From positions 1,178,001 through 1,242,000 of the forward strand of contig NZ_LT906446.1 of the NCBI RefSeq assembly GCF_900187035.1: a stretch of DNA of 64,000 nucleotides. The letters run 5' to 3'. Source of the stretch: Megamonas hypermegale. Its GTDB lineage: Bacteria; Bacillota; Negativicutes; Selenomonadales; Selenomonadaceae. A program made the translations under genes and the position numbers. Below, piece after piece: positions 1 through 64,000 of the stretch (positions within the stretch are counted from its first letter, which is position 1; each line of letters starts with the position of its first letter). The notes beneath the pieces are model-generated. The model was not told where the DNA came from, did no database searches, and saw nothing but the letters and a program-made list of their open reading frames with translations.

Positions 1-758
1 TAGGCATTATTGGCTGAACCTAATGAACAAGTATGACTTGCTGTAGTTTTTTTATCTATTCCTTCCATATAGGTGAGCGCTGCTAATAATTCTACATATC
101 GAGATTGTTCATCATCTGTTTCATCACAATGAACATCTATTAAGCGATCATATTTTAAAGCTAATTCAACTGCTTTATGAATAGATTTTTCACCAAATTC
201 TTTGGCATATTCAAAATGAGGTATTGCTCCTACACAATCTGCCCCCATTTTTAAACCTTCTTCAACTAATTCTACGCCATTTTTATATGCATACATTCCT
301 TCTTGTGGAAAAGATACTATTTGAATTGTTACAATATCTTTTAATTCTTCTTTTAACTCTAAAATAGCTTCTAATGCTTCAAAATTTTTATTAGTTACAT
401 CTACATGTGTTCTAATATACTGAACTCCTGCTAGTACTTCTTTTTTTATAGCTTTTTTAGCTCTATATTTTATATTTTCTTTTGTAAATTTAGATTTTGT
501 TTCGCTCCAGCGTTGTATTCCTTCAAATAATGTTCCTGTTTTGTTAGTTGCTCCTTCAGCTTTAGCAGTAAACACATAATCCAAATGTATATGCGGGTCT
601 ACATATGGAGGTACTACTAAATTACCTTTTAAATCAATAACATTATAATCTTCTTGTACTTCGATTTTGCCAATTCTTTCAAATTTGCCATCACTAACTA
701 AAATAGATTGTAAATCTTTTATGTCTTTTAAACGAACATTTATAAACAAAGTTTTCAT
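1..758 (-). CDS. Cytosine/creatinine deaminase-like amidohydrolase (partial)
   Basis: The gene starts at ATG 758 (AGGAGA about 9 nt upstream) and runs off the left edge, so only about 252 N-terminal residues are visible. My translation shows the amidohydrolase metal motif PHIHLD near residue 55 and the CodA-type signature DVHCDETDDEQSR near residue 210, followed by an ASHT motif. CodA-family enzymes deaminate cytosine, isoguanine or creatinine in the cytoplasm. It lies 32 nt downstream of a creatininase gene and a symporter on the same strand, so creatinine deaminase (creatinine to N-methylhydantoin) is a plausible activity; cytosine deaminase is the alternative. The family call is firm, the substrate is inferred from neighbours. 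Confidence 0.85.
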   Translation of the reverse strand, partial: MKTLFINVRLKDIKDLQSILVSDGKFERIGKIEVQEDYNVIDLKGNLVVPPYVDPHIHLDYVFTAKAEGATNKTGTLFEGIQRWSETKSKFTKENIKYRAKKAIKKEVLAGVQYIRTHVDVTNKNFEALEAILELKEELKDIVTIQIVSFPQEGMYAYKNGVELVEEGLKMGADCVGAIPHFEYAKEFGEKSIHKAVELALKYDRLIDVHCDETDDEQSRYVELLAALTYMEGIDKKTTASHTCSLGSANNA

Positions 759-790
759 GATATATTATCTCCTACGTGCTATCAAAAATC

Positions 791-1543
791 TTAGATGTTA
801 AATTCTTTTTTACAGATATTTACCAATTCAGGTAAAACTTTATCAACTATTATTTTACCTTTTTCAGCACTAGAATAAGCACAACTTGCTAATGCGCCTG
901 ATTCTGGCACATCATCTTTTTTCAATGGATATCTAAAATAAGGCAATGCATTTGTTGATACCACATCTACTGTTCTATCCATTCTGCAAAGTTGCGGTGC
1001 AAAATATAACATCAAAGATGTTTCTGTTACAGCTGCATGTTCTAATGCCCAACCAGGGAAAGGAACTTTATCAAATATCAAATCTATCACATCTTCAGGC
1101 ATTGGGTCCCACCAATTAGACTCAACAATTGTTGCTGCTCCATTTGTTTCTCTATTGACTAAATCCATTGCTTCAACTACGAATGCTTCATTTTCAAAAT
1201 GTGCATTCATAATGAAAATTTTTGTAAATCCATCTCTTACTAATTCCATCAATATATCATGAACTAAATAAATTAAAGTGCTACCATTTAAATCTATTGT
1301 TCCTGGAAATAATGGACCGCCACCGCTTAAGGGTTTTGATTTATAACCATAAACGATTGTCGGCATCACTACTCCATCTATTTTTTCTGCTAAATGTAGG
1401 GAAAATTGTTCTGCTATTTTAGCATCTGTACATAAAGGAAGATGTAAAGCGTGTTGCTCTGTTGAACCGATTGGTAAAATAACTACTTTATCTTTCTTAT
1501 CATTGAATTCTGGCCAAGTTAAATCATGCATATAATACGACAT
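791..1543 (-). CDS. Creatininase (creatinine amidohydrolase)
   Basis: 250 aa, ATG at 1543 behind AAAGGAAAGAGG. Creatininases interconvert creatinine and creatine using a binuclear metal site. The residue pattern fits the characterised Pseudomonas enzyme: E29-Q-H31, D40, and N-A-H115-F-E117-N reproduce its E34/H36/D45/H120/E122 ligand set with constant spacing. Further matches include WWD near 145, GW..EH near 165 and a TSLML segment, as well as the usual family length of about 250-260 aa. Many creatininase-family proteins carry NGHGGN instead, so NAHFEN argues for a true creatininase rather than a generic relative. It sits between the symporter gene (1580-3052) and the CodA-like deaminase, apparently in one operon. 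Cytoplasmic. Confidence 0.85.
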   Translation of the reverse strand: MSYYMHDLTWPEFNDKKDKVVILPIGSTEQHALHLPLCTDAKIAEQFSLHLAEKIDGVVMPTIVYGYKSKPLSGGGPLFPGTIDLNGSTLIYLVHDILMELVRDGFTKIFIMNAHFENEAFVVEAMDLVNRETNGAATIVESNWWDPMPEDVIDLIFDKVPFPGWALEHAAVTETSLMLYFAPQLCRMDRTVDVVSTNALPYFRYPLKKDDVPESGALASCAYSSAEKGKIIVDKVLPELVNICKKEFNI

Positions 1544-1579
1544 ATAAATTCCTCTTTCCTTTAATAAACTAACAAATTA

Positions 1580-3052
1580 TCATTTAGCTTCTATTACATT
1601 GCTAATTAAAGCTTTATTTTTTTTATTAATAACTGTAGAAATCACTATCATGCAGATAGCAGCTACAACAATAGCCATCAAGCCTGCAAACCAGAAGTTG
1701 AAACCAACTACATAGTTGAAAATGATATAAGCAATTGGTCCAACAATAGATGAAACTATTGCTCCTTCTTTAGTAGATTTTTTAGAAACAATAGCTGCAA
1801 ATAATGGAATACCAATACAGGAACCTATTCCACTCAATCCTAAGTACAATACAACGGATAAAAATTCTGGTGGGTCAACATAGTTAAATGCAAAACAGAT
1901 AAATGCTACTACTACAATCGCAATTCTAGTAACTAAAACTTCTTTTTCTGGTGTAGCATTTTTATTTATAGTTTTAGAATAGAAATCTCTACCTACTGCC
2001 TGACCAATTACCAATAAAACAGAAGTTGCTGTAGACATCATAGCTGCAAAAATACCAATCATCATAAAAGCTGCAACTGCTGTAGGTAAAAGGTTTATTG
2101 CCATTGTTACAGTTAAATAGTCTGCTTTAACATCTGGAAATAATACTCTACCTGTTAAACCTGCAATATAAAAACTATTGTAAATAACACTTAAAATTAA
2201 AGCTGTGATTAAAAATGTTCCAATTGTTTTTCTTTTTACATTTGGTATAGCTAAAAAACGAGAGCATAAATATGGTTGGCTTATAAAAATAACACACCAA
2301 AAAACAAAATTTCCCAAAACACCAGATAAAGACATTTGAGCATCAGGTGCTTCATCCTGAACAACTTTCAACATATTCGGGTCAATTTGTGATAATTTTT
2401 CTTCTAAACCAGTAAATCCACCAACAGCATTCAATGAAACAACTAATAATACAATACTGATAACCAGCATTGGCAAACCTTGAACAAAATCAGTCCATGC
2501 TACGGATCTTAAACCGCCAACGATAACATAAAAAATAATTACAACTGTTATAATAGCTAATCCCATGTTAAAAGAAATACCGGTAAAAGATTCTAGCAAA
2601 ACAGCTGCTCCTTTAAATTGTGCAACTAGTGGGAAAATATAGAAAACTGATATAACGCCTGCAATTATCAAACGTAATGCCGTACTATTATATCTTTGTC
2701 CCAAATATTCTGGAATGGTCAATGAACCAAGTTTTTCTGCTTGCTGTCTCATTTTTGGCATAAGCAATACAGCTGGAATGATTAACCCTGGTACAATAGC
2801 AATAACTACCCAATAATATGGCCATCCTACTGTAGACATAATTCCTGGGTCACCCATAAAACACGCAGCACTGATTGAGGATGTTACATAAGAAAAGGCT
2901 AATACTACTGTAGGAGTACTATGTCCGCCTAAATAATATTCAACATCAGCAGATACACCAGCTGCTTTTTGCTTACTAGAGAAATATGCTACTATTCCTA
3001 CAAAAACTAAAAATCCAAAAAAGAATATTATTGATAATTCCTGTAATGTCAT
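1580..3052 (-). CDS. Sodium:solute symporter (SSS family)
   Basis: 490 aa polytopic membrane protein with about 13 hydrophobic segments and SSS-family features, including an N-terminal YYLGG..TP segment (TM1 region), a conserved SAACFMGDPG stretch and GGLRSVAWTDFVQ in the middle. SSS proteins couple uptake of sugars, amino acids, nucleobases or similar solutes to Na+. It lies in the same direction as creatininase (37 nt downstream) and behind a 56-codon membrane ORF, so uptake of creatinine or a related cyclic amide is the likely role. That substrate is inferred from context only. An 18-bp palindrome at 3132-3149 lies upstream of the gene. Confidence 0.88.
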   Translation of the reverse strand: MTLQELSIIFFFGFLVFVGIVAYFSSKQKAAGVSADVEYYLGGHSTPTVVLAFSYVTSSISAACFMGDPGIMSTVGWPYYWVVIAIVPGLIIPAVLLMPKMRQQAEKLGSLTIPEYLGQRYNSTALRLIIAGVISVFYIFPLVAQFKGAAVLLESFTGISFNMGLAIITVVIIFYVIVGGLRSVAWTDFVQGLPMLVISIVLLVVSLNAVGGFTGLEEKLSQIDPNMLKVVQDEAPDAQMSLSGVLGNFVFWCVIFISQPYLCSRFLAIPNVKRKTIGTFLITALILSVIYNSFYIAGLTGRVLFPDVKADYLTVTMAINLLPTAVAAFMMIGIFAAMMSTATSVLLVIGQAVGRDFYSKTINKNATPEKEVLVTRIAIVVVAFICFAFNYVDPPEFLSVVLYLGLSGIGSCIGIPLFAAIVSKKSTKEGAIVSSIVGPIAYIIFNYVVGFNFWFAGLMAIVVAAICMIVISTVINKKNKALISNVIEAK

Positions 3053-3131
3053 TATAGCCTCTCCTTTGAAAAAAATAAAAGAGTTTACAGAATATATCCA
3101 TTGATAGATGATATCTCAACTTCTATATTCC

Positions 3132-3149
3132 ATAAACTCCATTGTTTAT
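3132..3149. repeat. Palindromic repeat, copy A (candidate operator)
   Basis: ATAAAC-TCCATT-GTTTAT: perfect 6-bp arms around a 6-bp spacer, located between the small membrane ORF and the symporter gene, i.e. upstream of the symporter. A second copy with one base difference lies at 3420-3437. Candidate binding site for the divergent PucR-type regulator; this is inference. Confidence 0.5.
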
Positions 3150-3173
3150 TATTAACTCCAAACTATTCAATTA

Positions 3174-3344
3174 CTAAACTCCCATAACATGTGTTTCTTT
3201 CATTTCAATTTGTTTATCATATTTTTTCATTTGAACATCAACTGCATCTAAAGGTTCTTTCTTATACATAAAATTTAATACTACGCCTAAAGACAATATA
3301 GCTGTAAAAGCCTGACATCCAAGCATAATTACCCAAGTTTCCAT
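3174..3344 (-). CDS. Small membrane protein, probable symporter accessory subunit
   Basis: A 56-codon ORF not called by length-limited gene finders. ATG at 3344 is preceded by a near-ideal ribosome site (TAAGGAGGT, 3352-3360) and the stop is at 3174. The translation has one hydrophobic segment (about residues 4-27, METWVIMLGCQAF onward), then a charged, Lys/Asp/Glu-rich cytoplasmic tail. It lies directly upstream of the SSS symporter in the same direction, 121 nt apart. Small single-span proteins preceding SSS transporters are known as symporter small accessory proteins, and the size, topology and position fit. No motif ties it to a specific substrate. Confidence 0.75.
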   Translation of the reverse strand: METWVIMLGCQAFTAILSLGVVLNFMYKKEPLDAVDVQMKKYDKQIEMKETHVMGV

Positions 3345-3661
3345 AATAAATACCTCCTTAAACTAAAAAAAGTTTATACCTAAAATAATCACAAACTCAT
3401 ATTGTAATTATTTTAATGTATAAACTCCGTTGTTTATATCTTATATTATTTTCTTGATGTTCATATTATATCTATTGGCAAATTAGAAGTCAACAAACTT
3501 TATCCTATTTACACAAAAAACAGCTATTTAAACAAATATTCAACCTAGTTTTTGTGCATAATAGACAAAATCATTTCCTTGATACTATTAATCTAGGATA
3601 ACACTGTGCAACATATGCTATAATTTTTGACATATATTAACTTTTATTGGAGGTATCCATT
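3345..3661. promoter_or_regulatory. Divergent intergenic regulatory region
   Basis: 317 bp without a gene between the small membrane ORF (minus) and the PucR-type regulator (plus). It is AT-rich and holds palindrome copy B. The start-proximal ends carry ribosome sites for both divergent genes. I could not assign a -35/-10 pair with confidence on either strand. Confidence 0.5.
3420..3437. repeat. Palindromic repeat, copy B (candidate operator)
   Basis: ATAAAC-TCCGTT-GTTTAT: same 6-6-6 palindrome as 3132-3149 apart from one spacer base. It lies upstream of the small membrane ORF, in the divergent promoter region shared with the regulator gene. Confidence 0.5.
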
Positions 3662-4852
3662 ATGTTTCAATGTAAAGATTTATTTAAACTATCATCTTTA
3701 TCTAAAATGAAAATAATTGCTGGAAATAAAGGACTACACAGAGTCATTCGTTGGAGCTATAAAGCAGAATCTATTCATCTTGCAAAATGGGTACACGGTG
3801 GTGAACTTTTAATCGTAAGTAAAATGGTCATTCATGAAGAGAATTTCGACCTATATAATTTTTTAAAGGAAGCTATTTCCTTAAATATGTCTGGTGCGCT
3901 TTTACTTACAGGAACAGGCTATATCGAACAAATCCCTCAATCTGTCATTGATTTAAGCAATCAAAAACATTTCCCGCTATTTCTAATACCATGGAATACG
4001 CCTCTTGTTGATATTTTTGAAGAATTAGGCCATGCTATAGCCAGTATTAATTTAATAAACGATAAACACAAAGATTTATTGTTTAGTATTATTTTTAATA
4101 ATAATTTATCTATTGATTACTTAAAATATCAAAATCCTGAAATCAATTTTTCTTTTGATGGCTCTTTACAATTTTTTGAAATTAATTTTCTTTTACCTCA
4201 AAATAAAAATTCTTTTAAAATGAATGATGTTGATAAAGACACAATCTGTCAATTTATTCATACGCTATTCCAAAATGAACAAATTCCAATATTATACTCT
4301 GGATATACTAAAAATATCATCGGTCTTATGAATGTCACCAATGCATCTACTGATACATTAAACGCTATTTTTAATGAAACATTAACTTATATCAATGAAA
4401 ATTATCCTAATTATATTATAAATATCGGCATTGGAACAAAACAACAATCTTTGAGCAAATGCAAACTAAGCTATGAACAAGCTTCTAAATGTATAAATCT
4501 TGCAATCAAACAAAATAAACAAAATACCATTCGTTATTATGAACAACTAGGTTTATATCAACTATTTTATGATATTAACAATAAAACATTACTCGAAAAT
4601 TTCGTAAGCAACATATTATCTAAATTAATAGCTTATGATGAAAAATACAATACTGATTTAATAAAAACTTTAGATGTGTATTTAAGTAAAAATTGCAATT
4701 TAAATCAAACAGCCGAAGAATTATTCATACATCGCAATACTATAAAATACAGATTACAGCGCATTGAAGAAATCACTAATACTAATTTAGATGATGCCTT
4801 TACGCGTTTAAATTTTTTCAATGCCATCTTAATAAAAAATTTTCTTCAATAA
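3662..4852 (+). CDS. PucR-family transcriptional regulator
   Basis: 396 aa from ATG 3662; an in-frame TTG at 3647 overlaps the ribosome site TTGGAGG, so the ATG is preferred. The N-terminal ~125 residues resemble the PucR ligand/purine-catabolism domain (KGLHRVIRWSYKAES, HGGELLIVSK). The middle holds a GGDEF-like CdaR region, and the C-terminus is the PucR helix-turn-helix (NLNQTAEELFIHRNTIKYRL). PucR/CdaR proteins usually activate catabolic genes for purines, hydantoin-like or other nitrogen compounds. It is divergent from the creatininase/symporter cluster, and two copies of an 18-bp palindrome lie in front of those genes, so it probably controls them. DNA-binding cytoplasmic protein; inducer unknown. 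Confidence 0.85.
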   Translation: MFQCKDLFKLSSLSKMKIIAGNKGLHRVIRWSYKAESIHLAKWVHGGELLIVSKMVIHEENFDLYNFLKEAISLNMSGALLLTGTGYIEQIPQSVIDLSNQKHFPLFLIPWNTPLVDIFEELGHAIASINLINDKHKDLLFSIIFNNNLSIDYLKYQNPEINFSFDGSLQFFEINFLLPQNKNSFKMNDVDKDTICQFIHTLFQNEQIPILYSGYTKNIIGLMNVTNASTDTLNAIFNETLTYINENYPNYIINIGIGTKQQSLSKCKLSYEQASKCINLAIKQNKQNTIRYYEQLGLYQLFYDINNKTLLENFVSNILSKLIAYDEKYNTDLIKTLDVYLSKNCNLNQTAEELFIHRNTIKYRLQRIEEITNTNLDDAFTRLNFFNAILIKNFLQ

Positions 4853-4919
4853 AATAACAATCTTATATTTTCATTATGATATACTATTTTTATCTATAAA
4901 ATCTAAGGGAGTTTTTATT

Positions 4920-5402
4920 TTGAATAAAGCTGAAATCTTGCAATATCTTACTGATAAACACATAAATTTTATAAAATATGAACATGCGCCTATCTTTTCT
5001 GTAGAAGAAGGCGATAAATCTGATTTACCTAATCACGATAAAGTCATTCGCAATTTATTTCTCTGTGATGCTAAAAAGAAAAATTATTATCTCGTATCAT
5101 TATTTGTGCATAAACAGATAAATCTTAAAGAATTAAGTGCTAAAATTCCAAGTAAACGATTGAGTTTTGCCAAGCAAGATGCAATGGAACAAATGCTCGA
5201 AGTAAAACCTGGCAGTGTAACACCACTCGCTATATTAAATAATAAAGATAAAAATATTTTAATGATTTTCGATAGTGAATTACAAAATCAAACAATCGGC
5301 ATGCACCCAATGGAAAATACCGCCACTGTCTTTATGAAATTTGAAGACTTATATAACTTATTATTGCCACATGGAAATGAAATCCGCATATTAGATTTAT
5401 AA
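4920..5402 (+). CDS. YbaK/ProX-type aminoacyl-tRNA deacylase
   Basis: 160 aa, TTG start at 4920 with AAGGGAG 8 nt upstream. The sequence follows the freestanding prolyl-tRNA editing (PrdX/ProX) type: IRNLFLCDAKKKNYYLV, then KELSAKIPSKRLSFA, then VKPGSVTPLAILN near residue 100 and HPMENTATV near residue 140. Such proteins hydrolyse mischarged aminoacyl-tRNA, typically Ala-tRNA(Pro), in the cytoplasm. It is a single-gene unit; its terminator has been split by the insertion sequence that follows, with the left arm at 5403-5415. Confidence 0.85.
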   Translation: MNKAEILQYLTDKHINFIKYEHAPIFSVEEGDKSDLPNHDKVIRNLFLCDAKKKNYYLVSLFVHKQINLKELSAKIPSKRLSFAKQDAMEQMLEVKPGSVTPLAILNNKDKNILMIFDSELQNQTIGMHPMENTATVFMKFEDLYNLLLPHGNEIRILDL

Positions 5403-5415
5403 AAAAAGCAGGCAT
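5403..5415. terminator. Left arm of an intrinsic terminator split by the IS
   Basis: AAAAAGCAGGCAT starts right after the deacylase stop codon. Its perfect complement ATGCCTGCTTTTT lies at 6866-6878, beyond the IS. Removing the element and one target duplication restores a 13-bp stem with a 5-nt ATTAA loop and a T tract on both strands: a bidirectional terminator for two convergent genes. Confidence 0.85.
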
Positions 5416-5419
5416 ATTA

Positions 5420-5444
5420 TGAACTGCACCCCAAAAGTTGGACA
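5420..5444 (+). repeat. IS copy 1 left terminal inverted repeat
   Basis: 25-bp IRL, starting TGAACTGCACCCC. It pairs imperfectly (20/25) with IRR at 6837-6861. It also forms the 5' arm of the hairpin at 5422-5475. Confidence 0.85.
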
Positions 5445-5475
5445 AAAAAACAACTTTTGGAGGTGCAGTTTTTTT
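5422..5475 (+). terminator. IS-borne terminator hairpin sequestering the orfA RBS
   Basis: A 19-bp stem, with arms 5422-5440 and 5451-5470 and one bulged A at 5461, closes a 10-nt loop and is followed by a T tract running up to the orfA ATG at 5476. This is a strong intrinsic-terminator structure. The only purine-rich ribosome site for orfA (GGAGG, 5459-5463) lies in the 3' arm, so any transcript entering from outside would terminate or hide the site. Copy 2 has the same structure. Confidence 0.8.
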
Positions 5476-5982
5476 ATGACTAAATACTCAAATGAATTTA
5501 AAGTTAAAGCAATTAAAATGGTTTTAAAAGGAGATTCTATTTCTCATGTAGCTAAAATTCTAAACATGCCAAACACAGCTTCTCTTCGTAGATGGATATT
5601 TCATTATGAAAATGGTGGCATCTCACAACTTCTTCATAAAAATCGTAAATATACTCCTATCTTTAAGCAAAAAGTTATTGAATATAAATGGCTACATCAT
5701 TTATCATTAAATCAAACAGCAGCCAAATTTTCCATTCCTAATACTGGTACAATTTCTACATGGGAAAAGTTGTATAGTTCTTATGGATTTTCTGGCTTAA
5801 TTTCTAAGAAACGAGGTAGACCATCTATGAAAAAATCTAAAAACAAACTTAACAAACCTAAAAAAGAACTTTCTTATGTTGAACAATTGGAACAAGAAGT
5901 TTATCAATTAAGGATGGAAAATGACTTATTAAAAAAGTGGCATGCCTTAATGAAGCAATGGGAAAAGGAAGGAAAACACTAG
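5476..5982 (+). CDS. IS3-family transposase OrfA (copy 1)
   Basis: 168 aa from ATG 5476; a longer in-frame extension upstream would run through the terminal repeat and is not used. There are two helix-turn-helix segments of the IS150 OrfA type: KVKAIKMVLKGDS..HVAKIL, then LNQTAAKFSIPNTGTISTWEK. The C-terminal part is a leucine-rich coiled coil (YVEQLEQEVYQLRMENDLLKK), the usual multimerisation zipper. The slippery A6G at 5931-5937 near the end lets ribosomes shift -1 into orfB to make the OrfAB transposase. Alone, OrfA normally binds terminal repeats and modulates transposition. Confidence 0.9.
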   Translation: MTKYSNEFKVKAIKMVLKGDSISHVAKILNMPNTASLRRWIFHYENGGISQLLHKNRKYTPIFKQKVIEYKWLHHLSLNQTAAKFSIPNTGTISTWEKLYSSYGFSGLISKKRGRPSMKKSKNKLNKPKKELSYVEQLEQEVYQLRMENDLLKKWHALMKQWEKEGKH

Positions 5983-6830
5983 TTCTAGTAATTGCTAAAT
6001 TAAGGAAAAAATATACTCTAAAAGCCCTATTAAACTATACAAAATTAGCTAAAAGCACATATTATGATGCATTAAAAAAATTATCAAAAGAAGACAAATA
6101 TAAAGGATTAAAAACATTAATTCATAATATTTGTAATAAAAATCATGGAAGATATGGATATAGAAGAGTAACTTTGCAGCTGCATAAACAAGGAATAAAA
6201 GTCAATCATAAAGTAGTTATGAGATTGATGAAAGAAGAAAATTTAACATGCAAGATAAGAGCAAAGAAATATAAATCGTATAGAGGGCAAGAAGGGAAAA
6301 TAGCTAAAAATATATTAAATAGAAATTTCAAAGCAGAAAAACCAAACGAAAAATGGGCAACAGATGTAACAGAATTTGCATTATGTAATGAAAAAATATA
6401 TTTATCACCAATAATAGATTTATATAACGGAGAAATAATAAGTTATAAAATATCGAAAAGACCAATACTAAAGCAAGTATTAGATATGGTAAAAGATGCA
6501 ACAAGAAAGATAAAAGAAACAAAAGGAATAATTCTACATTCAGACCAAGGATGGCAGTATCAGAATAGAAGATATCAGGAGTTATTAAAAGAAAAAGGCA
6601 TTATCCAAAGCATGAGCCGAAAAGGAAATTGCTTAGATAATGCCGTAATAGAAAATTTCTTTGGTTTGCTAAAAAGCGAATTGTTTTATTTAAAAAAATT
6701 TAAATCCGTTGAAGATTTTATAAAAGAGTTAAAATCTTATATAAAATATTATAATACAAAACGGATAAAGATAAAACTAAAAGGACTTAGTCCCGTAGAA
6801 TACAGAACTAAGTCTCAATTAATAGCTTAA
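5937..6830 (+). CDS. IS3-family transposase OrfB, DDE catalytic domain (copy 1)
   Basis: 297 aa, in the -1 frame relative to orfA and overlapping it by 46 nt. The catalytic triad is visible: D143 (WATDVTEF), D203 (HSDQGWQ) and E239 (DNAVIENFF), with 35 residues between the second Asp and the Glu, the IS3/retroviral rve spacing. An HTH_21-like N-terminal region (GRYGYRRVT) precedes the integrase core. It is probably made mainly as an OrfAB fusion after frameshifting on AAAAAAG. Intact. It differs from copy 2 at a handful of positions, for example E134 here versus Ser. Confidence 0.92.
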   Translation: MACLNEAMGKGRKTLVLVIAKLRKKYTLKALLNYTKLAKSTYYDALKKLSKEDKYKGLKTLIHNICNKNHGRYGYRRVTLQLHKQGIKVNHKVVMRLMKEENLTCKIRAKKYKSYRGQEGKIAKNILNRNFKAEKPNEKWATDVTEFALCNEKIYLSPIIDLYNGEIISYKISKRPILKQVLDMVKDATRKIKETKGIILHSDQGWQYQNRRYQELLKEKGIIQSMSRKGNCLDNAVIENFFGLLKSELFYLKKFKSVEDFIKELKSYIKYYNTKRIKIKLKGLSPVEYRTKSQLIA

Positions 6831-6836
6831 TTAATA

Positions 6837-6861
6837 TGTCCAATATTTTGGGTGCATATCA
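6837..6861 (-). repeat. IS copy 1 right terminal inverted repeat
   Basis: 25-bp IRR; the reverse complement starts TGATATGCACCC. It lies 6 nt after the orfB stop codon. Confidence 0.85.
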
Positions 6862-6865
6862 TTAA

Positions 6866-6878
6866 ATGCCTGCTTTTT
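6866..6878. terminator. Right arm of the IS-split terminator
   Basis: ATGCCTGCTTTTT, complement of 5403-5415. It lies just past the IS target duplication and before the ileS stop codon at 6889. With its partner 1.4 kb away, hairpin formation is no longer likely in a nascent transcript. Confidence 0.85.
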
Positions 6879-6888
6879 ATTTTGGATT

Positions 6889-9800
6889 TTATTTTACGCC
6901 GAGTGTTACTTTTTCGCCGTTGATATTCCATTCTTTTGTGAAACCGTCTAATTTATCATAAACAAGTTCATCAGCTAATGTGATTTTCTTAATTGCTTCA
7001 GCGTTGTCTTGCATGAATTTAGCAATTTTTTCATTGCCTTGTGCAAATACTGTGATGCGGTCAGTTACTTCAAAGCCATTTTCTTTACGCATTGTCTGTA
7101 CTTTACTGATGATTTCACGTACGAAACCTTCTTCAATAAGTTCAGGAGTCAATACTGTGGAAATAGCTACAGTTACGCCGCCATCGCGCTGTGCTGCAAA
7201 ACCTTCAGTCTGAGTCATTTTTACATCTAAATCTTCTGGAACGAGTGTTACTTCACCAGTAGAAAGAGCGAGTTTTAAGCATTTATTTTTATCGAGTTCA
7301 GCTTTTGCTTGATGACCATTTAATTTAGCAAGTGCAGCAGCAATTTCTTTCATCTGTTTGCCATATTTTGGACCGAGAACTTTAAACTGTGGTTTGATTT
7401 CATAGTTTAAGTATTCGTCCATATCATCTTTGAATTCAACTTCTTTAACGTTCAATTCTTCAGCAACGATTTTTGTATAATATTCGTTGAGTTCAAATGG
7501 TGCTTTGATGTACATGAGAGCAACTGGCTGACGGTTTTTGATATTAGCTTCGTTACGAGCAGCACGACCAAGAGCTACAGCTTTTAATACTAAATCCATT
7601 GTTTTTTCTAATTCAGTATCAATATATGCTTCGTTAGCTACTGGATAATCGCAAAGATGTACACTTTCTGGAGCATCTTTTTCTGTATTTAAAACGAGGT
7701 TCTGATAAATAGCTTCTGTCATGAACGGTATCATTGGTGCTGCTAATTTAATAACAGTTGTGAGTGCTGTATAAAGTGTCATATACGCATTGATTTTGTT
7801 CTGGTCTGTATCTTTTGCCCAGAAACGTTCACGACTTCTTCTTACATACCAGTTGGAGAGTTCATCAACGAACTGTTCTAAAGCTTTAGCAGCTTCAGTG
7901 ATTTTATAAGTGTTTAAGTCTTCGTCTACTGTTTTTATTACTGTATTAAGACGAGATAAGCACCATTTATCGAGAACGGATAATTTATCATATTCAAGTG
8001 TGTATTTAGATACATCGAATTTATCGATATTAGCATAGAGTACAAAGAATGCATATGTGTTCCAAAGTGTACCCATGAATTTACGTTGACCTTCTTGAAC
8101 AGCTGCATCATGGAAACGATTTGGAAGCCAAGGTGCACTATTTTCATAGAAGTACCAGCGAATTGCATCAGCACCATGTTTTGCAAGTGCTTTCATTGGT
8201 TCTACTGCATTGCCTTTGGATTTACTCATTTTGCGACCTTGAGCATCGAGTACATGTCCTAATACGATAACATTTTTGTACGGTGCTTTATCGAAAAGAA
8301 GTGTAGAAATAGCCAATAAGGAATAGAACCAACCACGAGTCTGGTCAACAGCTTCAGAAATGAAGTCTGCTGGGAACTGTTCTTCAAAGAGTTCTTTATT
8401 TTCAAATGGATAGTGCCACTGTGCAAATGGCATGGAACCAGAGTCGAACCAGCAGTCAATAACTTCTGGTACACGGTGCATTTCTTTGCCACATTTTGGA
8501 CATTTAATTGTTACAGCATCGATAAATGGACGGTGTAATTCAATGTCATCTGGACAATTATCGGACATGGATTTTAATTCTTCAATGGAACCGATAGCAT
8601 GTTGATGACCGCATTCGCATTCCCAAACGTTGAGTGGTGTGCCCCAATAACGGTTACGGGAAAGGCCCCAGTCTTGAACGTGTTCAATCCAATCGCCGAA
8701 ACGACCTTTACCAATTGTTGGAGGTATCCAATTAATTGTATTGTTGTTAGCGATGAGTTTATCACGAACAGCAGTCATGCGAATGAACCATGTTTCACGA
8801 GCATAGTATAAAAGTGGAGTATCGCAACGCCAGCAATGTGGATAGCTATGTTCAAATACAGGTGCAGCGAAAAGTAAACCTTTTTCTTCGAGGTCTTTTA
8901 AAATTTTTGGATCAGCTTTTTTTACAAATACGCCTGGCCAATCAGTATCATCCGTCATGCAACCTTTAGCATCAACGAATTGTACAAAGCCGATATCGTA
9001 TTTATGGCAAACGCGGGAGTCATCTTCACCAAATGCAGGTGCTAAGTGAACGATACCAGTACCATCAGTAGTTGTTACATAATCATCACAAGTTACGAAG
9101 AATGCTTTTTTACCTTTTAATTTGCCTACAGCATATGGATAAAGAGGTTCGTACTCTTTGTATTCAAGGGATTTACCTGGCATTTCTTCAACGATTGTAT
9201 AATCTTCGCCGAGAACTTTATCGCAAAGTTCTTTTGCCATGTAATAAGTGTAATCGCCTTGTTTTACTTTTACATAAGTAATTTCTGGATTTACGCACAA
9301 GCCAAGGTTAGAAGGTAATGTCCATGGTGTTGTTGTCCATGCGAGGAAATACGCATCTTCGCCTTTTACTTTAAAGCGAACGAAAGCAGATTTTTCTTTT
9401 ACATCTTTATATCCCTGTGCCACTTCATGTGAAGAAAGTGGAGTTCCGCAGCGTGGGCAATAAGGTACAATTTTATGACCTTTGTATAAGAGTCCTTTGT
9501 TCCAGATTTCTTTGAGTGCCCACCATACAGATTCAATGTAATCATTATGGTAAGTTACATATGGGTCATCCATATCTGCCCAGTATCCTACAGCTTTGGA
9601 AAATTCTTCCCACATGCCTTCATATTTCCAAACGCTTTCTTTACATTTTTTTACGAATGGTTCAATACCGTATTCTTCAATCTGTTCTTTTCCGTTGATA
9701 CCGAGGGATTTTTCAACTTCCAATTCAACTGGTAAGCCGTGAGTATCCCAACCAGCTTTACGAATTGTTTTATGACCTTTCATAGCTTGATAACGCGGTA

Positions 9801-10002
9801 TCATATCTTTAATAACACGAGTTAAAACGTGACCGATATGTGGTTTACCATTAGCTGTTGGTGGTCCATCATAGAAAGTAAATACATCAGCATCATCATG
9901 TTGATGAACTTGTTTTTCAAAAATTTTATGTTCTTCCCAGAATTTTTCAATCTGTTTTTCGCGGTCAACGAAATTAAGATTGGTATCTACCTTGTTATAC
10001 AC
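6889..10002 (-). CDS. ileS: Isoleucyl-tRNA synthetase, type 2 (IleS2-like)
   Basis: 1037 aa with GTG start at 10002 and GGAGG 10 nt upstream; the nearby ATG opens only a 4-codon frame. It charges tRNA-Ile with isoleucine. Class I motifs are present: PHIGH near residue 55 (HIGH) and KMSKS near 600. The editing (CP1) domain contains the WTTTPWTLPSN stretch. An internal zinc-type CPKCGKEMH motif lies near 490. Length and the N-terminus (KVDTNLNFVDREKQIEKFWEEH) resemble the eukaryote-like IleS2 class, which is associated with low mupirocin sensitivity. That class assignment is by pattern only. Controlled by the upstream T-box; its terminator is split by the IS. Confidence 0.95.
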   Translation of the reverse strand: MYNKVDTNLNFVDREKQIEKFWEEHKIFEKQVHQHDDADVFTFYDGPPTANGKPHIGHVLTRVIKDMIPRYQAMKGHKTIRKAGWDTHGLPVELEVEKSLGINGKEQIEEYGIEPFVKKCKESVWKYEGMWEEFSKAVGYWADMDDPYVTYHNDYIESVWWALKEIWNKGLLYKGHKIVPYCPRCGTPLSSHEVAQGYKDVKEKSAFVRFKVKGEDAYFLAWTTTPWTLPSNLGLCVNPEITYVKVKQGDYTYYMAKELCDKVLGEDYTIVEEMPGKSLEYKEYEPLYPYAVGKLKGKKAFFVTCDDYVTTTDGTGIVHLAPAFGEDDSRVCHKYDIGFVQFVDAKGCMTDDTDWPGVFVKKADPKILKDLEEKGLLFAAPVFEHSYPHCWRCDTPLLYYARETWFIRMTAVRDKLIANNNTINWIPPTIGKGRFGDWIEHVQDWGLSRNRYWGTPLNVWECECGHQHAIGSIEELKSMSDNCPDDIELHRPFIDAVTIKCPKCGKEMHRVPEVIDCWFDSGSMPFAQWHYPFENKELFEEQFPADFISEAVDQTRGWFYSLLAISTLLFDKAPYKNVIVLGHVLDAQGRKMSKSKGNAVEPMKALAKHGADAIRWYFYENSAPWLPNRFHDAAVQEGQRKFMGTLWNTYAFFVLYANIDKFDVSKYTLEYDKLSVLDKWCLSRLNTVIKTVDEDLNTYKITEAAKALEQFVDELSNWYVRRSRERFWAKDTDQNKINAYMTLYTALTTVIKLAAPMIPFMTEAIYQNLVLNTEKDAPESVHLCDYPVANEAYIDTELEKTMDLVLKAVALGRAARNEANIKNRQPVALMYIKAPFELNEYYTKIVAEELNVKEVEFKDDMDEYLNYEIKPQFKVLGPKYGKQMKEIAAALAKLNGHQAKAELDKNKCLKLALSTGEVTLVPEDLDVKMTQTEGFAAQRDGGVTVAISTVLTPELIEEGFVREIISKVQTMRKENGFEVTDRITVFAQGNEKIAKFMQDNAEAIKKITLADELVYDKLDGFTKEWNINGEKVTLGVK

Positions 10003-10044
10003 AGGGCATTTCCTCCTTCAAAATATAACTTTTTTCAGCATATG

Positions 10045-10075
10045 AAAAAAGCTCCGTCCAAAATAGGAAAGAGCT
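10045..10075 (-). terminator. Second terminator-like hairpin in the ileS leader
   Basis: On the minus strand AGCTC..TCC / GGA..GAGCT close a TATTTT loop, followed by TTTTTT. It lies between the T-box terminator and the ileS start and uses the same TATTTT loop as that terminator. Its role is unclear: back-up terminator, or duplicated expression platform. Confidence 0.6.
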
Positions 10076-10088
10076 TTGCAATATAATA

Positions 10089-10335
10089 AAAAAAGCTTTC
10101 ATCTAAAATAAGATGAAAGCTGCGCTGTCATTATACCACCTATTTCACATACCAACATATGCAACCTCTTTAACGGAAGGACCCGACTCAGCTTAATTTT
10201 ATTTCATTCAATAATTTCAGCCTGTAACTTAGAAGTGATATTCAGAAGAAAAATACTTACACCGATTTTCAGCTTTACTCGGCTCTCTGTAGTGTTCTTT
10301 TTCAACCTACTGTCTTCATCATCGTCTTTATCAAT
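10089..10335 (-). promoter_or_regulatory. T-box leader (isoleucine) of ileS
   Basis: Minus-strand leader with Stem I elements (AGAGAGCC, later CTGAAAATCGG), a specifier in GAAT-ATC-AC where ATC (10239-10237) is an Ile codon, and the T-box AGGTGGTA near 10131-10142. The terminator follows: AGCTTTCATCT / AGATGAAAGCT with TATTTT loop and T7 (10087-10121). AAATAGG upstream of the T-box can pair with CTTATTT in the terminator 5' arm as antiterminator. Uncharged tRNA-Ile should therefore turn ileS on. The flanking of the specifier (AAT-codon-AC) matches the thrS leader in this window. Confidence 0.88.
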
Positions 10336-10395
10336 TTATACATTTGATATCATATCACAATAATGATAAATGAGCAAGGCTATATATTTTATATA

Positions 10396-11778
10396 TTATA
10401 CACCAATATAAACCAATTCAATTCCTTCTGCTTTGCCAAGATTGCGGGAATATTTTTTCTCTTGTGGATTGTTCCAATGCTCATGTACGCCGAGATTTTT
10501 TATAATCGTTCCATTGCCATTATAATACGTTGTGCCTGATGGTGCGTTATCAATCAATGCCGCTTCATGCAAATAATTTTCTACATCAGGATTATTTTTT
10601 AAAGCGCTATTGTTATTTATGACTGTCGGTTCATTCATTAAAAAATCTGCTCCGACTGAGTCTATAGCTACAGGGTCTTGAGAGAAAAATAAACTTGCTG
10701 TAAAGCTATTGTTAAACGGTGCTTGTTTCCAAGTTGAATTTTCTGCTGTTATATCGACAGTATTTCCTGATGGACAGATGAGCGCGTCAAACATGTATAA
10801 CATAGTCTTTTCGCCTAATTGATAATTGCCCATCAAATCAGTCAGCACAGAATAATCTCCCATTTTCTGTCTGCTCACATTGCCATGTAATTGAGCTTGT
10901 TGCGGTGCTCGCAATCTATAATCATTGATAAATGAACCAAAATGATTTTTAGCACAAAGTGTTATACCATAATCATGACCTTTTAACGTGGCTAAATTTA
11001 TTAAATAATCCGCTTCTGTGACACATGTAGGCAAATAATTTATGACATCACTTTCATGTGTTGTCCATACAATCGGTGCATTCATATCAGCTACACCATT
11101 TATGCGAGAAACAAAATTCACACCTTTTGTCACACCATCTTGACAAAGTTGCTGCATATAATCCGGGAAAATTCGCGTAACATCAAAAACCGTGATATTT
11201 TCTGGTTTTACATTGCCATCTTGTACTAAAGATATGAGCAACGCTTTTAATGCCACTGGATTTGTATAACTATGATGTGAACGACCACTGTAATCATCAT
11301 CAAATTCTGCCGCGCCATTTATATTTGCTTTTATAGCAATTTTTTGACCTTCACTATAGCCACCTTGTTTGCCACACAAATCATTATGTGCCTTAAATAA
11401 AATATCCCAACCTTCTTTAGCTGTAGTTACTCCTGCAAGTGTAGCAATGCCTTTTTGAGTCATCTGCAAAATAGCAGGTTCATCAAAATGACTTAAATCC
11501 CACCAATAACCACTGCCATCCCATTTGACTGAATTTGCGTCATGCGTCCATGCCACTCTGCCTGGTTTAGCGCCAATACCTTTGCCATACGCTTCATGGC
11601 GAGGAAAAACAGGTGTATAATCCGATGAAGTTTCTCCACTACTATTTTGTGAACTTGTCATTTGCTCCACTGAACCTTTGCTACAACCCATGATGCCAAA
11701 AGCAGAAATGCCAACTACTGCACCACTTGCCAAGCGAATAAATTTACGCCGTGATAATTTACTCTTTGACCAATCCAT
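10396..11778 (-). CDS. Tat-exported DUF362 lipoprotein
   Basis: 460 aa, ATG at 11778 behind AAAGGAGGG. The N-terminus has a twin-arginine signal SRRKFIRLA (residues 9-17), a hydrophobic stretch and a lipobox-like GIMGC ending near residue 32, so export by Tat and lipid anchoring are likely. The rest matches the DUF362 family: SHHSYTNPVALKAL, LINLATLKGHDYGITLCAKNHFG, QDPVAIDSVGADFL. DUF362 proteins lack a settled biochemical function; some carry Fe-S domains, but I see no ferredoxin CxxCxxC cluster here. Folding before export is the normal reason for Tat use and hints at a bound cofactor. Downstream of the MFS gene on the same strand (44 nt). Confidence 0.8.
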   Translation of the reverse strand: MDWSKSKLSRRKFIRLASGAVVGISAFGIMGCSKGSVEQMTSSQNSSGETSSDYTPVFPRHEAYGKGIGAKPGRVAWTHDANSVKWDGSGYWWDLSHFDEPAILQMTQKGIATLAGVTTAKEGWDILFKAHNDLCGKQGGYSEGQKIAIKANINGAAEFDDDYSGRSHHSYTNPVALKALLISLVQDGNVKPENITVFDVTRIFPDYMQQLCQDGVTKGVNFVSRINGVADMNAPIVWTTHESDVINYLPTCVTEADYLINLATLKGHDYGITLCAKNHFGSFINDYRLRAPQQAQLHGNVSRQKMGDYSVLTDLMGNYQLGEKTMLYMFDALICPSGNTVDITAENSTWKQAPFNNSFTASLFFSQDPVAIDSVGADFLMNEPTVINNNSALKNNPDVENYLHEAALIDNAPSGTTYYNGNGTIIKNLGVHEHWNNPQEKKYSRNLGKAEGIELVYIGV

Positions 11779-11822
11779 GACAATCCCTCCTTTAAATTTT
11801 TATAAATAATCGTTTAAAATCA

Positions 11823-12986
11823 TCATGCAGTTTTGCTCAAAATTGCCTTGATATTTTCTCTTTGATTTTTAGCACCGATATTGATGAATAAGAAACTGAT
11901 ACCTAAGAAAATTATACCGCCAAACACTACATAAGAAATATCTATTCCATCAATAAAGTAACCGCAAACAGCAGCCCCTATACATGTACCCAAATTTGTC
12001 GCAACTAAAAATAACGCATTAGCAAAATCTGGCACATGTGGTGCGGAAAGTGTTATCCAATATTGATTGATATTTGCACCAATGCCTGCGAGTATTCCCC
12101 AAAGCAAAGTTATAACTGCCATGGATAAAGACATATCTCCCATAAAGAACATGAAGCAATATATGCAGATTAAAGCTAATGGGAAAGCCATGACTACGCT
12201 GACAGCTCTATCAGTCAAAAGTTTTCCTGCTATTATATTTCCCACTATATTGGCAAGACCATAAACGAGCAAAGCAATACTGATGATTTCTGCTGAATAA
12301 TTCGTAACGCGTTCTAAATAATCTGCTAAATAACTGTATACACCAAAAATACCGCCATTTAAAAATACTACAGCAACAATAGCCATCCATACATTTTTTT
12401 CTTTTAAAATGCCAAGCTGAGTACCGTATGATAAATGGCTTTTAACTGGCATTGATGGAACGAATATAATCGTTACTATTAATGCTATACCATTTACTAA
12501 AGCAAAAAATAACATCGCTATTTCAAGTGAAGTTATGCTAGCAATATAACTTACAATCGGCACACCGAGCACCATGCCAGCTGATACACCAATCATGACT
12601 TTTGCAACAGCTTTAGGAATTTCACTCTTATCAACAGAAGAAGAAGCCACTGCAAAAGCAAGTGATACATATACTGGATGGAAAAATGCTGGCAATACAC
12701 GCGTGATTAAAACTACGTTGAAATCAGTTGCAAATGCTGAAATCACATTGCAAATACAAAAAACTGCCAATACCATAATCATTATAAATTTGCGATTAAA
12801 GCGAGATAATAACAATGGAAGTGTTGGTCCTGAAACGGCTACAGCTAGGGCAAACAAGCTGACTAAAAGCCCAGCAGTGGAGATATTAACACCGTAATTG
12901 CTAGCAATAAGCGGTAATATCCCAATAACTCCCATCTCCGTATTGATTATGCTAAATACACCTAATGTCAATATAAAAATAAGCAT
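11823..12986 (-). CDS. MFS transporter (drug/sugar efflux type)
   Basis: 387 aa, ATG at 12986 with GAAAGGAAT upstream. About 12 hydrophobic helices and the DHA1/AraJ-like N-terminus (FSIINTEMGVIGILPLIASNYGV) identify an inner-membrane major facilitator of the efflux subgroup. The RFNRKFIMIMVL loop corresponds to the usual loop 2-3 region. The substrate cannot be read from sequence. It precedes the DUF362 lipoprotein gene and follows a terminator at 13049-13086, so it probably starts its own transcript. Confidence 0.82.
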   Translation of the reverse strand: MLIFILTLGVFSIINTEMGVIGILPLIASNYGVNISTAGLLVSLFALAVAVSGPTLPLLLSRFNRKFIMIMVLAVFCICNVISAFATDFNVVLITRVLPAFFHPVYVSLAFAVASSSVDKSEIPKAVAKVMIGVSAGMVLGVPIVSYIASITSLEIAMLFFALVNGIALIVTIIFVPSMPVKSHLSYGTQLGILKEKNVWMAIVAVVFLNGGIFGVYSYLADYLERVTNYSAEIISIALLVYGLANIVGNIIAGKLLTDRAVSVVMAFPLALICIYCFMFFMGDMSLSMAVITLLWGILAGIGANINQYWITLSAPHVPDFANALFLVATNLGTCIGAAVCGYFIDGIDISYVVFGGIIFLGISFLFINIGAKNQRENIKAILSKTA

Positions 12987-13048
12987 AATAAATTCCTTTC
13001 TCTTATATTAAAATTGAGCATTGCATATAAATTATTTTAGACACAGAC

Positions 13049-13086
13049 AAAAGGCTCGAAACACTCTATTATGTTTTGAGCCTTTT
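13049..13086 (-). terminator. Intrinsic terminator of the secreted hydrolase gene
   Basis: AAAAGGCTC-g-AAAC and GTTT-t-GAGCCTTTT arms around an AT-rich loop; the A/T runs give a usable T tract on the minus strand after the hydrolase stop at 13113. Confidence 0.8.
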
Positions 13087-13112
13087 AATCTTCCTAAAAC
13101 AATTTTATTATC

Positions 13113-14201
13113 TTATTTACTTAAACTTTTTTCAAAAAATGCATCGAGTTTATCAAATGGAATTACATCTGTTCTATCATATAAATCAACATGACCTGCA
13201 TTTGGTACAATATATAACTCTTTTGGTTCTGCTGCTAATTTATATGCTTCTTCACTGAATTCACGAGAATGAGCTTGGTCTCCTGCTATAAAGAGCATTG
13301 GACGTGGAGAAATCGTTTCAATATCATTGAATGGATAATAATTCATGAATTTAACATTGCTAGTGAGTGTAGGCTGTGTTGTAGTATTTGCGCTATATCC
13401 TCTTGGTGTGCGGTAGTAATCAAAGAATTCTTTAGCAACAGCTGGAGAATTTTCATCAATTACATAAGCTGTACCACTTGTGTATTCAGTTTTTCCACCT
13501 TCAAATTCCACATAACGCTGTTGAGCTGCTTGCTCTAAAATAGCTTTTCTCTGTTCTAAAGTCTGAGAATGTTTAAGTCCCCATCTATTTGCTGTGCCCA
13601 TATCATACATACTTACAGTGGCAATAGCTTTTATTCTTGGGTCAATTTTAGCTGCACTTATGGAGAAGCTACCACTGCCACAAATGCCAAGTGCACCAAT
13701 TCTTTCTCTATCGACAAAAGAACGTGTTCCTAAATAATCGACTGCTGCGCTAAATGCTTCATCATAAACATTAGTATCAACAGATTGGCGAGGTGTTCCA
13801 TCGCTTTCGCCCCAGAAGGACTGGTCAAAAGCTAAAGTTACAAATCCATCTTCTGCTAATTTTGTAGCGTAAAGTGTAGCACTTTGTTCTTTAACTGCTC
13901 CCATTGGAGCGCCGACAACAATAGCTGGATATTTTTCATCAGCTTTCATATCTTTTGGTGTTATCAAATTAGCTACAATCTTCATGCCATATTGATTGTT
14001 ATAACTTACTTTTTGAACATTTACCTTATCACTTTTATAAAAATTATCTGCGCCACGGCTCATATCTGCTTGATACGTAGGGTCTGGGCCATTTGTCGCA
14101 TCATATGTAGCAGCCATTGCCGTTGTTCCCATACCGGCTACACCTAATGCTAAACATAAAGCTAAAGCTCTCGCTAAATTTTTACCTTTTTTTAATTTCA
14201 T
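13113..14201 (-). CDS. Secreted alpha/beta hydrolase (dienelactone hydrolase-like)
   Basis: 362 aa from ATG 14201; an in-frame GTG at 14210 overlaps the AGGGGTGA ribosome site. The N-terminus is a signal peptide (KLKKGKNLARALALCLALGVAG...AMAA), so the enzyme is exported. The alpha/beta-hydrolase core shows VVGAPMGAVKEQSA as oxyanion region and a nucleophile elbow GICGSG. In that elbow Cys occupies the usual Ser position, as in dienelactone hydrolases. A late Asp (AGDQAHS) and His (NAGHVDLYD) complete a triad. An Asn/Thr-rich insert lies in the middle. It is monocistronic with its own terminator. Substrate unknown. Confidence 0.78.
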   Translation of the reverse strand: MKLKKGKNLARALALCLALGVAGMGTTAMAATYDATNGPDPTYQADMSRGADNFYKSDKVNVQKVSYNNQYGMKIVANLITPKDMKADEKYPAIVVGAPMGAVKEQSATLYATKLAEDGFVTLAFDQSFWGESDGTPRQSVDTNVYDEAFSAAVDYLGTRSFVDRERIGALGICGSGSFSISAAKIDPRIKAIATVSMYDMGTANRWGLKHSQTLEQRKAILEQAAQQRYVEFEGGKTEYTSGTAYVIDENSPAVAKEFFDYYRTPRGYSANTTTQPTLTSNVKFMNYYPFNDIETISPRPMLFIAGDQAHSREFSEEAYKLAAEPKELYIVPNAGHVDLYDRTDVIPFDKLDAFFEKSLSK

Positions 14202-14613
14202 TTCAGTCACCCCTATTTATTCAATATTTAAAATTTTCTTTGTTTAATTTTTACTTGTAAATAAACAAAATAAAGATATTTACTTTATGAGCATATATGT
14301 CTATGCTATAATTTTTTAATACATCATTTATTTGTTTTTACAGTTTTTATTATAAATAAAATAATTAATTATATCCAATACTTATATTTTATTCTATGCT
14401 ATACCAAAAAGGCATATAATTTTAAATTACTCTATAACTTATTAACTAAAAATCTATCATCCATTATGATATGATAATAATATTATGATTAATATTTTAA
14501 TTTTATTATATCTTTAAATTTAAATATAAAATAAAAACACTTCTAAATAAAAATACACTGCTATCTATTTTTGCGGTATAATAACGTTATATTATTTATA
14601 AAGGAGGGTTTTT
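14202..14613. other. AT-rich intergenic region without a gene
   Basis: About 410 bp, very AT-rich, between divergent genes. I see no ORF with a ribosome site. A TATAAT hexamer at 14577-14582, 32 nt before the DUF445 start codon, is a plausible -10 for the plus-strand operon, but no good -35 is visible 17 bp upstream. Confidence 0.5.
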
Positions 14614-15870
14614 ATGTCAAGAAAAACGCAAGCCACTTTGGTTTTATGTCTGATGGCAATAGGCTTTATCAGTACATATTCACTCGATTCCTTTTGGGGA
14701 AATCTCATAAATCACGGTTTTTTGGCTGCTGTAATCGGTGGTTTAGCCGATTGGTTTGCTGTTACAGCACTATTTCGTAAACCGTTAGGATTTATTTCCT
14801 ATCGCACAGAAATTCTACCACGTAATCGCGAACGTATTATGGATGAAATTGTTATCTTTATTGGCAAAGACCTTTTAAATCCTCAATATATCATCAGCAA
14901 TCTAAAAAATTACGATATGGCTATTATGGTTGTAGAATATGCCAATAAATTAGGTGGTCGTGGCAAATTAAAATTTGCTATAAGAGAATTAATACTACAA
15001 GTCATCAGCACTTTGGATACACCTAAAATCGCTAAATCCTTAGCTGTAGCATTAAAAAGCCGTCGCAAAAATTTCAATATGGCAAGATTTCTCGTTCAAT
15101 TTCTCTGCGACTTCTTAAACACACCAGCTGGGGATAAACTGCTTGATAGCTTAATAAAATTAGTTCGCACTGTTGCACCTGATTTAATCAAATCTGAATT
15201 TGTCACTGATTTAATTGAACGCAATGTAGACATCATTCGCAAAGAATACACAAAAGATAAATCCATGCGTGAATTGATGTTCGATATGATTAACTTATCC
15301 AGTGATAACTTAACTAATAAGCTCATGAATTTGGTAAATGATTACAGTGATAAATTACTTGATTACGATAGTGCTGAACGCTCTCGCTTAAAGACTTTGC
15401 TTTCTAATAAGATTGAACTACTCGGTAAACGAGATGGCTACAAATTAAAAGTTGCACAACTAGAACATTATTTTTTCGTCAAGAAATTTGATTTCACCGA
15501 TAATTTAACTGTCTTAATCGATAATTTCTGTAAAAACGAACAAAATAAGAATGACCTTTTAGCTAAGGTCGATACTTTCATCGATAATGCTATTGATGAT
15601 TTAGCTCAAGATAAGGCAAAACAACAACGCCTTAATGAATGGTTTATGCAAAAATTAAGCGATTTCATTCAAAATAATTCACAATGGGTACTCGATTATC
15701 TCAAAGGCGAACTCATGAAATATTCACAAGACGAATTCGTTGAACTTGTAGAAAAACGCGTCGGTGATGATTTGCAGATGATTAGGATAAACGGTTCTAT
15801 CGTCGGCGCCATTGCTGGCATGGGATTATACGTATTATCCTTTGTAGTAGAAAGGCTGTGTGGTATATGA
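14614..15870 (+). CDS. DUF445 family membrane-associated protein (paralogue 1)
   Basis: 418 aa, ATG 14614 with AAGGAGGG. DUF445 (YjiN/YheB-type) features: an N-terminal membrane segment, then the family signature GGLADWFAVTALFRKPLG with RTEILPRNRERI, a long helical charged middle and a C-terminal membrane helix after MIRINGSIVGAIAGMGLY. The gene overlaps the next one by four bases (ATGA at 15867), and the two products share the whole architecture. They are therefore tandem paralogues that may form a hetero-oligomer. Molecular function of the family is not established. First gene of a six-gene plus-strand run. Confidence 0.82.
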   Translation: MSRKTQATLVLCLMAIGFISTYSLDSFWGNLINHGFLAAVIGGLADWFAVTALFRKPLGFISYRTEILPRNRERIMDEIVIFIGKDLLNPQYIISNLKNYDMAIMVVEYANKLGGRGKLKFAIRELILQVISTLDTPKIAKSLAVALKSRRKNFNMARFLVQFLCDFLNTPAGDKLLDSLIKLVRTVAPDLIKSEFVTDLIERNVDIIRKEYTKDKSMRELMFDMINLSSDNLTNKLMNLVNDYSDKLLDYDSAERSRLKTLLSNKIELLGKRDGYKLKVAQLEHYFFVKKFDFTDNLTVLIDNFCKNEQNKNDLLAKVDTFIDNAIDDLAQDKAKQQRLNEWFMQKLSDFIQNNSQWVLDYLKGELMKYSQDEFVELVEKRVGDDLQMIRINGSIVGAIAGMGLYVLSFVVERLCGI

Positions 15871-17138
15871 ATAAATTTAATACAGCAGACAAGGTTTTAT
15901 GTATTGTCTTTGTCTTATTTTTAATATTCTTAGGACTTCGCATTGTCTTTCCTAATAATTTAGTCTTAGAATTTTTATTGTTTTGTGCTGAAGCTGCTCT
16001 TGTCGGTGGTATTGCTGACTGGTTTGCTGTCACAGCATTATTTAAAAAACCTCTAGGCTTTCCATTCCATACTGCTATTTTGCCAAGACGCAGAGCGCAA
16101 TTCATCAACTCCTGTATAAGAATGTTGCAGACAGAATTTTTATCTAAGAAAAAGATTTACAAACGCATTTGCAATGCTGATTTATTATCAAAAGGGCTTA
16201 TCTGGCTTAGACAACCTGAAAATAAAAAATACCTTGTGCATACGATAATGCAATTTATCGTTGAAAAAATTCGCAAGTTCGATTTAAAAGCCATTGCTCA
16301 TAATAACTGCTCTAAATTATCTACAACAGTCATGAATGAATCCATGTCTGAACTTTCATCTAAATTAATTGACGTATTGACAACAACACAAAACAGTCAA
16401 ATGGCTGTCGATAAGGGAGTTTCTCTCTTGCGCAATTATTTTACTGATGAAGATGGAGAAAAGCGTATTTTAAACTTTATTGAAGCGTACCAAAGACAAT
16501 ACGCAAAAGGCGGTGTGAGTAGTTTCATGCTTTCTATCGCTTTAGCTACTAATACACTTGACCCAGAAGAATTAGCGCAAATAATACATCGCCGTTTACT
16601 TAAAATTTTAGAAGAAGCTTCACAAAAAGATAGTGAACTCTATTCATCTCTTGTTGATTTATACAATAATTTATTGCATCAAATCCATGAAAATGAAGAA
16701 TGGACAAACAGCCTTAATAATCTGCGTGATAATTTTGTTACCAGCGGTACATTAGAAAAAATTCTCTATAATTCCATTAAAAATTTCTGCGATTATCTCT
16801 TATCTAATAGCGATGAAAGCAATAAACTTCATCTCGCTATAGAGGAAATTTTCTCTACTGAAATTGATAATTGCATTGATAAATTAAATACCAACAATGA
16901 ATTTAAAGCTAAAATCAATCGTTTCATCATGGACGTTTTACATCGCACAGCCTTAAAAGGTGAAGATGTTATCTTAGAATTAGCTCGTAAATTCCTTGAA
17001 GGGCTTTCAGACAAACAATTAAATGAACTCGTTTATAACAAAGTTGAAACAGATATGATTTGGATTAGATTAAACGGCTCTATTGTTGGTGGTATTATCG
17101 GTGCTGTAGCTTTTTGGATTTTAAAATTAACAAATTAG
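15867..17138 (+). CDS. DUF445 family membrane-associated protein (paralogue 2)
   Basis: 423 aa from ATG 15867, which overlaps the upstream stop (ATGA); an upstream in-frame GTG is less likely because AAAGG lies 11 nt before the ATG. It carries the same order of elements as its neighbour: N-terminal hydrophobic segment, GGIADWFAVTALFKKPLG, TAILPRRRAQF, long charged helical region and the C-terminal MIWIRLNGSIVGGIIG membrane segment. The coupling of the start to the preceding stop implies coordinated synthesis. Function unknown; 28 nt downstream begins the first KtrB-like gene. Confidence 0.82.
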   Translation: MNKFNTADKVLCIVFVLFLIFLGLRIVFPNNLVLEFLLFCAEAALVGGIADWFAVTALFKKPLGFPFHTAILPRRRAQFINSCIRMLQTEFLSKKKIYKRICNADLLSKGLIWLRQPENKKYLVHTIMQFIVEKIRKFDLKAIAHNNCSKLSTTVMNESMSELSSKLIDVLTTTQNSQMAVDKGVSLLRNYFTDEDGEKRILNFIEAYQRQYAKGGVSSFMLSIALATNTLDPEELAQIIHRRLLKILEEASQKDSELYSSLVDLYNNLLHQIHENEEWTNSLNNLRDNFVTSGTLEKILYNSIKNFCDYLLSNSDESNKLHLAIEEIFSTEIDNCIDKLNTNNEFKAKINRFIMDVLHRTALKGEDVILELARKFLEGLSDKQLNELVYNKVETDMIWIRLNGSIVGGIIGAVAFWILKLTN

Positions 17139-17166
17139 CAAATAACAATTAGAGGTCTTTATTATC

Positions 17167-18489
17167 ATGAAACTAAATTTAAGCCCTTATCAAGTTTTAA
17201 CAATCAGTTTTTCTAGCTTGATTTTATGCGGGGCTTTTCTATTAATGCTTCCTATTTCTTCACAAACTGGTAGTAGTTTATCTTTTATAGATGCATTATT
17301 TACCGCTACTTCTGCTGTATGCGTTACAGGCCTTATCGTTGTAGATACAGGTACATATTTCTCTACTTTTGGCCAAACAATCATAATTATTTTAATTCAA
17401 ATAGGTGGTTTTGGTGTCATGACCATAACTACTGTTTTAGCCGTATTGATTGGCAGACGCATTCAGTTGCGCAGCCGTTTAGTAGCACAAGAGTCTTTAA
17501 ATCAATTAACCTTAGGTGGCATCGTTAAATTGATAAAAATGCTCGTAAAGACTACATTGGCAATTGAATTTATCGGTGGTATATTATTATCATTTTGCCT
17601 ATATCCTGATTATGGACTTAAAGGAATTTATATGGCTTTTTGGCATTCGATTTCCGCTTTTTGTAATGCTGGTTTTGATATTTTTGGAGGAACAAATATT
17701 TTCCATTATAATACCAATCCATTATTTTGCCTTACAATCGCTTTTTTAATCATAATAGGCGGTATCGGCTATAACGTTACAGAAGAAATTCTCACTAAAC
17801 ACAGTTGGGAAAAATTTTCGTTGCATACTAAAGTCGTCTTAACAGCTACAGTCATTTTACTCGTAATCGGTACAGTCGTCTTATTCATCTTGGAATACGG
17901 CAATACTGATACAATTGGCAATTGGGATTTAGGACATAAAGCATTAGGTGCATTTTTCTTGTCTGCAACTTCCCGTACAGCTGGATATACCTTGATGGAT
18001 ACTGGAGCATTACATGAATCTAGTTTATTTTTTATCATTATTTTAATGTTCTTTGGTGCTTCACCTGGTTCTACCGGTGGTGGTATCAAAACGACAACTA
18101 TCGCTATCATCGTTTCTACAGTCAATTCCATTATTCGCGGAAAAGATGATGTACTTTTATTTAGTAGACGCATCGAATATGACCTTATCATAAAATCTTT
18201 GACGATTTTTTATATAGCTGCCTCTTTTGTAGTCGTCGCTACCATGTATTTATGTTTAACAGAAGATTTCTCGTTTATTCGCATTTTATTTGAAGTAACC
18301 TCTGCGCTCGCAACGGTTGGTTTATCTACGGGAATAACGCCAGAGATGACAATTTATGGCAAGTTCGTCTTAATTTTATTGATGTTGATAGGTCGTGTCG
18401 GTGTATTGACTTTCTTGATGGCTATCGCTATGCGCAATAAGAAAAAACCACATATCGGTTATCCTTCTGAACGCATCGGCGTAGGCTAA
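17167..18489 (+). CDS. KtrB/TrkH-family K+ transporter (paralogue 1)
   Basis: 440 aa integral membrane protein of the Trk/Ktr/HKT superfamily. All four pore regions with their filter glycine are visible: SAVCVTGL, SAFCNAGFD, SRTAGYT and ATVGLSTG. The intramembrane gate loop SPGSTGGGIKTTT lies near residue 300. Such proteins form the membrane subunit of Na+-linked K+ uptake, usually gated by a cytosolic RCK protein (KtrA/TrkA). No RCK gene lies in the window, so the partner would be encoded elsewhere. Followed 25 nt later by a second paralogue; expressed with the DUF445 genes. Confidence 0.88.
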   Translation: MKLNLSPYQVLTISFSSLILCGAFLLMLPISSQTGSSLSFIDALFTATSAVCVTGLIVVDTGTYFSTFGQTIIIILIQIGGFGVMTITTVLAVLIGRRIQLRSRLVAQESLNQLTLGGIVKLIKMLVKTTLAIEFIGGILLSFCLYPDYGLKGIYMAFWHSISAFCNAGFDIFGGTNIFHYNTNPLFCLTIAFLIIIGGIGYNVTEEILTKHSWEKFSLHTKVVLTATVILLVIGTVVLFILEYGNTDTIGNWDLGHKALGAFFLSATSRTAGYTLMDTGALHESSLFFIIILMFFGASPGSTGGGIKTTTIAIIVSTVNSIIRGKDDVLLFSRRIEYDLIIKSLTIFYIAASFVVVATMYLCLTEDFSFIRILFEVTSALATVGLSTGITPEMTIYGKFVLILLMLIGRVGVLTFLMAIAMRNKKKPHIGYPSERIGVG

Positions 18490-18514
18490 ATATTTCTTTT
18501 TGGTTTGATTTATT

Positions 18515-19843
18515 ATGATGAAATTATTTCGACAGTTAAATCCCTATCAGATTGTATTGCTTAGTTATGGCACAATCATCTTGATAGGTACTATTTTATT
18601 GATGCTTCCTATCTCTGTGGAGGGAATACCTTCACTGACTTTTATTGATGCTCTATTTATGTCAGCTTCATCTGTCTGTGTATCGGGGCTTTCCATTTTC
18701 GATATGGGCAATAATTTTTCCACTTTCGGGCAAATTGTAGTCATTATATTAGTGCAAATCGGCGCACTTGGCATAATGACAATCACTACTATTTTAGCCG
18801 TAATCATGGGCAGGAGAATTCAACTTCGCGACAGATTATTAATTCAAGAATCGCTTCAACGCTGGTCTGTAGCTGGAGTTGTTCGCCTTGTAATAGTCAT
18901 CGTAAAAATGACTTTCTTCTTCGAATTTGTCGGCGGAATTATTTTAACTATGGTCTTTTGGTCTGACTATGGTTTTACTGCTATTTATTACGGTTTTTGG
19001 CATGCTATATCGGCTTTTTGTAATGCTGGTTTTGATATTTTAGGCGGCAATAATATTTCTAATTACATTTTAAATCCAATTTTTAATATTGTTTTATTAT
19101 TAGAAGTAATCTGTGGCGGGCTTGGTTTTGCCGTTCTTTTGGATATATTTCAAAAACGTTATTGGAAAAAATTCGGCATCAATACAAAAATTGTCTTAGC
19201 CACAACTTTTATTTTAATTTTAATGGGTACAGTTTTTACCTTTATCTTAGAGTACAATAATGAAAACACTTTAGCGCCATTCAATATTTTTGAAAAAGTC
19301 ATGGCTAGTGTTTTCTTGGCTTCCATGTCCCGTACTTCTGGTTTTTCCATGCTCGACATGAATTCACTGACAGAACCGACTTTATTATTCATCATGTTTC
19401 TGATGTTCATTGGCGGTTCACCTGCTTCCACTGGCGGCGGCATAAAGACTACTACACTTGCCGTTATCTTCGCCGCTATCTGGTCTTTAATCCGTGGTCG
19501 TGATGATGTTGTAATCTTTGAACGCACCGTTCCGCCAATCGTCATATTTAGAGCTTTAAGCATCTTTTTTGTCAGTGCTAGTGTCGTCTTTTTGACTACA
19601 ATGTTTTTATGTTTAACAGAAGATATCCCACTTGGCAAAATCTTCTTTGAAGCTGTATCCATGTTCTCGACTGTAGGGCTTCCTACTGGCACAGTTAATG
19701 AAATGAAGCCTTCAAGTCGTGTTGTCATTATTTTCGTTATGCTCATGGGACGTATCGGTATTATTTCTTTCGGCATGGCACTCGTTATCCGCAAAAAGAA
19801 ACCAAAAATCCGCTACCCTGAAGATAAATTTATTATTGGTTAA
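18515..19843 (+). CDS. KtrB/TrkH-family K+ transporter (paralogue 2)
   Basis: 442 aa, same family and length as the preceding gene. Pore glycines are retained (SSVCVSGL, SAFCNAGFD, SRTSGFS, STVGLPTG), and the gate loop is SPASTGGGIKTTT. The first filter reads VSG rather than VTG; in HKT/Ktr proteins this position region affects K+/Na+ preference, so a different ion selectivity is possible but not shown. Ktr channels act as dimers; a tandem pair could make a heterodimer or two transporters of differing affinity. 18 nt before pduX. Confidence 0.87.
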   Translation: MMKLFRQLNPYQIVLLSYGTIILIGTILLMLPISVEGIPSLTFIDALFMSASSVCVSGLSIFDMGNNFSTFGQIVVIILVQIGALGIMTITTILAVIMGRRIQLRDRLLIQESLQRWSVAGVVRLVIVIVKMTFFFEFVGGIILTMVFWSDYGFTAIYYGFWHAISAFCNAGFDILGGNNISNYILNPIFNIVLLLEVICGGLGFAVLLDIFQKRYWKKFGINTKIVLATTFILILMGTVFTFILEYNNENTLAPFNIFEKVMASVFLASMSRTSGFSMLDMNSLTEPTLLFIMFLMFIGGSPASTGGGIKTTTLAVIFAAIWSLIRGRDDVVIFERTVPPIVIFRALSIFFVSASVVFLTTMFLCLTEDIPLGKIFFEAVSMFSTVGLPTGTVNEMKPSSRVVIIFVMLMGRIGIISFGMALVIRKKKPKIRYPEDKFIIG

Positions 19844-19861
19844 TCTAGGAGAAAATATTTA

Positions 19862-20728
19862 ATGAATTTCAGTATAAAAATCCCTGGTTCCTGTGGTGAA
19901 CTCGTTCAAGGCATGATAAATGATGTACCTTTTTTAGTTACCTGTCCCATTGATATGTATGCTAAAGCTAGCATGTCTAGTTATTTTTCTTATCTGCCTT
20001 ACAAAGCTAAATTAGCACGCACTAAAACACTTGATTATTTAAAAGTAAAATCATTTAACAAATTTTGCTTGATGACACAGCTTCTCGCTGGCAAGGGCAT
20101 GGCTTCTAGCAGTGCCGATATCGCCGCAATCTGCCAATTGACTGCACTTTCTTGCGGTAAAAAATTGACAGAAGATGAAATCGCCAAAATTTCTACATCC
20201 ATTGAGCCAACGGATGGCGTATTTTGCAAGGGCATCGTTCGCTTTAATCATTTAAACGGCGATATATTAGAACATTTCGGTTTAGCTCCTAAGCTTAAAA
20301 TCTTGATGTTTGATTGCGGTGGTAAAATAGATACGCTTTCATTTAACAGAAGACGCGGTTTAAAAAAATTATACCAACAAAATGAAAAAACAATTATTGA
20401 AGCACTCGATTTATTGCGCTTAGGCTTCAAAGAAAAAAATACATCATATATCGGGCGTGCCGCTGCCATGAGCGCTTATGCCAATCAAAAAATTCTCTAT
20501 AAAAGACAATTAGAAGACATCATGATTATCTCGGAAAATTACGATGCAGTCGGCGTGAATGTAGCTCATAGCGGTACAGTTATCGGCGTATTATTCAACC
20601 AAGATACAGATGCTGAATTAGTAGAAGAATGTCGCCAGAAAATTTTAAGTGATTGCTTTAATTTAAACTATTTAAACTTAGTAAATATGATTTCAGGCGG
20701 AATTTTTATAGAAAAGGTGAATAACTAA
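19862..20728 (+). CDS. pduX: L-threonine kinase (PduX-type, cobalamin pathway)
   Basis: 288 aa GHMP-family kinase with AGGAG upstream of ATG 19862. PduX phosphorylates free L-threonine to L-threonine O-3-phosphate, the precursor of the aminopropanol linker of cobalamin. Visible motifs: N-terminal KIPGSCGELVQG, typical of PduX; the GHMP ATP-binding loop LLAGKGMASSSAD near residue 80; SIEPTDGVFCKG near 118; and a C-terminal GVNVAHSGTVIGVLF. Its stop overlaps the start of cobD (TAATG), coupling kinase and decarboxylase that act in consecutive steps. Cytoplasmic. Confidence 0.9.
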   Translation: MNFSIKIPGSCGELVQGMINDVPFLVTCPIDMYAKASMSSYFSYLPYKAKLARTKTLDYLKVKSFNKFCLMTQLLAGKGMASSSADIAAICQLTALSCGKKLTEDEIAKISTSIEPTDGVFCKGIVRFNHLNGDILEHFGLAPKLKILMFDCGGKIDTLSFNRRRGLKKLYQQNEKTIIEALDLLRLGFKEKNTSYIGRAAAMSAYANQKILYKRQLEDIMIISENYDAVGVNVAHSGTVIGVLFNQDTDAELVEECRQKILSDCFNLNYLNLVNMISGGIFIEKVNN

Positions 20729-21804
20729 TGCAAAAATTTGAACACGGCGGTGATATAAAATCTGTCATTCGCGAAAATAATTTAAACGAAATAATGGATT
20801 TTTCCGCTAATATCAATCCTTACGGTCTATCTAGCAATATAAAAAATGCTATTTTAGCAGATTTAGACAATATCATTCATTATCCCCAGCCTAACGCTGA
20901 AGATTTACGCAAAAAAATCGGCGAAACCTACAATATCGCTAGCGATAAAATCATCGTCGGCAATGGTGCTGTAGAAATTATCTACACACTTTGCCATATC
21001 TTAAAACCTAAAAATGCATTGATTGTATCACCAGGTTTTAGTGAATATGAACGCGCTGCTCGTTCAGCCGGTGCTGATATCCACTACGCTATGCTCGATG
21101 AAAAACTCGATTTCAATTCACCAATGCGCGATATAATCGTCAATATCAAAGGCAATGATTTATTGTTCATCGGCAATCCTAACAATCCTACTGGCACTTT
21201 GTACATGCTAGAAGATATGGAGCTTTTAATCGAACATGCTGAAAACAATGGCTGTTTTGTCGTTGTCGATGAATCCTTCATGGATTTTATAAAGACAAGT
21301 GAAGCATTTTCTGTACTTCCACTCGTTGAAAAGTATCACAATTTGCTCGTGCTTCATTCATTAACAAAATTCTATGCCATTCCTGGACTTCGCCTCGGCT
21401 TTGCCGCTACTGACCACGAAGTTTTAGACCCACTTTACGCTGCTAAAGATATTTGGAATGTAAATTCACTTGCTCAAGCGGCAGGAATGGCTGCACTCGA
21501 TGATAAAAAATATCAAAGACGCAGTCGCACTTATACGCGCACAGAAATAAATTATCTCTATGAGGAACTTTCCACTTTAGATAAATTAAAGGTCTATGAA
21601 CCTACTGTAAATTTCATTCTCGTCAATATCTCTAAAACAGGGCTCACAGCAACTCAATTGCGTGAAAAACTCTTAAAATACAATATCATAATTCGCAACT
21701 GTGCTAATTATCCTGGACTTGATGAAAATTACGTTCGCTTTGCAGTTAGAACACGCGAAGAAAATGACGAATTAGTCGACGCTTTGACCGAAATTCTCGA
21801 ATAA
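20728..21804 (+). CDS. cobD: Threonine-phosphate decarboxylase CobD
   Basis: 358 aa fold-type I PLP enzyme, ATG at 20728 overlapping the pduX stop. It decarboxylates L-threonine phosphate to (R)-1-amino-2-propanol phosphate for corrinoid assembly. Signature elements: HGGDI near the N-terminus; MDFSANINPYG (CobD/HisC substrate region); the VGNGAVEIIY helix; GNPNNPTGT near 150; VDESFMDF near 185; and the PLP lysine in SLTKFYAIPGLRLGF near 215. The CobD-specific DFSANINP start and the pduX neighbour favour CobD over histidinol-phosphate aminotransferase. Last gene of the run, followed by a clear terminator. Confidence 0.92.
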   Translation: MQKFEHGGDIKSVIRENNLNEIMDFSANINPYGLSSNIKNAILADLDNIIHYPQPNAEDLRKKIGETYNIASDKIIVGNGAVEIIYTLCHILKPKNALIVSPGFSEYERAARSAGADIHYAMLDEKLDFNSPMRDIIVNIKGNDLLFIGNPNNPTGTLYMLEDMELLIEHAENNGCFVVVDESFMDFIKTSEAFSVLPLVEKYHNLLVLHSLTKFYAIPGLRLGFAATDHEVLDPLYAAKDIWNVNSLAQAAGMAALDDKKYQRRSRTYTRTEINYLYEELSTLDKLKVYEPTVNFILVNISKTGLTATQLREKLLKYNIIIRNCANYPGLDENYVRFAVRTREENDELVDALTEILE

Positions 21805-21810
21805 AAAATT

Positions 21811-21852
21811 AAAAGATAGTAGCTATCAATCAAATAGTTACTATCTTTTTTA
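21811..21852 (+). terminator. Terminator after cobD
   Basis: AAAAGATAGTAgCTAT and ATAGtTACTATCTTTTTT arms, near-perfect stem with T6. The A run on the other side makes it usable by the convergent DUF218 gene as well. Confidence 0.85.
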
Positions 21853-21863
21853 GTTATATTCAA

Positions 21864-22676
21864 TTATTTAGTGGCAAATAATTCATTTGCTTTTCTAATC
21901 TGCACATTTAACTGTTGCTTTAAATTCAAAAAAGCCTGTTCCACTCTCAGCGGTATATCTACATGCGCTATAAAATTTTTTCCATTTGGCCCATATCCAT
22001 TGATATCATCTCTTAAACGCGGTATCTCCCCTAATAATAGCTCCATGTATTTATATTTATCCCACATACCCCATAAATCATTATCTTCAATCATGAGCTT
22101 GTCATCTTTTATTGTAAAATACACTTTATATCCCGCAAAATTAATCAATTTAACATCATCTTTTAAATATTTTCTAAAACCTGCTTCCATGCGGTGTTGC
22201 ATCGTAGTATCTTGTATAAATACAATTGATTTAACGTTTAACTGCATTTGTTTCACTAAATCAAGTGCATTTATTACATTATTGCCACAATTAGTCGACT
22301 TCGTTTCTAAAATCACATCTTGCATATCGTATTTTTGCTTTAAATACATCATCATGATTTCCGCTTCGCTCTTATCCGCTACATCAAAATCATGTAAAAC
22401 CAATTGCATTTTACTGCGCAAAATATCCGTTGTATGCCCTGCGCCGCCAACAATCATATAATTTTTAGCAAAATTATTTTCATATGCCGCATGAAAAACT
22501 TCAATGCCTTCTGGTATGCAACCGCCAAATAAAATCAATAAATCCACTTGCGAAATCTTATATTTTTCTTCTAAAGCATTTGAAGTCAAACTTTCTATAT
22601 CTCGCTTCGCTAAAAAGTCCACTAATATATTTAAATCATCTTTTATAGTTAAAAGTTTTGCTCGTTTTTCATTCAT
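21864..22676 (-). CDS. DUF218 (YdcF/ElyC-like) protein
   Basis: 270 aa, cytoplasmic, no signal peptide. DUF218 features: LLILFGGCIPEGIEVFHAAYENNFAKNYMIVGGAGHT early in the chain, an acidic KSEAEIMMMYLKQKY segment, then LETKSTNCGNNVINALDL and IQDTTMQHRMEAGFRKYL. This resembles YdcF-type soluble members rather than the membrane ElyC/SanA group. E. coli YdcF binds S-adenosylmethionine; the function of the family is otherwise open. Monocistronic, convergent with cobD. Confidence 0.75.
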   Translation of the reverse strand: MNEKRAKLLTIKDDLNILVDFLAKRDIESLTSNALEEKYKISQVDLLILFGGCIPEGIEVFHAAYENNFAKNYMIVGGAGHTTDILRSKMQLVLHDFDVADKSEAEIMMMYLKQKYDMQDVILETKSTNCGNNVINALDLVKQMQLNVKSIVFIQDTTMQHRMEAGFRKYLKDDVKLINFAGYKVYFTIKDDKLMIEDNDLWGMWDKYKYMELLLGEIPRLRDDINGYGPNGKNFIAHVDIPLRVEQAFLNLKQQLNVQIRKANELFATK

Positions 22677-22778
22677 TTATAATTCACTTCCTACCACAAT
22701 TATTTACTATTATTATAGATAAAATTCCTTGACATGACTAACTCTGTTGATTATAATGAGGATACGTTCAATAAATAA

Positions 22779-23012
22779 AAAGTAATGCGAAAGACATGAT
22801 TATAAAAGCCATGTTTTCAGAGAGAGAAGCATTTGCTGTGAGCTTCTTAAATTATCTTTTATAATTACCACTTTCAAACTGCAAAGCTGAAATAATAGTA
22901 AGTTTTGCCGGAGAGTATCCGTTATCATTTCGAGTTGGTTATATTATATAACAAACAGGGTGGAACCGCGAAGTAACAGTCTCGTCCCTTTAGGGATGGG
23001 GCTTTTTTTATT
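22779..23012 (+). promoter_or_regulatory. T-box leader (threonine) of thrS
   Basis: Stem I elements (AGAGAGAAGC, later GCTGAA and GCCGGAGAGTATCCG) are followed by the canonical T-box AGGGTGGAACCGCG at 22957-22970 and the terminator AGTCTCGTCCCT / AGGGATGGGGCT with T7 (22978-23010). The specifier is ACC (Thr) at 22867-22869 in the context AAT-T-ACC-AC, matching the position of ATC in the ileS leader. T-box AGGG can pair with CCCT of the terminator 5' arm as antiterminator. Uncharged tRNA-Thr is expected to allow read-through into thrS. Confidence 0.95.
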
Positions 23013-23031
23013 TTTAGGAGGTTATTTTATA

Positions 23032-24945
23032 ATGGCAAAAATTACATTAAAAGACGGTGCCGTTCGCGAAGTTGCAGAAGGTACTACTGTTCTTGATTTT
23101 GTAAAAAATCTCAGCAATTCTTTAGCTAAAAAAGCTCTTGCTTGCAAAATTGATGGTGAAACTAGAGATTTAACTACTGTTATCGATGGCGACCATCAAA
23201 TCGATATCTTGACTTTTGAAGACGCTGACGGCCGCTGGGCACTCCGCCATAGTGCTGCTCATATCATGGCACAAGCTGTAAAACGTCTTTATGGCGATAA
23301 AAATGTAAAATTAGCAATTGGCCCTGCTATCGATAATGGTTTTTACTATGATTTCGATATGGACCATCAGCTTAACAATGAAGATTTACTTAAAATCGAA
23401 AAAGAAATGAAAAAAATCGTTAAAGAAAATCTTCCAATCGTGCGCAAAGAAGTAACTCGCCAAGAAGCACTCGATTTCTTTAACGCTCAAGGTGAAATCT
23501 ATAAAGTTGAATTAATCAACGATTTACCAGAAGACGCTATGATTACAATGTACACACAAGGCGATTTCACAGACCTCTGTGCTGGCCCACACGTTGTTTC
23601 TACTGGTAAAGTAAAAGCTTTAAAATTACAGTCCGTAGCTGGTGCTTATTGGCGCGGCAATGAAAAAAATAAAATGCTCCAACGTATTTACGGTACAGCA
23701 TTTGAAAAACAAGCAGATTTAGACGCATATTTAAAAATGCTCGAAGAAGCTGCAAAACGTGACCACCGTAAACTTGGTAAAGAACTCGATTTATTCAGCT
23801 TACATGAAGAAGGCCCTGGCTTCCCATTCTTCCATCCAAACGGAATGGTAATCAGAAACGAACTCATCAACTATTGGCGTGAAGTTCATCGCAAATTCGG
23901 TTATCAGGAAATTAAAACTCCAATGATTTTGAACCGCAAACTTTGGGAAACTTCTGGTCACTGGGACCACTACAAAGAAAATATGTACTTCACTAAAATC
24001 GATGGTGAAGATTACGCTATCAAACCTATGAACTGCCCAGGCGGTATGCTCGTTTACCTCACTCAGCAACACAGCTATCGTGATTTACCACTTCGTCTTG
24101 GCGAACTCGGTCTTGTTCATCGTCATGAATTATCCGGTGCTTTACACGGCTTAATGCGTGTTCGTAACTTCACTCAAGATGATGCTCATATCTTCATGCT
24201 TCCTTCCCAGATTGAAGGCGAAATTCAAAAAACTATCGACTTATTCGACCAAGTTTACAGCACATTCGGTTTGACTTACCATGCTGAACTCAGCACACGC
24301 CCAGATGATTCCATGGGTTCTGATGAAGTTTGGGAACTCGCTACAAATGCACTTAAAAACGCACTTGAACATCGTGGCTTAAAATACGTTATCAACGAAG
24401 GCGATGGCGCTTTCTACGGTCCAAAAATCGACTTCCATTTAACTGACTCCATCGGTCGTACTTGGCAATGCGGTACAATTCAGCTTGATATGCTCATGCC
24501 TGAAAAATTCGACCTCACATACATCGGTGAAGATGGTCAAAAACATCGTCCTGTAATGATTCACCGCGTTGTATACGGAAGTATCGAACGCTTTATCGGT
24601 ATCTTGATTGAAAACTATGCTGGTGCATTTCCTGCTTGGCTTGCTCCTGTACAGGTTAAAATCTTACCTATCAGCGACAAATATACAGATTATGCTTATG
24701 AAATCAAACGCAAAATGTTTGACCTCGGCATCCGCGTAGAAGTTGATGATAGAAATGAAAAAATCGGTTATAAAATCCGTGAAGCTCAAGTTAAAAAAGT
24801 TCCTTACAGCATAATTGTCGGCGAAAACGAATTAGAAAACAAAAACATTTCTGTTCGCAAACGTCGTGAAAAAGAAACTGTTACAATGGATACAGATACA
24901 TTCATAAACAATTTACTTGAAGAAATCAAAACAAAAGCACAGTAA
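23032..24945 (+). CDS. thrS: Threonyl-tRNA synthetase
   Basis: 637 aa from ATG 23032 (AGGAGG upstream). A longer in-frame reading from 22960 would start inside the T-box terminator and is rejected. Domain order is TGS (residues 1-60), the editing/SAD domain with HSAAHIMAQA and DLCAGPHV, the class II catalytic core with motif 2 RNFTQDDAHIF and motif 3 VYGSIERFIGILIE, and the C-terminal anticodon-binding domain. Full length for the family. It charges tRNA-Thr. Regulated by the T-box leader just upstream and closed by a terminator at 24954-24988. Confidence 0.97.
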   Translation: MAKITLKDGAVREVAEGTTVLDFVKNLSNSLAKKALACKIDGETRDLTTVIDGDHQIDILTFEDADGRWALRHSAAHIMAQAVKRLYGDKNVKLAIGPAIDNGFYYDFDMDHQLNNEDLLKIEKEMKKIVKENLPIVRKEVTRQEALDFFNAQGEIYKVELINDLPEDAMITMYTQGDFTDLCAGPHVVSTGKVKALKLQSVAGAYWRGNEKNKMLQRIYGTAFEKQADLDAYLKMLEEAAKRDHRKLGKELDLFSLHEEGPGFPFFHPNGMVIRNELINYWREVHRKFGYQEIKTPMILNRKLWETSGHWDHYKENMYFTKIDGEDYAIKPMNCPGGMLVYLTQQHSYRDLPLRLGELGLVHRHELSGALHGLMRVRNFTQDDAHIFMLPSQIEGEIQKTIDLFDQVYSTFGLTYHAELSTRPDDSMGSDEVWELATNALKNALEHRGLKYVINEGDGAFYGPKIDFHLTDSIGRTWQCGTIQLDMLMPEKFDLTYIGEDGQKHRPVMIHRVVYGSIERFIGILIENYAGAFPAWLAPVQVKILPISDKYTDYAYEIKRKMFDLGIRVEVDDRNEKIGYKIREAQVKKVPYSIIVGENELENKNISVRKRREKETVTMDTDTFINNLLEEIKTKAQ

Positions 24946-24953
24946 TAAATTAC

Positions 24954-24988
24954 AAAAAGGAATACTCGATGAGGGTATTCCTTTTTTT
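24954..24988 (+). terminator. Terminator after thrS
   Basis: AAAAAGGAATAC and GTATTCCTTTTTTT arms with a short CG-containing loop. Confidence 0.85.
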
Positions 24989-25092
24989 ATAGCCAAAATG
25001 AATTTTATTTGGCATAATAAGATAAAATACAAAATCAAAATAAAATTTTCAATATCATTAATAATAATCTACACAATAAGGAGAATGTATTT

Positions 25093-26469
25093 ATGTATGA
25101 TTTAGCTTTAAAAAATGGCTTTGTCGTAACCGATACAGAAGTTTTTCGCAGCAATATCTACGTAAAAGATGAAAAAATAGCTGAAATATCAACTGATGAT
25201 AAAGAAGCTAGACAGATTTTTGACGTCAATGGCAAATATATTTTGCCAGGCTGTATTGATACGCATTGCCATTTTCGCGACCCTGGAGTGACGCAAAAAG
25301 AAGATTTCATAACTGGCACACAAGCAGCCATAGCTGGTGGCGTGACGACTGTATTTGATATGCCAAATACAAATCCATCTGTATTATCTGCAAAAGATTT
25401 ACAGTGGAAAGCTGATTATTTCAGCAAAAAAGCGTATGCTGATTACGGCATTTGGGGCTTAGCTTTAGGCAAATTAAATTTAGATGAATTGCCTGCTCTT
25501 TGCTCCTCTGGTGTAAGTGCTGTCAAATTTTTCTGGGGATATGCCATCAATGCTAAGACAAAAGCATTGATTTACAATTATGACCCTAAAGATACAGATG
25601 TGGTATTACCACCTGGTGATGGCGAAGTTTATGAGCTCTTTTCCGAAATGGCTAAAACAGGTAAGATAATTGCCATTCATGCCGAAAACAACGAATTAAT
25701 CCAAACACTTACAGATAAATTAAAACAATCCGGCAGAACAGATTATGAAGCACTCGTAGACTCTCGCCCTGCACTGGCTGAAGCATTGACTATTCAAACA
25801 GCGGCATTACTTGCTAAAGCAACTGGTGCTCATCTGCACATCTTGCACTTAACTTCAAAAATGGGCGTTGATATAATCCGCAAGGCAAAAGCTGAAGGAG
25901 TGCATATAACGGCCGAAACTTGCCCGCAATATCTATTCTTATCCAGCAAAGATTATGATACAGTCGGTCCAATAATGAAAGTTTACCCTGTAATAAAACA
26001 CGAAGAAGACCGCTTGGCATTGTGGCAAGGTTTATTCGATGGAACAGTTGACTTCATGGCTTCTGACCATGCACCTCATTTGATTTCAGAAAAACAAGGG
26101 CCTCTCTTTTCCATCCCTGCCGGCATGTGTGGTGTAGAAACCATGTTGCCACTAATGTTAAACGAAGTTAATCGTGGCAAAATAACATTGCCATTCATCG
26201 CCAAAGTCTTAGCTAAAAATGCTGCTACTATCTATAAATTAAAAGATAAAGGCAGTCTTACTGTTGGCAAAGACGCTGATATGGTAGTAGTCGATATGCA
26301 AAAAATCGATACCATTGAAAACAATAAACTGCACAGTAAACAACCACTTACCGCTTTTGCTGGCAGAGAAATTCAAGGTTGGCCAATAAAGACATTTTTA
26401 CGCGGTCAACTCGTCGTAGATAACAATAATATCATCACAAACGCACCATGCGGTAAATGGATAAAATAA
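25093..26469 (+). CDS. Allantoinase/dihydroorotase-family cyclic amidohydrolase
   Basis: 458 aa, ATG 25093 with AAGGAG upstream. The metal site is complete: DTHCHFRDPG (HxH), the probable carboxylated lysine in GVSAVKFFWGY, then AIHAENN, LHILHLTS and SDHAPH. The length is closer to allantoinase/dihydropyrimidinase (AllB) than to typical PyrC of about 430 aa. Ring-opening of allantoin, a hydantoin or dihydroorotate is possible; no neighbour settles which. Monocistronic; its terminator downstream is split by IS copy 2. A link to the creatinine-type cluster 20 kb away (which may yield N-methylhydantoin) is speculative. Confidence 0.8.
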   Translation: MYDLALKNGFVVTDTEVFRSNIYVKDEKIAEISTDDKEARQIFDVNGKYILPGCIDTHCHFRDPGVTQKEDFITGTQAAIAGGVTTVFDMPNTNPSVLSAKDLQWKADYFSKKAYADYGIWGLALGKLNLDELPALCSSGVSAVKFFWGYAINAKTKALIYNYDPKDTDVVLPPGDGEVYELFSEMAKTGKIIAIHAENNELIQTLTDKLKQSGRTDYEALVDSRPALAEALTIQTAALLAKATGAHLHILHLTSKMGVDIIRKAKAEGVHITAETCPQYLFLSSKDYDTVGPIMKVYPVIKHEEDRLALWQGLFDGTVDFMASDHAPHLISEKQGPLFSIPAGMCGVETMLPLMLNEVNRGKITLPFIAKVLAKNAATIYKLKDKGSLTVGKDADMVVVDMQKIDTIENNKLHSKQPLTAFAGREIQGWPIKTFLRGQLVVDNNNIITNAPCGKWIK

Positions 26470-26475
26470 GCAAAC

Positions 26476-26489
26476 AAAAAAGGCTGTAC
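26476..26489. terminator. Left arm of a terminator split by IS copy 2
   Basis: AAAAAAGGCTGTAC just after the amidohydrolase stop. Its partner GTACAGTCTTTTTT is at 27948-27961. Without the IS and one target duplication, the arms flank a 5-nt AAAAA loop with one G-T pair in the stem: a bidirectional terminator between convergent genes. Confidence 0.82.
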
Positions 26490-26526
26490 AAAAAGTGATA
26501 TGCACCCAAAATATTGGACATATTAA

Positions 26527-27420
26527 TTAAGCTACTAATTGAGACTTAGTTCTGTATTCTACGGGACTAAGTCCTTTTAGTTTTATCTTTATCCGTTTTG
26601 TATTATAATATTTTATATAAGATTTTAACTCTTTTATAAAATCTTCAACGGATTTAAATTTTTTTAAATAGAATAATTCGCTTTTTAGCAAACCAAAGAA
26701 ATTTTCTATTACGGCATTATCTAAGCAATTTCCTTTTCGGCTCATGCTTTGGATAATGCCTTTTTCTTTTAATAACTCCTGATATCTTCTATTCTGATAC
26801 TGCCATCCTTGGTCTGAATGTAGAATTATTCCTTTTGTTTCTTTTATCTTTCTTGTTGCATCTTTTACCATATCTAATACTTGCTTTAGTATTGGTCTTT
26901 TCGATATTTTATAACTTATTATTTCTCCGTTATATAAATCTATTATTGGTGATAAATATATTTTTTCATTACATAATGCAAATTCTGTTACATCTGTTGC
27001 CCATTTTTCGTTTGGTTTTGATGCTTTGAAATTTCTATTTAATATATTTTTAGCTATTTTCCCTTCTTGCCCTCTATACGATTTATATTTCTTTGCTCTT
27101 ATCTTGCATGTTAAATTTTCTTCTTTCATCAATCTCATAAATACTTTATGATTGACTTTTATTCCTTGTTTATGCAACTGCATAGTTACTCTTCTATATC
27201 CATATCTTCCATGATTTTTATTACAAATATTATGAATTAATGTTTTTAATCCTTTATATTTGTCTTCTTTTGATAATTTTTTTAATGCATCATAATATGT
27301 GCTTTTAGCTAATTTTGTATAGTTTAATAGGGCTTTTAGAGTATATTTTTTCCTTAATTTAGCAATTACTAAAACTAATGTCTTCCTTCCTTTTCCCATT
27401 GCTTCATTAAGGCATGCCAC
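26527..27420 (-). CDS. IS3-family transposase OrfB (copy 2)
   Basis: 297 aa, DDE catalytic domain with the same triad as copy 1: Asp in WATDVTEF, Asp in HSDQGWQ and Glu in DNAVIENFF. It differs from copy 1 at about four residues (for example Met for Leu near 80, Phe for Val near 94, Ser for Glu at 134). It begins in the -1 frame at the AAAAAAG heptamer (27426-27420) inside orfA, so the active product is probably the OrfAB frameshift fusion. Open throughout. Confidence 0.92.
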   Translation of the reverse strand: MACLNEAMGKGRKTLVLVIAKLRKKYTLKALLNYTKLAKSTYYDALKKLSKEDKYKGLKTLIHNICNKNHGRYGYRRVTMQLHKQGIKVNHKVFMRLMKEENLTCKIRAKKYKSYRGQEGKIAKNILNRNFKASKPNEKWATDVTEFALCNEKIYLSPIIDLYNGEIISYKISKRPILKQVLDMVKDATRKIKETKGIILHSDQGWQYQNRRYQELLKEKGIIQSMSRKGNCLDNAVIENFFGLLKSELFYLKKFKSVEDFIKELKSYIKYYNTKRIKIKLKGLSPVEYRTKSQLVA

Positions 27421-27887
27421 TTTTTTAATAAGTCATTTTCCATCCTTAATTGATAAACTTCTTGTTTTAATTGTTCAACATAAGAAAGTTCTTTTTTAGG
27501 TTTGTTAACCTTATTTTTAGATTTAGATTTTTTCATAGATGGTCTACCTCGTTTCTTAGCAAGCAAACCAGAAAATCCATAAGAACTATACAACTTTTCC
27601 CATGTAGAAATTGTACCAGTATTAGGAATGGAAAATTTGGCTGCTGTTTGATTTAATGATAAATGATGTAGCCATTTATATTCAATAACTTTTTGCTTAA
27701 AGATAGGAGTATATTTACGATTTTTATGAAGAAGTTGTGAGATGCCACCATTTTCATAATGAAATATCCATCTGCAAAGAGAAGCTGTGTTTGGCATGTT
27801 TAGAATTTTAGCTACATGATAAATAGAATCTCCTTTTAAAACCATTTTAATTGCTTTAACTTTAAATTCATTTGAGTATTTAGTCAT
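27375..27887 (-). CDS. IS3-family transposase OrfA (copy 2)
   Basis: 170 aa from ATG 27887. It has the same helix-turn-helix and leucine-zipper layout as copy 1 but two extra residues in the Lys/Ser-rich linker (KKSKSKNKVNKP). One change, Arg to Cys in the first helix-turn-helix (TASLCRW versus TASLRRW), falls in a likely DNA-contact helix and could weaken binding. A longer in-frame start would run into the terminal-repeat hairpin and is rejected. Confidence 0.88.
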   Translation of the reverse strand: MTKYSNEFKVKAIKMVLKGDSIYHVAKILNMPNTASLCRWIFHYENGGISQLLHKNRKYTPIFKQKVIEYKWLHHLSLNQTAAKFSIPNTGTISTWEKLYSSYGFSGLLAKKRGRPSMKKSKSKNKVNKPKKELSYVEQLKQEVYQLRMENDLLKKWHALMKQWEKEGRH

Positions 27888-27942
27888 AAAAAAACTGCAC
27901 CTCCAAAAGTTGTTTTTTTTGTCCAACTTTTGGGGTGCAGTT
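27888..27942 (-). terminator. IS copy 2 left-end terminator hairpin
   Basis: Minus-strand equivalent of the copy 1 structure: AACTGCACC..CCAAAAGTTG pairs with CAACTTTTGG..GGTGCAGTT, followed by a T tract abutting the orfA ATG. The loop is one base longer. Transcripts coming down from mfd/GntR run into it. Confidence 0.78.
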
Positions 27943-27947
27943 CAAAA

Positions 27948-27961
27948 GTACAGTCTTTTTT
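27948..27961. terminator. Right arm of the terminator split by IS copy 2
   Basis: GTACAGTCTTTTTT, complementary to 26476-26489; its first base overlaps the AAAG target duplication. Confidence 0.82.
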
Positions 27962-27974
27962 ATTATCAATAAAA

Positions 27975-28688
27975 TCAATTATGTGTACGACGGGCAAAAT
28001 CATTAAAGCGAAATTTATCCGGTCTATGGCGTGAAATCGTATACTGAAACAATGTCGTATCTTCTAGAAATACGAATGATGCTATATTCACTATCATATC
28101 ATAATTTTTTAAATCCATTAATTTTTGGTCTTTTGAAGTAACTGGTCGACACGTTATTTCTTTTTTTGCATAACCAATTTTAAGCTCTAATTCATGTTCT
28201 AAATAATCATATAAAGAATTTTGTGCTATTTGTTCATTAATATATGGTACTATATCAGCATTTAAGATATCTGTATCAAAAATAACTGCTTCGCCATTTA
28301 TACGACGAATACGTTCAATATACCAAACTTTCGTATCATTTTTTAACATCAATAATTTTTTTATCTCTTCGTCAGGTTCAATACATTCACAACAATTCAC
28401 AATTGTTTCTACTTTGCCCGATATCGTCGAAGCTAATTCTTTAAAACTTATAAGTCCTGATACTGGAAAATTAAAACGAGTTATATCAAGTACAATAGAG
28501 CCTTTGCCCTGTGATTTTTGAATATACCCATTTTGCGATAACATCATTAAAGCTTTTCTAACTGTATCTCTTGAAGCTTTATAATAATCTCTTAGATGAA
28601 ATTCACTCGGCAATAATTCACCTGCTTTTATCTTATGTGATTCAATCATATTCAATAAATCTTGATAAATTGCTTCATATTTTTTCAT
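27975..28688 (-). CDS. GntR/UTRA-family repressor (TreR-like)
   Basis: 237 aa. N-terminal winged helix of the GntR type (GELLPSEFHLRDYYKASRDTVRKALMMLSQNGYIQKSQGKGS), then a UTRA effector domain (residues 90-230: VWYIERIRRINGEAVIFDTDIL, NSLYDYLEHELELKIGYAKKEITC). The overall shape resembles trehalose repressor TreR. No trehalose or other sugar genes are nearby; the gene starts 3 nt after the mfd stop and is probably co-transcribed with it. The ligand is therefore unassigned. Its downstream terminator has been interrupted by IS copy 2. Confidence 0.82.
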   Translation of the reverse strand: MKKYEAIYQDLLNMIESHKIKAGELLPSEFHLRDYYKASRDTVRKALMMLSQNGYIQKSQGKGSIVLDITRFNFPVSGLISFKELASTISGKVETIVNCCECIEPDEEIKKLLMLKNDTKVWYIERIRRINGEAVIFDTDILNADIVPYINEQIAQNSLYDYLEHELELKIGYAKKEITCRPVTSKDQKLMDLKNYDMIVNIASFVFLEDTTLFQYTISRHRPDKFRFNDFARRTHN

Positions 28689-28691
28689 CTA

Positions 28692-31600
28692 TTATTTTCC
28701 TCCTTTAGTTTTGTTTACCTCGTCATCAGTCTTTCCTACAAGTATTTTTAAAGCTTTTGTAACTACATGCAATAATTTATTTTTATTAAGCTTTGTAATC
28801 TTTATCTGTATGATATTTTGTTCTGGCAACATTCGCATTAAACTGCCAAAATGGTTTTTTAATTCAATTATATTTTGTGGATTTATATTCGGTGCATCAA
28901 TCATTGTAAATTCTACAAATGCCGTTTTTTCAGCGATAGATTTTATACCTAAATCACGTGCATAATTTTTTATACGCGCTATTTGCATCAACTTTTTAAC
29001 AGGTTCTGTCATTTCACCAAAACGGTCGATAAGTTCTTCCTCTAAATGAACAGCATGTTCTTCATTTCTAATAGCAGCAATACGCTGATATATTTCTATT
29101 TTATTCATAGCATCACTTATATAACCGCCATCAAGATATGCATCTATTTTAAGCTCTATAACTGGTTCAACTTTTTCTTTTGGTGGTTTACCTGTTTTTA
29201 TCGTTTCTATAGCTTCTTCTAATAAACGACAATACATTTCAAAACCGACACTGGATATATGTCCGTGTTGTTGCGCCCCTAATAAATCGCCTGCTCCACG
29301 AATTTCTAAATCGCGCATAGCAATTTTAAAACCTGAACCGAGTTCAGCAAATTCTTTAATTGCCTGCAATCTCTTTTCAGCTGTTTCTGACAAAATTTTA
29401 TCTTTTTGATAAATGAAATAGGCAAATGCCATTTGTTTTGAACGACCTACTCTACCACGCATCTGATATAATTGCGACAAACCAAAATTATCCGCATTGT
29501 AAATGATGATAGTATTGGCATTTGGCACATCTAAACCATTTTCAATAATACTAGTAGCAACAAGCACATCATATTTACCTTCATAGAAATTAAGCATAGC
29601 ACGTTCCAATTCTTCTTCACTCATTTGACCATGTGCCACACCAATTTTTACATCTGGCAACATCGAAGATAAATGCAAATACATTTTTTCAATAGTTTCT
29701 ATGCGATTATAAATAAAATATACCTGTCCTCCACGGCGAACTTCACGTTTTATAGCATCACGAATAATCATATCATTATTTTCTATTACATAAGTCTGCA
29801 CAGGAAAACGCTCTTGTGGTGGTGTTTCAATAATACTCATATCACGCGCCCCAACTAAAGACATATGTAATGTACGTGGAATTGGGGTAGCACTTAAAGA
29901 CAATACATCAATATTTTTACTAATGCGTTTAATCTTTTCTTTCTGTTTTACGCCAAAGCGTTGTTCTTCATCGACAATTAAAAGACCTAAATCCTTAAAT
30001 TTAACTTTTTTCTCATTTAAAATAGCATGCGTCCCGATTAGTACATCAATTTGACCCATAGCCAAATCTTCTAATGTTTTTTTCTGTTCTTTCGGACTAT
30101 TAAAACGACAAATTATGCCAACATTAGGCCCAAAGCCCTTAAAACGGTTAGTAAAAGTTTTATAATGCTGTTGAACTAAAACAGTCGTCGGCACGAGTAC
30201 AGCAACTTGTTTTCCACTCATCACCGCTTTAAATGCCGCACGAATAGCTACTTCAGTTTTTCCAAAACCTACATCACCACAAAGTAATCTATCCATCGGA
30301 ACAGGTTTTTCCATATCCTCTTTGATTTCGCGGATAGCTCTAAGTTGGTCTGGCGTTTCTTCATATGGAAAAGCATCTTCAAACTCTTTCTGCCATGGTG
30401 TATCAGCCGCAAAAGCAAAACCTTTTCCACTTTTTCGTTGTGCATATAAATCTATTAAATCTTTAGCGATATTTTCTACTGAAGCTTTAGCTTTTGCCTT
30501 TGCTCTTTTCCAAGCAGTACTATTCATCTTAGAAAGGCGTGGTACCTCTCCTTCAGCACCAATGTATTTTTGTATTAAATGCACTTGGTCTGTAGGCACA
30601 AATAATTTATCAGTACCACTGTATTTTATATACAAATAATCTCGATGAACATTATTAATTGTTAAAGTTTCCACGCCCATATATTTACCAATACCGTGAT
30701 TTACATGCACTACATAATCACCGATATTAATATCTCGAAAATGCGATATCTTAGCTGTATTTTTACTTGATTGGCGTGGTTTTAATTTTTTCTTTTGTCT
30801 TCCTAAAATATCTTTTTCTGAAATTACTACTAAATGTGATTGAGGAAATTCAAACCCATTTAAAATTGACCCCACCATAAAGGTTACCATTTTATCTGAT
30901 AATTTGGTAGGATTTTCACTATGCGATACTGGTATATTATTCTGTTCTAATATATCTTGTAAATATTTTATTTTTTCTCTATCACCTAAGCAAATTAAAA
31001 TTTTGCTTTTTTGTTCCAACCAATTTTTTAATTCTTCACACAATAAATTCATTTGACGCTGAAATGGCGCTGTTGATTTTACTGCTACACTGACAAGATT
31101 TTCCATTTCTGTATCTGGAATACGTTGCATCATAAGCGACATAAATAATAAATTATGTTTTTGTGATGCTTTTAATATATCATTCCAATCATATACAGAA
31201 TTTTTTATTTCTGGATTTTCTTTAATATTGGCCATAACAGTGTCTTTTAAATGAAGTGGTTCATCCAGAATTACTGTACAATTTTCTCGCAAATATGATA
31301 AAAATAATGTTGGCGTTCCTGATGAATCAGTGCGCATAAGTGGCAATATATCACATTTAGCAATATTTTTTAACGAACGCTGTGTATCGATATCAAATTC
31401 ACGAATTGATTCTATTTCATTATCAAAAAACTCTATACGTAGTGGTCTTTCTAAATTAATAGGATAAATATCCACTATTCCACCACGTGCACTAAATTGA
31501 CCTAATTGTTCTACTCTATCTGTATGTTCATAACCTAAAACTACTAATTCTTCTAAAAGTTTGCCATAATTGTATTCTTTTGTAATTTCTAATTGAATGC

Positions 31601-32015
31601 TAGAATTTTCAAAATCCTGACGCGACATATCTTTTTGCATAGCAGCTTGCGCTGAAACAAGAATTATAGCTTTTTCTTGTCGCGTTAATTTTCCCAAAAC
31701 TTGCATGCGCCGTGCCTTAAGTTCTAAACTTTTAGCACTTGCTGTTACATTCATCATATCAAGTGCTGGCAATTCTAAAACATCTACATTTTCTAAAAGT
31801 GATGTCAAATCACTTGTCCATTCATCAATGCTCTCTCTATCTCGTGTAATAATAATAGTTGTTTTAGGATATTTATCATAACATGCAGCTATTATTGCAT
31901 GTTTTTGTGAACCAGATATACCGTAAATATAATTTTGACCGTCTTTTTGCCCAAAATACTTATAAATATCATTTAATATAGGCTCTTGTGCTAATGCGGG
32001 AAAAAATATATTCAT
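28692..32015 (-). CDS. mfd: Transcription-repair coupling factor Mfd
   Basis: 1107 aa, ATG at 32015 with GAGAGG upstream. Mfd removes stalled RNA polymerase at DNA lesions and recruits UvrA. In order: UvrB-like N-terminal domains (YGISGSQKHAII, SARGGIVDIYP), RNA-polymerase-interacting domain (INIGDYVVHVNHGIGKYMG), RecG-like translocase with Walker A (LLCGDVGFGKTEVAIRA), DEEQRFG and QMRGRVGRS, and the C-terminal TRCF domain. Normal length for the family. Cytoplasmic, DNA-associated. Apparently first gene of a two-gene unit with the GntR regulator. Confidence 0.97.
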   Translation of the reverse strand: MNIFFPALAQEPILNDIYKYFGQKDGQNYIYGISGSQKHAIIAACYDKYPKTTIIITRDRESIDEWTSDLTSLLENVDVLELPALDMMNVTASAKSLELKARRMQVLGKLTRQEKAIILVSAQAAMQKDMSRQDFENSSIQLEITKEYNYGKLLEELVVLGYEHTDRVEQLGQFSARGGIVDIYPINLERPLRIEFFDNEIESIREFDIDTQRSLKNIAKCDILPLMRTDSSGTPTLFLSYLRENCTVILDEPLHLKDTVMANIKENPEIKNSVYDWNDILKASQKHNLLFMSLMMQRIPDTEMENLVSVAVKSTAPFQRQMNLLCEELKNWLEQKSKILICLGDREKIKYLQDILEQNNIPVSHSENPTKLSDKMVTFMVGSILNGFEFPQSHLVVISEKDILGRQKKKLKPRQSSKNTAKISHFRDINIGDYVVHVNHGIGKYMGVETLTINNVHRDYLYIKYSGTDKLFVPTDQVHLIQKYIGAEGEVPRLSKMNSTAWKRAKAKAKASVENIAKDLIDLYAQRKSGKGFAFAADTPWQKEFEDAFPYEETPDQLRAIREIKEDMEKPVPMDRLLCGDVGFGKTEVAIRAAFKAVMSGKQVAVLVPTTVLVQQHYKTFTNRFKGFGPNVGIICRFNSPKEQKKTLEDLAMGQIDVLIGTHAILNEKKVKFKDLGLLIVDEEQRFGVKQKEKIKRISKNIDVLSLSATPIPRTLHMSLVGARDMSIIETPPQERFPVQTYVIENNDMIIRDAIKREVRRGGQVYFIYNRIETIEKMYLHLSSMLPDVKIGVAHGQMSEEELERAMLNFYEGKYDVLVATSIIENGLDVPNANTIIIYNADNFGLSQLYQMRGRVGRSKQMAFAYFIYQKDKILSETAEKRLQAIKEFAELGSGFKIAMRDLEIRGAGDLLGAQQHGHISSVGFEMYCRLLEEAIETIKTGKPPKEKVEPVIELKIDAYLDGGYISDAMNKIEIYQRIAAIRNEEHAVHLEEELIDRFGEMTEPVKKLMQIARIKNYARDLGIKSIAEKTAFVEFTMIDAPNINPQNIIELKNHFGSLMRMLPEQNIIQIKITKLNKNKLLHVVTKALKILVGKTDDEVNKTKGGK

Positions 32016-32040
32016 ATATAAAAACCTCTCACTCGTATGT

Positions 32041-32076
32041 CAAAAATGGGACTGTACACAAATAAGTACAGTCCCT
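32041..32076 (-). terminator. Terminator after pyrG
   Basis: GGGACTGTAC and GTACAGTCCC arms (32048-32057, 32066-32075), 8-nt loop, minus-strand ATTTTTG tract at 32041-32047. It separates pyrG from mfd. Confidence 0.85.
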
Positions 32077-32097
32077 AATTGTTTATTTTAATCTTAA

Positions 32098-33720
<1,623 letters not shown>

Positions 33721-33735
33721 CTAAAATTTAAGCAC

Positions 33736-34083
33736 TTAATCTCTTGGAACGTCTTCTTGAATGCCTTCTAATAATTTAGTACGACGTCTGCTGGAAATCG
33801 CTTTACTTTTACTTGAACCGCTTGATGTAGAAACAACTGTACTGCGTTTTGTTTCTGGCGGATTCCATTCTGTAAGACCCCACATTCCATCGCCTGTATA
33901 TTGAAAACGGCTATCCATGTTAATAAGTGTGTATACTTCAGAAATAGCAGCGGATAAAGACTGTACCGGTTTGCATTTCTTTTCGATAACTTCCATTATA
34001 AGGTCTTTATAAAAAATAGGTTTATTTGCTAAAGTCAAAATATAATAAGCTACATCGACTTCCGAACTATGCTGAAAATCCAT
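33736..34083 (-). CDS. rpoE: RNA polymerase delta subunit-like protein (RpoE), atypical tail
   Basis: 115 aa, GAGGAGG before ATG 34083. The first ~75 residues form the HARE-HTH (delta) domain (DVAYYILTLANKPIFYKDLIMEVIE, MDSRFQYTGDGMWGLTEW). Its position directly upstream of pyrG supports the delta-subunit call. In Bacillus the C-terminal half is a long, strongly acidic disordered tail. Here the tail is short, Ser-rich and basic (STSSGSSKSKAISSRRRTK), with only a few acidic residues at the end. The polymerase-recycling role may therefore differ. Cytoplasmic. Confidence 0.78.
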   Translation of the reverse strand: MDFQHSSEVDVAYYILTLANKPIFYKDLIMEVIEKKCKPVQSLSAAISEVYTLINMDSRFQYTGDGMWGLTEWNPPETKRSTVVSTSSGSSKSKAISSRRRTKLLEGIQEDVPRD

Positions 34084-34122
34084 AAATACTCCTCCTCAAT
34101 TTTATGTTTCTATAACAATATA

Positions 34123-35778
34123 TTACATTTTTTCTGGCGCACTTACACCCAAAACAGTAAGACCATGTGCCAATACATATTTTGTTGCCATGCAGAGTGC
34201 CAAACGAGCTTGTGCCAATTTATTGTCGACACCCAAAATACGACATTTATTATAAAAACTATGGAACATTGAAGCTAAATCATGTACATATGCCGCAATA
34301 CGATGCGGTGCTTTATTTTTAGCAGCCAATGCAATTTCATCTGGATAAGACAATAACTTTTTAATTAAAGCAGTTTCTGCTTCATCTGTCAAGAGTGATA
34401 AGTCTGGATTTTCTTCGATTTTTATACCTGCTTCTTTCATTTGACGGAAAATGCTACAAATACGTGCATGAGCATATTGTACATAATAAACAGGATTTTC
34501 ATTGGACTGTGATTTTGCCAAATCCAAATCAAAATCAAGCTGGCTATCAAGTGAACGCATGATAAAGAAGAAACGAGCTGCATCTGCGCCAACTTCTTCA
34601 ATGAGTTCAGCAAGTGTTACGCTTTGACCAGTACGTTTAGACATTTTTACAAGTTCACCATTGCGATACAAGCTTACCATCTGTAAAAGAAGTACATCTA
34701 AATCATCTGGATTATAGCCAAGAGCTGCCATCGCTGCTTTTACACGACAAACATAACCATGATGGTCTGCGCCCCAAATATTAATGAGTTTATCAAATTT
34801 ACGTTCAAATTTGTTACTATGGTAAGCTATATCCGCTGCTAAATACGTAGGAACACCATTATCACGAATAACTACACGGTCTTTATCATCGCCATAAGCA
34901 GTGGATTTAAGCCATTTTGCTCCATCTTTTTCATACATATTGCCATTGTCCATGAGTTTTTGGCAAACAGCATTGATAGCATCTGGATGAAGTGTTCTTT
35001 CGCTAAACCATACATCGAAATGTACGTTGAAATTAGCTAAGTCTTCTTTTAAAGCTGCTAATTTTTCTTTTAAAGCTAATTCTTTAAAGATACCCAAGCG
35101 TTCTTCATCACTCATATGCAAATATTTATCACCATCTTTATTGATGATGCGCTGTGCTGTATCAATGATATCATGTCCATGATATCCATTTTCTGGAAAT
35201 TCAACTTCTTTACCTAAAAGTTCCAAATAACGCGCATTAACAGAAGCTGCTAAGTTATTAATCTGATTACCAGCATCATTGATATAATATTCGCTAGAAA
35301 CATTATATCCAGCAGCACGCATGAGATTTACAAGAGCACTACCGAAAGCTGCACCACGACCATGACCTACATGAAGTGGGCCTGTTGGGTTAGCACTTAC
35401 ATATTCAACTTGAATTCTTGGGCTATCTTGTTTTGGCAAATTGCCATATTCTGTACCCTGTTTTAACAAATCAGCTAAAGAAGCATATATAACATCGGAT
35501 TTTAAATAAAAATTGATAAATCCTGGGCCAGCAATGGCTGTTTTTTCTAAAAATGGAGCCTCTAAACGATTTACAATTTCCTCAGCAATCTTTCTCGGCG
35601 CAGCATGAAAGACCCTTGCCGATTGCATAGCAATATTAGATGCGAAATCACCCAACTCTTTTTTTGGTGGCACTTCTAAAATAACCTGTGGCAATTCACC
35701 TTCAGGAAGTGCTTTTTCTGCAATAGCTTTTTGGGCAGCATCTTTAATAGCCTGTATAAGCAAATCTTTAGTATCCAA
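34123..35778 (-). CDS. argS: Arginyl-tRNA synthetase
   Basis: 551 aa, TTG start at 35778 with GGGAGGA upstream. Class I enzyme with HVGHGRGAAFG (HIGH motif, near residue 133), SANPTGPLHVGH preceding it, an N-terminal Add-1 domain (residues 1-90) and the DALR anticodon-binding domain at the C-terminus (YAHARICSIFRQM). The KMSKR motif is visible as VKMSKRTGQ near 375. It charges tRNA-Arg. It precedes rpoE and pyrG on the same strand and follows DUF1934. Confidence 0.96.
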   Translation of the reverse strand: MDTKDLLIQAIKDAAQKAIAEKALPEGELPQVILEVPPKKELGDFASNIAMQSARVFHAAPRKIAEEIVNRLEAPFLEKTAIAGPGFINFYLKSDVIYASLADLLKQGTEYGNLPKQDSPRIQVEYVSANPTGPLHVGHGRGAAFGSALVNLMRAAGYNVSSEYYINDAGNQINNLAASVNARYLELLGKEVEFPENGYHGHDIIDTAQRIINKDGDKYLHMSDEERLGIFKELALKEKLAALKEDLANFNVHFDVWFSERTLHPDAINAVCQKLMDNGNMYEKDGAKWLKSTAYGDDKDRVVIRDNGVPTYLAADIAYHSNKFERKFDKLINIWGADHHGYVCRVKAAMAALGYNPDDLDVLLLQMVSLYRNGELVKMSKRTGQSVTLAELIEEVGADAARFFFIMRSLDSQLDFDLDLAKSQSNENPVYYVQYAHARICSIFRQMKEAGIKIEENPDLSLLTDEAETALIKKLLSYPDEIALAAKNKAPHRIAAYVHDLASMFHSFYNKCRILGVDNKLAQARLALCMATKYVLAHGLTVLGVSAPEKM

Positions 35779-35814
35779 TCAAAATCCTCCCATATTTATG
35801 ATAAACTATTAATT

Positions 35815-36231
35815 TCAATTAGCAGGCTTAATTTTAATGATTAATTCATTATCACTCTGCCAACTGTCATTTATATATAAAGCATAATCTATTTTAATGA
35901 TGTGATGTTTCACATCAGAAATTATATCAAAACGATGAGTTTTCACCATCATGTGTAATTTGCCGTATGGTGTTTCATAATCGCTATGGCTGACTTTGCC
36001 TTTAGCAAACAGTTGCTGTTGCTTTACTCCACCACTACGCGTCAAAGCTAAAAAATCTTTCCCGATTTTCAGCATAGTCGAAGTCTCTTGTTTATCGACT
36101 AAATTTGTCTCTTTGTATATTACATAAGAAATATCGCCTTTTTTATGATGGTTAGCGACTGCCTCCATCTTTACGACATTTTCTTCTGAGCCTTTTTGTT
36201 TACTGTTAATTTTAACAATAACTTTGTTCAT
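35815..36231 (-). CDS. DUF1934 protein
   Basis: 138 aa, soluble, no signal peptide. Its length and position upstream of argS match the DUF1934 (YwiB-type, calycin-like beta-barrel) family. Sequence features include a YVIYKE segment, a GGVKQQQLFAKG turn and a C-terminal beta-strand-rich half (HHIIKIDYALYIND). No catalytic motif is apparent and the function is unknown. 36 nt before the argS start; likely co-transcribed. Confidence 0.72.
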   Translation of the reverse strand: MNKVIVKINSKQKGSEENVVKMEAVANHHKKGDISYVIYKETNLVDKQETSTMLKIGKDFLALTRSGGVKQQQLFAKGKVSHSDYETPYGKLHMMVKTHRFDIISDVKHHIIKIDYALYINDSWQSDNELIIKIKPAN

Positions 36232-36303
36232 CTAAATCTCCCTATAAATACACTAAGCTCTATTATAACTTAATCTTTATACCTTGCCAACAGTATTTAT
36301 AGT

Positions 36304-37212
36304 TTAACCTTTAAATTTAGCAGTAAATTTTTTAATCATCTTAACAGGGCGATATGACTCTTTTGCTTTGCGCAATCCTTCAAGCCCCATATCTTCTTCA
36401 CGGTTTATATAAGCCATGTCTGCCCATTCATTTTCTACGAAAGCCTGATTGATAGCTGTATATGCACCATTTACATCTGGGTCTGCTTTTTCCACATGGA
36501 TTACCGCTGTATCTGTATTTAAAGCTTCGCCAAAAGTAAATGCCATTACCTTATTTACAAGGAAAATAGCTCCACCCTTGAGTTTTAACTGGTCAAAATT
36601 ATTGAGCACTTCGATTATTGCATCGCGTTCTACTTTGATAAATGGGTCATCTGGTGTCAATGTTAAACGCTTTTTGTACCAGCCATTAATTGTTATCTTA
36701 CATAATGTAATTATATCATCATTAATCGGTAAATACTTAGCTTCTGGATAATTTTTACGAAAACTATTTAAATGATTTTTCTTAGAATGAAATTTTCTGC
36801 CCGCCAATTTTATGAGGTCAGCAGAATTATAGACATAATCATAGTCATCGCGATTATCTTCAAATTCAAATTCACCAGCTGGATATTCCTTTAATTTTTC
36901 TACTGCCATTTCTTCTAAACCTGAAAATACGAGTGGTAAATTCTGCTCAGCAAAATACGCTCTTATCTTATCTATAGCCATAAAAAATTTATCTTCTGTG
37001 CAAAGTGGTTGCAATGCAAATTTTTCTTCATTATATTCTGCTATGAAAAATAAGATATCCTCTTCAATGCACCACTCAATATGATATGGTTTTCGCCACA
37101 TGAATAAATTAGTAAAATTTAAATGAGAATTTTCATGGTAATTTAGTTGGAAATATGGGTCTAATATATTTTTATCTTCTATTTTTAATTCCTGAAATAA
37201 AATAATAATCAC
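36304..37212 (-). CDS. DUF2156 (phosphatidylglycerol lysyltransferase-domain) protein
   Basis: 302 aa, GTG at 37212 is the furthest start and overlaps the AGTAGGTGA ribosome site, so the true start may be a few codons in. The sequence matches the DUF2156 acyltransferase-like fold (GNAT-related): SHLNFTNLFMWRKPYHIEW, GRKFHSKKNHLNSFRKNYP, and EKADPDVNGAYTAINQAFVE with YINREEDMGLEGLRKAKESYRP. Members transfer aminoacyl or acyl groups; the specific substrate here is unknown. No membrane helices, so it is not MprF itself. Confidence 0.75.
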   Translation of the reverse strand: MIIILFQELKIEDKNILDPYFQLNYHENSHLNFTNLFMWRKPYHIEWCIEEDILFFIAEYNEEKFALQPLCTEDKFFMAIDKIRAYFAEQNLPLVFSGLEEMAVEKLKEYPAGEFEFEDNRDDYDYVYNSADLIKLAGRKFHSKKNHLNSFRKNYPEAKYLPINDDIITLCKITINGWYKKRLTLTPDDPFIKVERDAIIEVLNNFDQLKLKGGAIFLVNKVMAFTFGEALNTDTAVIHVEKADPDVNGAYTAINQAFVENEWADMAYINREEDMGLEGLRKAKESYRPVKMIKKFTAKFKG

Positions 37213-37383
37213 CTACTTCTTTTATATTCGTTGACTTCAAATCAACTTAACGATATATTATAGCAAATTTTAAAAGCCAATGCCACTATTTGCTGATATA
37301 ATAATTAATGGATATACTGCACTGAAATTATAAATAAATTGTACAAACGAAAAAATTTCATCTATATTTAAGGATGTGAGATT

Positions 37384-37785
37384 ATGCTAAACTATAAATT
37401 ATTATTAGAAAAAGCATATGAAGGGCGCAAAAATGCCTATGCCCCCTATTCTAAATTTAAAGTAGGCGCAGCTGTACTTATGGAAAATGGCAAAATTTAC
37501 ACCGGTTGCAATATTGAAAATGCCTCTTACGGTGCAACAAATTGCGCTGAACGAACAGCAATTTTTAAAGCCATTTCCGAAGGCAACCGCAAAATTCGTG
37601 CCATTGCCATTGTCGGTGCTGATGATGAATATACCTATCCTTGCGGTATTTGCCGTCAAGTAATAGCTGAATTTGCTGATAAAAATACTGAGATTATTCT
37701 GGGCAAAAAATCCCTTGAATACACTGTAAAAACATTTGCAGAAATACTGCCAGGTGCTTTTACAAAAGAAGCTCTACAAAAATAA
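37384..37785 (+). CDS. cdd: Cytidine deaminase
   Basis: 133 aa, usual size for the homotetrameric class. It deaminates cytidine and deoxycytidine to uridine and deoxyuridine. Zinc site: [19 protein letters not shown] (Cys and the proton-shuttling Glu) followed by PCGICRQ with two Cys ligands. [11 protein letters not shown] near the N-terminus is the substrate-binding stretch. First gene of a three-gene nucleoside salvage unit with deoB and pdp. Confidence 0.95.
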
Positions 37786-37802
37786 ATGAAGTTGGTGATA
37801 TC

Positions 37803-38984
37803 ATGCAAAAATTTAAACGCATACACGTAATTGTAATGGATTCTGTAGGCATCGGCGAAGCTCCCGATGCAGCTAAATTCGATGATGTTGGAACAAATAC
37901 ACTCTTGCATATCTCTGAAGCAAAACACGGACTTAATCTGCCAAACCTTGAAAAACTCGGACTTTCTGATATCTGCAAATTAGAAGGTGTCGCTATCGTG
38001 GATAAACCTATGGGGTATTATACAAAAATGCAGGAAGCTTCCTGCGGTAAAGACACCATGACTGGACATTGGGAAATAATGGGGCTTCATATCAACAAGC
38101 CATTTCAAGTATTTCCAAACGGCTTTCCTAAAGATTTAATCGAGCAAATAGAAAACTTCTCTGGTCGCAAAATCCTCGGCAACTGCACAGCCAGCGGTAC
38201 AGAAATCATCAAACAATACGGCGAACGCCAAATGAAAACAGGTGAACTAATAATGTACACTTCTGCTGATTCTGTAATGCAGATTGCAGCACATGAACAA
38301 GTAATCCCACTTGAAGAACTGTACAAAATCTGCCAATTCTGCCGCGATATAACGAAAGACGGTAAATATATAATCGGCAGAATTATAGCCCGCCCATATG
38401 TCGGCACTTGCAAAGAAGATTTCACTCGCACACCTAACCGCCATGATTACGCTTTAAAACCATTCGATAAAACAGTCATGAATGCTCTCCAAGATGCGGG
38501 CTTTGCCTCCATTGCTATCGGCAAAATCCGCGATATCTTTGACGGCGAAGGCGTAACGCGTGCCCTTCGCACTACTTCCAACATGGACGGCATAGATAAA
38601 TTTATCAGCCTATTAGACGAAGATTTCACAGGACTTTCATTCACTAATCTCGTTGATTTCGACTCCCAATACGGTCACCGTCGCGATGCTATAGGATACG
38701 GCAATGCCCTAGAAGAATTTGACGCACGCCTTACAGAAGTCTTCGCTAAATTAAAAGACGACGACTTACTGATGATAACGGCTGACCACGGCAATGACCC
38801 AACGTATAAAGGCACTGACCATACGCGTGAATTCGTACCACTTTTGATATACTCACCAAAATTCACTCAATATGGCAAAATTGACTTGCGCAAAACATTC
38901 TCTGATGTAGGCGCAACGATTGCTGAAAACTTCGCTGTAAAAATGCCTAAATACGGTCAATCCTTCCTAGATAAATTAATTTAA
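37803..38984 (+). CDS. deoB: Phosphopentomutase
   Basis: 393 aa, alkaline-phosphatase superfamily. It interconverts ribose-1- or deoxyribose-1-phosphate and the 5-phosphates. Motifs: N-terminal [18 protein letters not shown] (metal Asp), [10 protein letters not shown] near residue 85 (the phosphorylated Thr) and [18 protein letters not shown] near 330. 17 nt after cdd and 16 nt before the phosphorylase, whose sugar-phosphate product it handles. Confidence 0.95.
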
Positions 38985-39000
38985 AAGTTGGTGATACACT

Positions 39001-40302
39001 ATGCGAATGGTGGATATTATTGAAAAAAAACGTGATGGCAAAGCATTATCTACGCAGGAAATCAATTTCTTCATTGAAGGCTACACAAAAGGCACTATCC
39101 CCGATTACCAAGCGAGCGCACTCGCCATGGCAATTTACTTTCAAGACATGGACGAACGCGAACGCGCTGATTTAACATTGGCTATGGTAAATTCTGGCGA
39201 TACGATTGATTTATCTTCCATACAGGGCATAAAAGTCGATAAACACTCTACAGGCGGAGTCGGCGACACAACGACGCTCGTACTTGCCCCGCTCGTCGCT
39301 TCACTCGGTGTTCCTGTCGCTAAAATGTCTGGTCGTGGACTCGGTCATACAGGCGGTACTATTGATAAATTAGAGTCGATAAAGGGCTTTCATGTAGAGC
39401 TGACAAAAGAGCAATTCATCGACCTTGTAAATAAGGATAAAGTTGCTGTCATGAGTCCTAGTGGCAATTTGACACCTGCCGACAAAAAATTATATGCCTT
39501 GCGCGATGTTACAGGCACAGTCAATTCTATTCCCCTTATTGCTAGCTCCATAATGAGCAAAAAAATCGCCGCTGGTGCTGATGCTATTGTACTAGACGTA
39601 AAAACAGGCTATGGCGCTTTCATGAAAACAGAAAAAGACGCCGAAGAACTCGCCCATGCCATGGTGCGTATCGGCAATAATGTAGGACGCAAGACAGTTG
39701 CCATAATCTCCGATATGTCCCAGCCTTTAGGCTTTGCCATCGGCAATGCCCTCGAAGTAAAAGAGGCAATAGATACACTTAAAGGCAAAGGCCCAAAAGA
39801 TTTAACTAAACTCGTATTGACTTTGGGTAGCCAAATGGTGATTTTAGCAGGCAAAGCAAAAAACACTGACGAAGCAAAACAGATGCTTTTAGATTCTATT
39901 AATAACGGAAAGGCAATCGCTAAGTTTAAGGAATTTATTCAAAACCAAGGTGGCGACACTTCCATCATTGAAGACACTTCTAAATTGCCTCAAGCTAAGT
40001 ATAAAATTGAATTGCCTGCCTTAAAATCAGGCTATGTATCTCGCATGATAGCTAATGAAATCGGCATTGCCTCTATGCTCCTCGGTGCAGGACGCGCTAC
40101 TAAAGATGATAAAATCGACCTTGCAGTCGGCATCGTCTTGCACAAAAAAATAGGCGATAAAGTAGAAAAAGGCGAAAGTCTTTTGACCATTTACAGCAAT
40201 AAAGAAAACATCACGGAAGTAAAACAAAAACTGTATGACAATATCTTCATCGAAGATACTGCGACAAAGCCAACATTAATACACGAAATAATCACTGATT
40301 AA
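39001..40302 (+). CDS. pdp: Pyrimidine-nucleoside phosphorylase
   Basis: 433 aa. It phosphorolyses uridine, thymidine and deoxyuridine. Signature [23 protein letters not shown] near residue 80, [18 protein letters not shown] near 110 and [12 protein letters not shown] near 200. The mixed-specificity Pdp of Firmicutes is favoured over DeoA by gene context (cdd-deoB-pdp), though the two are close. The C-terminal domain has a lipoyl-like swivelling fold. Closed by the shared terminator 40309-40343. Confidence 0.92.
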
Positions 40303-40308
40303 CAGATT

Positions 40309-40343
40309 AAAAAAGACGGAAAGAAATAATCTTTCCGCCTTTT
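40309..40343. terminator. Bidirectional terminator between pdp and the AhpF-like gene
   Basis: AAAAAGaCGGAAAGA and TCTTTCCGcCTTTTT arms around AATAA; T runs in both directions serve both convergent genes. Confidence 0.85.
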
Positions 40344-40354
40344 TATTTAAGAAT

Positions 40355-41998
40355 TTATTTTAATAATGGTACAATTTCAGCTATATTTTTCTTGCCAAAA
40401 TACACATCTTTATCGTTAATAATCATACATGGCACACTCATTATATTGTATTTTTGCTTTAACTTTGGAAAATGTTGGATATCGAAAACGTGTGCCGTTA
40501 CTAAATTGTTTTCAGCAGCAATTTTTTGCGTACCCATGACTACTTCTGGACACATAGTACAGGATAATGACATAGCTACTTTTATATCAATCGGCTTATC
40601 AATAGCTTTAATCTGATTTTTAACGACTTCATCTATTTCTTGCCCTGGTCCCGCTACATTGTACAGAGCGATTACAAATGAATTGAATTCATGACCACCT
40701 GGCACGGCATGGAAAAATATATTACTGGAACTGCCATCATCACGCAGTATTTCAAGACACGCTGTTTTTACCTTGCCATCTACTTCATTTATCTTTTCTT
40801 CTACGAGAGAGAGTTTATCGGAAATTCCCTGCAATTCACCAGCAAAATTTCGCAATTCTGCTGCTAATCTGCTTTCATCAAACCATACCTTGACTTTTAC
40901 AGGACTGATGAATTTCGCAAATACACCGCGCAATTGCTCTTTTATCTGAGCAGAAATAAAGCTTGTAGTATCTGCATTTTCCTGCGATGATATAGCTTCT
41001 TTACGTTTTTGCAATCTATTTTTATCAACAGCAGGGCGCTCAAATTCTGGCATATTAAGTTTATCGTGTATATATGAAATATGCTTTTCCAAAGAGGTTG
41101 CCGCCACTGCTCCATCTGATACAGCCGTTACTACTTGGCGCAAATTCTTAACACATAAGTCGCCAGCAGCATAGACGCCATCTACATTTGTCTTTCTATT
41201 CACATCTGTGATTACATAACCGTGTTCATCAAGGTGAATTTTGTCCTTAAACCATGCCGTATTAGGCACATAGCCAGCGAATACGAAAATGCCGAAACTT
41301 TCATTTGCCTTGGCATCATAGCGCCAACTTTTACCTGTTTTATTGTTTTTAAATTCAGCAAACGAAAGCATTTGCTCTCCGCCAGCCTTCACTATCTCTG
41401 TATTAAACTCAACAGAAATTTTCGGATAGCGTTTTATCTCGTCAGCAATTGTCCTTGCACAAGAAAAATCACTCTCACGCACAATCATTTTTACTTGACG
41501 CGCGTACTTGGTCAAAAAAATACTCTCTTCTACAGCAGCAAAGCCACCACCGATTACAAAGACGTCCATATCAGTGAAAAATTCCCCGTCGCAAGTAGCA
41601 CAGTACGCCACGCCACGACCTTGAAATTCTTTTTCACCGTAAAAACCGAGTTTACGCGGATTAGCACCTGTCGCTATCACAATACCTAAAGCTTTATACT
41701 CGCCTTTTGTCGTATACAAAGTCTTGATATCTTCATCTAACTTCATATCCAGTACTTCAGCAATTGCAAATTCAGCACCGAAAGACTCCGCTTGAAGTTG
41801 CATCTCCTTCGTCATCTTCTTGCCATCAGTTACAGATAGGCCAGGATAATTCACGACTTCTGCCGTTATCGTAATCTGTCCGCCGATTTTCTCTTTTTCT
41901 AACACGAGCACTTTATACTTTGCTCTAGCTAAATATATAGCAGCCGAAAGCCCCGCAGGGCCTCCGCCAATAATCACAGCATCATACATATTATTCAT
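40355..41998 (-). CDS. AhpF-like thioredoxin reductase with C-terminal thioredoxin-fold domains
   Basis: 547 aa. The N-terminal ~310 residues form a TrxB-type flavoprotein: FAD loop GGGPAGLSAAIYLARA, redox pair YCATCDGEFF near 135, and the C-terminal YAAGDLCVKNLRQVVTAVSDGA. The remaining part (about 340-547) resembles AhpF's tandem thioredoxin-like module, with a CTMC redox pair (SLSCTMCPEVVMG) near 480. In classical AhpF that module lies at the N-terminus, so the order here is swapped. It lies 18 nt downstream of ahpC and probably passes NAD(P)H electrons to it. Cytoplasmic. Confidence 0.85.
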   Translation of the reverse strand: MNNMYDAVIIGGGPAGLSAAIYLARAKYKVLVLEKEKIGGQITITAEVVNYPGLSVTDGKKMTKEMQLQAESFGAEFAIAEVLDMKLDEDIKTLYTTKGEYKALGIVIATGANPRKLGFYGEKEFQGRGVAYCATCDGEFFTDMDVFVIGGGFAAVEESIFLTKYARQVKMIVRESDFSCARTIADEIKRYPKISVEFNTEIVKAGGEQMLSFAEFKNNKTGKSWRYDAKANESFGIFVFAGYVPNTAWFKDKIHLDEHGYVITDVNRKTNVDGVYAAGDLCVKNLRQVVTAVSDGAVAATSLEKHISYIHDKLNMPEFERPAVDKNRLQKRKEAISSQENADTTSFISAQIKEQLRGVFAKFISPVKVKVWFDESRLAAELRNFAGELQGISDKLSLVEEKINEVDGKVKTACLEILRDDGSSSNIFFHAVPGGHEFNSFVIALYNVAGPGQEIDEVVKNQIKAIDKPIDIKVAMSLSCTMCPEVVMGTQKIAAENNLVTAHVFDIQHFPKLKQKYNIMSVPCMIINDKDVYFGKKNIAEIVPLLK

Positions 41999-42015
41999 GA
42001 TGATACCTCTATCTC

Positions 42016-42579
42016 TTAGAGAAGACCAACCAACTCAAGGCTAGGTTTTAAAGTTTCAGCACCTGGTTGCCATTTTGCAGGACATACTTCATCACCATGA
42101 GCTGCTACAAATTGTAAAGCCTGTACCTTGCGCAAGAGTTCATCAGCATTTCTGCCAACATTACCCGCATTAACTTCATACGCCACGATTTTGCCTTCTG
42201 GATTTACTACAAAAGTTCCTCTTTCTGCCATGCCGTCAGCTTCAATCATCACATCAAAATCACGTGCTAAAGCTCCAGTCGGGTCTGCTAACATAGGATA
42301 CTGGATTTTTTTAATTCTTTCAGAAGCATCATGCCATGCTTTATGCACAAAATGCGTATCGCATGATACACTGTAAATTTCGCAATTTATATTTTTGAAC
42401 TCTTCGTATTTATTAGCTAAATCTTCAAGTTCTGTCGGGCAAACAAAAGTAAAATCAGCTGGATAGAAGAAGAATACTGACCATTTGCCTAATACATCGG
42501 CTTTTGTAACCTGGCGAAACTCACCATTTATAAAAGATTGAACCTTGAAATCTGCAATTTCTTTATTGATTAATGACAT
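42016..42579 (-). CDS. ahpC: Peroxiredoxin AhpC
   Basis: 187 aa from ATG 42579 (GGAGGAT upstream); the longer upstream reading has no ribosome site and starts in the operator region. Typical 2-Cys peroxiredoxin reducing H2O2 and organic peroxides. The peroxidatic Cys is in ADFTFVCPTELEDL near residue 47 and the resolving Cys in GDEVCPAKW near 167. Upstream are two Fur/PerR-like 15-bp boxes. It forms an operon with the AhpF-like reductase. Cytoplasmic decamer-forming family. Confidence 0.95.
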   Translation of the reverse strand: MSLINKEIADFKVQSFINGEFRQVTKADVLGKWSVFFFYPADFTFVCPTELEDLANKYEEFKNINCEIYSVSCDTHFVHKAWHDASERIKKIQYPMLADPTGALARDFDVMIEADGMAERGTFVVNPEGKIVAYEVNAGNVGRNADELLRKVQALQFVAAHGDEVCPAKWQPGAETLKPSLELVGLL

Positions 42580-42613
42580 ATTTAAATCCTCCATAATAAA
42601 AAATATTTTTAAT

Positions 42614-42628
42614 TGATAACGTTTATCA
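42614..42628. promoter_or_regulatory. Fur/PerR-like box 1 upstream of ahpC
   Basis: TGATAACGTTTATCA matches the 7-1-7 consensus TGATAATNATTATCA at 12 of 14 informative bases and lies 35 bp before the ahpC start. Confidence 0.65.
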
Positions 42629-42673
42629 ATTTGTTGTGTATATATTATCATTAAAAATTTTATTTGTCAATAC

Positions 42674-42688
42674 TGATTATTATTATCA
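42674..42688. promoter_or_regulatory. Fur/PerR-like box 2 upstream of ahpC
   Basis: TGATTATTATTATCA matches the same 7-1-7 consensus at 13 of 14 informative bases, 60 bp from box 1. AT-rich background makes single matches cheap, but two boxes in front of a peroxide-response gene are meaningful. Confidence 0.65.
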
Positions 42689-42750
42689 ATTAATAAAATT
42701 TAAAATTTTTATAAAGAAATCTATATTCATTTTGATTTTCAAAAGAGCAA

Positions 42751-42780
42751 AAAAAGAGCTGAATACATCAGCTCTTTTCT
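42751..42780 (-). terminator. Terminator of the esterase/ATP-grasp operon
   Basis: AAAAAGAGCTG and CAGCTCTTTT arms with AATACAT loop; T run on the minus strand after the ATP-grasp stop at 42787. Confidence 0.85.
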
Positions 42781-42786
42781 CACCTT

Positions 42787-43980
42787 TTACCAGCAAGCAA
42801 GTACATCATTATAGAAATTATCCATCTGTTCTTTTGTTGGGAATGTAGCAATAAACATCTGATTGCCCATTGCTCCAGATAAAACATCAGCTACTCTGCC
42901 AGCCATTTTCATATTAGCACCGTATTTTTCCATTATACGTTCATTGCTCAATATGAAGTTTTTGCCATCACGGCGACCAGCAAATGCACAATATGCTGTT
43001 TCACCAATACCTTTAAGTGAAGAATCATAAGTTATCATATCTGCCCAAATTTTATATACGTCAGTGCTTTGGGAGAAGTTCATCATGTCTGGGCTGATGC
43101 CACCGCATGGACGCATATTTACTTCAAGACCGATAAGTTGACCTTTATTGCCAAGTCCTGGATAATCCTTTAAAAGACGGAAAAATTCAAAATGAACGAA
43201 ACGACTTCTTACTCCGAAGCTTTTTACTGTAGCTCTACCCATATTGCGTGTATCATCTGGTAATTTATTTAAAATGTAAAAAATACTGTTATCATTATTA
43301 TTTACAATATCCATAATAGACATTGGTGTTACATTACCAATTTCAAATATAGGATTGCCATGGGAATCAATGATAGCATCATACGAATTTACTTCAGCAT
43401 ATATGTACTGTTCCATAATATACTGTATACTTGGATTTTTAGTAGCAAAGAAATAACCAACTTCGTCTTCGCTATTGAGTTTATAAGTGGAACTTGCACC
43501 CACACCATTATCTGGTTTTACGATTACAGGGTATCCCACTTCGCGAATAAATGCCATACAGCTATCCCAATCATTTACAAGATGATATTTAGCTGTAGGA
43601 ATACCAGCTTTTGCATAATATGCCTTCATATTGGATTTATATTTAATGCGTGGTATATCTTCATTTTTAAAACCGCTATTGATATTAAAATCTGTACGCA
43701 AACGCGCATCACGTTCAAGCCAGTATTCATTATTGGACTCTAACCAATCAATTTTACCAAAATTATCTCTAAAATATTCTACAGCTTTATAAACTTCGTC
43801 ATAGTTTTCCAAACTATTTACTTTGTAATACACATTTAAACTATCTTTTAATTCTTGCGTCAACTGGTCATAAGGTGCATCACCGATACCTAAAACATTG
43901 ATGCCGTTGTTTTTCAATTCACGGCAGAAATGCCAATAGTTTTCAGGAAAGTTCGGTGAAATAAAAATAAAATTTGTCAT
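42787..43980 (-). CDS. ATP-grasp ligase-like protein
   Basis: 397 aa from ATG 43980; a longer reading overlaps the upstream gene and lacks a ribosome site. It has a carbamoyl-phosphate-synthase-like ATP-grasp fold. The N-terminal pre-ATP-grasp domain (FIFISPNFPENYWHFCRELKNNG) is followed by KAYYAKAGIPTAKY, the central VIVKPDNGVGASSTYKL (ATP-binding lysine and loop) and YIMEQYIYAEVNSYDAI. The late acidic/Asn metal site is GLEVNMRPCGG. ATP-grasp enzymes join a carboxylate to an amine, thiol or alcohol through an acyl phosphate. Third gene of an operon with two esterases; substrates unknown. Confidence 0.82.
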   Translation of the reverse strand: MTNFIFISPNFPENYWHFCRELKNNGINVLGIGDAPYDQLTQELKDSLNVYYKVNSLENYDEVYKAVEYFRDNFGKIDWLESNNEYWLERDARLRTDFNINSGFKNEDIPRIKYKSNMKAYYAKAGIPTAKYHLVNDWDSCMAFIREVGYPVIVKPDNGVGASSTYKLNSEDEVGYFFATKNPSIQYIMEQYIYAEVNSYDAIIDSHGNPIFEIGNVTPMSIMDIVNNNDNSIFYILNKLPDDTRNMGRATVKSFGVRSRFVHFEFFRLLKDYPGLGNKGQLIGLEVNMRPCGGISPDMMNFSQSTDVYKIWADMITYDSSLKGIGETAYCAFAGRRDGKNFILSNERIMEKYGANMKMAGRVADVLSGAMGNQMFIATFPTKEQMDNFYNDVLACW

Positions 43981-44012
43981 AAATATCCCCTTTTTTAATT
44001 TGTATAAAACCT

Positions 44013-44765
44013 TTAACCCAATAAGTACGGCGCAAAATATTCTACTTGACGATACCACCAATACCAATCGTGGCTGCAATCAAAGCCCCAATAATCTACC
44101 CAAGTATTGATGCCTTTGTCGCGTAAAATATCATGCAACTGTCTTGTAGAGTCTGGCACTTCCCAAGGGCCTAACCCTACACAGATAACGGATTTTTTCA
44201 AATTATACAAATTGATATAAGGATGGTCTTTTGGCATATTTGCTAAATAATGCACAGGGGAGTTATTGTAAACGATATCATCCATATAGCCATCAAAGCC
44301 GTAATCTGCTGTGTAAATACCGCTTAAAGCTAAGAGTCTATCGAATAAATCCGGTCTGCGATAAAACAAATTAGCGGCATGAGTTGCTCCCAAACTGCAA
44401 CCAAATACCATTATGCCTGGATAACCCGTCCAGTTGTTATGTCTATTTACCATATCGCGCATGAATGGCACTACTTCATCAGTGATATAGCGCATCCATT
44501 GTTCATGGCGCTCAGCTCTCCAACGAGGGTCACCATTTTTATTTGACCATGTTTCTTTATCCATTGTATCAATAGAAAAAGCCATTACCTGTCCTTCATT
44601 AATCCATCTTGCCCAAACATCAGCCATATGGAAATTTTCAAAGTCAAAAAATCTACCATCTTGGCATGGAATGAACAGCATAGGTCTACCTGCCCAGCCA
44701 TATACTTTAAGTTCCATATCGCGATTTAAATTTGGACTATACCATTTAAAATATTGTGTATCCAT
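44013..44765 (-). CDS. Esterase D-family alpha/beta hydrolase (esterase 2)
   Basis: 250 aa from ATG 44765, eight bases after AAGGA; an in-frame ATG at 44774 is too close to the ribosome site. No signal peptide. The nucleophile elbow is GCSLGA near residue 125 (Ser), and a probable catalytic His lies in DCSHDWYWW near the C-terminus. Trp-rich segments (HEQWMRYI, DYWGFDCSHDWYWW) may line an aromatic or acyl pocket. It belongs to the esterase D / enterochelin-esterase-like family (PF00756 type). 21 nt after esterase 1 and 32 nt before the ATP-grasp gene. Confidence 0.8.
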   Translation of the reverse strand: MDTQYFKWYSPNLNRDMELKVYGWAGRPMLFIPCQDGRFFDFENFHMADVWARWINEGQVMAFSIDTMDKETWSNKNGDPRWRAERHEQWMRYITDEVVPFMRDMVNRHNNWTGYPGIMVFGCSLGATHAANLFYRRPDLFDRLLALSGIYTADYGFDGYMDDIVYNNSPVHYLANMPKDHPYINLYNLKKSVICVGLGPWEVPDSTRQLHDILRDKGINTWVDYWGFDCSHDWYWWYRQVEYFAPYLLG

Positions 44766-44794
44766 GCATTCCATCCTTACATTATTGATTTTGC

Positions 44795-45559
44795 TTATAA
44801 ATTATAGAAAAGCGTATTCATGAAAAACGGAACTTGTCTTTCCCAACTAGCTTCACTATGCGTACCGTTTGGCACAACACGAGTATTTAAAAGAACCTTC
44901 TTTTTCATCAATACAGAAGAAATCATTGCAAATTTTTGCAACATATGCTTATGATTGCCGAATTCTTCTGAACCATAATCCATATAAATTACCGTATCAG
45001 GTGCCATATCAGCATTTTTAATCATTTTGGCTACTTTATTAACGCCCGTCCAAATGGAAGGTGAAAATATACCTGCTCTGGAAAATATATGATTATATTC
45101 CGTTATTGCATATAAACTCATGAGTCCACCCATGGAACTGCCTGCAATAAATGTATGTTCTCTGTCAGCAAGTGTTCTGAAATCCTTATCAATTTCTGGT
45201 TTTAATTCATTGATAATCCATTCCATTGTATCCTTACCAAATCCCTTGATAGTGCCATAATCTGGGTCCTTAAAAGTAAACGGTGAATATTCTCTGAGTC
45301 TGCCATTATCTGGATTTTGATTGCAAGCTGGCGCTACGACAATCATATCTACATCATTGAAATCCAAATAATCTTTAAGTCCCCAAGATTTGCCATAAGT
45401 GGCTTCGCTGTCAAAGAAAACATTTTGTCCATCAAACATATAAAGCACCGGATATCTTTTATCCTGCGCACTGTCATAAGACCGTGGCAGATAAATATAC
45501 AATTTGCGAGTTTCATCGCCTGTAAATTCCGGTATAGTAATATCCCATATATCTACCAT
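44795..45559 (-). CDS. Esterase D-family alpha/beta hydrolase (esterase 1)
   Basis: 254 aa, AGAGG before ATG 45559, no signal peptide. Family features are clear: LYIYLPRSYDSAQDKRYPVLYMFDGQN at the start, nucleophile elbow AGSSMGGLMSLYAI near residue 125, SRAGIFSPSIW after it, DYGSEE (acid) and a C-terminal HSEASW His. It resembles siderophore-esterase-like and other soluble PF00756 enzymes. First gene of the three-gene operon; the two esterases are only distantly similar to each other. The leaving group is unknown. Confidence 0.82.
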   Translation of the reverse strand: MVDIWDITIPEFTGDETRKLYIYLPRSYDSAQDKRYPVLYMFDGQNVFFDSEATYGKSWGLKDYLDFNDVDMIVVAPACNQNPDNGRLREYSPFTFKDPDYGTIKGFGKDTMEWIINELKPEIDKDFRTLADREHTFIAGSSMGGLMSLYAITEYNHIFSRAGIFSPSIWTGVNKVAKMIKNADMAPDTVIYMDYGSEEFGNHKHMLQKFAMISSVLMKKKVLLNTRVVPNGTHSEASWERQVPFFMNTLFYNL

Positions 45560-45839
45560 TGTTTTACCTCTTCACCATAAAAATAAATACTACAATATTT
45601 TAAATGTATTGTAATATGTTCTTTAATATAGCATAAATGGCTTAAAAATTCAAGATTAACACTACTTTTCACTAAAAATTTATGTAATTTTGTAAACATA
45701 TAAATAATTTATCTTCATTATCATAAGATTTTTTTCTAATAAATACGATAAATACATATCTTTTTCAATCTATGAATTAAAATGATATAATAAATATTAA
45801 CTATTGTTTATGCTCGTTTATATTTTAGGAGGTTTCCTT
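45560..45839. promoter_or_regulatory. Divergent promoter region, esterase operon / hsdR
   Basis: 280 bp, AT-rich, no gene. A TATAAT at 45786-45791, about 48 bp before the hsdR start, is a plausible -10; the sequence 17 bp upstream of it (TTTCAA) is only a weak -35. No clear repeats. Confidence 0.4.
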
Positions 45840-48593
45840 ATGGAATATCAAAGTGAAGCACAATTAGAAAATCAATTAATCCAATCATTAACTACGCAAA
45901 ATTTTACTAAAGTAGATATAAATAATACAGATGATTTACTCATAAATTTTAGGCAACAAATAAATAAATTAAATGCTGAAGCTTTAAATGGCAAAGACCT
46001 TTCAGATAAAGAATTTGACCGCTTGATGACTCAAATCGGCGGAAAAAGCATCTACCAATCAGCAAAAATTTTACGCGATAAATTCACTTTGACGCGCGAT
46101 GATGATACTTCAATTTATATGACTTTATTAAATACCGAAGATTATGCAAAAAACATCTTTCAAGTAACTCATCAAATAAGTGTCAAAGGAACATTTAAAA
46201 ATCGCTATGATGTTACGCTTTTGATAAACGGCTTGCCACTCGTGCAAATCGAATTAAAAAGACGCGGTGGCGATTTAAAAGAAGCATTCTCGCAGATTTT
46301 GCGCTATCGCCGTCACTCTTATCAAGGTTTATTCCGCTACATTCAGTTTTTTGTAATATCCGATGGAGTGGACACAAAATATTTTGCCAACAGCGATACA
46401 AAACCACTCTATTCAATGACATTTTTCTGGACTGATGACAAGAATAAACGCATTTCCAATCTATTCGATTTCACAGAAAAATTTTTAAACACGACGCAAA
46501 TCCTCGATATGATTATCCATTATATGATAGTTAACGATAGTGATAAAAACTTGATGATTATGCGCCCTTATCAGGTGTACGCTACAAAAGCACTGATACA
46601 AAAAGCCTTAACTTCCGATAAAGGCGGTTATATCTGGCATACTACAGGCTCGGGCAAAACGCTCACTTCATTTAAATGCAGTCAAATTCTGTCCCATAAC
46701 TCCAATATTAAAAAAATATTCTTCGTAGTCGACCGCTCTGACCTTGACCGCCAAACCTTGCAGGAATTCAACAAATTTGAAAAAAACTCCGTAGATGCCA
46801 CGGATAACACAAATGTCTTAGCTCGCCAAATAGCTGATAAACATAAAAATTTAATCGTTACAACCATTCAAAAATTAGCCAAAGCATCAAGCTCGCCAAA
46901 ATACAAATCAATCTTTGCCAAATACGCTGATGATAAAATCGTCATAATCTTTGATGAATGTCATCGCTCCACCTTTGGCAAACAATTAAATTGTATAAAA
47001 AAAGTATTCCCGCACCTTCAGATTTTCGGCTTCACAGGCACACCGCGTTTTCCGCAAAATAAATCGCAAGACGGACGCACTACAGCCGATATCTTCGGTA
47101 AATGCCTACACACTTATCTGATTAAAGACGCAATCTTTGACCATAATGTATTAGGCTTCAATGTGGAATACATCAAGACATTTGACGGCGAATACGACCC
47201 GACCGATACGACAAAAGTTCAAGATATCGACAAACAAGAAGTATTCGATGACCCTATTCGCCTAAAATTAATCGCTGAACATATAGTAAAATACCACGAT
47301 ATAAAAACTCATAACCGCAAATACAATGCACTTTTTGCCGTTTCCAGCGTGGATAATTTAATCAGATACTACGATATCTTTAAGAGCTTAAAAACAGATT
47401 TAAAAATAGCCGCCATTTTCACTTATGGCGTAAATGAAGAAGCTGAATTCAAAGATGAGCATTCGCGCGATGCCCTAGAGCGCATAATCCAAGATTACAA
47501 CAAAATGTATCAGACAAATTACGATACTAATACATTTTCTGCCTATGCCAATGATTTAATGAAGAAAATCAAGACTTCGCAAATCGATATTGTAATCGTA
47601 GTCGGCATGATGTTGACTGGTTTTGATGCCAAAGTACTAAATACACTCTACATCGACAAAAATCTCGAATATCACAATTTGCTTCAAGCGTATTCCCGCA
47701 CTAACCGCGTAGAACACACGACAAAACCATTCGGCAATATCATTTGCTATCGCAATTTAAAAGAAAATACCGATAATGCTATACGCTTATTCTCACAGAC
47801 AGATAATATTGATGATGTATTAACGCACGATTTAGCTTCCTATTTAAAAGAAATGCAAGACGCTATAAATGAGTTGACACAGATTGCACCGAAAGCCCAA
47901 AATGTCGACGATTTGCAGACCGAAGAAGAACAGCGCGATTTCGTCTTAGCTTTTCGCAGAGTTAGCCGATTGCAAAATGTACTTAGCAATTTCATTGAAT
48001 TTGATTTTGACAAAGACATCACGAATATGAGTGCACAGGATTTCATGGACTATAAATCAAAATATTTTACAATCTATGAAAATCTTAAAAACGATACATC
48101 AAAAGAAAAAGCTTCTATATTAAATGATATAGATTTCTGCATAGAACTCGTTGCCACTGACCGCATAAATACCACTTATATAATGAACTTAATCCGCAAT
48201 ATCGAACGAAATGATATAATTAAACAACAAACGGAAATCAATCATATCAAAAAAGAATTAAAAAACAGCGATGATATGAAACTTCGCTATAAAATTGACC
48301 TGATTGAAAACTTCCTCGATGAAGTAGTGCCGAAATTAAATCCCGATAGCTCGATTGATGATGCCTACAACGATTTTGAAACACAAGAACGCACTAAGGA
48401 AATAAACAACTTCGCCAAAGAGCATGAACTCGATACAGAAGTTTTACAAAATGAAATAAGCGAATACGAATATACAGGCATTACCAATAAAAGTAATATC
48501 ATGAAATTCATCAAAAAACCTTTCTTAGAAAAAATGAAAATAGCTAATGCCGCTATAACATTTATCAAAAACAACGTACAAAAATATCTATAA
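45840..48593 (+). CDS. hsdR: Type I restriction enzyme, R subunit
   Basis: 917 aa from ATG 45840 (AGGAGG upstream; an earlier in-frame ATG reads through the ribosome site). The N-terminal nuclease domain has VQIELKRRGGDLKEAF (the E-x-K motif). The SF2 motor follows: Walker A IWHTTGSGKTLTSFK near residue 265, motif II FDECHRS near 370 and LTGFDAKVLNTLYIDK with AYSRTNRV as late helicase motifs. A helical C-terminal region probably docks to HsdM. It cuts unmodified DNA after translocation. Followed by hsdM after 15 nt. The complete R-M-S set looks functional. Confidence 0.95.
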   Translation: MEYQSEAQLENQLIQSLTTQNFTKVDINNTDDLLINFRQQINKLNAEALNGKDLSDKEFDRLMTQIGGKSIYQSAKILRDKFTLTRDDDTSIYMTLLNTEDYAKNIFQVTHQISVKGTFKNRYDVTLLINGLPLVQIELKRRGGDLKEAFSQILRYRRHSYQGLFRYIQFFVISDGVDTKYFANSDTKPLYSMTFFWTDDKNKRISNLFDFTEKFLNTTQILDMIIHYMIVNDSDKNLMIMRPYQVYATKALIQKALTSDKGGYIWHTTGSGKTLTSFKCSQILSHNSNIKKIFFVVDRSDLDRQTLQEFNKFEKNSVDATDNTNVLARQIADKHKNLIVTTIQKLAKASSSPKYKSIFAKYADDKIVIIFDECHRSTFGKQLNCIKKVFPHLQIFGFTGTPRFPQNKSQDGRTTADIFGKCLHTYLIKDAIFDHNVLGFNVEYIKTFDGEYDPTDTTKVQDIDKQEVFDDPIRLKLIAEHIVKYHDIKTHNRKYNALFAVSSVDNLIRYYDIFKSLKTDLKIAAIFTYGVNEEAEFKDEHSRDALERIIQDYNKMYQTNYDTNTFSAYANDLMKKIKTSQIDIVIVVGMMLTGFDAKVLNTLYIDKNLEYHNLLQAYSRTNRVEHTTKPFGNIICYRNLKENTDNAIRLFSQTDNIDDVLTHDLASYLKEMQDAINELTQIAPKAQNVDDLQTEEEQRDFVLAFRRVSRLQNVLSNFIEFDFDKDITNMSAQDFMDYKSKYFTIYENLKNDTSKEKASILNDIDFCIELVATDRINTTYIMNLIRNIERNDIIKQQTEINHIKKELKNSDDMKLRYKIDLIENFLDEVVPKLNPDSSIDDAYNDFETQERTKEINNFAKEHELDTEVLQNEISEYEYTGITNKSNIMKFIKKPFLEKMKIANAAITFIKNNVQKYL

Positions 48594-48608
48594 TCAAAGG
48601 AGCAATCT

Positions 48609-50168
48609 ATGTCTACATCAGATATTCAAAAAAATCAACAAAGCCAATTACACGCCACACTTTGGGCAATGGCAAATGACTTGCGTGGCAGTATGGAAGC
48701 ATACGAATTTAAATCCTATATCCTCGGATTAATCTTCTATCGCTATCTATCCGAAAAAGTCGAAAAAGAAGCCTCTAAATTCTTACAATACGATAAAACA
48801 ACATTTGAAGATTACTACACAACAGCAGACGAAGAAACCCAAAGCTTATTTAAACAAGCAATAATTGACTCACTCGGCTATTTTATCGAGCCACAGTATT
48901 TATTTTCCCATTTCACCCAAAGATTAAAAGATGAAGCCACTTTCGATATTGAAGAACTCGATAAGGCGATTGCCGCCATTTCTGAATCCTCATTAGGCAC
49001 AGAAAGCCAGCACGATTTTGAAGGGCTTTTCGATGATATGGATTTAAAATCGACAAAACTCGGCAAAGAAGTCAAAGAGCGAAGCCAAGTTATCGGCAAA
49101 GTATTAGCCAGCATAGATAATTTAGAATTAGAATTTGACAACGCTGAAATTGATGTATTAGGCGATGCCTATGAGTATTTAATCGGTATGTTCGCCCAAA
49201 CAGCAGGCAAAAAAGCAGGCGAATTCTACACACCGCAACCAGTATCCAAAATTCTAGCCCGCATTGTAAGCCTTGGCAAAGACAAACTTTTATCCGTTTA
49301 TGACCCATGTTGCGGTAGTGGTTCTTTGCTACTTCGTATCGGCAAAGAAACTTCCGTTACTTTCTACTACGGACAAGAAAAAACAGCCACGACTTACAAC
49401 CTCGCTCGCATGAATATGCTCTTGCACAATATCCCGTATCAAAATTTCAATATAGTGAACGGCGATACACTCGAAAATCCTGCTTTTATGGATAAAAAAT
49501 TCAGTGCAGTTGTAGCAAATCCGCCATATTCCGCCAAATGGTCAGCAAAAAAAGAATACCTAGAAGATGAACGCTTTAGCCCATACGGCAAACTCGCACC
49601 AGCCAGCAAAGCAGATTTTGCCTTCGTCTGCCATATGCTCCATGCCTTAGATGAAGACGGAACTATGGCAGTAGTTTTACCGCATGGCGTATTATTCCGC
49701 GGTAGCAGTGAAGAAGCAATCCGCAAAGTTTTAATCAAAAACCAAAATGTACTCGATGCAGTAATCGGCTTGCCTGCCAACTTATTTTATGGCACAAGTA
49801 TTCCAACTTGTATTCTCGTCTTCAAGAAAAACCGAGGCGAAAACAGCGATAATATTTTATTTATTGATGCCTCAAAAGAATTTGAAAAAGGCAAAAACCA
49901 AAATTTATTGACTGATGAACATATAGATAAAATCATTAAAACGTATAAAGAACGCCAAGATGTAGATAAATATGCCCATGTTGCCCCAATGGCAGAAATA
50001 GAAGAAAATGACTATAATCTCAATATTCCTCGCTATGTAGATACATTTGAAGAAGAAGAACCAGTCAATTTACAAGCAGAATTTACCGCATTGACTGCAC
50101 TTCAAAACGAAGCAAGAGATATTGATATCGAACTAGATAAATACTTCCAAGAATTGGGGTTAAAATAA
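48609..50168 (+). CDS. hsdM: Type I DNA methyltransferase, M subunit
   Basis: 519 aa, AAAGGAG before ATG. N6-adenine methyltransferase: an N-terminal helical HsdM_N domain (LHATLWAMANDLRGSMEAYEFKSYILGLIFYRYLSEK), then AGEFYTPQPVSKILARI, SAM motif I DPCCGSGSLLLRIG near 235 and catalytic motif IV NPPYSAKW near 300. It acts with HsdS to modify the recognition site and with HsdR to restrict. Its stop overlaps the hsdS start (TAATG), which couples their synthesis. Confidence 0.96.
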   Translation: MSTSDIQKNQQSQLHATLWAMANDLRGSMEAYEFKSYILGLIFYRYLSEKVEKEASKFLQYDKTTFEDYYTTADEETQSLFKQAIIDSLGYFIEPQYLFSHFTQRLKDEATFDIEELDKAIAAISESSLGTESQHDFEGLFDDMDLKSTKLGKEVKERSQVIGKVLASIDNLELEFDNAEIDVLGDAYEYLIGMFAQTAGKKAGEFYTPQPVSKILARIVSLGKDKLLSVYDPCCGSGSLLLRIGKETSVTFYYGQEKTATTYNLARMNMLLHNIPYQNFNIVNGDTLENPAFMDKKFSAVVANPPYSAKWSAKKEYLEDERFSPYGKLAPASKADFAFVCHMLHALDEDGTMAVVLPHGVLFRGSSEEAIRKVLIKNQNVLDAVIGLPANLFYGTSIPTCILVFKKNRGENSDNILFIDASKEFEKGKNQNLLTDEHIDKIIKTYKERQDVDKYAHVAPMAEIEENDYNLNIPRYVDTFEEEEPVNLQAEFTALTALQNEARDIDIELDKYFQELGLK

Positions 50169-51376
50169 TGAATGTACCAAAATTAAGATTTAAAGAATTC
50201 ACTGATGAATGGCAGAAAGTTCCTTTAAATTCATTTACTAATATATTGGGTGGATACGCCTTTAAAAGTGAAAATTTACTAAATTATAAAGCTAAATATC
50301 AAGTTATAAAAATGGGGAATATTAATAATAACACTTTAAATTTAGAAAAAAATCCTAGTTATTTAAATACTATTTCCCAAAAAGAAAAGCCATATTTACT
50401 TAAAAAAGATGATATTATTCTAACGCTAACAGGAACATTTGGAAAAAAAGATTTTGGATATTCTTATCAAATAAAAGATGAAACCAACCTACTTTTAAAT
50501 CAAAGATTAGCTGTTTTTAAAATAATTAATTCAAATTTTTCCTCTAATTTTTTGAAATACATCTTACTAAATAATACATTTCTAAACATATTTTTTAGAT
50601 TTTCTGTTGGTGGTACTGGTAATCAATCTAATGTTAGTATTCAAGATATAAAATCTTTTAAAATTCCCTTTCCCAAAATAGAGGAACAAAAGAAAATTGC
50701 TAACTTCCTTTCTACAGTAGATAAAAAAATATCAAATTTAGAAAACATTATCACTACTTTAGAAAACCAGAAAAAAGGCTTGTTACAACAAATTTTTAGC
50801 CAAAAGGTACGCTTTAAAGATGAAAACGGCAATAATTATCCAGACTGGAAAAAGAAAAATTTAGATGAAATTAGTCTTATTACTATGGGACAATCTCCTG
50901 ATAGTAAATTTATCAACAATGAAAAAATTGGTATTCCTTTTTTACAAGGTAATGCTGAATTTACTAATAAATATCCTATTGAAAAATATTGGTGTACTAA
51001 ACCACAAAAAATTGCAAATCCTACAGATATTTTATTAAGTGTAAGAGCTCCTGTTGGTGCTATAAATACAGCCAATAAAAAATTCTGTATTGGTCGTGGT
51101 TTATCTGCTATTTCTTTTAAATGTAATAAATTATTTGGTAAATATAGCTTAGAATACAACTTATTTCAATTAATAAAAAAAAGCCAAGGAAGTACATTTA
51201 CTTCTGTTAATAAAAAAGATATTTCTGAAATACTTTTATTTGTTCCTTGTTTAGAAGAACAAACAAAAATCGCTGACTTTCTTTCAGCCTTTGACCGCAA
51301 AATCGACAACCAAAAAGCACAGCTAGAACACTGGAAGCAAATAAAAAAAGGACTATTACAGCAAATGTTCGTATAA
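50168..51376 (+). CDS. hsdS: Type I specificity subunit HsdS
   Basis: 402 aa with the usual duplicated layout: TRD1 (about 1-160), a first conserved helical spacer (EEQKKIANFLSTVDKKISNLENIITTLENQKKGLLQQ), TRD2 (about 205-355) and a second spacer (EEQTKIADFLSAFDRKIDNQKAQLEHWKQIKKGLLQQ). The TRDs set which bipartite sequence is recognised and are visibly more AT-rich than hsdM. The repeated spacer segments would be the sites for recombination between alleles, but no second hsdS or invertase is present here. Confidence 0.93.
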   Translation: MNVPKLRFKEFTDEWQKVPLNSFTNILGGYAFKSENLLNYKAKYQVIKMGNINNNTLNLEKNPSYLNTISQKEKPYLLKKDDIILTLTGTFGKKDFGYSYQIKDETNLLLNQRLAVFKIINSNFSSNFLKYILLNNTFLNIFFRFSVGGTGNQSNVSIQDIKSFKIPFPKIEEQKKIANFLSTVDKKISNLENIITTLENQKKGLLQQIFSQKVRFKDENGNNYPDWKKKNLDEISLITMGQSPDSKFINNEKIGIPFLQGNAEFTNKYPIEKYWCTKPQKIANPTDILLSVRAPVGAINTANKKFCIGRGLSAISFKCNKLFGKYSLEYNLFQLIKKSQGSTFTSVNKKDISEILLFVPCLEEQTKIADFLSAFDRKIDNQKAQLEHWKQIKKGLLQQMFV

Positions 51377-51408
51377 AAAAAGCCCCAATCGGGGCTTTTT
51401 TATTTTTC
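51377..51408. terminator. Bidirectional terminator between hsdS and the AAA ATPase
   Basis: AAAAAAGCCCC / GGGGCTTTTTT arms with an AATC loop, T runs on both strands. It overlaps the 3' end of the convergent ATPase gene. Confidence 0.88.
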
Positions 51409-52749
51409 CTTGTATAACTCTACTAATTCATCTAAATTCAATTTATTTAATTTAGGTAACGCATTTTTATATAAATCATTTGTTAAATATCTATTTCTAT
51501 AATTGTACTTAGGATGTAATCTTTCTTCAATATCTGTTACACATTTTATACTTTTATTAAAACCATCAACCATTATAAAATATAATGCTTCTGGTTTTAT
51601 TACTATTTGATCCATTAATAACGTATTGTGTGTAGTAATTATAAGTTGTCCTTTTATTAACTTATTAACAGATTCTATCAATTTTACTGTTAACAAATCA
51701 TGTATACCATTTCCAAATTCATCAATTATAACAAATTTACTATCTATAGCCTTCACTAGATACGGTAATAAATCAAATAATTCATGTGTTCCTGTTGATT
51801 CAGCAGCAAAACTTATATCAAATACATTATCTTTTATTCTCTTTGTTAACATTAATTCATATTCAATACCATTATCATGCTCTACTCTTTTATAATATGC
51901 TTTTTCAACATTAGTATACAAAGTTCTTATTATTTCATCTAATACCTTTTCTAATTTATTTAACAAAGCAACATCTTTTTTCTTGATAATACCACTTTCA
52001 AAATCACACAACATTGGTGTATCTACACATAAAGACATTCTTTCTCCGCTATGATCATTTTTTATCTTGTAATTTATTTGTTTAAAATAATTTATTATTT
52101 TTATGATATTTTCCCAAACATTTTTTTCAATATATTCTTTCGTCTTATCTTCCATTTCAAAAAATAAAATGGATAACAATGTATGTTTTCCCCAATACAT
52201 TTCTATTTGTTTTTTTATATTTAAAGAGAACTCTTCTGTAAGAAACACATTGTTATTTATCATAATGGAGTTTTTTTCTATATCAAATAAGCATCCTCTT
52301 TTTTTATTTATTTTATATTCTAATCTTTCTCTTACTATCGAAGTATCATCCATCTCTATATAATACTTCCCTGTAGAGCCGTCTAAGACAAAACCATATT
52401 CTAAAACCATATTTTCTTTTGAATTTTTTAGCTTATATTCTTCTATAATGCTTTCCATTTCATTATTAGATAATCTATCTTTTATCACTTCTAATATTAC
52501 TTCTGACTTTAATGGTATCCCTTTCGGTATTGGTATTTTATTTTCAAAAATATCTTTTAACATATCCCTAGACCGCATAGTTACTAGTGTTTTTTTCAAT
52601 AAAGCAAAAACATGAACTAGTGTTGTTTTTCCGCTACCATTAGCTCCATAAATTACAGCTATCTTTTTAGGTGTGTCTTTTCTTTTTTGTAAATTAAAAC
52701 AAGTATCACTAAAAGATTTAAAATTTTTCATATTTACATATGTAAACAT
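51400..52749 (-). CDS. AAA-family (AAA_15/AAA_21) ATPase, defence-associated type
   Basis: 449 aa. SMC/ABC-like P-loop ATPase: FKSFSDTCFNLQK, Walker A YGANGSGKTT near residue 37, a long variable helical insert, FAAESTGTHELFDLLPYLVKAI (signature-like), Walker B KFVIIDEFGNGIHDLLT near 345, and the H-loop IITTHNTLLMDQ near 375. There is no TOPRIM or other nuclease domain, so it is not an OLD nuclease. Related stand-alone ATPases (RloA, AbiL-type) lie in defence islands, usually with a partner gene; none is adjacent on its strand. Between a type I R-M system and the MBL operon. Confidence 0.78.
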   Translation of the reverse strand: MFTYVNMKNFKSFSDTCFNLQKRKDTPKKIAVIYGANGSGKTTLVHVFALLKKTLVTMRSRDMLKDIFENKIPIPKGIPLKSEVILEVIKDRLSNNEMESIIEEYKLKNSKENMVLEYGFVLDGSTGKYYIEMDDTSIVRERLEYKINKKRGCLFDIEKNSIMINNNVFLTEEFSLNIKKQIEMYWGKHTLLSILFFEMEDKTKEYIEKNVWENIIKIINYFKQINYKIKNDHSGERMSLCVDTPMLCDFESGIIKKKDVALLNKLEKVLDEIIRTLYTNVEKAYYKRVEHDNGIEYELMLTKRIKDNVFDISFAAESTGTHELFDLLPYLVKAIDSKFVIIDEFGNGIHDLLTVKLIESVNKLIKGQLIITTHNTLLMDQIVIKPEALYFIMVDGFNKSIKCVTDIEERLHPKYNYRNRYLTNDLYKNALPKLNKLNLDELVELYKEK

Positions 52750-52862
52750 TTTATCATCCTTCCTTTTTGTTACTCAAATAAGTATCTCAATCGCAATTAG
52801 CCATTTTTTCTTATTTTATTCGTTTTTTTGTTAATTATGGTAACAAAATTTAAATTTTATGA

Positions 52863-52891
52863 TAGACAAACTTTTATCAATGTGATATGAT
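52863..52891 (+). promoter_or_regulatory. Sigma-A-type promoter of the MBL operon
   Basis: TAGACA (52863-52868) and TATGAT (52886-52891) are separated by exactly 17 bp; each is one base from consensus. The predicted start lies at about 52897-52899, just before the CIRCE-like element. Confidence 0.65.
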
Positions 52892-52900
52892 ATTAATACA

Positions 52901-52927
52901 TTAGCACTCGATTACTAACAGTGCTAA
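52901..52927. promoter_or_regulatory. CIRCE-like HrcA operator
   Basis: TTAGCACTC, nine bases, CAGTGCTAA. The CIRCE consensus is TTAGCACTC-N9-GAGTGCTAA, so only one arm base differs (C for G) and the 9-bp spacer is exact. It directly follows the predicted transcription start, as CIRCE does in groE and dnaK operons. The gene downstream is not a chaperone but the MBL operon. Confidence 0.72.
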
Positions 52928-53064
52928 TTGTTACAATATTGTACTATCTTTTTATGATATCATAATTAAATCATTAAAATCAATTAATAAATGTAACCAT
53001 TATATACATTTATTATGATTTTATAATTTTAAAAATTATATCAAAAATAATGGAGGTATTACTG

Positions 53065-53952
53065 ATGAATATACGTATTCTCTCTTCAAAAACTTATCCA
53101 GAAAATAGTCGTATTAACTATGGTGATTGCATTTTGATTGATGATAATACCAATCATACACTAATCATTTATGATTGCGGACACGAAGAACACGCTAAAC
53201 AAGTCATAAAATACATGGATACTCACAATTACTCAAAAGCCACATTTATTTTATCTCATAACGATTCAGACCATTTTAACGGTCTACAAACTCTTTTAGA
53301 TGCGGATAAAATTGATAAAATCATAACAACATTACTTTTAAAATACGTTGACCAAATTTTGGATGAAATCGATGATAACCGTAAAACACGCAATTCTCTA
53401 AAAAACCAAATACTGGATAAATACGATAACATCGCTAAACTTTCTGGGTATCCTATAAAGGATTACTATGAAATCAATCCTCAAATAACTTCCAATGTGA
53501 AACTTGTAGGTCCATCATTTGAATACATGATTTCTGCTGTAGCCAAACATTTAGATACTACTGAAGGTGATACAGTAGATCAAGAATCCCCTTATAATGC
53601 TACAAGCCTACTTGTAGAAGTTGCTGTAAACGGAAAAAAACTTTTGCTCACAGGAGATTGTGCATTTTCTCCTATAGAGAAGCTTGTAACAGACTATGAT
53701 TACATCCAACTTCCTCATCATGGTAAAGTTAAACAGGCTGAAAAAATATTCGAAAAAAATATTTTTAAATATTATGTAGAATATTATATTTCGGACAATA
53801 CTGGCAATTCTAATGGTGGTTCAGATAAATTGGATACTACTGGTCATATTGTTTATAACACTAAAATTTTAGGTAATTTATCTATTATAGATAAAAATTA
53901 CACCCAAAACCATTCACTGATACCACCTATCATTGGCAGCTATGGAGAATAA
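53065..53952 (+). CDS. MBL-fold (ComEC/Rec2-like) metallohydrolase
   Basis: 295 aa from ATG 53065 (GGAGG 53052-53056; the upstream ATG 53050 is part of the ribosome site). Metallo-beta-lactamase fold of the ComEC/Rec2-C-terminal type without membrane helices. The metal motif is SHNDSDHFNG (residues 64-73), then KLLLTGDCAFSPIEKL near 200 and a late LPHHGK near 220. Such domains usually cut phosphodiesters (RNA, DNA or nucleotides). First gene of a tight three-gene operon (2-nt gap to the next) behind a CIRCE-like operator, next to restriction and ATPase genes, so a defence role is plausible. Cytoplasmic. Confidence 0.8.
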   Translation: MNIRILSSKTYPENSRINYGDCILIDDNTNHTLIIYDCGHEEHAKQVIKYMDTHNYSKATFILSHNDSDHFNGLQTLLDADKIDKIITTLLLKYVDQILDEIDDNRKTRNSLKNQILDKYDNIAKLSGYPIKDYYEINPQITSNVKLVGPSFEYMISAVAKHLDTTEGDTVDQESPYNATSLLVEVAVNGKKLLLTGDCAFSPIEKLVTDYDYIQLPHHGKVKQAEKIFEKNIFKYYVEYYISDNTGNSNGGSDKLDTTGHIVYNTKILGNLSIIDKNYTQNHSLIPPIIGSYGE

Positions 53953-53954
53953 TC

Positions 53955-54485
53955 ATGACCATTTATCTATTTTCATTATCTGCATTATCATCTCAAACTG
54001 AAATACTCGCTCAAAAACAATTTTTTGAGCGAGTATTTCGTCTCTATTTTACTCTCGTTAATACATCTAATATATATTATTACAAAAAAATATATTATTA
54101 CAAAAAAAAATATAAAAAAACACACAACCAACTATATACGGTTTATCAATTTACCAGTATACCATCTAATGATTTATCTAATGTTGCCATATTAATTGGG
54201 CACAACTTTTTGATAACTAGCTATCTAGCTAATCATCAATTAACAGAGAAAAATCTGTATTGTATAACTTGTGACTATCATTTATTTTATTTATACAGAA
54301 AACAATATAATCTTTTTCTCTGTAAACAGATTGATAATAAGTGCTTTTTATTCGATAAAAATGCTTATAACATGAAGTTTAATCCAACTTTTGCCCATTT
54401 AATCCTTTTACAAGCAAAGAAACACCATTCTGTTGAGGAATGTTTAAGTTTAGCCTTTAATAAAATTGATATCAAGGAGATGTAG
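53955..54485 (+). CDS. Protein of unknown function in MBL operon
   Basis: 176 aa, unrecognised. ATG 53955 lies 2 nt after the upstream stop, with GGAG inside the upstream gene's end. The product is rich in Tyr, Lys, Leu and Ser; a Tyr/Lys run (YYYKKIYYYKKKYKK, residues 40-54) is encoded by an 18-bp tandem repeat and long A tracts. The second half has ILIGHNFLITSYLANHQL and a Cys/Tyr-rich stretch. There is no signal peptide or clear transmembrane segment. The gene contains an 18-bp perfect inverted repeat (54000-54039). It is conserved in position between an MBL enzyme and a membrane protein, so probably their partner. Confidence 0.6.
   Translation: MTIYLFSLSALSSQTEILAQKQFFERVFRLYFTLVNTSNIYYYKKIYYYKKKYKKTHNQLYTVYQFTSIPSNDLSNVAILIGHNFLITSYLANHQLTEKNLYCITCDYHLFYLYRKQYNLFLCKQIDNKCFLFDKNAYNMKFNPTFAHLILLQAKKHHSVEECLSLAFNKIDIKEM
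54000..54039 (+). repeat. 18-bp perfect inverted repeat inside a coding gene
   Basis: Arms 54000-54017 and 54022-54039 are exact complements around a 4-nt CAAT loop; they encode EILAQKQFFERVF. The stem has a GC-rich core (CTCGCTC) and no T tract after it, so it is not a clean terminator. Confidence 0.75.
54073..54108 (+). repeat. Tandem 18-bp direct repeat with A tracts
   Basis: TATATTATTACAAAAAAA is repeated back to back at 54073-54090 and 54091-54108, followed by more A runs (A9 at 54102-54110). In frame it encodes YYYKKI/YYYKKK. Prone to slippage. Confidence 0.8.
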
Positions 54486-54487
54486 CC

Positions 54488-54985
54488 ATGTCTAAACTTT
54501 TAAGTAAAATTAGCTCATATAACATATTAAACAATCTTGTTCCTGGATTTATGTATTACTATTTTATGGATATCTTCTTTCATATAAAACTTATTTCAGA
54601 TGATACTGTTTTAAAATTTTTCTTCTTCTATTTTATAGGTATATGTATTAGCCGAATAGGTTCTTTAATTATTGAACCTATTTTAAAAATAATTCATTTT
54701 ACAATACCTTTCAATCATACTAATTATATAAACGCTTCTATGAAAGACTCTAAAATAGAAGTTCTATATGAAATAAACAATTCATATAGAACCATTATTG
54801 CCCTATTTGTTTTTATCCTAATATCTTATATCTATAATTATGGATTTACAAACATTTCTTTTTCTTATCCATTTGATATTATTCTTTTCGGCTTTATTTT
54901 GTTTATGTTTTCTTACAGAAAGCAATCAAACTACATTCATAACCGAGTATCTATTGCTCTACAAGATGAAAAGACTATTTCTTAA
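54488..54985 (+). CDS. Membrane protein of unknown function in MBL operon
   Basis: 165 aa with AAGGAG before ATG 54488, 2 nt after the previous stop. There are about four hydrophobic segments in two pairs (residues ~20-40 and ~42-70; ~103-120 and ~127-146). A conserved-looking N-terminus (KISSYNILNNLVPGFMYY) and a polar loop with DSKIEVLYEINNSYR separate the pairs. The size and topology suit a small inner-membrane effector or sensor such as those of abortive-infection systems, but no specific family could be named. Last gene of the operon. Confidence 0.65.
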   Translation: MSKLLSKISSYNILNNLVPGFMYYYFMDIFFHIKLISDDTVLKFFFFYFIGICISRIGSLIIEPILKIIHFTIPFNHTNYINASMKDSKIEVLYEINNSYRTIIALFVFILISYIYNYGFTNISFSYPFDIILFGFILFMFSYRKQSNYIHNRVSIALQDEKTIS

Positions 54986-55271
54986 GTAGCAAACGGCTCT
55001 TTTCTTTCAATAAATCTTCTCTCATATTGTCATTTTGCCAATAAGCTATTATACTTTCCCTACAATTACAATTTAACTTTATTCTTTTTTTGTGTTATAA
55101 TAAGAAATACAGAGTATTATTCTTTGTACCTATTAACATTTTTTCTTTCAAATGTTAACATTTCTTCTTCATAAGTAAAAAGCCAAGCGTATTGTAAAAA
55201 TATGTTTGGCTTTTTTCATCTTTAATATATTTATAAAAATTTTTCCAAATTCTATAAGGAGGTTTTATCTT
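54986..55271. other. Intergenic region with terminator before the 79-aa ORF
   Basis: 286 bp without a gene. It contains a hairpin terminator at 55177-55216 (AAAAAGCCAA / TTTGGCTTTTTT) and a TTATAAT at about 55096. No other structured element seen. Confidence 0.55.
55177..55216 (+). terminator. Terminator upstream of the small ORF
   Basis: AAAAAGCCAA and TTTGGCTTTTTT arms with an AT-rich loop. It probably ends the MBL operon transcript; it lies before ATG 55272. Confidence 0.7.
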
Positions 55272-55511
55272 ATGTGTTATCTAATAGCTAAAGATTTTAA
55301 TAGTATTGGTTCTATTGCCCTGCAAACTAATCATGGTAAAAAATTAGTAGATTTAAAAAAGAAAATCCTTTCTGTAATAGGCTATGACAATATTCAATTA
55401 GTAACAATTAGTAGACCTTCTGCCTATGGGGAATATGAACCTTATTCATTTGCTAACTCTGAAAAAGATTTTGAAAACAAAGTTTATGCTATGTATAATA
55501 AAAATAAATAA
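55272..55511 (+). CDS. Small conserved protein (DUF6718-like)
   Basis: 79 aa from ATG 55272 with AAGGAGG 10 nt upstream; a longer in-frame reading from 55206 crosses the terminator and is rejected. The sequence begins MCYLIAKDF and has the pattern HGKKLVDLKKKI..GYDNIQLVTISRPSAYGEYEPY, which I recall from small gut-Firmicute proteins grouped as DUF6718. Cytoplasmic, function unknown. Monocistronic, followed by a hairpin at 55528-55559. Confidence 0.65.
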   Translation: MCYLIAKDFNSIGSIALQTNHGKKLVDLKKKILSVIGYDNIQLVTISRPSAYGEYEPYSFANSEKDFENKVYAMYNKNK

Positions 55512-55527
55512 TTTATTATAATTAATA

Positions 55528-55564
55528 AAGCTCTTACATCAATTTTTCTGTAAGGGCTTATTTT
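55528..55564 (+). terminator. Terminator after the small ORF
   Basis: AAGCTCTTACA and TGTAAGGGCTT arms with an AT-rich loop, then ATTTTAT. Confidence 0.65.
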
Positions 55565-55704
55565 ATTTGTAATTTAAAATACTTACTTATTTTATGATAA
55601 TCTTATCTGTTTTTTACCATTAAAGAAATAAACAAATACACTATTGCTTTTCCTCTCTTTCGCTCTCATAATTATAATTAATAAGATTTTATGAGGTAAT
55701 AATT

Positions 55705-56664
55705 ATGGATGAGCAAAATATTTTCTATCACTACACATCAATCAATTCACTATACAGCATCATAACCAGCCGTGAACTTTGGCTGACTAATCTAAAATCT
55801 TCTAACGATAAATCAGAACGATATTATACTGTAAATCGTATGCTCAAGGATATGGACGAAATTATAGACAATTCCACTGATGATAATTTCAAACAATATC
55901 TATCTTTGCTCAAAAAGAGCTTTAATATCCATATGCCTGAACAAAGAAAATACCTGAAAAAATCAGATGGCTATTCGCTCAGTTTAACGGATAAAAAAGA
56001 CAATTTATCACACTGGGAGCGATATGCTGCTGGTTATAGCGGTGTTTGTATCGGTATCAATATGGATAAATTAAATGTCAGCTTTAAGGATTATTCGCAT
56101 TTTTCCATAACAGAGCTAGAAAAAATTTTGTACAGCGATGAAGAGATTTTAAATAAACTCATGCAAATTTGCTCGCGTTTTTATACATTGTTTGAAGAGC
56201 AAGTCCGTACTTATAACGAGTCTTTTCAAAAATACATTGAACAATACGGTTTTATCGTCTTAATAATCGCTTACCATAAATTAATGAACTTCGCTAAAAA
56301 TAGTTATTTTGCTGATGAGCATGAATTTCGCTTGCTGTTTTATCCCAAAACCTTGATGATGAAAAAAGATTTTTTGACTATGAGCAAAAATATCATAATT
56401 CCTGAAACGTTTAAACTACTGCATGATAAATTTAACTCTTCACTTAAAAATACCGCCATTGAACAGACGCATTTTTCAGTGTTTAAAAATGAAATCCGTA
56501 GCTACCATAAACTTTGTCTATCGCATATTTGGGATAGCAAATTAATCCCTGAGATTACACTCGGCGCTATGTGCAGGCAAAACAAGCAGGAGCTTGCTCA
56601 TTTTCTCAAGGCAAATGGGCTTACTAAAACGAAAATCACTATTTCTAAAATTCCAATACGATAA
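55705..56664 (+). CDS. DUF2971 protein
   Basis: 319 aa, ATG 55705 with GAGG upstream. The N-terminus has the family's FYHYTSINSLYSIITSRELWLTNLKSSNDKSE stretch. The middle reads SLTDKKDNLSHWERYAAGYSGVCIGIN, and a later ADEHEFRLLF carries the conserved Glu-x-Glu-Phe-Arg. The layout HYT...YS...E-x-E resembles ADP-ribosyltransferase-type folds such as DarT, but this is my inference and not an established function. Soluble. It is 54 nt upstream of a macrodomain gene on the same strand, a context that fits an ADP-ribosylation toxin with its reversing partner. Located in the defence island. Confidence 0.78.
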   Translation: MDEQNIFYHYTSINSLYSIITSRELWLTNLKSSNDKSERYYTVNRMLKDMDEIIDNSTDDNFKQYLSLLKKSFNIHMPEQRKYLKKSDGYSLSLTDKKDNLSHWERYAAGYSGVCIGINMDKLNVSFKDYSHFSITELEKILYSDEEILNKLMQICSRFYTLFEEQVRTYNESFQKYIEQYGFIVLIIAYHKLMNFAKNSYFADEHEFRLLFYPKTLMMKKDFLTMSKNIIIPETFKLLHDKFNSSLKNTAIEQTHFSVFKNEIRSYHKLCLSHIWDSKLIPEITLGAMCRQNKQELAHFLKANGLTKTKITISKIPIR

Positions 56665-56666
56665 TT

Positions 56667-56693
56667 TATAAATAAAATATAACTTTATTTATA
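56667..56693. repeat. Inverted repeat between DUF2971 and macrodomain genes
   Basis: TATAAATAAA - 7 nt - TTTATTTATA, perfect 10-bp arms. All A/T, so it may be chance, or a weak operator or hairpin. Confidence 0.35.
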
Positions 56694-56718
56694 ATAATTA
56701 ATGATTGAAGGTGTTTTT

Positions 56719-57225
56719 ATGAGTAAAATTCAAATTGATTTAGGCGATATTACAAGACTTGATTGTGATGCTATCGTCAATGCTGCTAATAAAACACTGC
56801 TCGGCGGTGGTGGCGTAGATGGAGCAATTCACCGCGCAGCAGGGCATGAACTTTTAAATGAATGTCGCACACTCGGCGGTTGCAATACTGGTGAAGCAAA
56901 AATCACTAAAGGCTATAAATTAAAGGCAAAATATGTCATTCACACTGTTGGGCCGATTTATTCAGGCAAGGACAGCGATGCTACAAATCTTGCAAACTGC
57001 TATAAAAATTCGCTCGATTTGGCTAAAAAATACGATGTTCATTCCATAGCTTTTCCTGCAATCTCCACTGGTGTTTACCATTATCCTCTAGAAGATGCTA
57101 CAAAAATTGCTATAGCAACTGTTGATACTTGGCTAAAAAATAATTCAGATTATGATATGACAATTATTTATTCTTGCTTTGATACGAAAACATACAATAT
57201 GTATAAAGCGTATCTCAAGTTATAA
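56719..57225 (+). CDS. Macrodomain ADP-ribose hydrolase (MacroD/YmdB type)
   Basis: 168 aa from ATG 56719 (GAAGGTG upstream); an earlier ATG at 56701 has no ribosome site. A single macrodomain: [23 protein letters not shown] (ADP-ribose loop 1, residues ~22-44) and the second phosphate-binding loop [16 protein letters not shown] near 115. Such enzymes remove mono-ADP-ribose from acidic residues or deacetylate O-acetyl-ADP-ribose. It lies directly after a DUF2971 gene, so it may neutralise ADP-ribosylation catalysed by that protein. The closing terminator is at 57245-57274. Cytoplasmic. Confidence 0.88.
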
Positions 57226-57244
57226 ATTTCGCTAAAAACTTACG

Positions 57245-57274
57245 GGAATTAGTATTTTGCTAATTCCTTTTTTT
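57245..57274 (+). terminator. Terminator after the macrodomain gene
   Basis: GGAATTAG and CTAATTCC arms, 7-nt loop, then T7. Confidence 0.85.
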
Positions 57275-57390
57275 ATTTTCTTATTGCTAGTTTTTAATTC
57301 TAGTGTTAGACTATTCCTTGTGTCTTTTTACAAGATACACTAAATAAATCTATAAATCCAAAAATTTACAAAGGAGGTATTTTACTTATA

Positions 57391-57462
57391 ATGGTATATT
57401 GCAAATATAATTTGCGTACTTTAAAACAAAATTGTAAAATCCACTGTGCAATGAAATATTAA
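57391..57462 (+). CDS. Possible Cys-containing leader peptide upstream of SulP
   Basis: A 23-codon frame from ATG 57391 with AAAGGAGG at 57370-57377, 13 nt upstream (a little far). The product MVYCKYNLRTLKQNCKIHC... has three Cys. The spacing and short length make it uncertain. It lies 61 bp before the sulphate-type transporter and could act as a cysteine-sensing leader; no attenuator hairpin was found after it. Confidence 0.3.
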   Translation: MVYCKYNLRTLKQNCKIHCAMKY

Positions 57463-57523
57463 ACCTTACATATTTTTTCGTTTTTTATTGACAATTTAAT
57501 ATTCAATCAAAGGAGAATTACTG

Positions 57524-59191
57524 TTGATCGCATTAAAAGAAGCTTATAACGCTGGTTTATTTAAGTCTGAACATTTAGGGAAAAATATCTCCGCAGGTAT
57601 CGTTGTCGGCATCGTAGCCATGCCACTTGCTATGGCTTTCGCTATCGCAAGCGGTGTATCTCCTGCCCAAGGTATTTACACTGCTATTATTTCAGCCTTT
57701 TTCGTTTCCATCTTCGGTGGCTCTCGCGTGCAGATTGCTGGCCCTACAGGTGCATTTATCGTATTGCTCAGCGGTATCTTAATGCAATACGGCTTAGCTG
57801 GTCTACAAATCGCCACTATGATGGCTGGTATTATTTTAATTTTAATGTCGCTGGCAAAACTCGGTGATGTCATTCGCTTTATCCCTGCCCCTGTAATCGT
57901 AGGCTTTACTGCTGGTATTGGTGTTACTATTTGGGTTGGTCAATGGCAATCCTTCTTTGGTTTTCCGCCTATCGCACATGCTGAAATGTTCCATGAAAAA
58001 CTTTACTTAATGATTTTAGCATTGCCACAAAGTCATATACCTACATTAATCATCAGTTTAATCAGCCTTGCGATTATTTTAATCGTGCCTAAAATTCCAC
58101 TTGTGAAAAAATTGCCTACACCGCTTTGGGCAATGGTTGTCGCTACTTGTATTCAGTCTTATTTCCAATTCCCAGGCGTTGCCACTATCGGCACTGCTTT
58201 TGGTGGTATTCCGCAGGGATTGCCAAGTTTAACCATTCCCGAAATCTCTCTTTCTGATGTTTTTGCTTTAATCGGTCCTGCTTTCACGATTGCCATGCTC
58301 GGCTCTATTGAATCTTTATTATCCGCTGTCGTGGCTGACGGCATGACTGGTCATCAGCACAATTCCAATCAAGAGTTATTCGGTCAAGGACTTGCAAATA
58401 TAATCTGTCCGCTTTTCGGTGGTATCGCTGCTACTGGTGCTATCGCTCGTACTGCTACGAACATTCGTCAAGGTGGTACAAGTCCACTCGCTGGTTTAGT
58501 TCACTGCGTATTTCTCGTATTTGTGCTGTTCTGTTTAGCACCGCTTGCTGAAAATATCCCACTCGCTTCCATGGCTGCTATCTTATTTGTCGTGGCTTAC
58601 AATATGAGCGATGTGCCGAATTTCATTCGCTTAATTCGCGTTGCACCGCGTGCAGACTCTTTAATACTGCTCATAACTTTCTTTTTAACTATCTTCACTG
58701 ATTTAGTAGTTGCCGTAAATGTCGGCGTAGTGCTCGCTATTTTGCAATTCATGCGCAAAATGGTATTTTCTGTTGATGTACACGCTATCCACCATACAGA
58801 AATCGAACCACAGTTTCAAAAAGAATTAGAACATCACCCTGAAATGCTCGTCTATACGATTGAAGGGCCGTTGTTCTTTGGTGCTGTAAATGCCTTTGAG
58901 CGTTCTCTTGCCCATATCGATAAAGACCCGAAATCTTTGATTTTGCGCTTTGAAAGTGTGCCATTCGTCGATTTGAGCGGGCTTAAAATGCTCAATGAAA
59001 TCATCAAGAATTTGCAAAAACGCGGTATTGAAGTCTATCTTTGCGAAGCCAATCCGCAAGTTCGCCGCCATATGTACCGTGCTGGATTGTTCCGCACACT
59101 AGGCAGAAAACACCTCTGGCGCAAATTCTCTACTGCGCTTGAAAAATGTGAAAATGATTTAGCCGCCAAAAACGAACTAAAAGAAGATTAA
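57524..59191 (+). CDS. SulP-family anion transporter with STAS domain
   Basis: 555 aa, TTG start at 57524 with AAAGGAGA 7-14 nt upstream. The SulP core (about 12-14 membrane segments) starts with SAGIVVGIVAMPLAMAFAIASGVSPAQGIYTAI and has the family GGSRVQIAGPTGAFIVLL and the LFGGIAATGAIARTATNIRQGG stretch. The C-terminal ~120 residues form the cytosolic STAS domain with the VDLSGLKMLNEI helix. Members take up sulphate, bicarbonate, C4-dicarboxylates or other anions; the substrate cannot be read. Single-gene unit closed by a bidirectional terminator. Confidence 0.9.
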   Translation: MIALKEAYNAGLFKSEHLGKNISAGIVVGIVAMPLAMAFAIASGVSPAQGIYTAIISAFFVSIFGGSRVQIAGPTGAFIVLLSGILMQYGLAGLQIATMMAGIILILMSLAKLGDVIRFIPAPVIVGFTAGIGVTIWVGQWQSFFGFPPIAHAEMFHEKLYLMILALPQSHIPTLIISLISLAIILIVPKIPLVKKLPTPLWAMVVATCIQSYFQFPGVATIGTAFGGIPQGLPSLTIPEISLSDVFALIGPAFTIAMLGSIESLLSAVVADGMTGHQHNSNQELFGQGLANIICPLFGGIAATGAIARTATNIRQGGTSPLAGLVHCVFLVFVLFCLAPLAENIPLASMAAILFVVAYNMSDVPNFIRLIRVAPRADSLILLITFFLTIFTDLVVAVNVGVVLAILQFMRKMVFSVDVHAIHHTEIEPQFQKELEHHPEMLVYTIEGPLFFGAVNAFERSLAHIDKDPKSLILRFESVPFVDLSGLKMLNEIIKNLQKRGIEVYLCEANPQVRRHMYRAGLFRTLGRKHLWRKFSTALEKCENDLAAKNELKED

Positions 59192-59208
59192 TCATATAAC
59201 TATATGCC

Positions 59209-59242
59209 AAAAGCCCTATAGAATAAAATCTATAGGGCTTTT
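59209..59242. terminator. Bidirectional terminator after SulP
   Basis: AAAAGCCCTATAGA and TCTATAGGGCTTTT, perfect 14-bp arms around ATAAAA. Shared with the convergent gene at 59250. Confidence 0.9.
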
Positions 59243-59249
59243 ATTGTCT

Positions 59250-60311
59250 TCATTTATTTTTTCTATTAAAATAATCCATTATTTTATCACTAATTTCAAC
59301 ATTTGTTAAACCATAACCAAAACCTGCTAATTCATACGGTTGATACATTAAATATATATATCCATCTCCTCCAAGATAGTAATCTTTACTAACTCTTTTT
59401 ATAATACTATGTTTTTTCAATAAAAACATATCTTCACTGTATATAGAAATAAATATATTATTTAAATCATCTGCAGAATTTATTTTAACAAAATTCTCTA
59501 ATGGAATTACTTCACCTGTTTTTTTACTATATACAATAGCTTTTCCATGAATAAAACCATGCACGCCACCAGTATATTTATAAAAAGATAATATTATTGA
59601 AATATAATCTTCATCTTCGTATTTAATATCATATCTCATTCTTCCATTAATAAAATCTCCATTATCGTATTCATTTTTAAATTTATATACATAATTAGCA
59701 ATATCAGTATTTATTTTATTCTGTACTTCGTTATTTTTTAAATATACTAATGGATATTTTAAACTAAGATTGATATATGACTGCTCTCCTGTCTTCACGC
59801 TTGAAGATGAACTTAATTTATAATTTATATCTCTCGATATTCTCTTATGTTCTTTTAGCAATTGTGTACTAAAAATAAATAATCTATATATTCCACCATA
59901 ATCTTTAAAAATATATGTACTTTCTTCATTTTTCCAAATACATTCAATTCCATTATTAAAAGAAGGATTTCCTAAATCTTTACTTATAACATTTATAAAT
60001 TCATTATAAGACAAATTTTCATAAGTAGAATAATCCACTTTTATTCCATATAATTTTTGATTACAAAAATACAAATCATAATCCCATTCTTTCATATTAT
60101 TATAAAATGGTTCCACTAAATCTACGTTATAAACTACTGTATTCTTATCAATTGAATATCTTATATCCGATAAATTATATGTCCTTTGTATTTCTGATAT
60201 TGGTTCTCCCCAATAAAAATTTTTTAAACCATTGCAATTAGCTGATATTACTAAATTATTTAACATAATAATACATAAAAGACATATTAATTTGAATTTA
60301 ATTTTTATCAT
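59250..60311 (-). CDS. Exported DUF3298/DUF4163-type protein
   Basis: 353 aa from ATG 60311 (GGGAGACG upstream; an earlier ATG overlaps the ribosome site). Signal peptide at residues 1-25 (KIKFKLICLLCIIMLNNLVISANC). The C-terminal half matches the DUF3298 fold (SSVKTGEQSYINLSLKYPLVYLKNNEVQNKINTDI..., then FYKYTGGVHGFIHGKAIVYSKKTGEVIPLENF). The N-terminal half is a different domain (FYWGEPISEIQRTYNL) resembling surface or cell-wall-stability modules. Function unknown; probably anchored outside the membrane or secreted. AT-rich coding region. Confidence 0.7.
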   Translation of the reverse strand: MIKIKFKLICLLCIIMLNNLVISANCNGLKNFYWGEPISEIQRTYNLSDIRYSIDKNTVVYNVDLVEPFYNNMKEWDYDLYFCNQKLYGIKVDYSTYENLSYNEFINVISKDLGNPSFNNGIECIWKNEESTYIFKDYGGIYRLFIFSTQLLKEHKRISRDINYKLSSSSSVKTGEQSYINLSLKYPLVYLKNNEVQNKINTDIANYVYKFKNEYDNGDFINGRMRYDIKYEDEDYISIILSFYKYTGGVHGFIHGKAIVYSKKTGEVIPLENFVKINSADDLNNIFISIYSEDMFLLKKHSIIKRVSKDYYLGGDGYIYLMYQPYELAGFGYGLTNVEISDKIMDYFNRKNK

Positions 60312-60348
60312 ACGTCTCCCTCTTTTCATTTATTATTATTTATAAAAC

Positions 60349-60396
60349 AAAAAGGATATTGTTGATAACTTTATATTTTATTAACAATATCCTTTT
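60349..60396. terminator. Bidirectional terminator
   Basis: AAAGGATATTGTT and AACAATATCCTTT arms around an AT-rich loop, T runs in both directions. It lies between the start of the exported protein gene and the end of the aminotransferase gene, both on the minus strand, so it ends the aminotransferase transcript. Confidence 0.8.
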
Positions 60397-60410
60397 ATTT
60401 TTATTTAGCT

Positions 60411-61601
60411 TTATTTATTTTTATATTCTTGAGCTAATTTCTTAAATATAGGCAAAGATTTTTCGATTGTTTCTCGTTTAATGCAATAAGAAGCTCTGAA
60501 ATGTCCTGGGCAACCGAAGTCTGTGCCTGGTACTAATAATAAATCGTATTCCTGCGCTTTTTTGCAGAAAGCATAATCATCTGGTTCTAATGATTGAGGG
60601 AATAAATAGAATGCCCCTTCTGGTTTTACGCATTTGAAACCAGCTTCAATCAAACCATTGTATAAGAGATTGCGATTTTCTTCATATGGCGCAATATTGG
60701 AAGGTTTGCCAGCACAACGAGCGACTACGAGCTGGAACAAAGAAGATGCATTTACATGAGTGAGTACACGAGCTGCACCAGCTACTGCACCATAAACTTT
60801 GTCAAAGTCTGCAACTTCATCAGGTACTACGATATAGCCAATACGTTCACCAGGTAAGGAGAAGGATTTACTATAAGAATAGCATACGATAGAATTTGCA
60901 TAATAATTAGGGATATATGGAACGAATGCACCATCATATACTATTTCACGATATGGTTCATCAGAAATCAAGAAGATTGGATGTCCGTATTCATTGGATT
61001 TATCTGTTAAAATTTGAGCTAATTGTTTGATAGTAGCTTCGCTGTAGACAACACCACTTGGATTATTTGGAGAATTGATTATGATAGCTTTTGTATTAGG
61101 TGTTATCATTTTTTCAAATTCGTCAAACTGAATTTGGAAATCATCAATTTTAGCTGGTACTACTTTTAAAGTAGCGCCGACGGATTCTACAAAGCATTTG
61201 TATTCTGGAAAATACGGTGCAAATGTGATGAATTCATCATTTGGTTCACTCAATGCTTTAAAAGCAATTGTTATTGCACCGGCTGCACCACTGGTAATAA
61301 ACAGATTTTTGCCTGTGAAATGAGTGCCAAAACGATTGTTTATATCTTTTGCTAAGATTTCTCTTACTTTTGGATTGCCTGGTGCTACAGTATAGCCATG
61401 TACATCACAAGGGTCCATTTCATTTAAGATATCAATTATCGCTTGTTTAATAAAATCTGGTGCTGGAACATTTGGATTACCTAAGCTGTAATCGTAAATA
61501 TTCTCCTCACCTACTTCTAACGCGCGTTTGCGTCCGTATTCAAAAATAGTACGAATTGTTGATTTTTTAGTACCAAGTTCATACATTTTTTCTGAAATCA
61601 T
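60411..61601 (-). CDS. PLP-dependent aminotransferase (class I/II)
   Basis: 396 aa from ATG 61601 (AAAGGG 8 nt upstream); an in-frame GTG at 61610 overlaps the ribosome site. Aspartate-aminotransferase-type fold I enzyme: DYSLGNPNVPAPDFI near 45, the TSGAAGAITIAFKAL helix near 110, INSPNNPSGVVYSE near 180, and the PLP lysine in YSYSKSFSLPGERIGY near 245. The amino-donor specificity cannot be read; aspartate or aromatic amino acids are common for this subgroup. Downstream of ahbA-ahbB on the same strand after a 140-nt gap. Confidence 0.85.
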   Translation of the reverse strand: MISEKMYELGTKKSTIRTIFEYGRKRALEVGEENIYDYSLGNPNVPAPDFIKQAIIDILNEMDPCDVHGYTVAPGNPKVREILAKDINNRFGTHFTGKNLFITSGAAGAITIAFKALSEPNDEFITFAPYFPEYKCFVESVGATLKVVPAKIDDFQIQFDEFEKMITPNTKAIIINSPNNPSGVVYSEATIKQLAQILTDKSNEYGHPIFLISDEPYREIVYDGAFVPYIPNYYANSIVCYSYSKSFSLPGERIGYIVVPDEVADFDKVYGAVAGAARVLTHVNASSLFQLVVARCAGKPSNIAPYEENRNLLYNGLIEAGFKCVKPEGAFYLFPQSLEPDDYAFCKKAQEYDLLLVPGTDFGCPGHFRASYCIKRETIEKSLPIFKKLAQEYKNK

Positions 61602-61742
61602 TTTATTCACCCTTTCAAATTAAGTTAATATTAAAATCATCAAAAAGCATTGATTGCTTTATCGATAGATATTATCCATAAGATACAAAATTTCCTTAAT
61701 AAAAATCTTACCACTAATTTTATCACAAATTAAGCTAAATTT

Positions 61743-62222
61743 TTATTCATCTTCTGCTTCGTCAAAATAGCGCATACTCGTCTTTTTCCATTCTTTTACA
61801 GAATACAACATCGTATACTTAGAAAGATTGTTTTCCTTTGCCAATTTTTGTGCTATGACTTCACATTCTTCGCGTGTATGTGCGTGTATCATTGTGTACA
61901 CATTGTACGGCCAATCAGGCGTCGTATTTCTATCATAGCAATGTGAAACAGATGGACAAGCTGCCAAATTCTGTGCTATTTCATCAATTTTGTCGGCAGG
62001 CACAACCCAAGCGCAAAGCGCATTAGCTCTAAAGCCAGCTTCTACATGGCGAAGAACTGCGCCCATCTTGCGAATTTTGCCTTCTTGTTTATAAACGCGC
62101 AAGCGATTTAACAATTCTTCTTCTGAAATATTGAGTTTTTTGGCAAATTCCTTATACGGTTCTTTCACTAAAGGAAATTCATCTTGCATAATTCTGATAA
62201 TCTGTTTATCCAATAAATCCAT
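61743..62222 (-). CDS. ahbB: Siroheme decarboxylase subunit AhbB (Lrp/AsnC-like)
   Basis: 159 aa. An AsnC-type winged-helix N-terminus (DLLDKQIIRIMQDEFPLVKEPYKEFAKKLNISEEELLNRL) is followed by a ferredoxin-like RAM domain with MGAVLRHVEAGFRANALCAWVVP and the siroheme-type TPDWPYNVYTMIH. AhbA/AhbB decarboxylate siroheme to didecarboxysiroheme in the alternative route to heme b. Its partner ahbA is immediately upstream (18 nt). The pair may act as a heterodimer. Cytoplasmic. Confidence 0.83.
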   Translation of the reverse strand: MDLLDKQIIRIMQDEFPLVKEPYKEFAKKLNISEEELLNRLRVYKQEGKIRKMGAVLRHVEAGFRANALCAWVVPADKIDEIAQNLAACPSVSHCYDRNTTPDWPYNVYTMIHAHTREECEVIAQKLAKENNLSKYTMLYSVKEWKKTSMRYFDEAEDE

Positions 62223-62240
62223 ATTTTGCTCCGCTTCTAA

Positions 62241-62693
62241 TTATTTTAATTTAAACTGTACATTAATCTTATATTTTTTATTTGATACGAGGTTCATCAA
62301 TTTTTCTACGCCCTCTTGTGCTTTTATTTCATTTAAAATCTGAGTGCGCTTTTCTTCACTATGAGTCAAAAGCGTAAACCAGAGATTGTATTCTCCTTCA
62401 CGCTGATAATTATGCGTAGCACCTGGATATTTATTGATAAACTGTGCTACTTTTTCCATATAACCATCTTTTACTTTAAGGGCAACGAGCGTTCCTTTAT
62501 ATTCCAATTTTCCAGAATCAAAGAAGGGTCCGATGCGTCTTATATAACCATGTTCTTTTAAATAGCGCAATCTTTCAATTACATTGTCTTCTGTAGTGCC
62601 GAGTATATTGGCAAGTTCTAAAAAAGGACGCTGTGCAATCGGCAAATTGCGTTGAATTAAATTCAATAGTGATTTATCAAAATTTGTAAGCAT
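62241..62693 (-). CDS. ahbA: Siroheme decarboxylase subunit AhbA (Lrp/AsnC-like)
   Basis: 150 aa, ATG at 62693 with GAGGAT upstream. Same two-domain plan as AhbB: winged helix NFDKSLLNLIQRNLPIAQRPFLELANILGTTEDNVIERLRYLKEHGYIRRIGPFFDSGKLEYKG..., then a RAM-like half with YNLWFTLLTHSEEKRTQIL. The RIGPFFDSGKLEYKG region is characteristic of siroheme decarboxylase subunits rather than DNA-binding Lrp. First gene of the pair. Confidence 0.82.
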   Translation of the reverse strand: MLTNFDKSLLNLIQRNLPIAQRPFLELANILGTTEDNVIERLRYLKEHGYIRRIGPFFDSGKLEYKGTLVALKVKDGYMEKVAQFINKYPGATHNYQREGEYNLWFTLLTHSEEKRTQILNEIKAQEGVEKLMNLVSNKKYKINVQFKLK

Positions 62694-62810
62694 AATATAA
62701 TCCTCATTTATAAAAATATCTGATTTTTATTGTAGCAAATTATCAATTATACAGTCAAGCAAATATGAATGAGCTTCACTTTTTATTAGAAGCGATATTG
62801 TATTCAGCTA

Positions 62811-63545
62811 TCAAATAGCGTCTAATATTTTTTTAGCATTTTCAATACGCTGTGTCGTTGGTGGTTCAATGTCTTTCAGTTCATATGGTATATTTAAATT
62901 TTCCCATTTAAACACGCCTAATGTATGATATGGCAATACCTCTACGCGCTCTACAGTTTTTAATGTATCTATAAAAGCGCGCAACTGTTTTAAATACTCA
63001 TCATCATCGGTGATTTGTGGCACTAATACATGGCGTATCCATATTTTTTTGCCATTCTCAGATAAACATTTTGCCATGTCGAGAATGTTTTCATTCGTTC
63101 TACCAGTTAAATTACGGTGTTTTTCATCATCGATATGCTTTATATCGAGCAGAAAAACATCAGTGACTTTCATCAATTCTTCAAATTTAGCATAAAAACT
63201 GCCCTGTCTTGTAAAAGGGCTACCTGAAGTATCAAGGCAGGTACTTATGCCTTTTTCTTTAGCCAATTTAAATAATTCCAATACAAAATCTATCTGCAAT
63301 AAAGCTTCGCCACCGCTCACCGTTATGCCGCCATTATTCTTCCAATATGCCTTATAGCGAACTGCTTTTTGCAACACTTCTTGCGCTGATAAAAGCTGAC
63401 CACCTTCAAATTTCCAAGTATCTGGATTGTGGCAATATTTACAGCGCATATTACAGCCCTGCAAAAACACTATATAGCGAATGCCTGGGCCATCAGCCGA
63501 GCCGAAACTTTCAACAGAGTGTATTCTTCCCATTATTTTTTCCAT
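62811..63545 (-). CDS. pflA: Pyruvate formate-lyase activating enzyme
   Basis: 244 aa radical SAM protein, ATG at 63545 with AAGGAGAG. It abstracts a hydrogen from the glycine of PflB using SAM and a 4Fe-4S cluster. The cluster motif is CNMRCKYCHNP near residue 35, with the SAM loop GGITVSGGEALLQ near 85. Expected size for PflA. It lies downstream of pflB (63-nt gap with a terminator between), so it may be expressed partly by read-through or from its own promoter. Cytoplasmic, oxygen-sensitive pathway. Confidence 0.95.
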   Translation of the reverse strand: MEKIMGRIHSVESFGSADGPGIRYIVFLQGCNMRCKYCHNPDTWKFEGGQLLSAQEVLQKAVRYKAYWKNNGGITVSGGEALLQIDFVLELFKLAKEKGISTCLDTSGSPFTRQGSFYAKFEELMKVTDVFLLDIKHIDDEKHRNLTGRTNENILDMAKCLSENGKKIWIRHVLVPQITDDDEYLKQLRAFIDTLKTVERVEVLPYHTLGVFKWENLNIPYELKDIEPPTTQRIENAKKILDAI

Positions 63546-63565
63546 GAAATTCTCTCCTTAAAATA

Positions 63566-63589
63566 AAAAGGAGCTGTTACGCTCCTTTT
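63566..63589 (-). terminator. Terminator between pflB and pflA
   Basis: AAAAGGAGC and GCTCCTTTT arms, 6-nt loop, T run on the minus strand. It would reduce pflA expression relative to pflB. Confidence 0.8.
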
Positions 63590-63608
63590 ATAATTTCAAT
63601 ATTAGATA

Positions 63609-64000
63609 TTAAAGATGTTCGTGGCAAGTTCTTGCTATTACATCTAATTGTTGTTCTCTTGTCAAATCGATGAATTTAACAGCATAACCAGATACGCGAA
63701 TAGTGAAGTTTGCATATTCTTCTTTTTCTGGGTGTTCCATAGCATCAATCAATTTTTCTTTGCCGAATACATTGACATTCAAATGATGTGCACCTTGGTC
63801 AAAATATCCGTCCATTACTTGAACTAAGTTTTTAACTCGTTCATCTTCATTATTGCCTAATGCACCAGGATTTATTGTCTGCGTATTGGAAATACCATCT
63901 AATGCCCATTCATACGGCAATTTTGTAAGGGAGTTGAGTGAAGCGAGCAAACCATTTTGTTCTGCGCCGTAGCTTGGATTTGCGCCTGGGGATAATGGCA
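63609..64000 (-). CDS. pflB: Formate C-acetyltransferase (PflB), C-terminal part
   Basis: Partial: the gene enters from beyond the right edge and ends at 63609; about 130 C-terminal residues are seen, beginning [16 protein letters not shown]. It converts pyruvate plus CoA to acetyl-CoA and formate. The glycyl-radical motif [11 protein letters not shown] is present near the end, with [23 protein letters not shown] before it. It closely follows E. coli PflB in this region. An internal TTG at 63950 is not a start. Main fermentative pyruvate route under anaerobic growth. Confidence 0.95.

What the first reader, a model, noticed from the sequence alone, without database searches (positions are those of the whole stretch)
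1..4852. Creatinine-type catabolic cluster with both a creatininase and a CodA-like deaminase
A creatininase whose metal ligands align at the right spacing (E29/H31/D40/H115/E117) is encoded with a CodA-family deaminase, an SSS symporter and a divergent PucR regulator. Creatininase and creatinine deaminase act on the same substrate by different routes, so having both in one unit is unusual and suggests gut-bacterial uptake and breakdown of creatinine or a related cyclic compound.
Basis: partly seen in the sequence, partly recalled or inferred. Interest (0 to 1): 0.72.

Follow-up and report, generated by a model that had tools for sequence, protein, structure and literature searches.

The report
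Gut bacterial creatine and creatinine operon
A small gene cluster in a gut-type bacterium probably imports creatine or creatinine, the muscle waste products, and strips nitrogen from them with two enzymes in a row; the same enzyme pair recurs in bifidobacteria, clostridia and other gut bacteria, so it may be a common and little-noticed way that gut microbes use creatine.

Summary
A true creatininase (TIGR04448, 316.8 bits against a cut-off of 235) lies 32 bp before a CodA-family deaminase and 36 bp after an SSS symporter, with a divergent PucR regulator. The deaminase runs 496 bp off the window. Left of the deaminase is a cas-like cluster, so the unit ends there.

The pairing is the rule in this creatininase subfamily, not an oddity: 24 of 29 named loci carry the deaminase within about 8 kb, including Bifidobacterium, Clostridium and Ruminococcus, while the importer is swapped (SSS, MFS or ABC). 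The deaminases form one fully supported clade next to the Klebsiella 5-methylcytosine deaminase (PDB 4R7W) and outside canonical CodA. One marker residue, Tyr67, also appears in an archaeal creatininase-linked CodA whose nearest relatives have Ala.

Best reading: not two competing routes but one sequence. [quoted passage not shown] Activity is untested. Verdict: a new variant of a known kind.

The parts
1..758 (-). CodA-family deaminase, N-terminal 252 of 417 aa (the rest lies left of the window, genome 1177505-1178758); proposed creatinine deaminase
   Evidence: (NF006685 529.9 bits, cut-off 483)
791..1543 (-). creatininase (creatinine amidohydrolase), 250 aa, all metal ligands present
   Evidence: (TIGR04448 316.8 bits, cut-off 235)
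1580..3052 (-). SSS-family sodium:solute symporter, 490 aa, proposed creatine/creatinine importer
   Evidence: TIGR00813 188.8 bits, cut-off 184; panF and PutP models below cut-off; PF00474
3174..3344 (-). unannotated 56-aa membrane microprotein with an AAGGAGG ribosome-binding site, proposed symporter partner
   Evidence: no Pfam or NCBIfam match
3345..3646 (.). divergent intergenic region; would hold the operon and pucR promoters
   Evidence: promoter-like matches are not above chance (47 found, 41.2 expected for the 6 kb scanned)
3647..4852 (+). PucR-type regulator (PucR domain and HTH_30), divergent; a likelier ATG start is at 3662

Best explanation
This is a nitrogen-scavenging operon for creatine and creatinine. 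Step 1 (inferred): the SSS symporter, perhaps with its microprotein, imports creatine and/or creatinine. Step 2 (family-level inference; the enzyme looks intact): creatininase interconverts creatine and creatinine. Step 3 (inferred from clade, active site and context): the CodA-like enzyme deaminates creatinine irreversibly to N-methylhydantoin and ammonia, which pulls step 2 towards creatinine, so both compounds yield ammonia. Step 4 (unknown): N-methylhydantoin is exported, or opened by an allantoinase-like enzyme encoded elsewhere. PucR probably switches the unit on when the substrate or nitrogen status calls for it (inferred).
For: (1) Creatininase over the curated cut-off with its catalytic residues intact. 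(2) Conserved linkage: deaminase in 24 of 29 named loci. In 121 family genomes all 5 with the creatininase have the deaminase, against 3 of the other 116 (Fisher p 2.8e-7). (3) The importer changes (SSS, MHS-type MFS, Pot-type ABC) while the enzyme pair stays. (4) The deaminases form one clade (100/100) outside canonical CodA, with changes beside the catalytic residues. (5) Tyr67 in 27 of 27 creatininase-linked rows, against 7 of 34 others and 1 of 19 codB-linked; in haloarchaea the creatininase-linked CodA has Tyr67 and its four nearest relatives Ala67. (6) Precedent: C. glutamicum CodA is called a creatinine deaminase; strain ATCC 14067, which has creatininase and CodA and no creatinase, grows on creatine and creatinine. 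T. creatinophila, which ferments both compounds, has creatininase and cytosine deaminase genes. (7) PotD-type ABC, NCS1 and BCCT importers sit beside creatininase and an M24 creatinase-like gene in Proteobacteria, so importer types of this sort go with creatine units.
Against: No activity shown. The nearest characterised enzyme to the clade is a 5-methylcytosine deaminase, and the Ser at position 315 is shared with it. Three of 29 loci with ample or fair flank lack the deaminase (L019, L021, L031), and seven Tyr67 deaminases have no creatininase nearby, one of them beside a CodB-like permease (L098). The tree-aware pair test has too few pairs to be significant (2-3 same way, 0 other way, p 0.25-0.5). 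No dedicated hydantoinase or sarcosine gene is adjacent.
Confidence: 0.62

Rival explanations
1. The deaminase is a 5-methylcytosine or cytosine deaminase for pyrimidine salvage, and its place next to creatininase is incidental or serves a different task.
For: It passes the CodA model. Its sister is the 5-methylcytosine deaminase 4R7W, which shares Cys249, Thr278, Glu279, Gln313 and Ser315; PMC6186785 (passages) reports that replacing the canonical Asp there opens CodA to 5-methylcytosine.
Against: 4R7W and many other CodA-family genes sit beside codB (19 rows counted), whereas this clade sits beside creatininase in 24 of 29 named loci. Tyr67, Thr219 and Asn280 separate it from 4R7W. No nucleobase genes are adjacent.
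Confidence: 0.15
2. Same wiring, different substrate: the pair handles another cyclic guanidine or amidine, such as glycocyamidine/guanidinoacetate, and not N-methylated creatinine.
For: Creatininase specificity cannot be fixed from sequence; Y121F and D175A against P. putida hold in 33 of 33.
Against: Positions 121 and 175 also vary in creatininases linked to an M24 creatinase-like gene, so they do not mark a different substrate. TIGR04448 is an equivalog model for creatininase.
Confidence: 0.13
3. The deaminase acts first and the creatininase then opens the ring of its product (N-methylhydantoin to N-carbamoylsarcosine), so the two form a linear pathway in the other order.
For: Creatininase-family members open cyclic amides (recalled), and no HyuB-type hydantoinase is in the genome.
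Against: No activity of this kind was found in the papers read. Several deaminase loci of the clade lack creatininase, and an allantoinase-like gene exists in the genome.
Confidence: 0.07

Closest known systems
Corynebacterium glutamicum ATCC 14067 creT-crnA with CrnT and CodA (PMC8864220)
   Same: Creatininase, CodA-type creatinine deaminase and importers; growth on creatine and creatinine as nitrogen sources; N-methylhydantoin is the deaminase product.
   Different: There the genes are at separate loci and repressed by AmtR, the creatine importer is an MFS protein, and that strain also has HyuB and CshA. Here they form one compact unit with PucR and SSS. The C. glutamicum CodA sequence was not compared here.
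Tissierella creatinophila creatinine fermentation (PMC5364220)
   Same: Anaerobe with creatininase and cytosine deaminase genes.
   Different: It also has N-carbamoylsarcosine amidase, a D-hydantoinase-like gene and sarcosine/glycine reductase; the order of the creatininase and deaminase genes is not stated.
Klebsiella pneumoniae 5-methylcytosine deaminase, PDB 4R7W
   Same: Sister of the deaminase clade; shares Ser315 and Gln313 and is linked to a PucR.
   Different: Linked to codB and not creatininase; Ala67, Ile219, Ser280.
Creatininase units with an M24 creatinase-like gene (Paracoccus, Shinella, Azoarcus, Leisingera plasmids)
   Same: Creatininase with solute importers.
   Different: An M24 protein, shown to carry a Creatinase_N domain in Paracoccus, stands where the deaminase stands here.
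Halobellus limi plasmid CodA-creatininase-SSS set
   Same: Same three protein families side by side in an archaeon.
   Different: The CodA is from another branch (47% to L111), the SSS is 25.6% identical, and no PucR is annotated nearby.

Membership tests
Creatininase (TIGR04448, EC 3.5.2.10) | score over the curated equivalog cut-off | tested here: met
   316.8 against 235 bits
Creatininase (TIGR04448, EC 3.5.2.10) | binuclear metal ligands and W154, W174, H178, E183 of P. putida (residue roles recalled) | tested here: met
   33 of 33 creatininases compared
Creatininase (TIGR04448, EC 3.5.2.10) | catalysis of creatinine/creatine interconversion | not testable with these tools
   needs an enzyme assay
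CodA-like amidohydrolase (NF006685) | score over the curated cut-off; metal-binding HxH, His, Asp and Glu, Gln present | tested here: met
   529.9 against 483 bits; residues
Canonical cytosine deaminase (E. coli CodA) | Asp315 (Asp314 in PDB numbering) and codB partner | tested here: not met
   Ser315; no CodB match in L002, which was searched
5-methylcytosine deaminase (Kpn00632, 4R7W) | replaced Asp315 | tested here: met
   Ser315 in both
5-methylcytosine deaminase (Kpn00632, 4R7W) | same clade and same context (codB) | tested here: not met
   sister outside the 34-row clade (98/83 and 100/100); creatininase instead of codB
Creatinine deaminase (EC 3.5.4.21) | creatinine iminohydrolase activity | not testable with these tools
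   no curated model for it appeared; inferred from context only
Creatinine-creatine-sarcosine route | creatinase gene in the unit | tested here: not met
   neighbours on both sides read; the whole genome was not searched for creatinase
N-methylhydantoin-N-carbamoylsarcosine route | ATP-dependent hydantoinase HyuB in the genome | tested here: not met
   PF02538 absent from the genome, control rang in 6 of 14; an AllB-like enzyme is present
SSS symporter (TIGR00813) | score over cut-off | tested here: met
   188.8 against 184 bits

The most novel reading that the evidence does not exclude
A previously undescribed, widely shared gut-bacterial module drains host creatine and creatinine: creatininase run towards creatinine plus a distinct Tyr67/Ser315 creatinine deaminase clade, with interchangeable importers and, in the SSS version, a new symporter microprotein. 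It occurs in bifidobacteria, Clostridium neonatale and other clostridia, Ruminococcus and Selenomonadaceae, and would make N-methylhydantoin a microbial product of host creatine and offer a gene marker for extra-renal creatinine loss.
Probability: 0.45. Interest if true: 0.72.

Novelty: new variant of a known kind. Interest (0 to 1): 0.5.

Why it matters
Loss of creatinine in the gut is a known complication of kidney-function tests (PMC11764249, passages), and infants receive creatine and creatinine in milk. A 2023 review says the specific genes of this metabolism are hardly characterised in common infant gut symbionts and notes a negative correlation of creatine with Bifidobacterium (PMC10215027, section 6). 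A defined two-enzyme module with a residue signature gives genes to knock out and to count in metagenomes.

Tried and rejected
Rejected: canonical cytosine deaminase (Asp315 replaced, separate clade, no codB). Rejected: that the pair is rare. Rejected: that Y121F or D175A in the creatininase marks a new substrate, since creatininases next to an M24 creatinase-like gene vary there too. Rejected as proof: the shared Pot-type ABC importer, since the binding proteins of Ruminococcus and Proteobacteria are only distantly alike (about 21-27% where the match is long).

Uninformative: GrdB/sarcosine reductase in the genome (no control rang); promoter and terminator scan (chance level); the tree-aware pair test (too few pairs). 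The Mantel correlation of creatininase and deaminase distances (n 26, r 0.92, 0 of 5000 permutations) is not corrected for species relatedness and may only reflect shared descent. A second deaminase clade, Lys67 with Cys315 (L115-L120), is mostly codB-linked and was left aside.

Rows dropped: L113 (frame-shifted) from all deaminase trees; L017 and L018 (duplicates of L099 and L100) and L112_1 from the tree; also L121-L124 from that. The fixed-difference count used 28 linked rows with those duplicates in (26 distinct) and 8 canonical rows picked by their HDD motif, so the differences at 313 and 315 are partly by selection; L106, L107 and L109, which vary at 219, 278, 279 or 313, were not in that canonical set.

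Recalled, from no call: the residue roles of P. putida creatininase; the equilibrium of creatininase; that C. glutamicum NCgl0075 was among the enzymes of Hitchcock 2014 (that paper is not held); a guess that the genus is Megamonas, which I do not rely on; Cas gene names, read by eye.
Full report
WHAT IS THERE. The window starts inside a compact minus-strand unit: SSS symporter (1580-3052), creatininase (791-1543) and a CodA-family deaminase (758 leftwards), with gaps of 36 and 32 bp, and a divergent PucR regulator at 3647-4852. The genome is held (2,230,342 bp, one contig, 99.99% complete), so the deaminase could be read whole: 417 aa, genome 1177505-1178758. Leftwards of it the frames read by eye as a cas cluster and a CRISPR array, so no creatinase, hydantoinase or sarcosine gene follows. 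To the right of pucR are a YbaK-type editing protein and what looks by eye like an IS3-type element.

A MISSED PART. Between pucR and the symporter lies a 56-aa frame at 3174-3344 (-), after an AAGGAGG sequence. Relatives of 33-60 aa stand just before the symporter in all 8 SSS-type loci I aligned: the window, L014, L125, L015, L016, L017, L018 and L020. Over 32 codons and 28 pairs, third positions differ most (298, 216 and 457 differences at positions 1, 2 and 3; 182 of 577 codon differences are silent), as expected of a gene. No Pfam or NCBIfam model matches. In 121 genomes of the family it occurs only in the 5 with this creatininase; the model was built from those 5 genomes and three others, so finding them is by construction, but its absence from the other 116 is information. 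I propose that it is a symporter partner.

THE CREATININASE. TIGR04448 scores 316.8 against a cut-off of 235, and P. putida creatininase is the closest solved structure. Ligands E34, H36, D45, H120 and E122, and S78, W154, W174, H178 and E183, are the same in 33 of 33 sequences; Y121 is Phe and D175 is Ala in all 33. Six creatininases from other units, four of them next to an M24 creatinase-like gene, vary at these two positions as well (Y, F or M; D, E or A).

HOW COMMON IS THE PAIR. One scan of named genomes with the creatininase alignment gave 29 loci. tblastn found a CodA-like gene in the same stretch in 24 of 29. The five misses are Lactonifactor (L019), C. polynesiense (L021), a Clostridium MAG (L031, with about 1 kb on one side) and two short contigs (L032, L037). 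The 24 include 12 Bifidobacteriaceae, Clostridium neonatale and C. tarantellae, Ruminococcus MAGs, Clostridiales 1_7_47_FAA and Selenomonadaceae. In a sample of 121 family genomes, 5 have the creatininase over the cut-off and 8 have CodA over the cut-off; all 5 are among the 8, against 3 of the other 116 (Fisher p 2.8e-7), and in all 5 the two lie within about 8 kb.

IMPORTERS ARE SWAPPED. SSS appears in 6 of the 29; Bifidobacterium L028 carries an MFS protein of the metabolite:H+ family, best equivalog ProP but below its cut-off (327.6 against 544), and Ruminococcus L038 a Pot-type ABC system. PucR-like regulators were found in 13 of 29 by tblastn; Bifidobacterium regulators are more distant, and one was confirmed as PucR by Pfam (L028). 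A constant enzyme pair with changing importers argues for one substrate pool.

THE DEAMINASE IS NOT CANONICAL CodA. In a 60-row tree every creatininase-linked bacterial CodA falls in one 34-row clade (bootstrap/SH-aLRT 100/100). The sister row (98/83) is Klebsiella L133, which matches PDB 4R7W over its full 412 residues and is codB-linked; E. coli CodA lies further out. Against 8 canonical rows, 28 linked rows (26 distinct) differ uniformly at 67 (Thr to Tyr), 219 (Ile to Thr), 249 (Thr to Cys), 278 (Leu to Thr), 279 (Val to Glu), 313 (His to Gln) and 315 (Asp to Ser; E. coli full-length numbering). Five of the seven lie within three residues of metal or catalytic residues in sequence. PMC6186785 (passages) reports that the residue at 315 sets specificity and is Ser in the 5-methylcytosine deaminase; 4R7W itself has Ala67, Ile219 and Ser280. 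So Ser315 alone does not tell creatinine from 5-methylcytosine, and Tyr67, Thr219 and Asn280 are what set this clade apart.

A SECOND ORIGIN. In the archaeon Halobellus limi a CodA, a creatininase and an SSS gene lie side by side. That CodA belongs to another branch (47% to L111; tree). Its four nearest plasmid relatives (61-63% identical, three of them beside codB) have Ala67, while Halobellus has Tyr67. Overall Tyr67 is in 27 of 27 creatininase-linked rows, 7 of 34 others and 1 of 19 codB-linked rows. Tree-aware pairs are too few for significance (2-3 in the same direction, 0 opposed). The seven Tyr67 rows without creatininase include plasmid copies beside an MFS gene in Citrobacter and Latilactobacillus sakei, and copies in Aerococcus and Enterococcus. 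I read these as creatinine-only users, which is inference.

HOW IT LIKELY WORKS. Creatininase catalyses both directions (PMC8864220, passages and discussion). Coupled to an irreversible deaminase, it would turn either creatine or creatinine into N-methylhydantoin and ammonia. In C. glutamicum, CodA is annotated creatinine deaminase (PMC1578569, passages) and N-methylhydantoin is called a dead-end product; strain ATCC 14067, with CreT-CrnA and without creatinase, grows on creatine and creatinine, while ATCC 13032, without CreT-CrnA, uses only creatinine (PMC8864220, passages and sections 19 and 20). ATCC 14067 also has HyuB and CshA, so it is not an exact copy. T. creatinophila carries both gene types (PMC5364220, whole text). 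In this genome HyuB is absent (control rang in 6 of 14), but an AllB-like cyclic amidohydrolase lies at window 25093-26469 (368 against 357.85 bits), so I leave the fate of the product open.

WHAT SPEAKS AGAINST. No activity is shown. The nearest characterised enzyme to the clade is a 5-methylcytosine deaminase. Three loci with ample or fair flank have the creatininase without the deaminase. Substrates such as glycocyamidine cannot be excluded.

NOVELTY. Searches of the held library listed no paper whose title or abstract start describes a linked creatininase-CodA unit in gut bacteria. The library lacks most subscription journals, so this is weak evidence. The enzymes and the two-step idea are known, while the compact gut operon, its spread, the Tyr67 signature and the microprotein seem not to be described. 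I call it a new variant of a known kind.

Noticed in passing
L002:2721-13067 (genome 1166720-1177066), left of the window: Frames read by eye as a type I-B-like cas cluster (cas6, cas8b, cas7, cas5, cas3, cas4, cas1) with a CRISPR array; not checked by models.
   Followed up: no
window 25093-26469 (+): Lone AllB-like allantoinase/hydantoinase gene (368 bits, cut-off 357.85) between thrS and an IS3-type element; a candidate for opening N-methylhydantoin, untested.
   Followed up: partly
window 5419-6830 and 26527-27926: Two very similar IS3-type insertion elements, by eye, in opposite orientation about 20 kb apart.
   Followed up: no
L128 (Enterococcus faecalis plasmid NZ_CP143580.1): A Tyr67-clade deaminase with two M20-type hydrolase genes between IS1216 copies, like a mobile catabolic cassette.
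   Followed up: partly
L129 (Latilactobacillus sakei conjugative plasmid) and L126 (Citrobacter werkmanii plasmid): Neighbouring genes for an MFS transporter and a Tyr67-clade deaminase on plasmids, without creatininase.
   Followed up: partly
L154 (Halomarina plasmid NZ_CP119993.1): Creatininase near an SSS gene 71% identical to the Halobellus one, but no CodA in the stretch.
   Followed up: partly
L145 (Ancylobacter pratisalsi plasmid): Creatininase with a TadA-like deaminase, a hydantoinase B gene, a Pot-type ABC importer and urease accessory genes: possibly another creatinine route.
   Followed up: no
L115-L120: A separate CodA-like clade with Lys67 and Cys315, four of its six members beside a codB-like gene; function unknown.
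   Followed up: no
L042 (Clostridiales bacterium 1_7_47_FAA): The creatininase-deaminase pair lies beside xanthine dehydrogenase genes (XdhA 1144.5 bits, cut-off 780), hinting at a shared purine/nitrogen island.
   Followed up: no

Follow-up and report, generated by a model that had tools for sequence, protein, structure and literature searches.

A CIRCE heat-shock operator in front of an MBL-fold candidate defence operon of Megamonas hypermegale

In the genome of Megamonas hypermegale, a CIRCE repeat lies directly behind the promoter of a three-gene operon that encodes an MBL-fold hydrolase (MBL), a protein of no known family (MID) and a small membrane protein (MEM). The comparisons described below confirm that the operator is real and that it goes with this cassette. 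Control of the operon by HrcA is well supported, because the operator recurs at orthologous loci, because such sites are otherwise found only at heat-shock genes in the host genomes examined and because HrcA is encoded in the genome, although repression by HrcA is itself inferred from sequence, with no binding or expression data. The CIRCE switch normally controls chaperone genes only. We assign a probability of about 0.78 to the reading that a true HrcA operator puts a mobile, candidate anti-phage operon into the heat-shock regulon of its host. The window referred to throughout is the whole stretch of DNA that was analysed, 64,000 nucleotides in length, and its relevant features are as follows:

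45804–51376, plus strand: type I restriction system with hsdR, hsdM and hsdS, next to the cassette.
51400–52749, minus strand: divergent AAA_21 ATPase gene, AbiLi-like (6.4e-41), a recurrent neighbour of CIRCE-bearing cassettes whose membership of the system is not shown.
52863–52891, plus strand: sigma-A-type promoter TAGACA-N17-TATGAT with extended TG (from the sequence).
52901–52927, plus strand: CIRCE operator with one mismatch, where HrcA is predicted to bind at roughly transcript positions +3 to +30 (from scans and orthologues).
53065–53952, plus strand: MBL-fold hydrolase of 295 residues with the fold of a ComEC-like nuclease and an HxDxDH motif, PDC-M48B (from PADLOC, predicted model and alignment).
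53955–54485, plus strand: MID, a 176-residue protein that fits no known family; His83 and Cys106, both invariant, sit where neighbouring strands end.
54488–54985, plus strand: MEM, small membrane protein, 165 aa, PDC-M48A (3.7e-47).
55177–55215, plus strand: terminator-like hairpin that could end the operon.

Promoter and operator were read directly from the letters. TAGACA (52863–52868) and TATGAT (52886–52891) are separated by a 17-nt spacer, and the repeat TTAGCACTC-N9-CAGTGCTAA (in full, TTAGCACTCGATTACTAACAGTGCTAA) begins 9 nt after the -10 element and ends 137 nt before the MBL start. Compared with CIRCE (TTAGCACTC-N9-GAGTGCTAA), one of the 18 fixed bases deviates, while the spacer is exactly 9. 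An earlier, sequence-only reading had reported this promoter and the CIRCE-like repeat behind it, one arm base away from CIRCE with exact spacing and placed as in groE/dnaK, and it was borne out on each point when 52863–52927 was re-read; in the genome's own groESL and htpG promoters, CIRCE starts 12–13 nt after the -10 element. The repeat thus lies behind the promoter and ahead of the start codon, close to +1, as do the operators of the HrcA regulon. It should be noted that promoter-like sites show no excess in the window as a whole (26 found, 22.4 expected), and that the cassette promoter is among the best-scoring of them (10 of 12). Scanning the window for CIRCE with up to three mismatches returned one match, where 0.01 were expected.

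The host possesses a conventional HrcA system. When its whole genome (2.23 Mb) was scanned with up to three mismatches, exactly four CIRCE sites were obtained, every one with zero or one mismatch, and the three outside the window precede htpG, hrcA-grpE-dnaK and groESL (the genes being identified by sequence). HrcA is encoded beside dnaK (PF01628, 6.9e-60). The window site therefore shares with the HrcA/CIRCE regulon of Bacillota (groESL, hrcA-grpE-dnaK) its operator sequence, its 9-nt spacer, its position after the -10 element and the presence of hrcA, but differs in its target, which is no chaperone but the operon of a candidate defence system carried by a variable island.

For the comparison with orthologues, a profile built from two MBL proteins yielded 26 loci in the genome collection and two in the viral collection. 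Searching a further 391 and 295 genomes added very few orthologues, and viral contigs contributed only the two cassette relatives. The common core of these loci is MBL-MID-MEM, a few having an unrelated or unrecognised third gene or being cut by a contig end. The window and the 28 related loci were scanned for CIRCE with up to three mismatches. All eight sites found in these 29 loci fall within the 250 nt that precede MBL, and none lies elsewhere in 313 kb of these loci (binomial p 6e-14). The number of mismatches is one in the window, L060 and L076, two in L057, L059, L062 and L072, and three in L051. L059 and L062 are near copies and were counted once, which leaves seven independent sites among 28 independent loci, the window included. 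CIRCE-bearing loci are thus a minority, and about three quarters of the loci have no such site. In six of the seven, a promoter-like sequence is followed by CIRCE after 4–12 nt (e.g., TTGACA-N17-TATAAT in L051 and TTGACA-N17-TATGAT in L072), the promoter of L059 being weak. A scan of the phylum illustrates the arrangement in Clostridium sp. D33t1 (G557, locus L060), where the same three genes are found with a one-mismatch CIRCE directly before MBL. Absence from related MBL operons had been named in advance as grounds for refutation, and the recurrence, with no site elsewhere in those loci, removes that objection. The claim of HrcA control itself stands with a qualification: orthologous CIRCE sites, HrcA and three canonical sites in the genome support it, whereas most orthologues lack the site.

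Two other elements were seen upstream of related cassettes. L063, L068, L070 and L073, all of one clade, carry a degenerate CIRCE-like form with 4–6 mismatches, a ATAGCAGCC left arm and weak promoters, and in the same four loci an AAA_21 ATPase gene and an RloB-like gene precede the cassette (221–2162 in L063). Separately, a GCAAGC-loop-GCTTGC hairpin lies directly before the ribosome-binding site, within the last 40 nt before the MBL start, and is conserved in nine relatives (L056, L060, L063, L068, L070, L072, L073, L076 and L077), with compensatory changes at three of its six pairs. It is absent from the window and is possibly a translational control element.

Whether such repeats occur at other kinds of genes was assessed in the six other host genomes, from which every remaining CIRCE with up to two mismatches was taken. 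All 26 of these sites adjoin groES, hrcA, htpG, clpB or hsp20, as judged from the encoded sequences and the positions of hrcA. As a few of the 26 lie between two divergent genes, the heat-shock gene is there the likely target, though others are possible. The right arm CAGTGCTAA, in which the window deviates, recurs at hsp20 and clpB sites of other hosts, so that the deviation can be regarded as a tolerated natural variant. We detected hrcA in all but one of the six other host species, and also in the hosts of L062 (the near copy) and L063 (the degenerate form). In the sixth, the draft MAG G580 that hosts L057, a search for hrcA detected none, even though three perfect and two one-mismatch CIRCE sites are present. 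Since the genome is a draft MAG with three perfect sites, an assembly gap is probably the reason. In viral contigs (L147–L226 and L251–L282), CIRCE or the window-type variant was noted in more than 100 contigs; groES, hsp20, clpB or htpG lies just downstream in 47 of the 101 viral loci examined, and host contamination is not excluded.

Downstream of CIRCE, the MBL, MID and MEM genes form one uninterrupted run at 53065–54985, in line with the hydrolase, unknown protein and membrane protein described from sequence alone. MEM contains hydrophobic segments and matches the PADLOC model PDC-M48A (3.7e-47), while MBL matches PDC-M48B (2e-20), the two models of a candidate anti-phage system. PDC-M48B matches all 28 members of the MBL alignment, in which the HxDxDH motif, D198 and H218/H219 are invariant. 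The predicted model of MBL is confident (pLDDT 84, pTM 0.86) and its closest structure is the ComEC beta-lactamase-like domain (9ic4, E 1.7e-12). This domain is a nuclease according to the literature; MBL is ComEC-like by fold only, and its nuclease activity is inferred. For MID, the predicted model is likewise confident (pLDDT 86, pTM 0.83) and places two invariant residues, His83 and Cys106, where adjacent strands end, a layout that suggests what a caspase-like dyad would show. As there is no fold or family match, we treat this as a lead only. The reading of MID as a caspase or CHAT protease gained no support, with no match in Pfam, in Foldseek against PDB and BFVD, or in a PDB sequence search.

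Two repeats were also observed within the MID gene. Near its start, 53999–54040 is an 18-bp perfect inverted repeat (GAAATACTCGCTCAAAAA...TTTTTGAGCGAGTATTTC) with a 4-nt loop (z -9.3), which has no second copy in the genome and no equally strong counterpart in the nine relatives checked; it could act as an intra-operon attenuator. At 54072–54113, a unit of 18 nt is repeated in tandem (2.3 copies). It contains A runs, at which slippage could be possible, and falls in a lower-confidence stretch of MID that is absent from relatives.

The cassette resembles several known systems in part. Both its M48A membrane protein and its M48B MBL match the PDC-M48 models, but a third gene, MID, lies between the two, and in the P2-phage and plasmid relatives the two genes are convergent and without CIRCE. 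In the P2-like phage P24E6b (L044, 4001–5589; also H7–H9), an M48A-like membrane gene and a ComEC-like MBL gene point towards each other behind the replication gene, close to the end of the genome, and the small plasmids L045 and L046 have similar pairs. Pairs in which a caspase or a trypsin-like protease activates an MBL pro-nuclease have been described (PMC12799240). The window operon is similar to such pairs (Hachiman, AVAST, Lamassu, DRT) and to the canu caspase-nuclease described there in having a ComEC-like MBL with a small co-encoded partner, MID, that has an invariant His and Cys, and it shows weak matches to the RTasMBL, LmuA and Avs1a models. It differs from them in that neither Pfam nor Foldseek found a trypsin or caspase domain in MID, and in having a membrane protein and no helicase or STAND sensor gene. 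As in RloA/RloB and AbiLi-type systems, an AAA_21 ATPase adjoins the cassette, with an RloB-like partner in the L063 group; the ATPases, however, vary among loci and face away from the cassette at CIRCE loci.

The genomic setting of the cassette had been described as a defence island, and this description is upheld by the type I restriction system and AbiLi-like ATPase immediately to the left and by the PDC-M48 match. Restriction genes are found near the cassette in several other loci as well. The G+C content of the cassette is 27.7%, against 33.7% for the window, and no close relative was found in 189 genomes of the window's own family; together, these fit an acquisition from elsewhere. After the cassette, 55705–57225 encodes a DUF2971 protein (weak PADLOC PDC-S31 matches) and a macro-domain ADP-ribose hydrolase. 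We infer from this context that a role in anti-phage defence is probable, keeping in mind that PDC-M48 is only a PADLOC candidate. The same operator could nonetheless serve a cassette that is a stress-response or DNA-processing module, in which case HrcA control would have its ordinary stress meaning. HrcA control does signal protein stress directly, MID and MEM have no known function, and no member of the three-gene form is known to have been tested. The match to a candidate defence system, the restriction, AbiLi-like and RloB-like genes close by, the patchy presence of the cassette across genomes and the pairing, in P2-like phages, of a related M48A-like gene with an adjacent MBL gene all speak for defence instead. 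We regard a pure stress module as unlikely, but it cannot be set aside.

The distribution of the operator bears on whether another protein might read it. In the MBL protein tree, CIRCE loci appear in both deep clades and five changes are needed, so the site has been lost often or gained more than once, and the tree does not tell a single ancient gain followed by losses apart from repeated gains. Loci without CIRCE appear to tend towards another solution, either a regulator of their own or a restriction operon. Putative upstream regulators were recognised by HTH matches in L056, L065 and L078 (weaker in L067) and by resemblance to L067 in L075, and L074 has one without a Pfam match; in L061, L064 and L066, the cassette lies inside a type I restriction operon with no CIRCE. 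Mutual exclusion of CIRCE and an upstream HTH regulator was considered and not accepted, the counts (0 of 7 versus 6 of 21, Fisher 0.29) being suggestive and not significant. A divergent ATPase gene, on the other hand, is present at six of the seven CIRCE loci and at only two of the 21 others (Fisher 0.0005, uncorrected for relatedness). This enrichment, together with the degenerate version with its ATAGCAGCC left arm in four loci of one clade, would allow the palindrome to be read by a regulator other than HrcA, for instance one acting with the ATPase. Yet the letters are those of the HrcA site itself, the site occurs in L072 with no ATPase, and the identical sequence is found at chaperone genes in all hosts, which renders a different reader improbable.

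That the repeat is a leader RNA stem-loop or mRNA stabiliser, its likeness to CIRCE being incidental, is less probable still. A transcript hairpin of about ten pairs is possible (z -2.5), but the outer-arm letters TTAGCA and TGCTAA are kept across loci while the bases further in change in ways that do not maintain pairing (L057, L059 and L051). It is thus the letters of the arms, and not their pairing, that are conserved, which disfavours an RNA element, and a search of Rfam for a leader element gave no match. Chance, which has nothing in its favour beyond the single mismatch's being there at all, is rejected outright, given the orthologous sites and an expectation, by base composition, of 0.0013 one-mismatch sites per 2.23-Mb genome.

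If the operon is indeed under HrcA, protein-folding stress probably turns it on. HrcA is active only with the help of GroE, and under the titration model, as summarised in PMC8533110, the promoters it controls are released when unfolded proteins take up GroE. In an unstressed cell, free GroEL would keep HrcA active and bound over the first transcribed bases, holding the operon low. Unfolded protein, from heat or plausibly from a burst of phage protein, would fill GroEL, upon which HrcA would become inactive and leave the operator, and transcription of the operon would rise alongside that of groESL, dnaK and htpG. Its proteins would then make up a nuclease module of ComEC-like type, the activity of which is probably gated by the partner proteins. 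Phage infection is a plausible GroEL stress, although its effect here is inferred, with no data for this locus. A study of the Campylobacter carrier state discusses phage-encoded GroES and HrcA derepression, although the expression of hrcA that it measured was lower in the carrier cultures (PMC4534711). One may go further and propose that the infection sensor of the cassette is the host chaperonin itself, with GroEL-loading phage proteins inactivating HrcA and so arming the nuclease, and that this alarm has spread with the cassette among Bacillota; this we offer tentatively, as a possibility that remains rather doubtful. The sequence-only reading had anticipated that HrcA control of such a cassette would be new, and our literature search, of partial coverage, indeed found no paper on PDC-M48 and no earlier HrcA-controlled defence cassette.

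In the genomes examined, HrcA and CIRCE are otherwise confined to chaperone and protease genes. If a defence operon is under CIRCE, a mobile immune cassette would need no regulator of its own and would instead listen to the protein-folding stress of its host. The demand for chaperonin that arises during phage infection would thereby be tied to the induction of immunity in a simple way that can be tested, and CIRCE beside island genes may serve as a search rule for further stress-armed systems.
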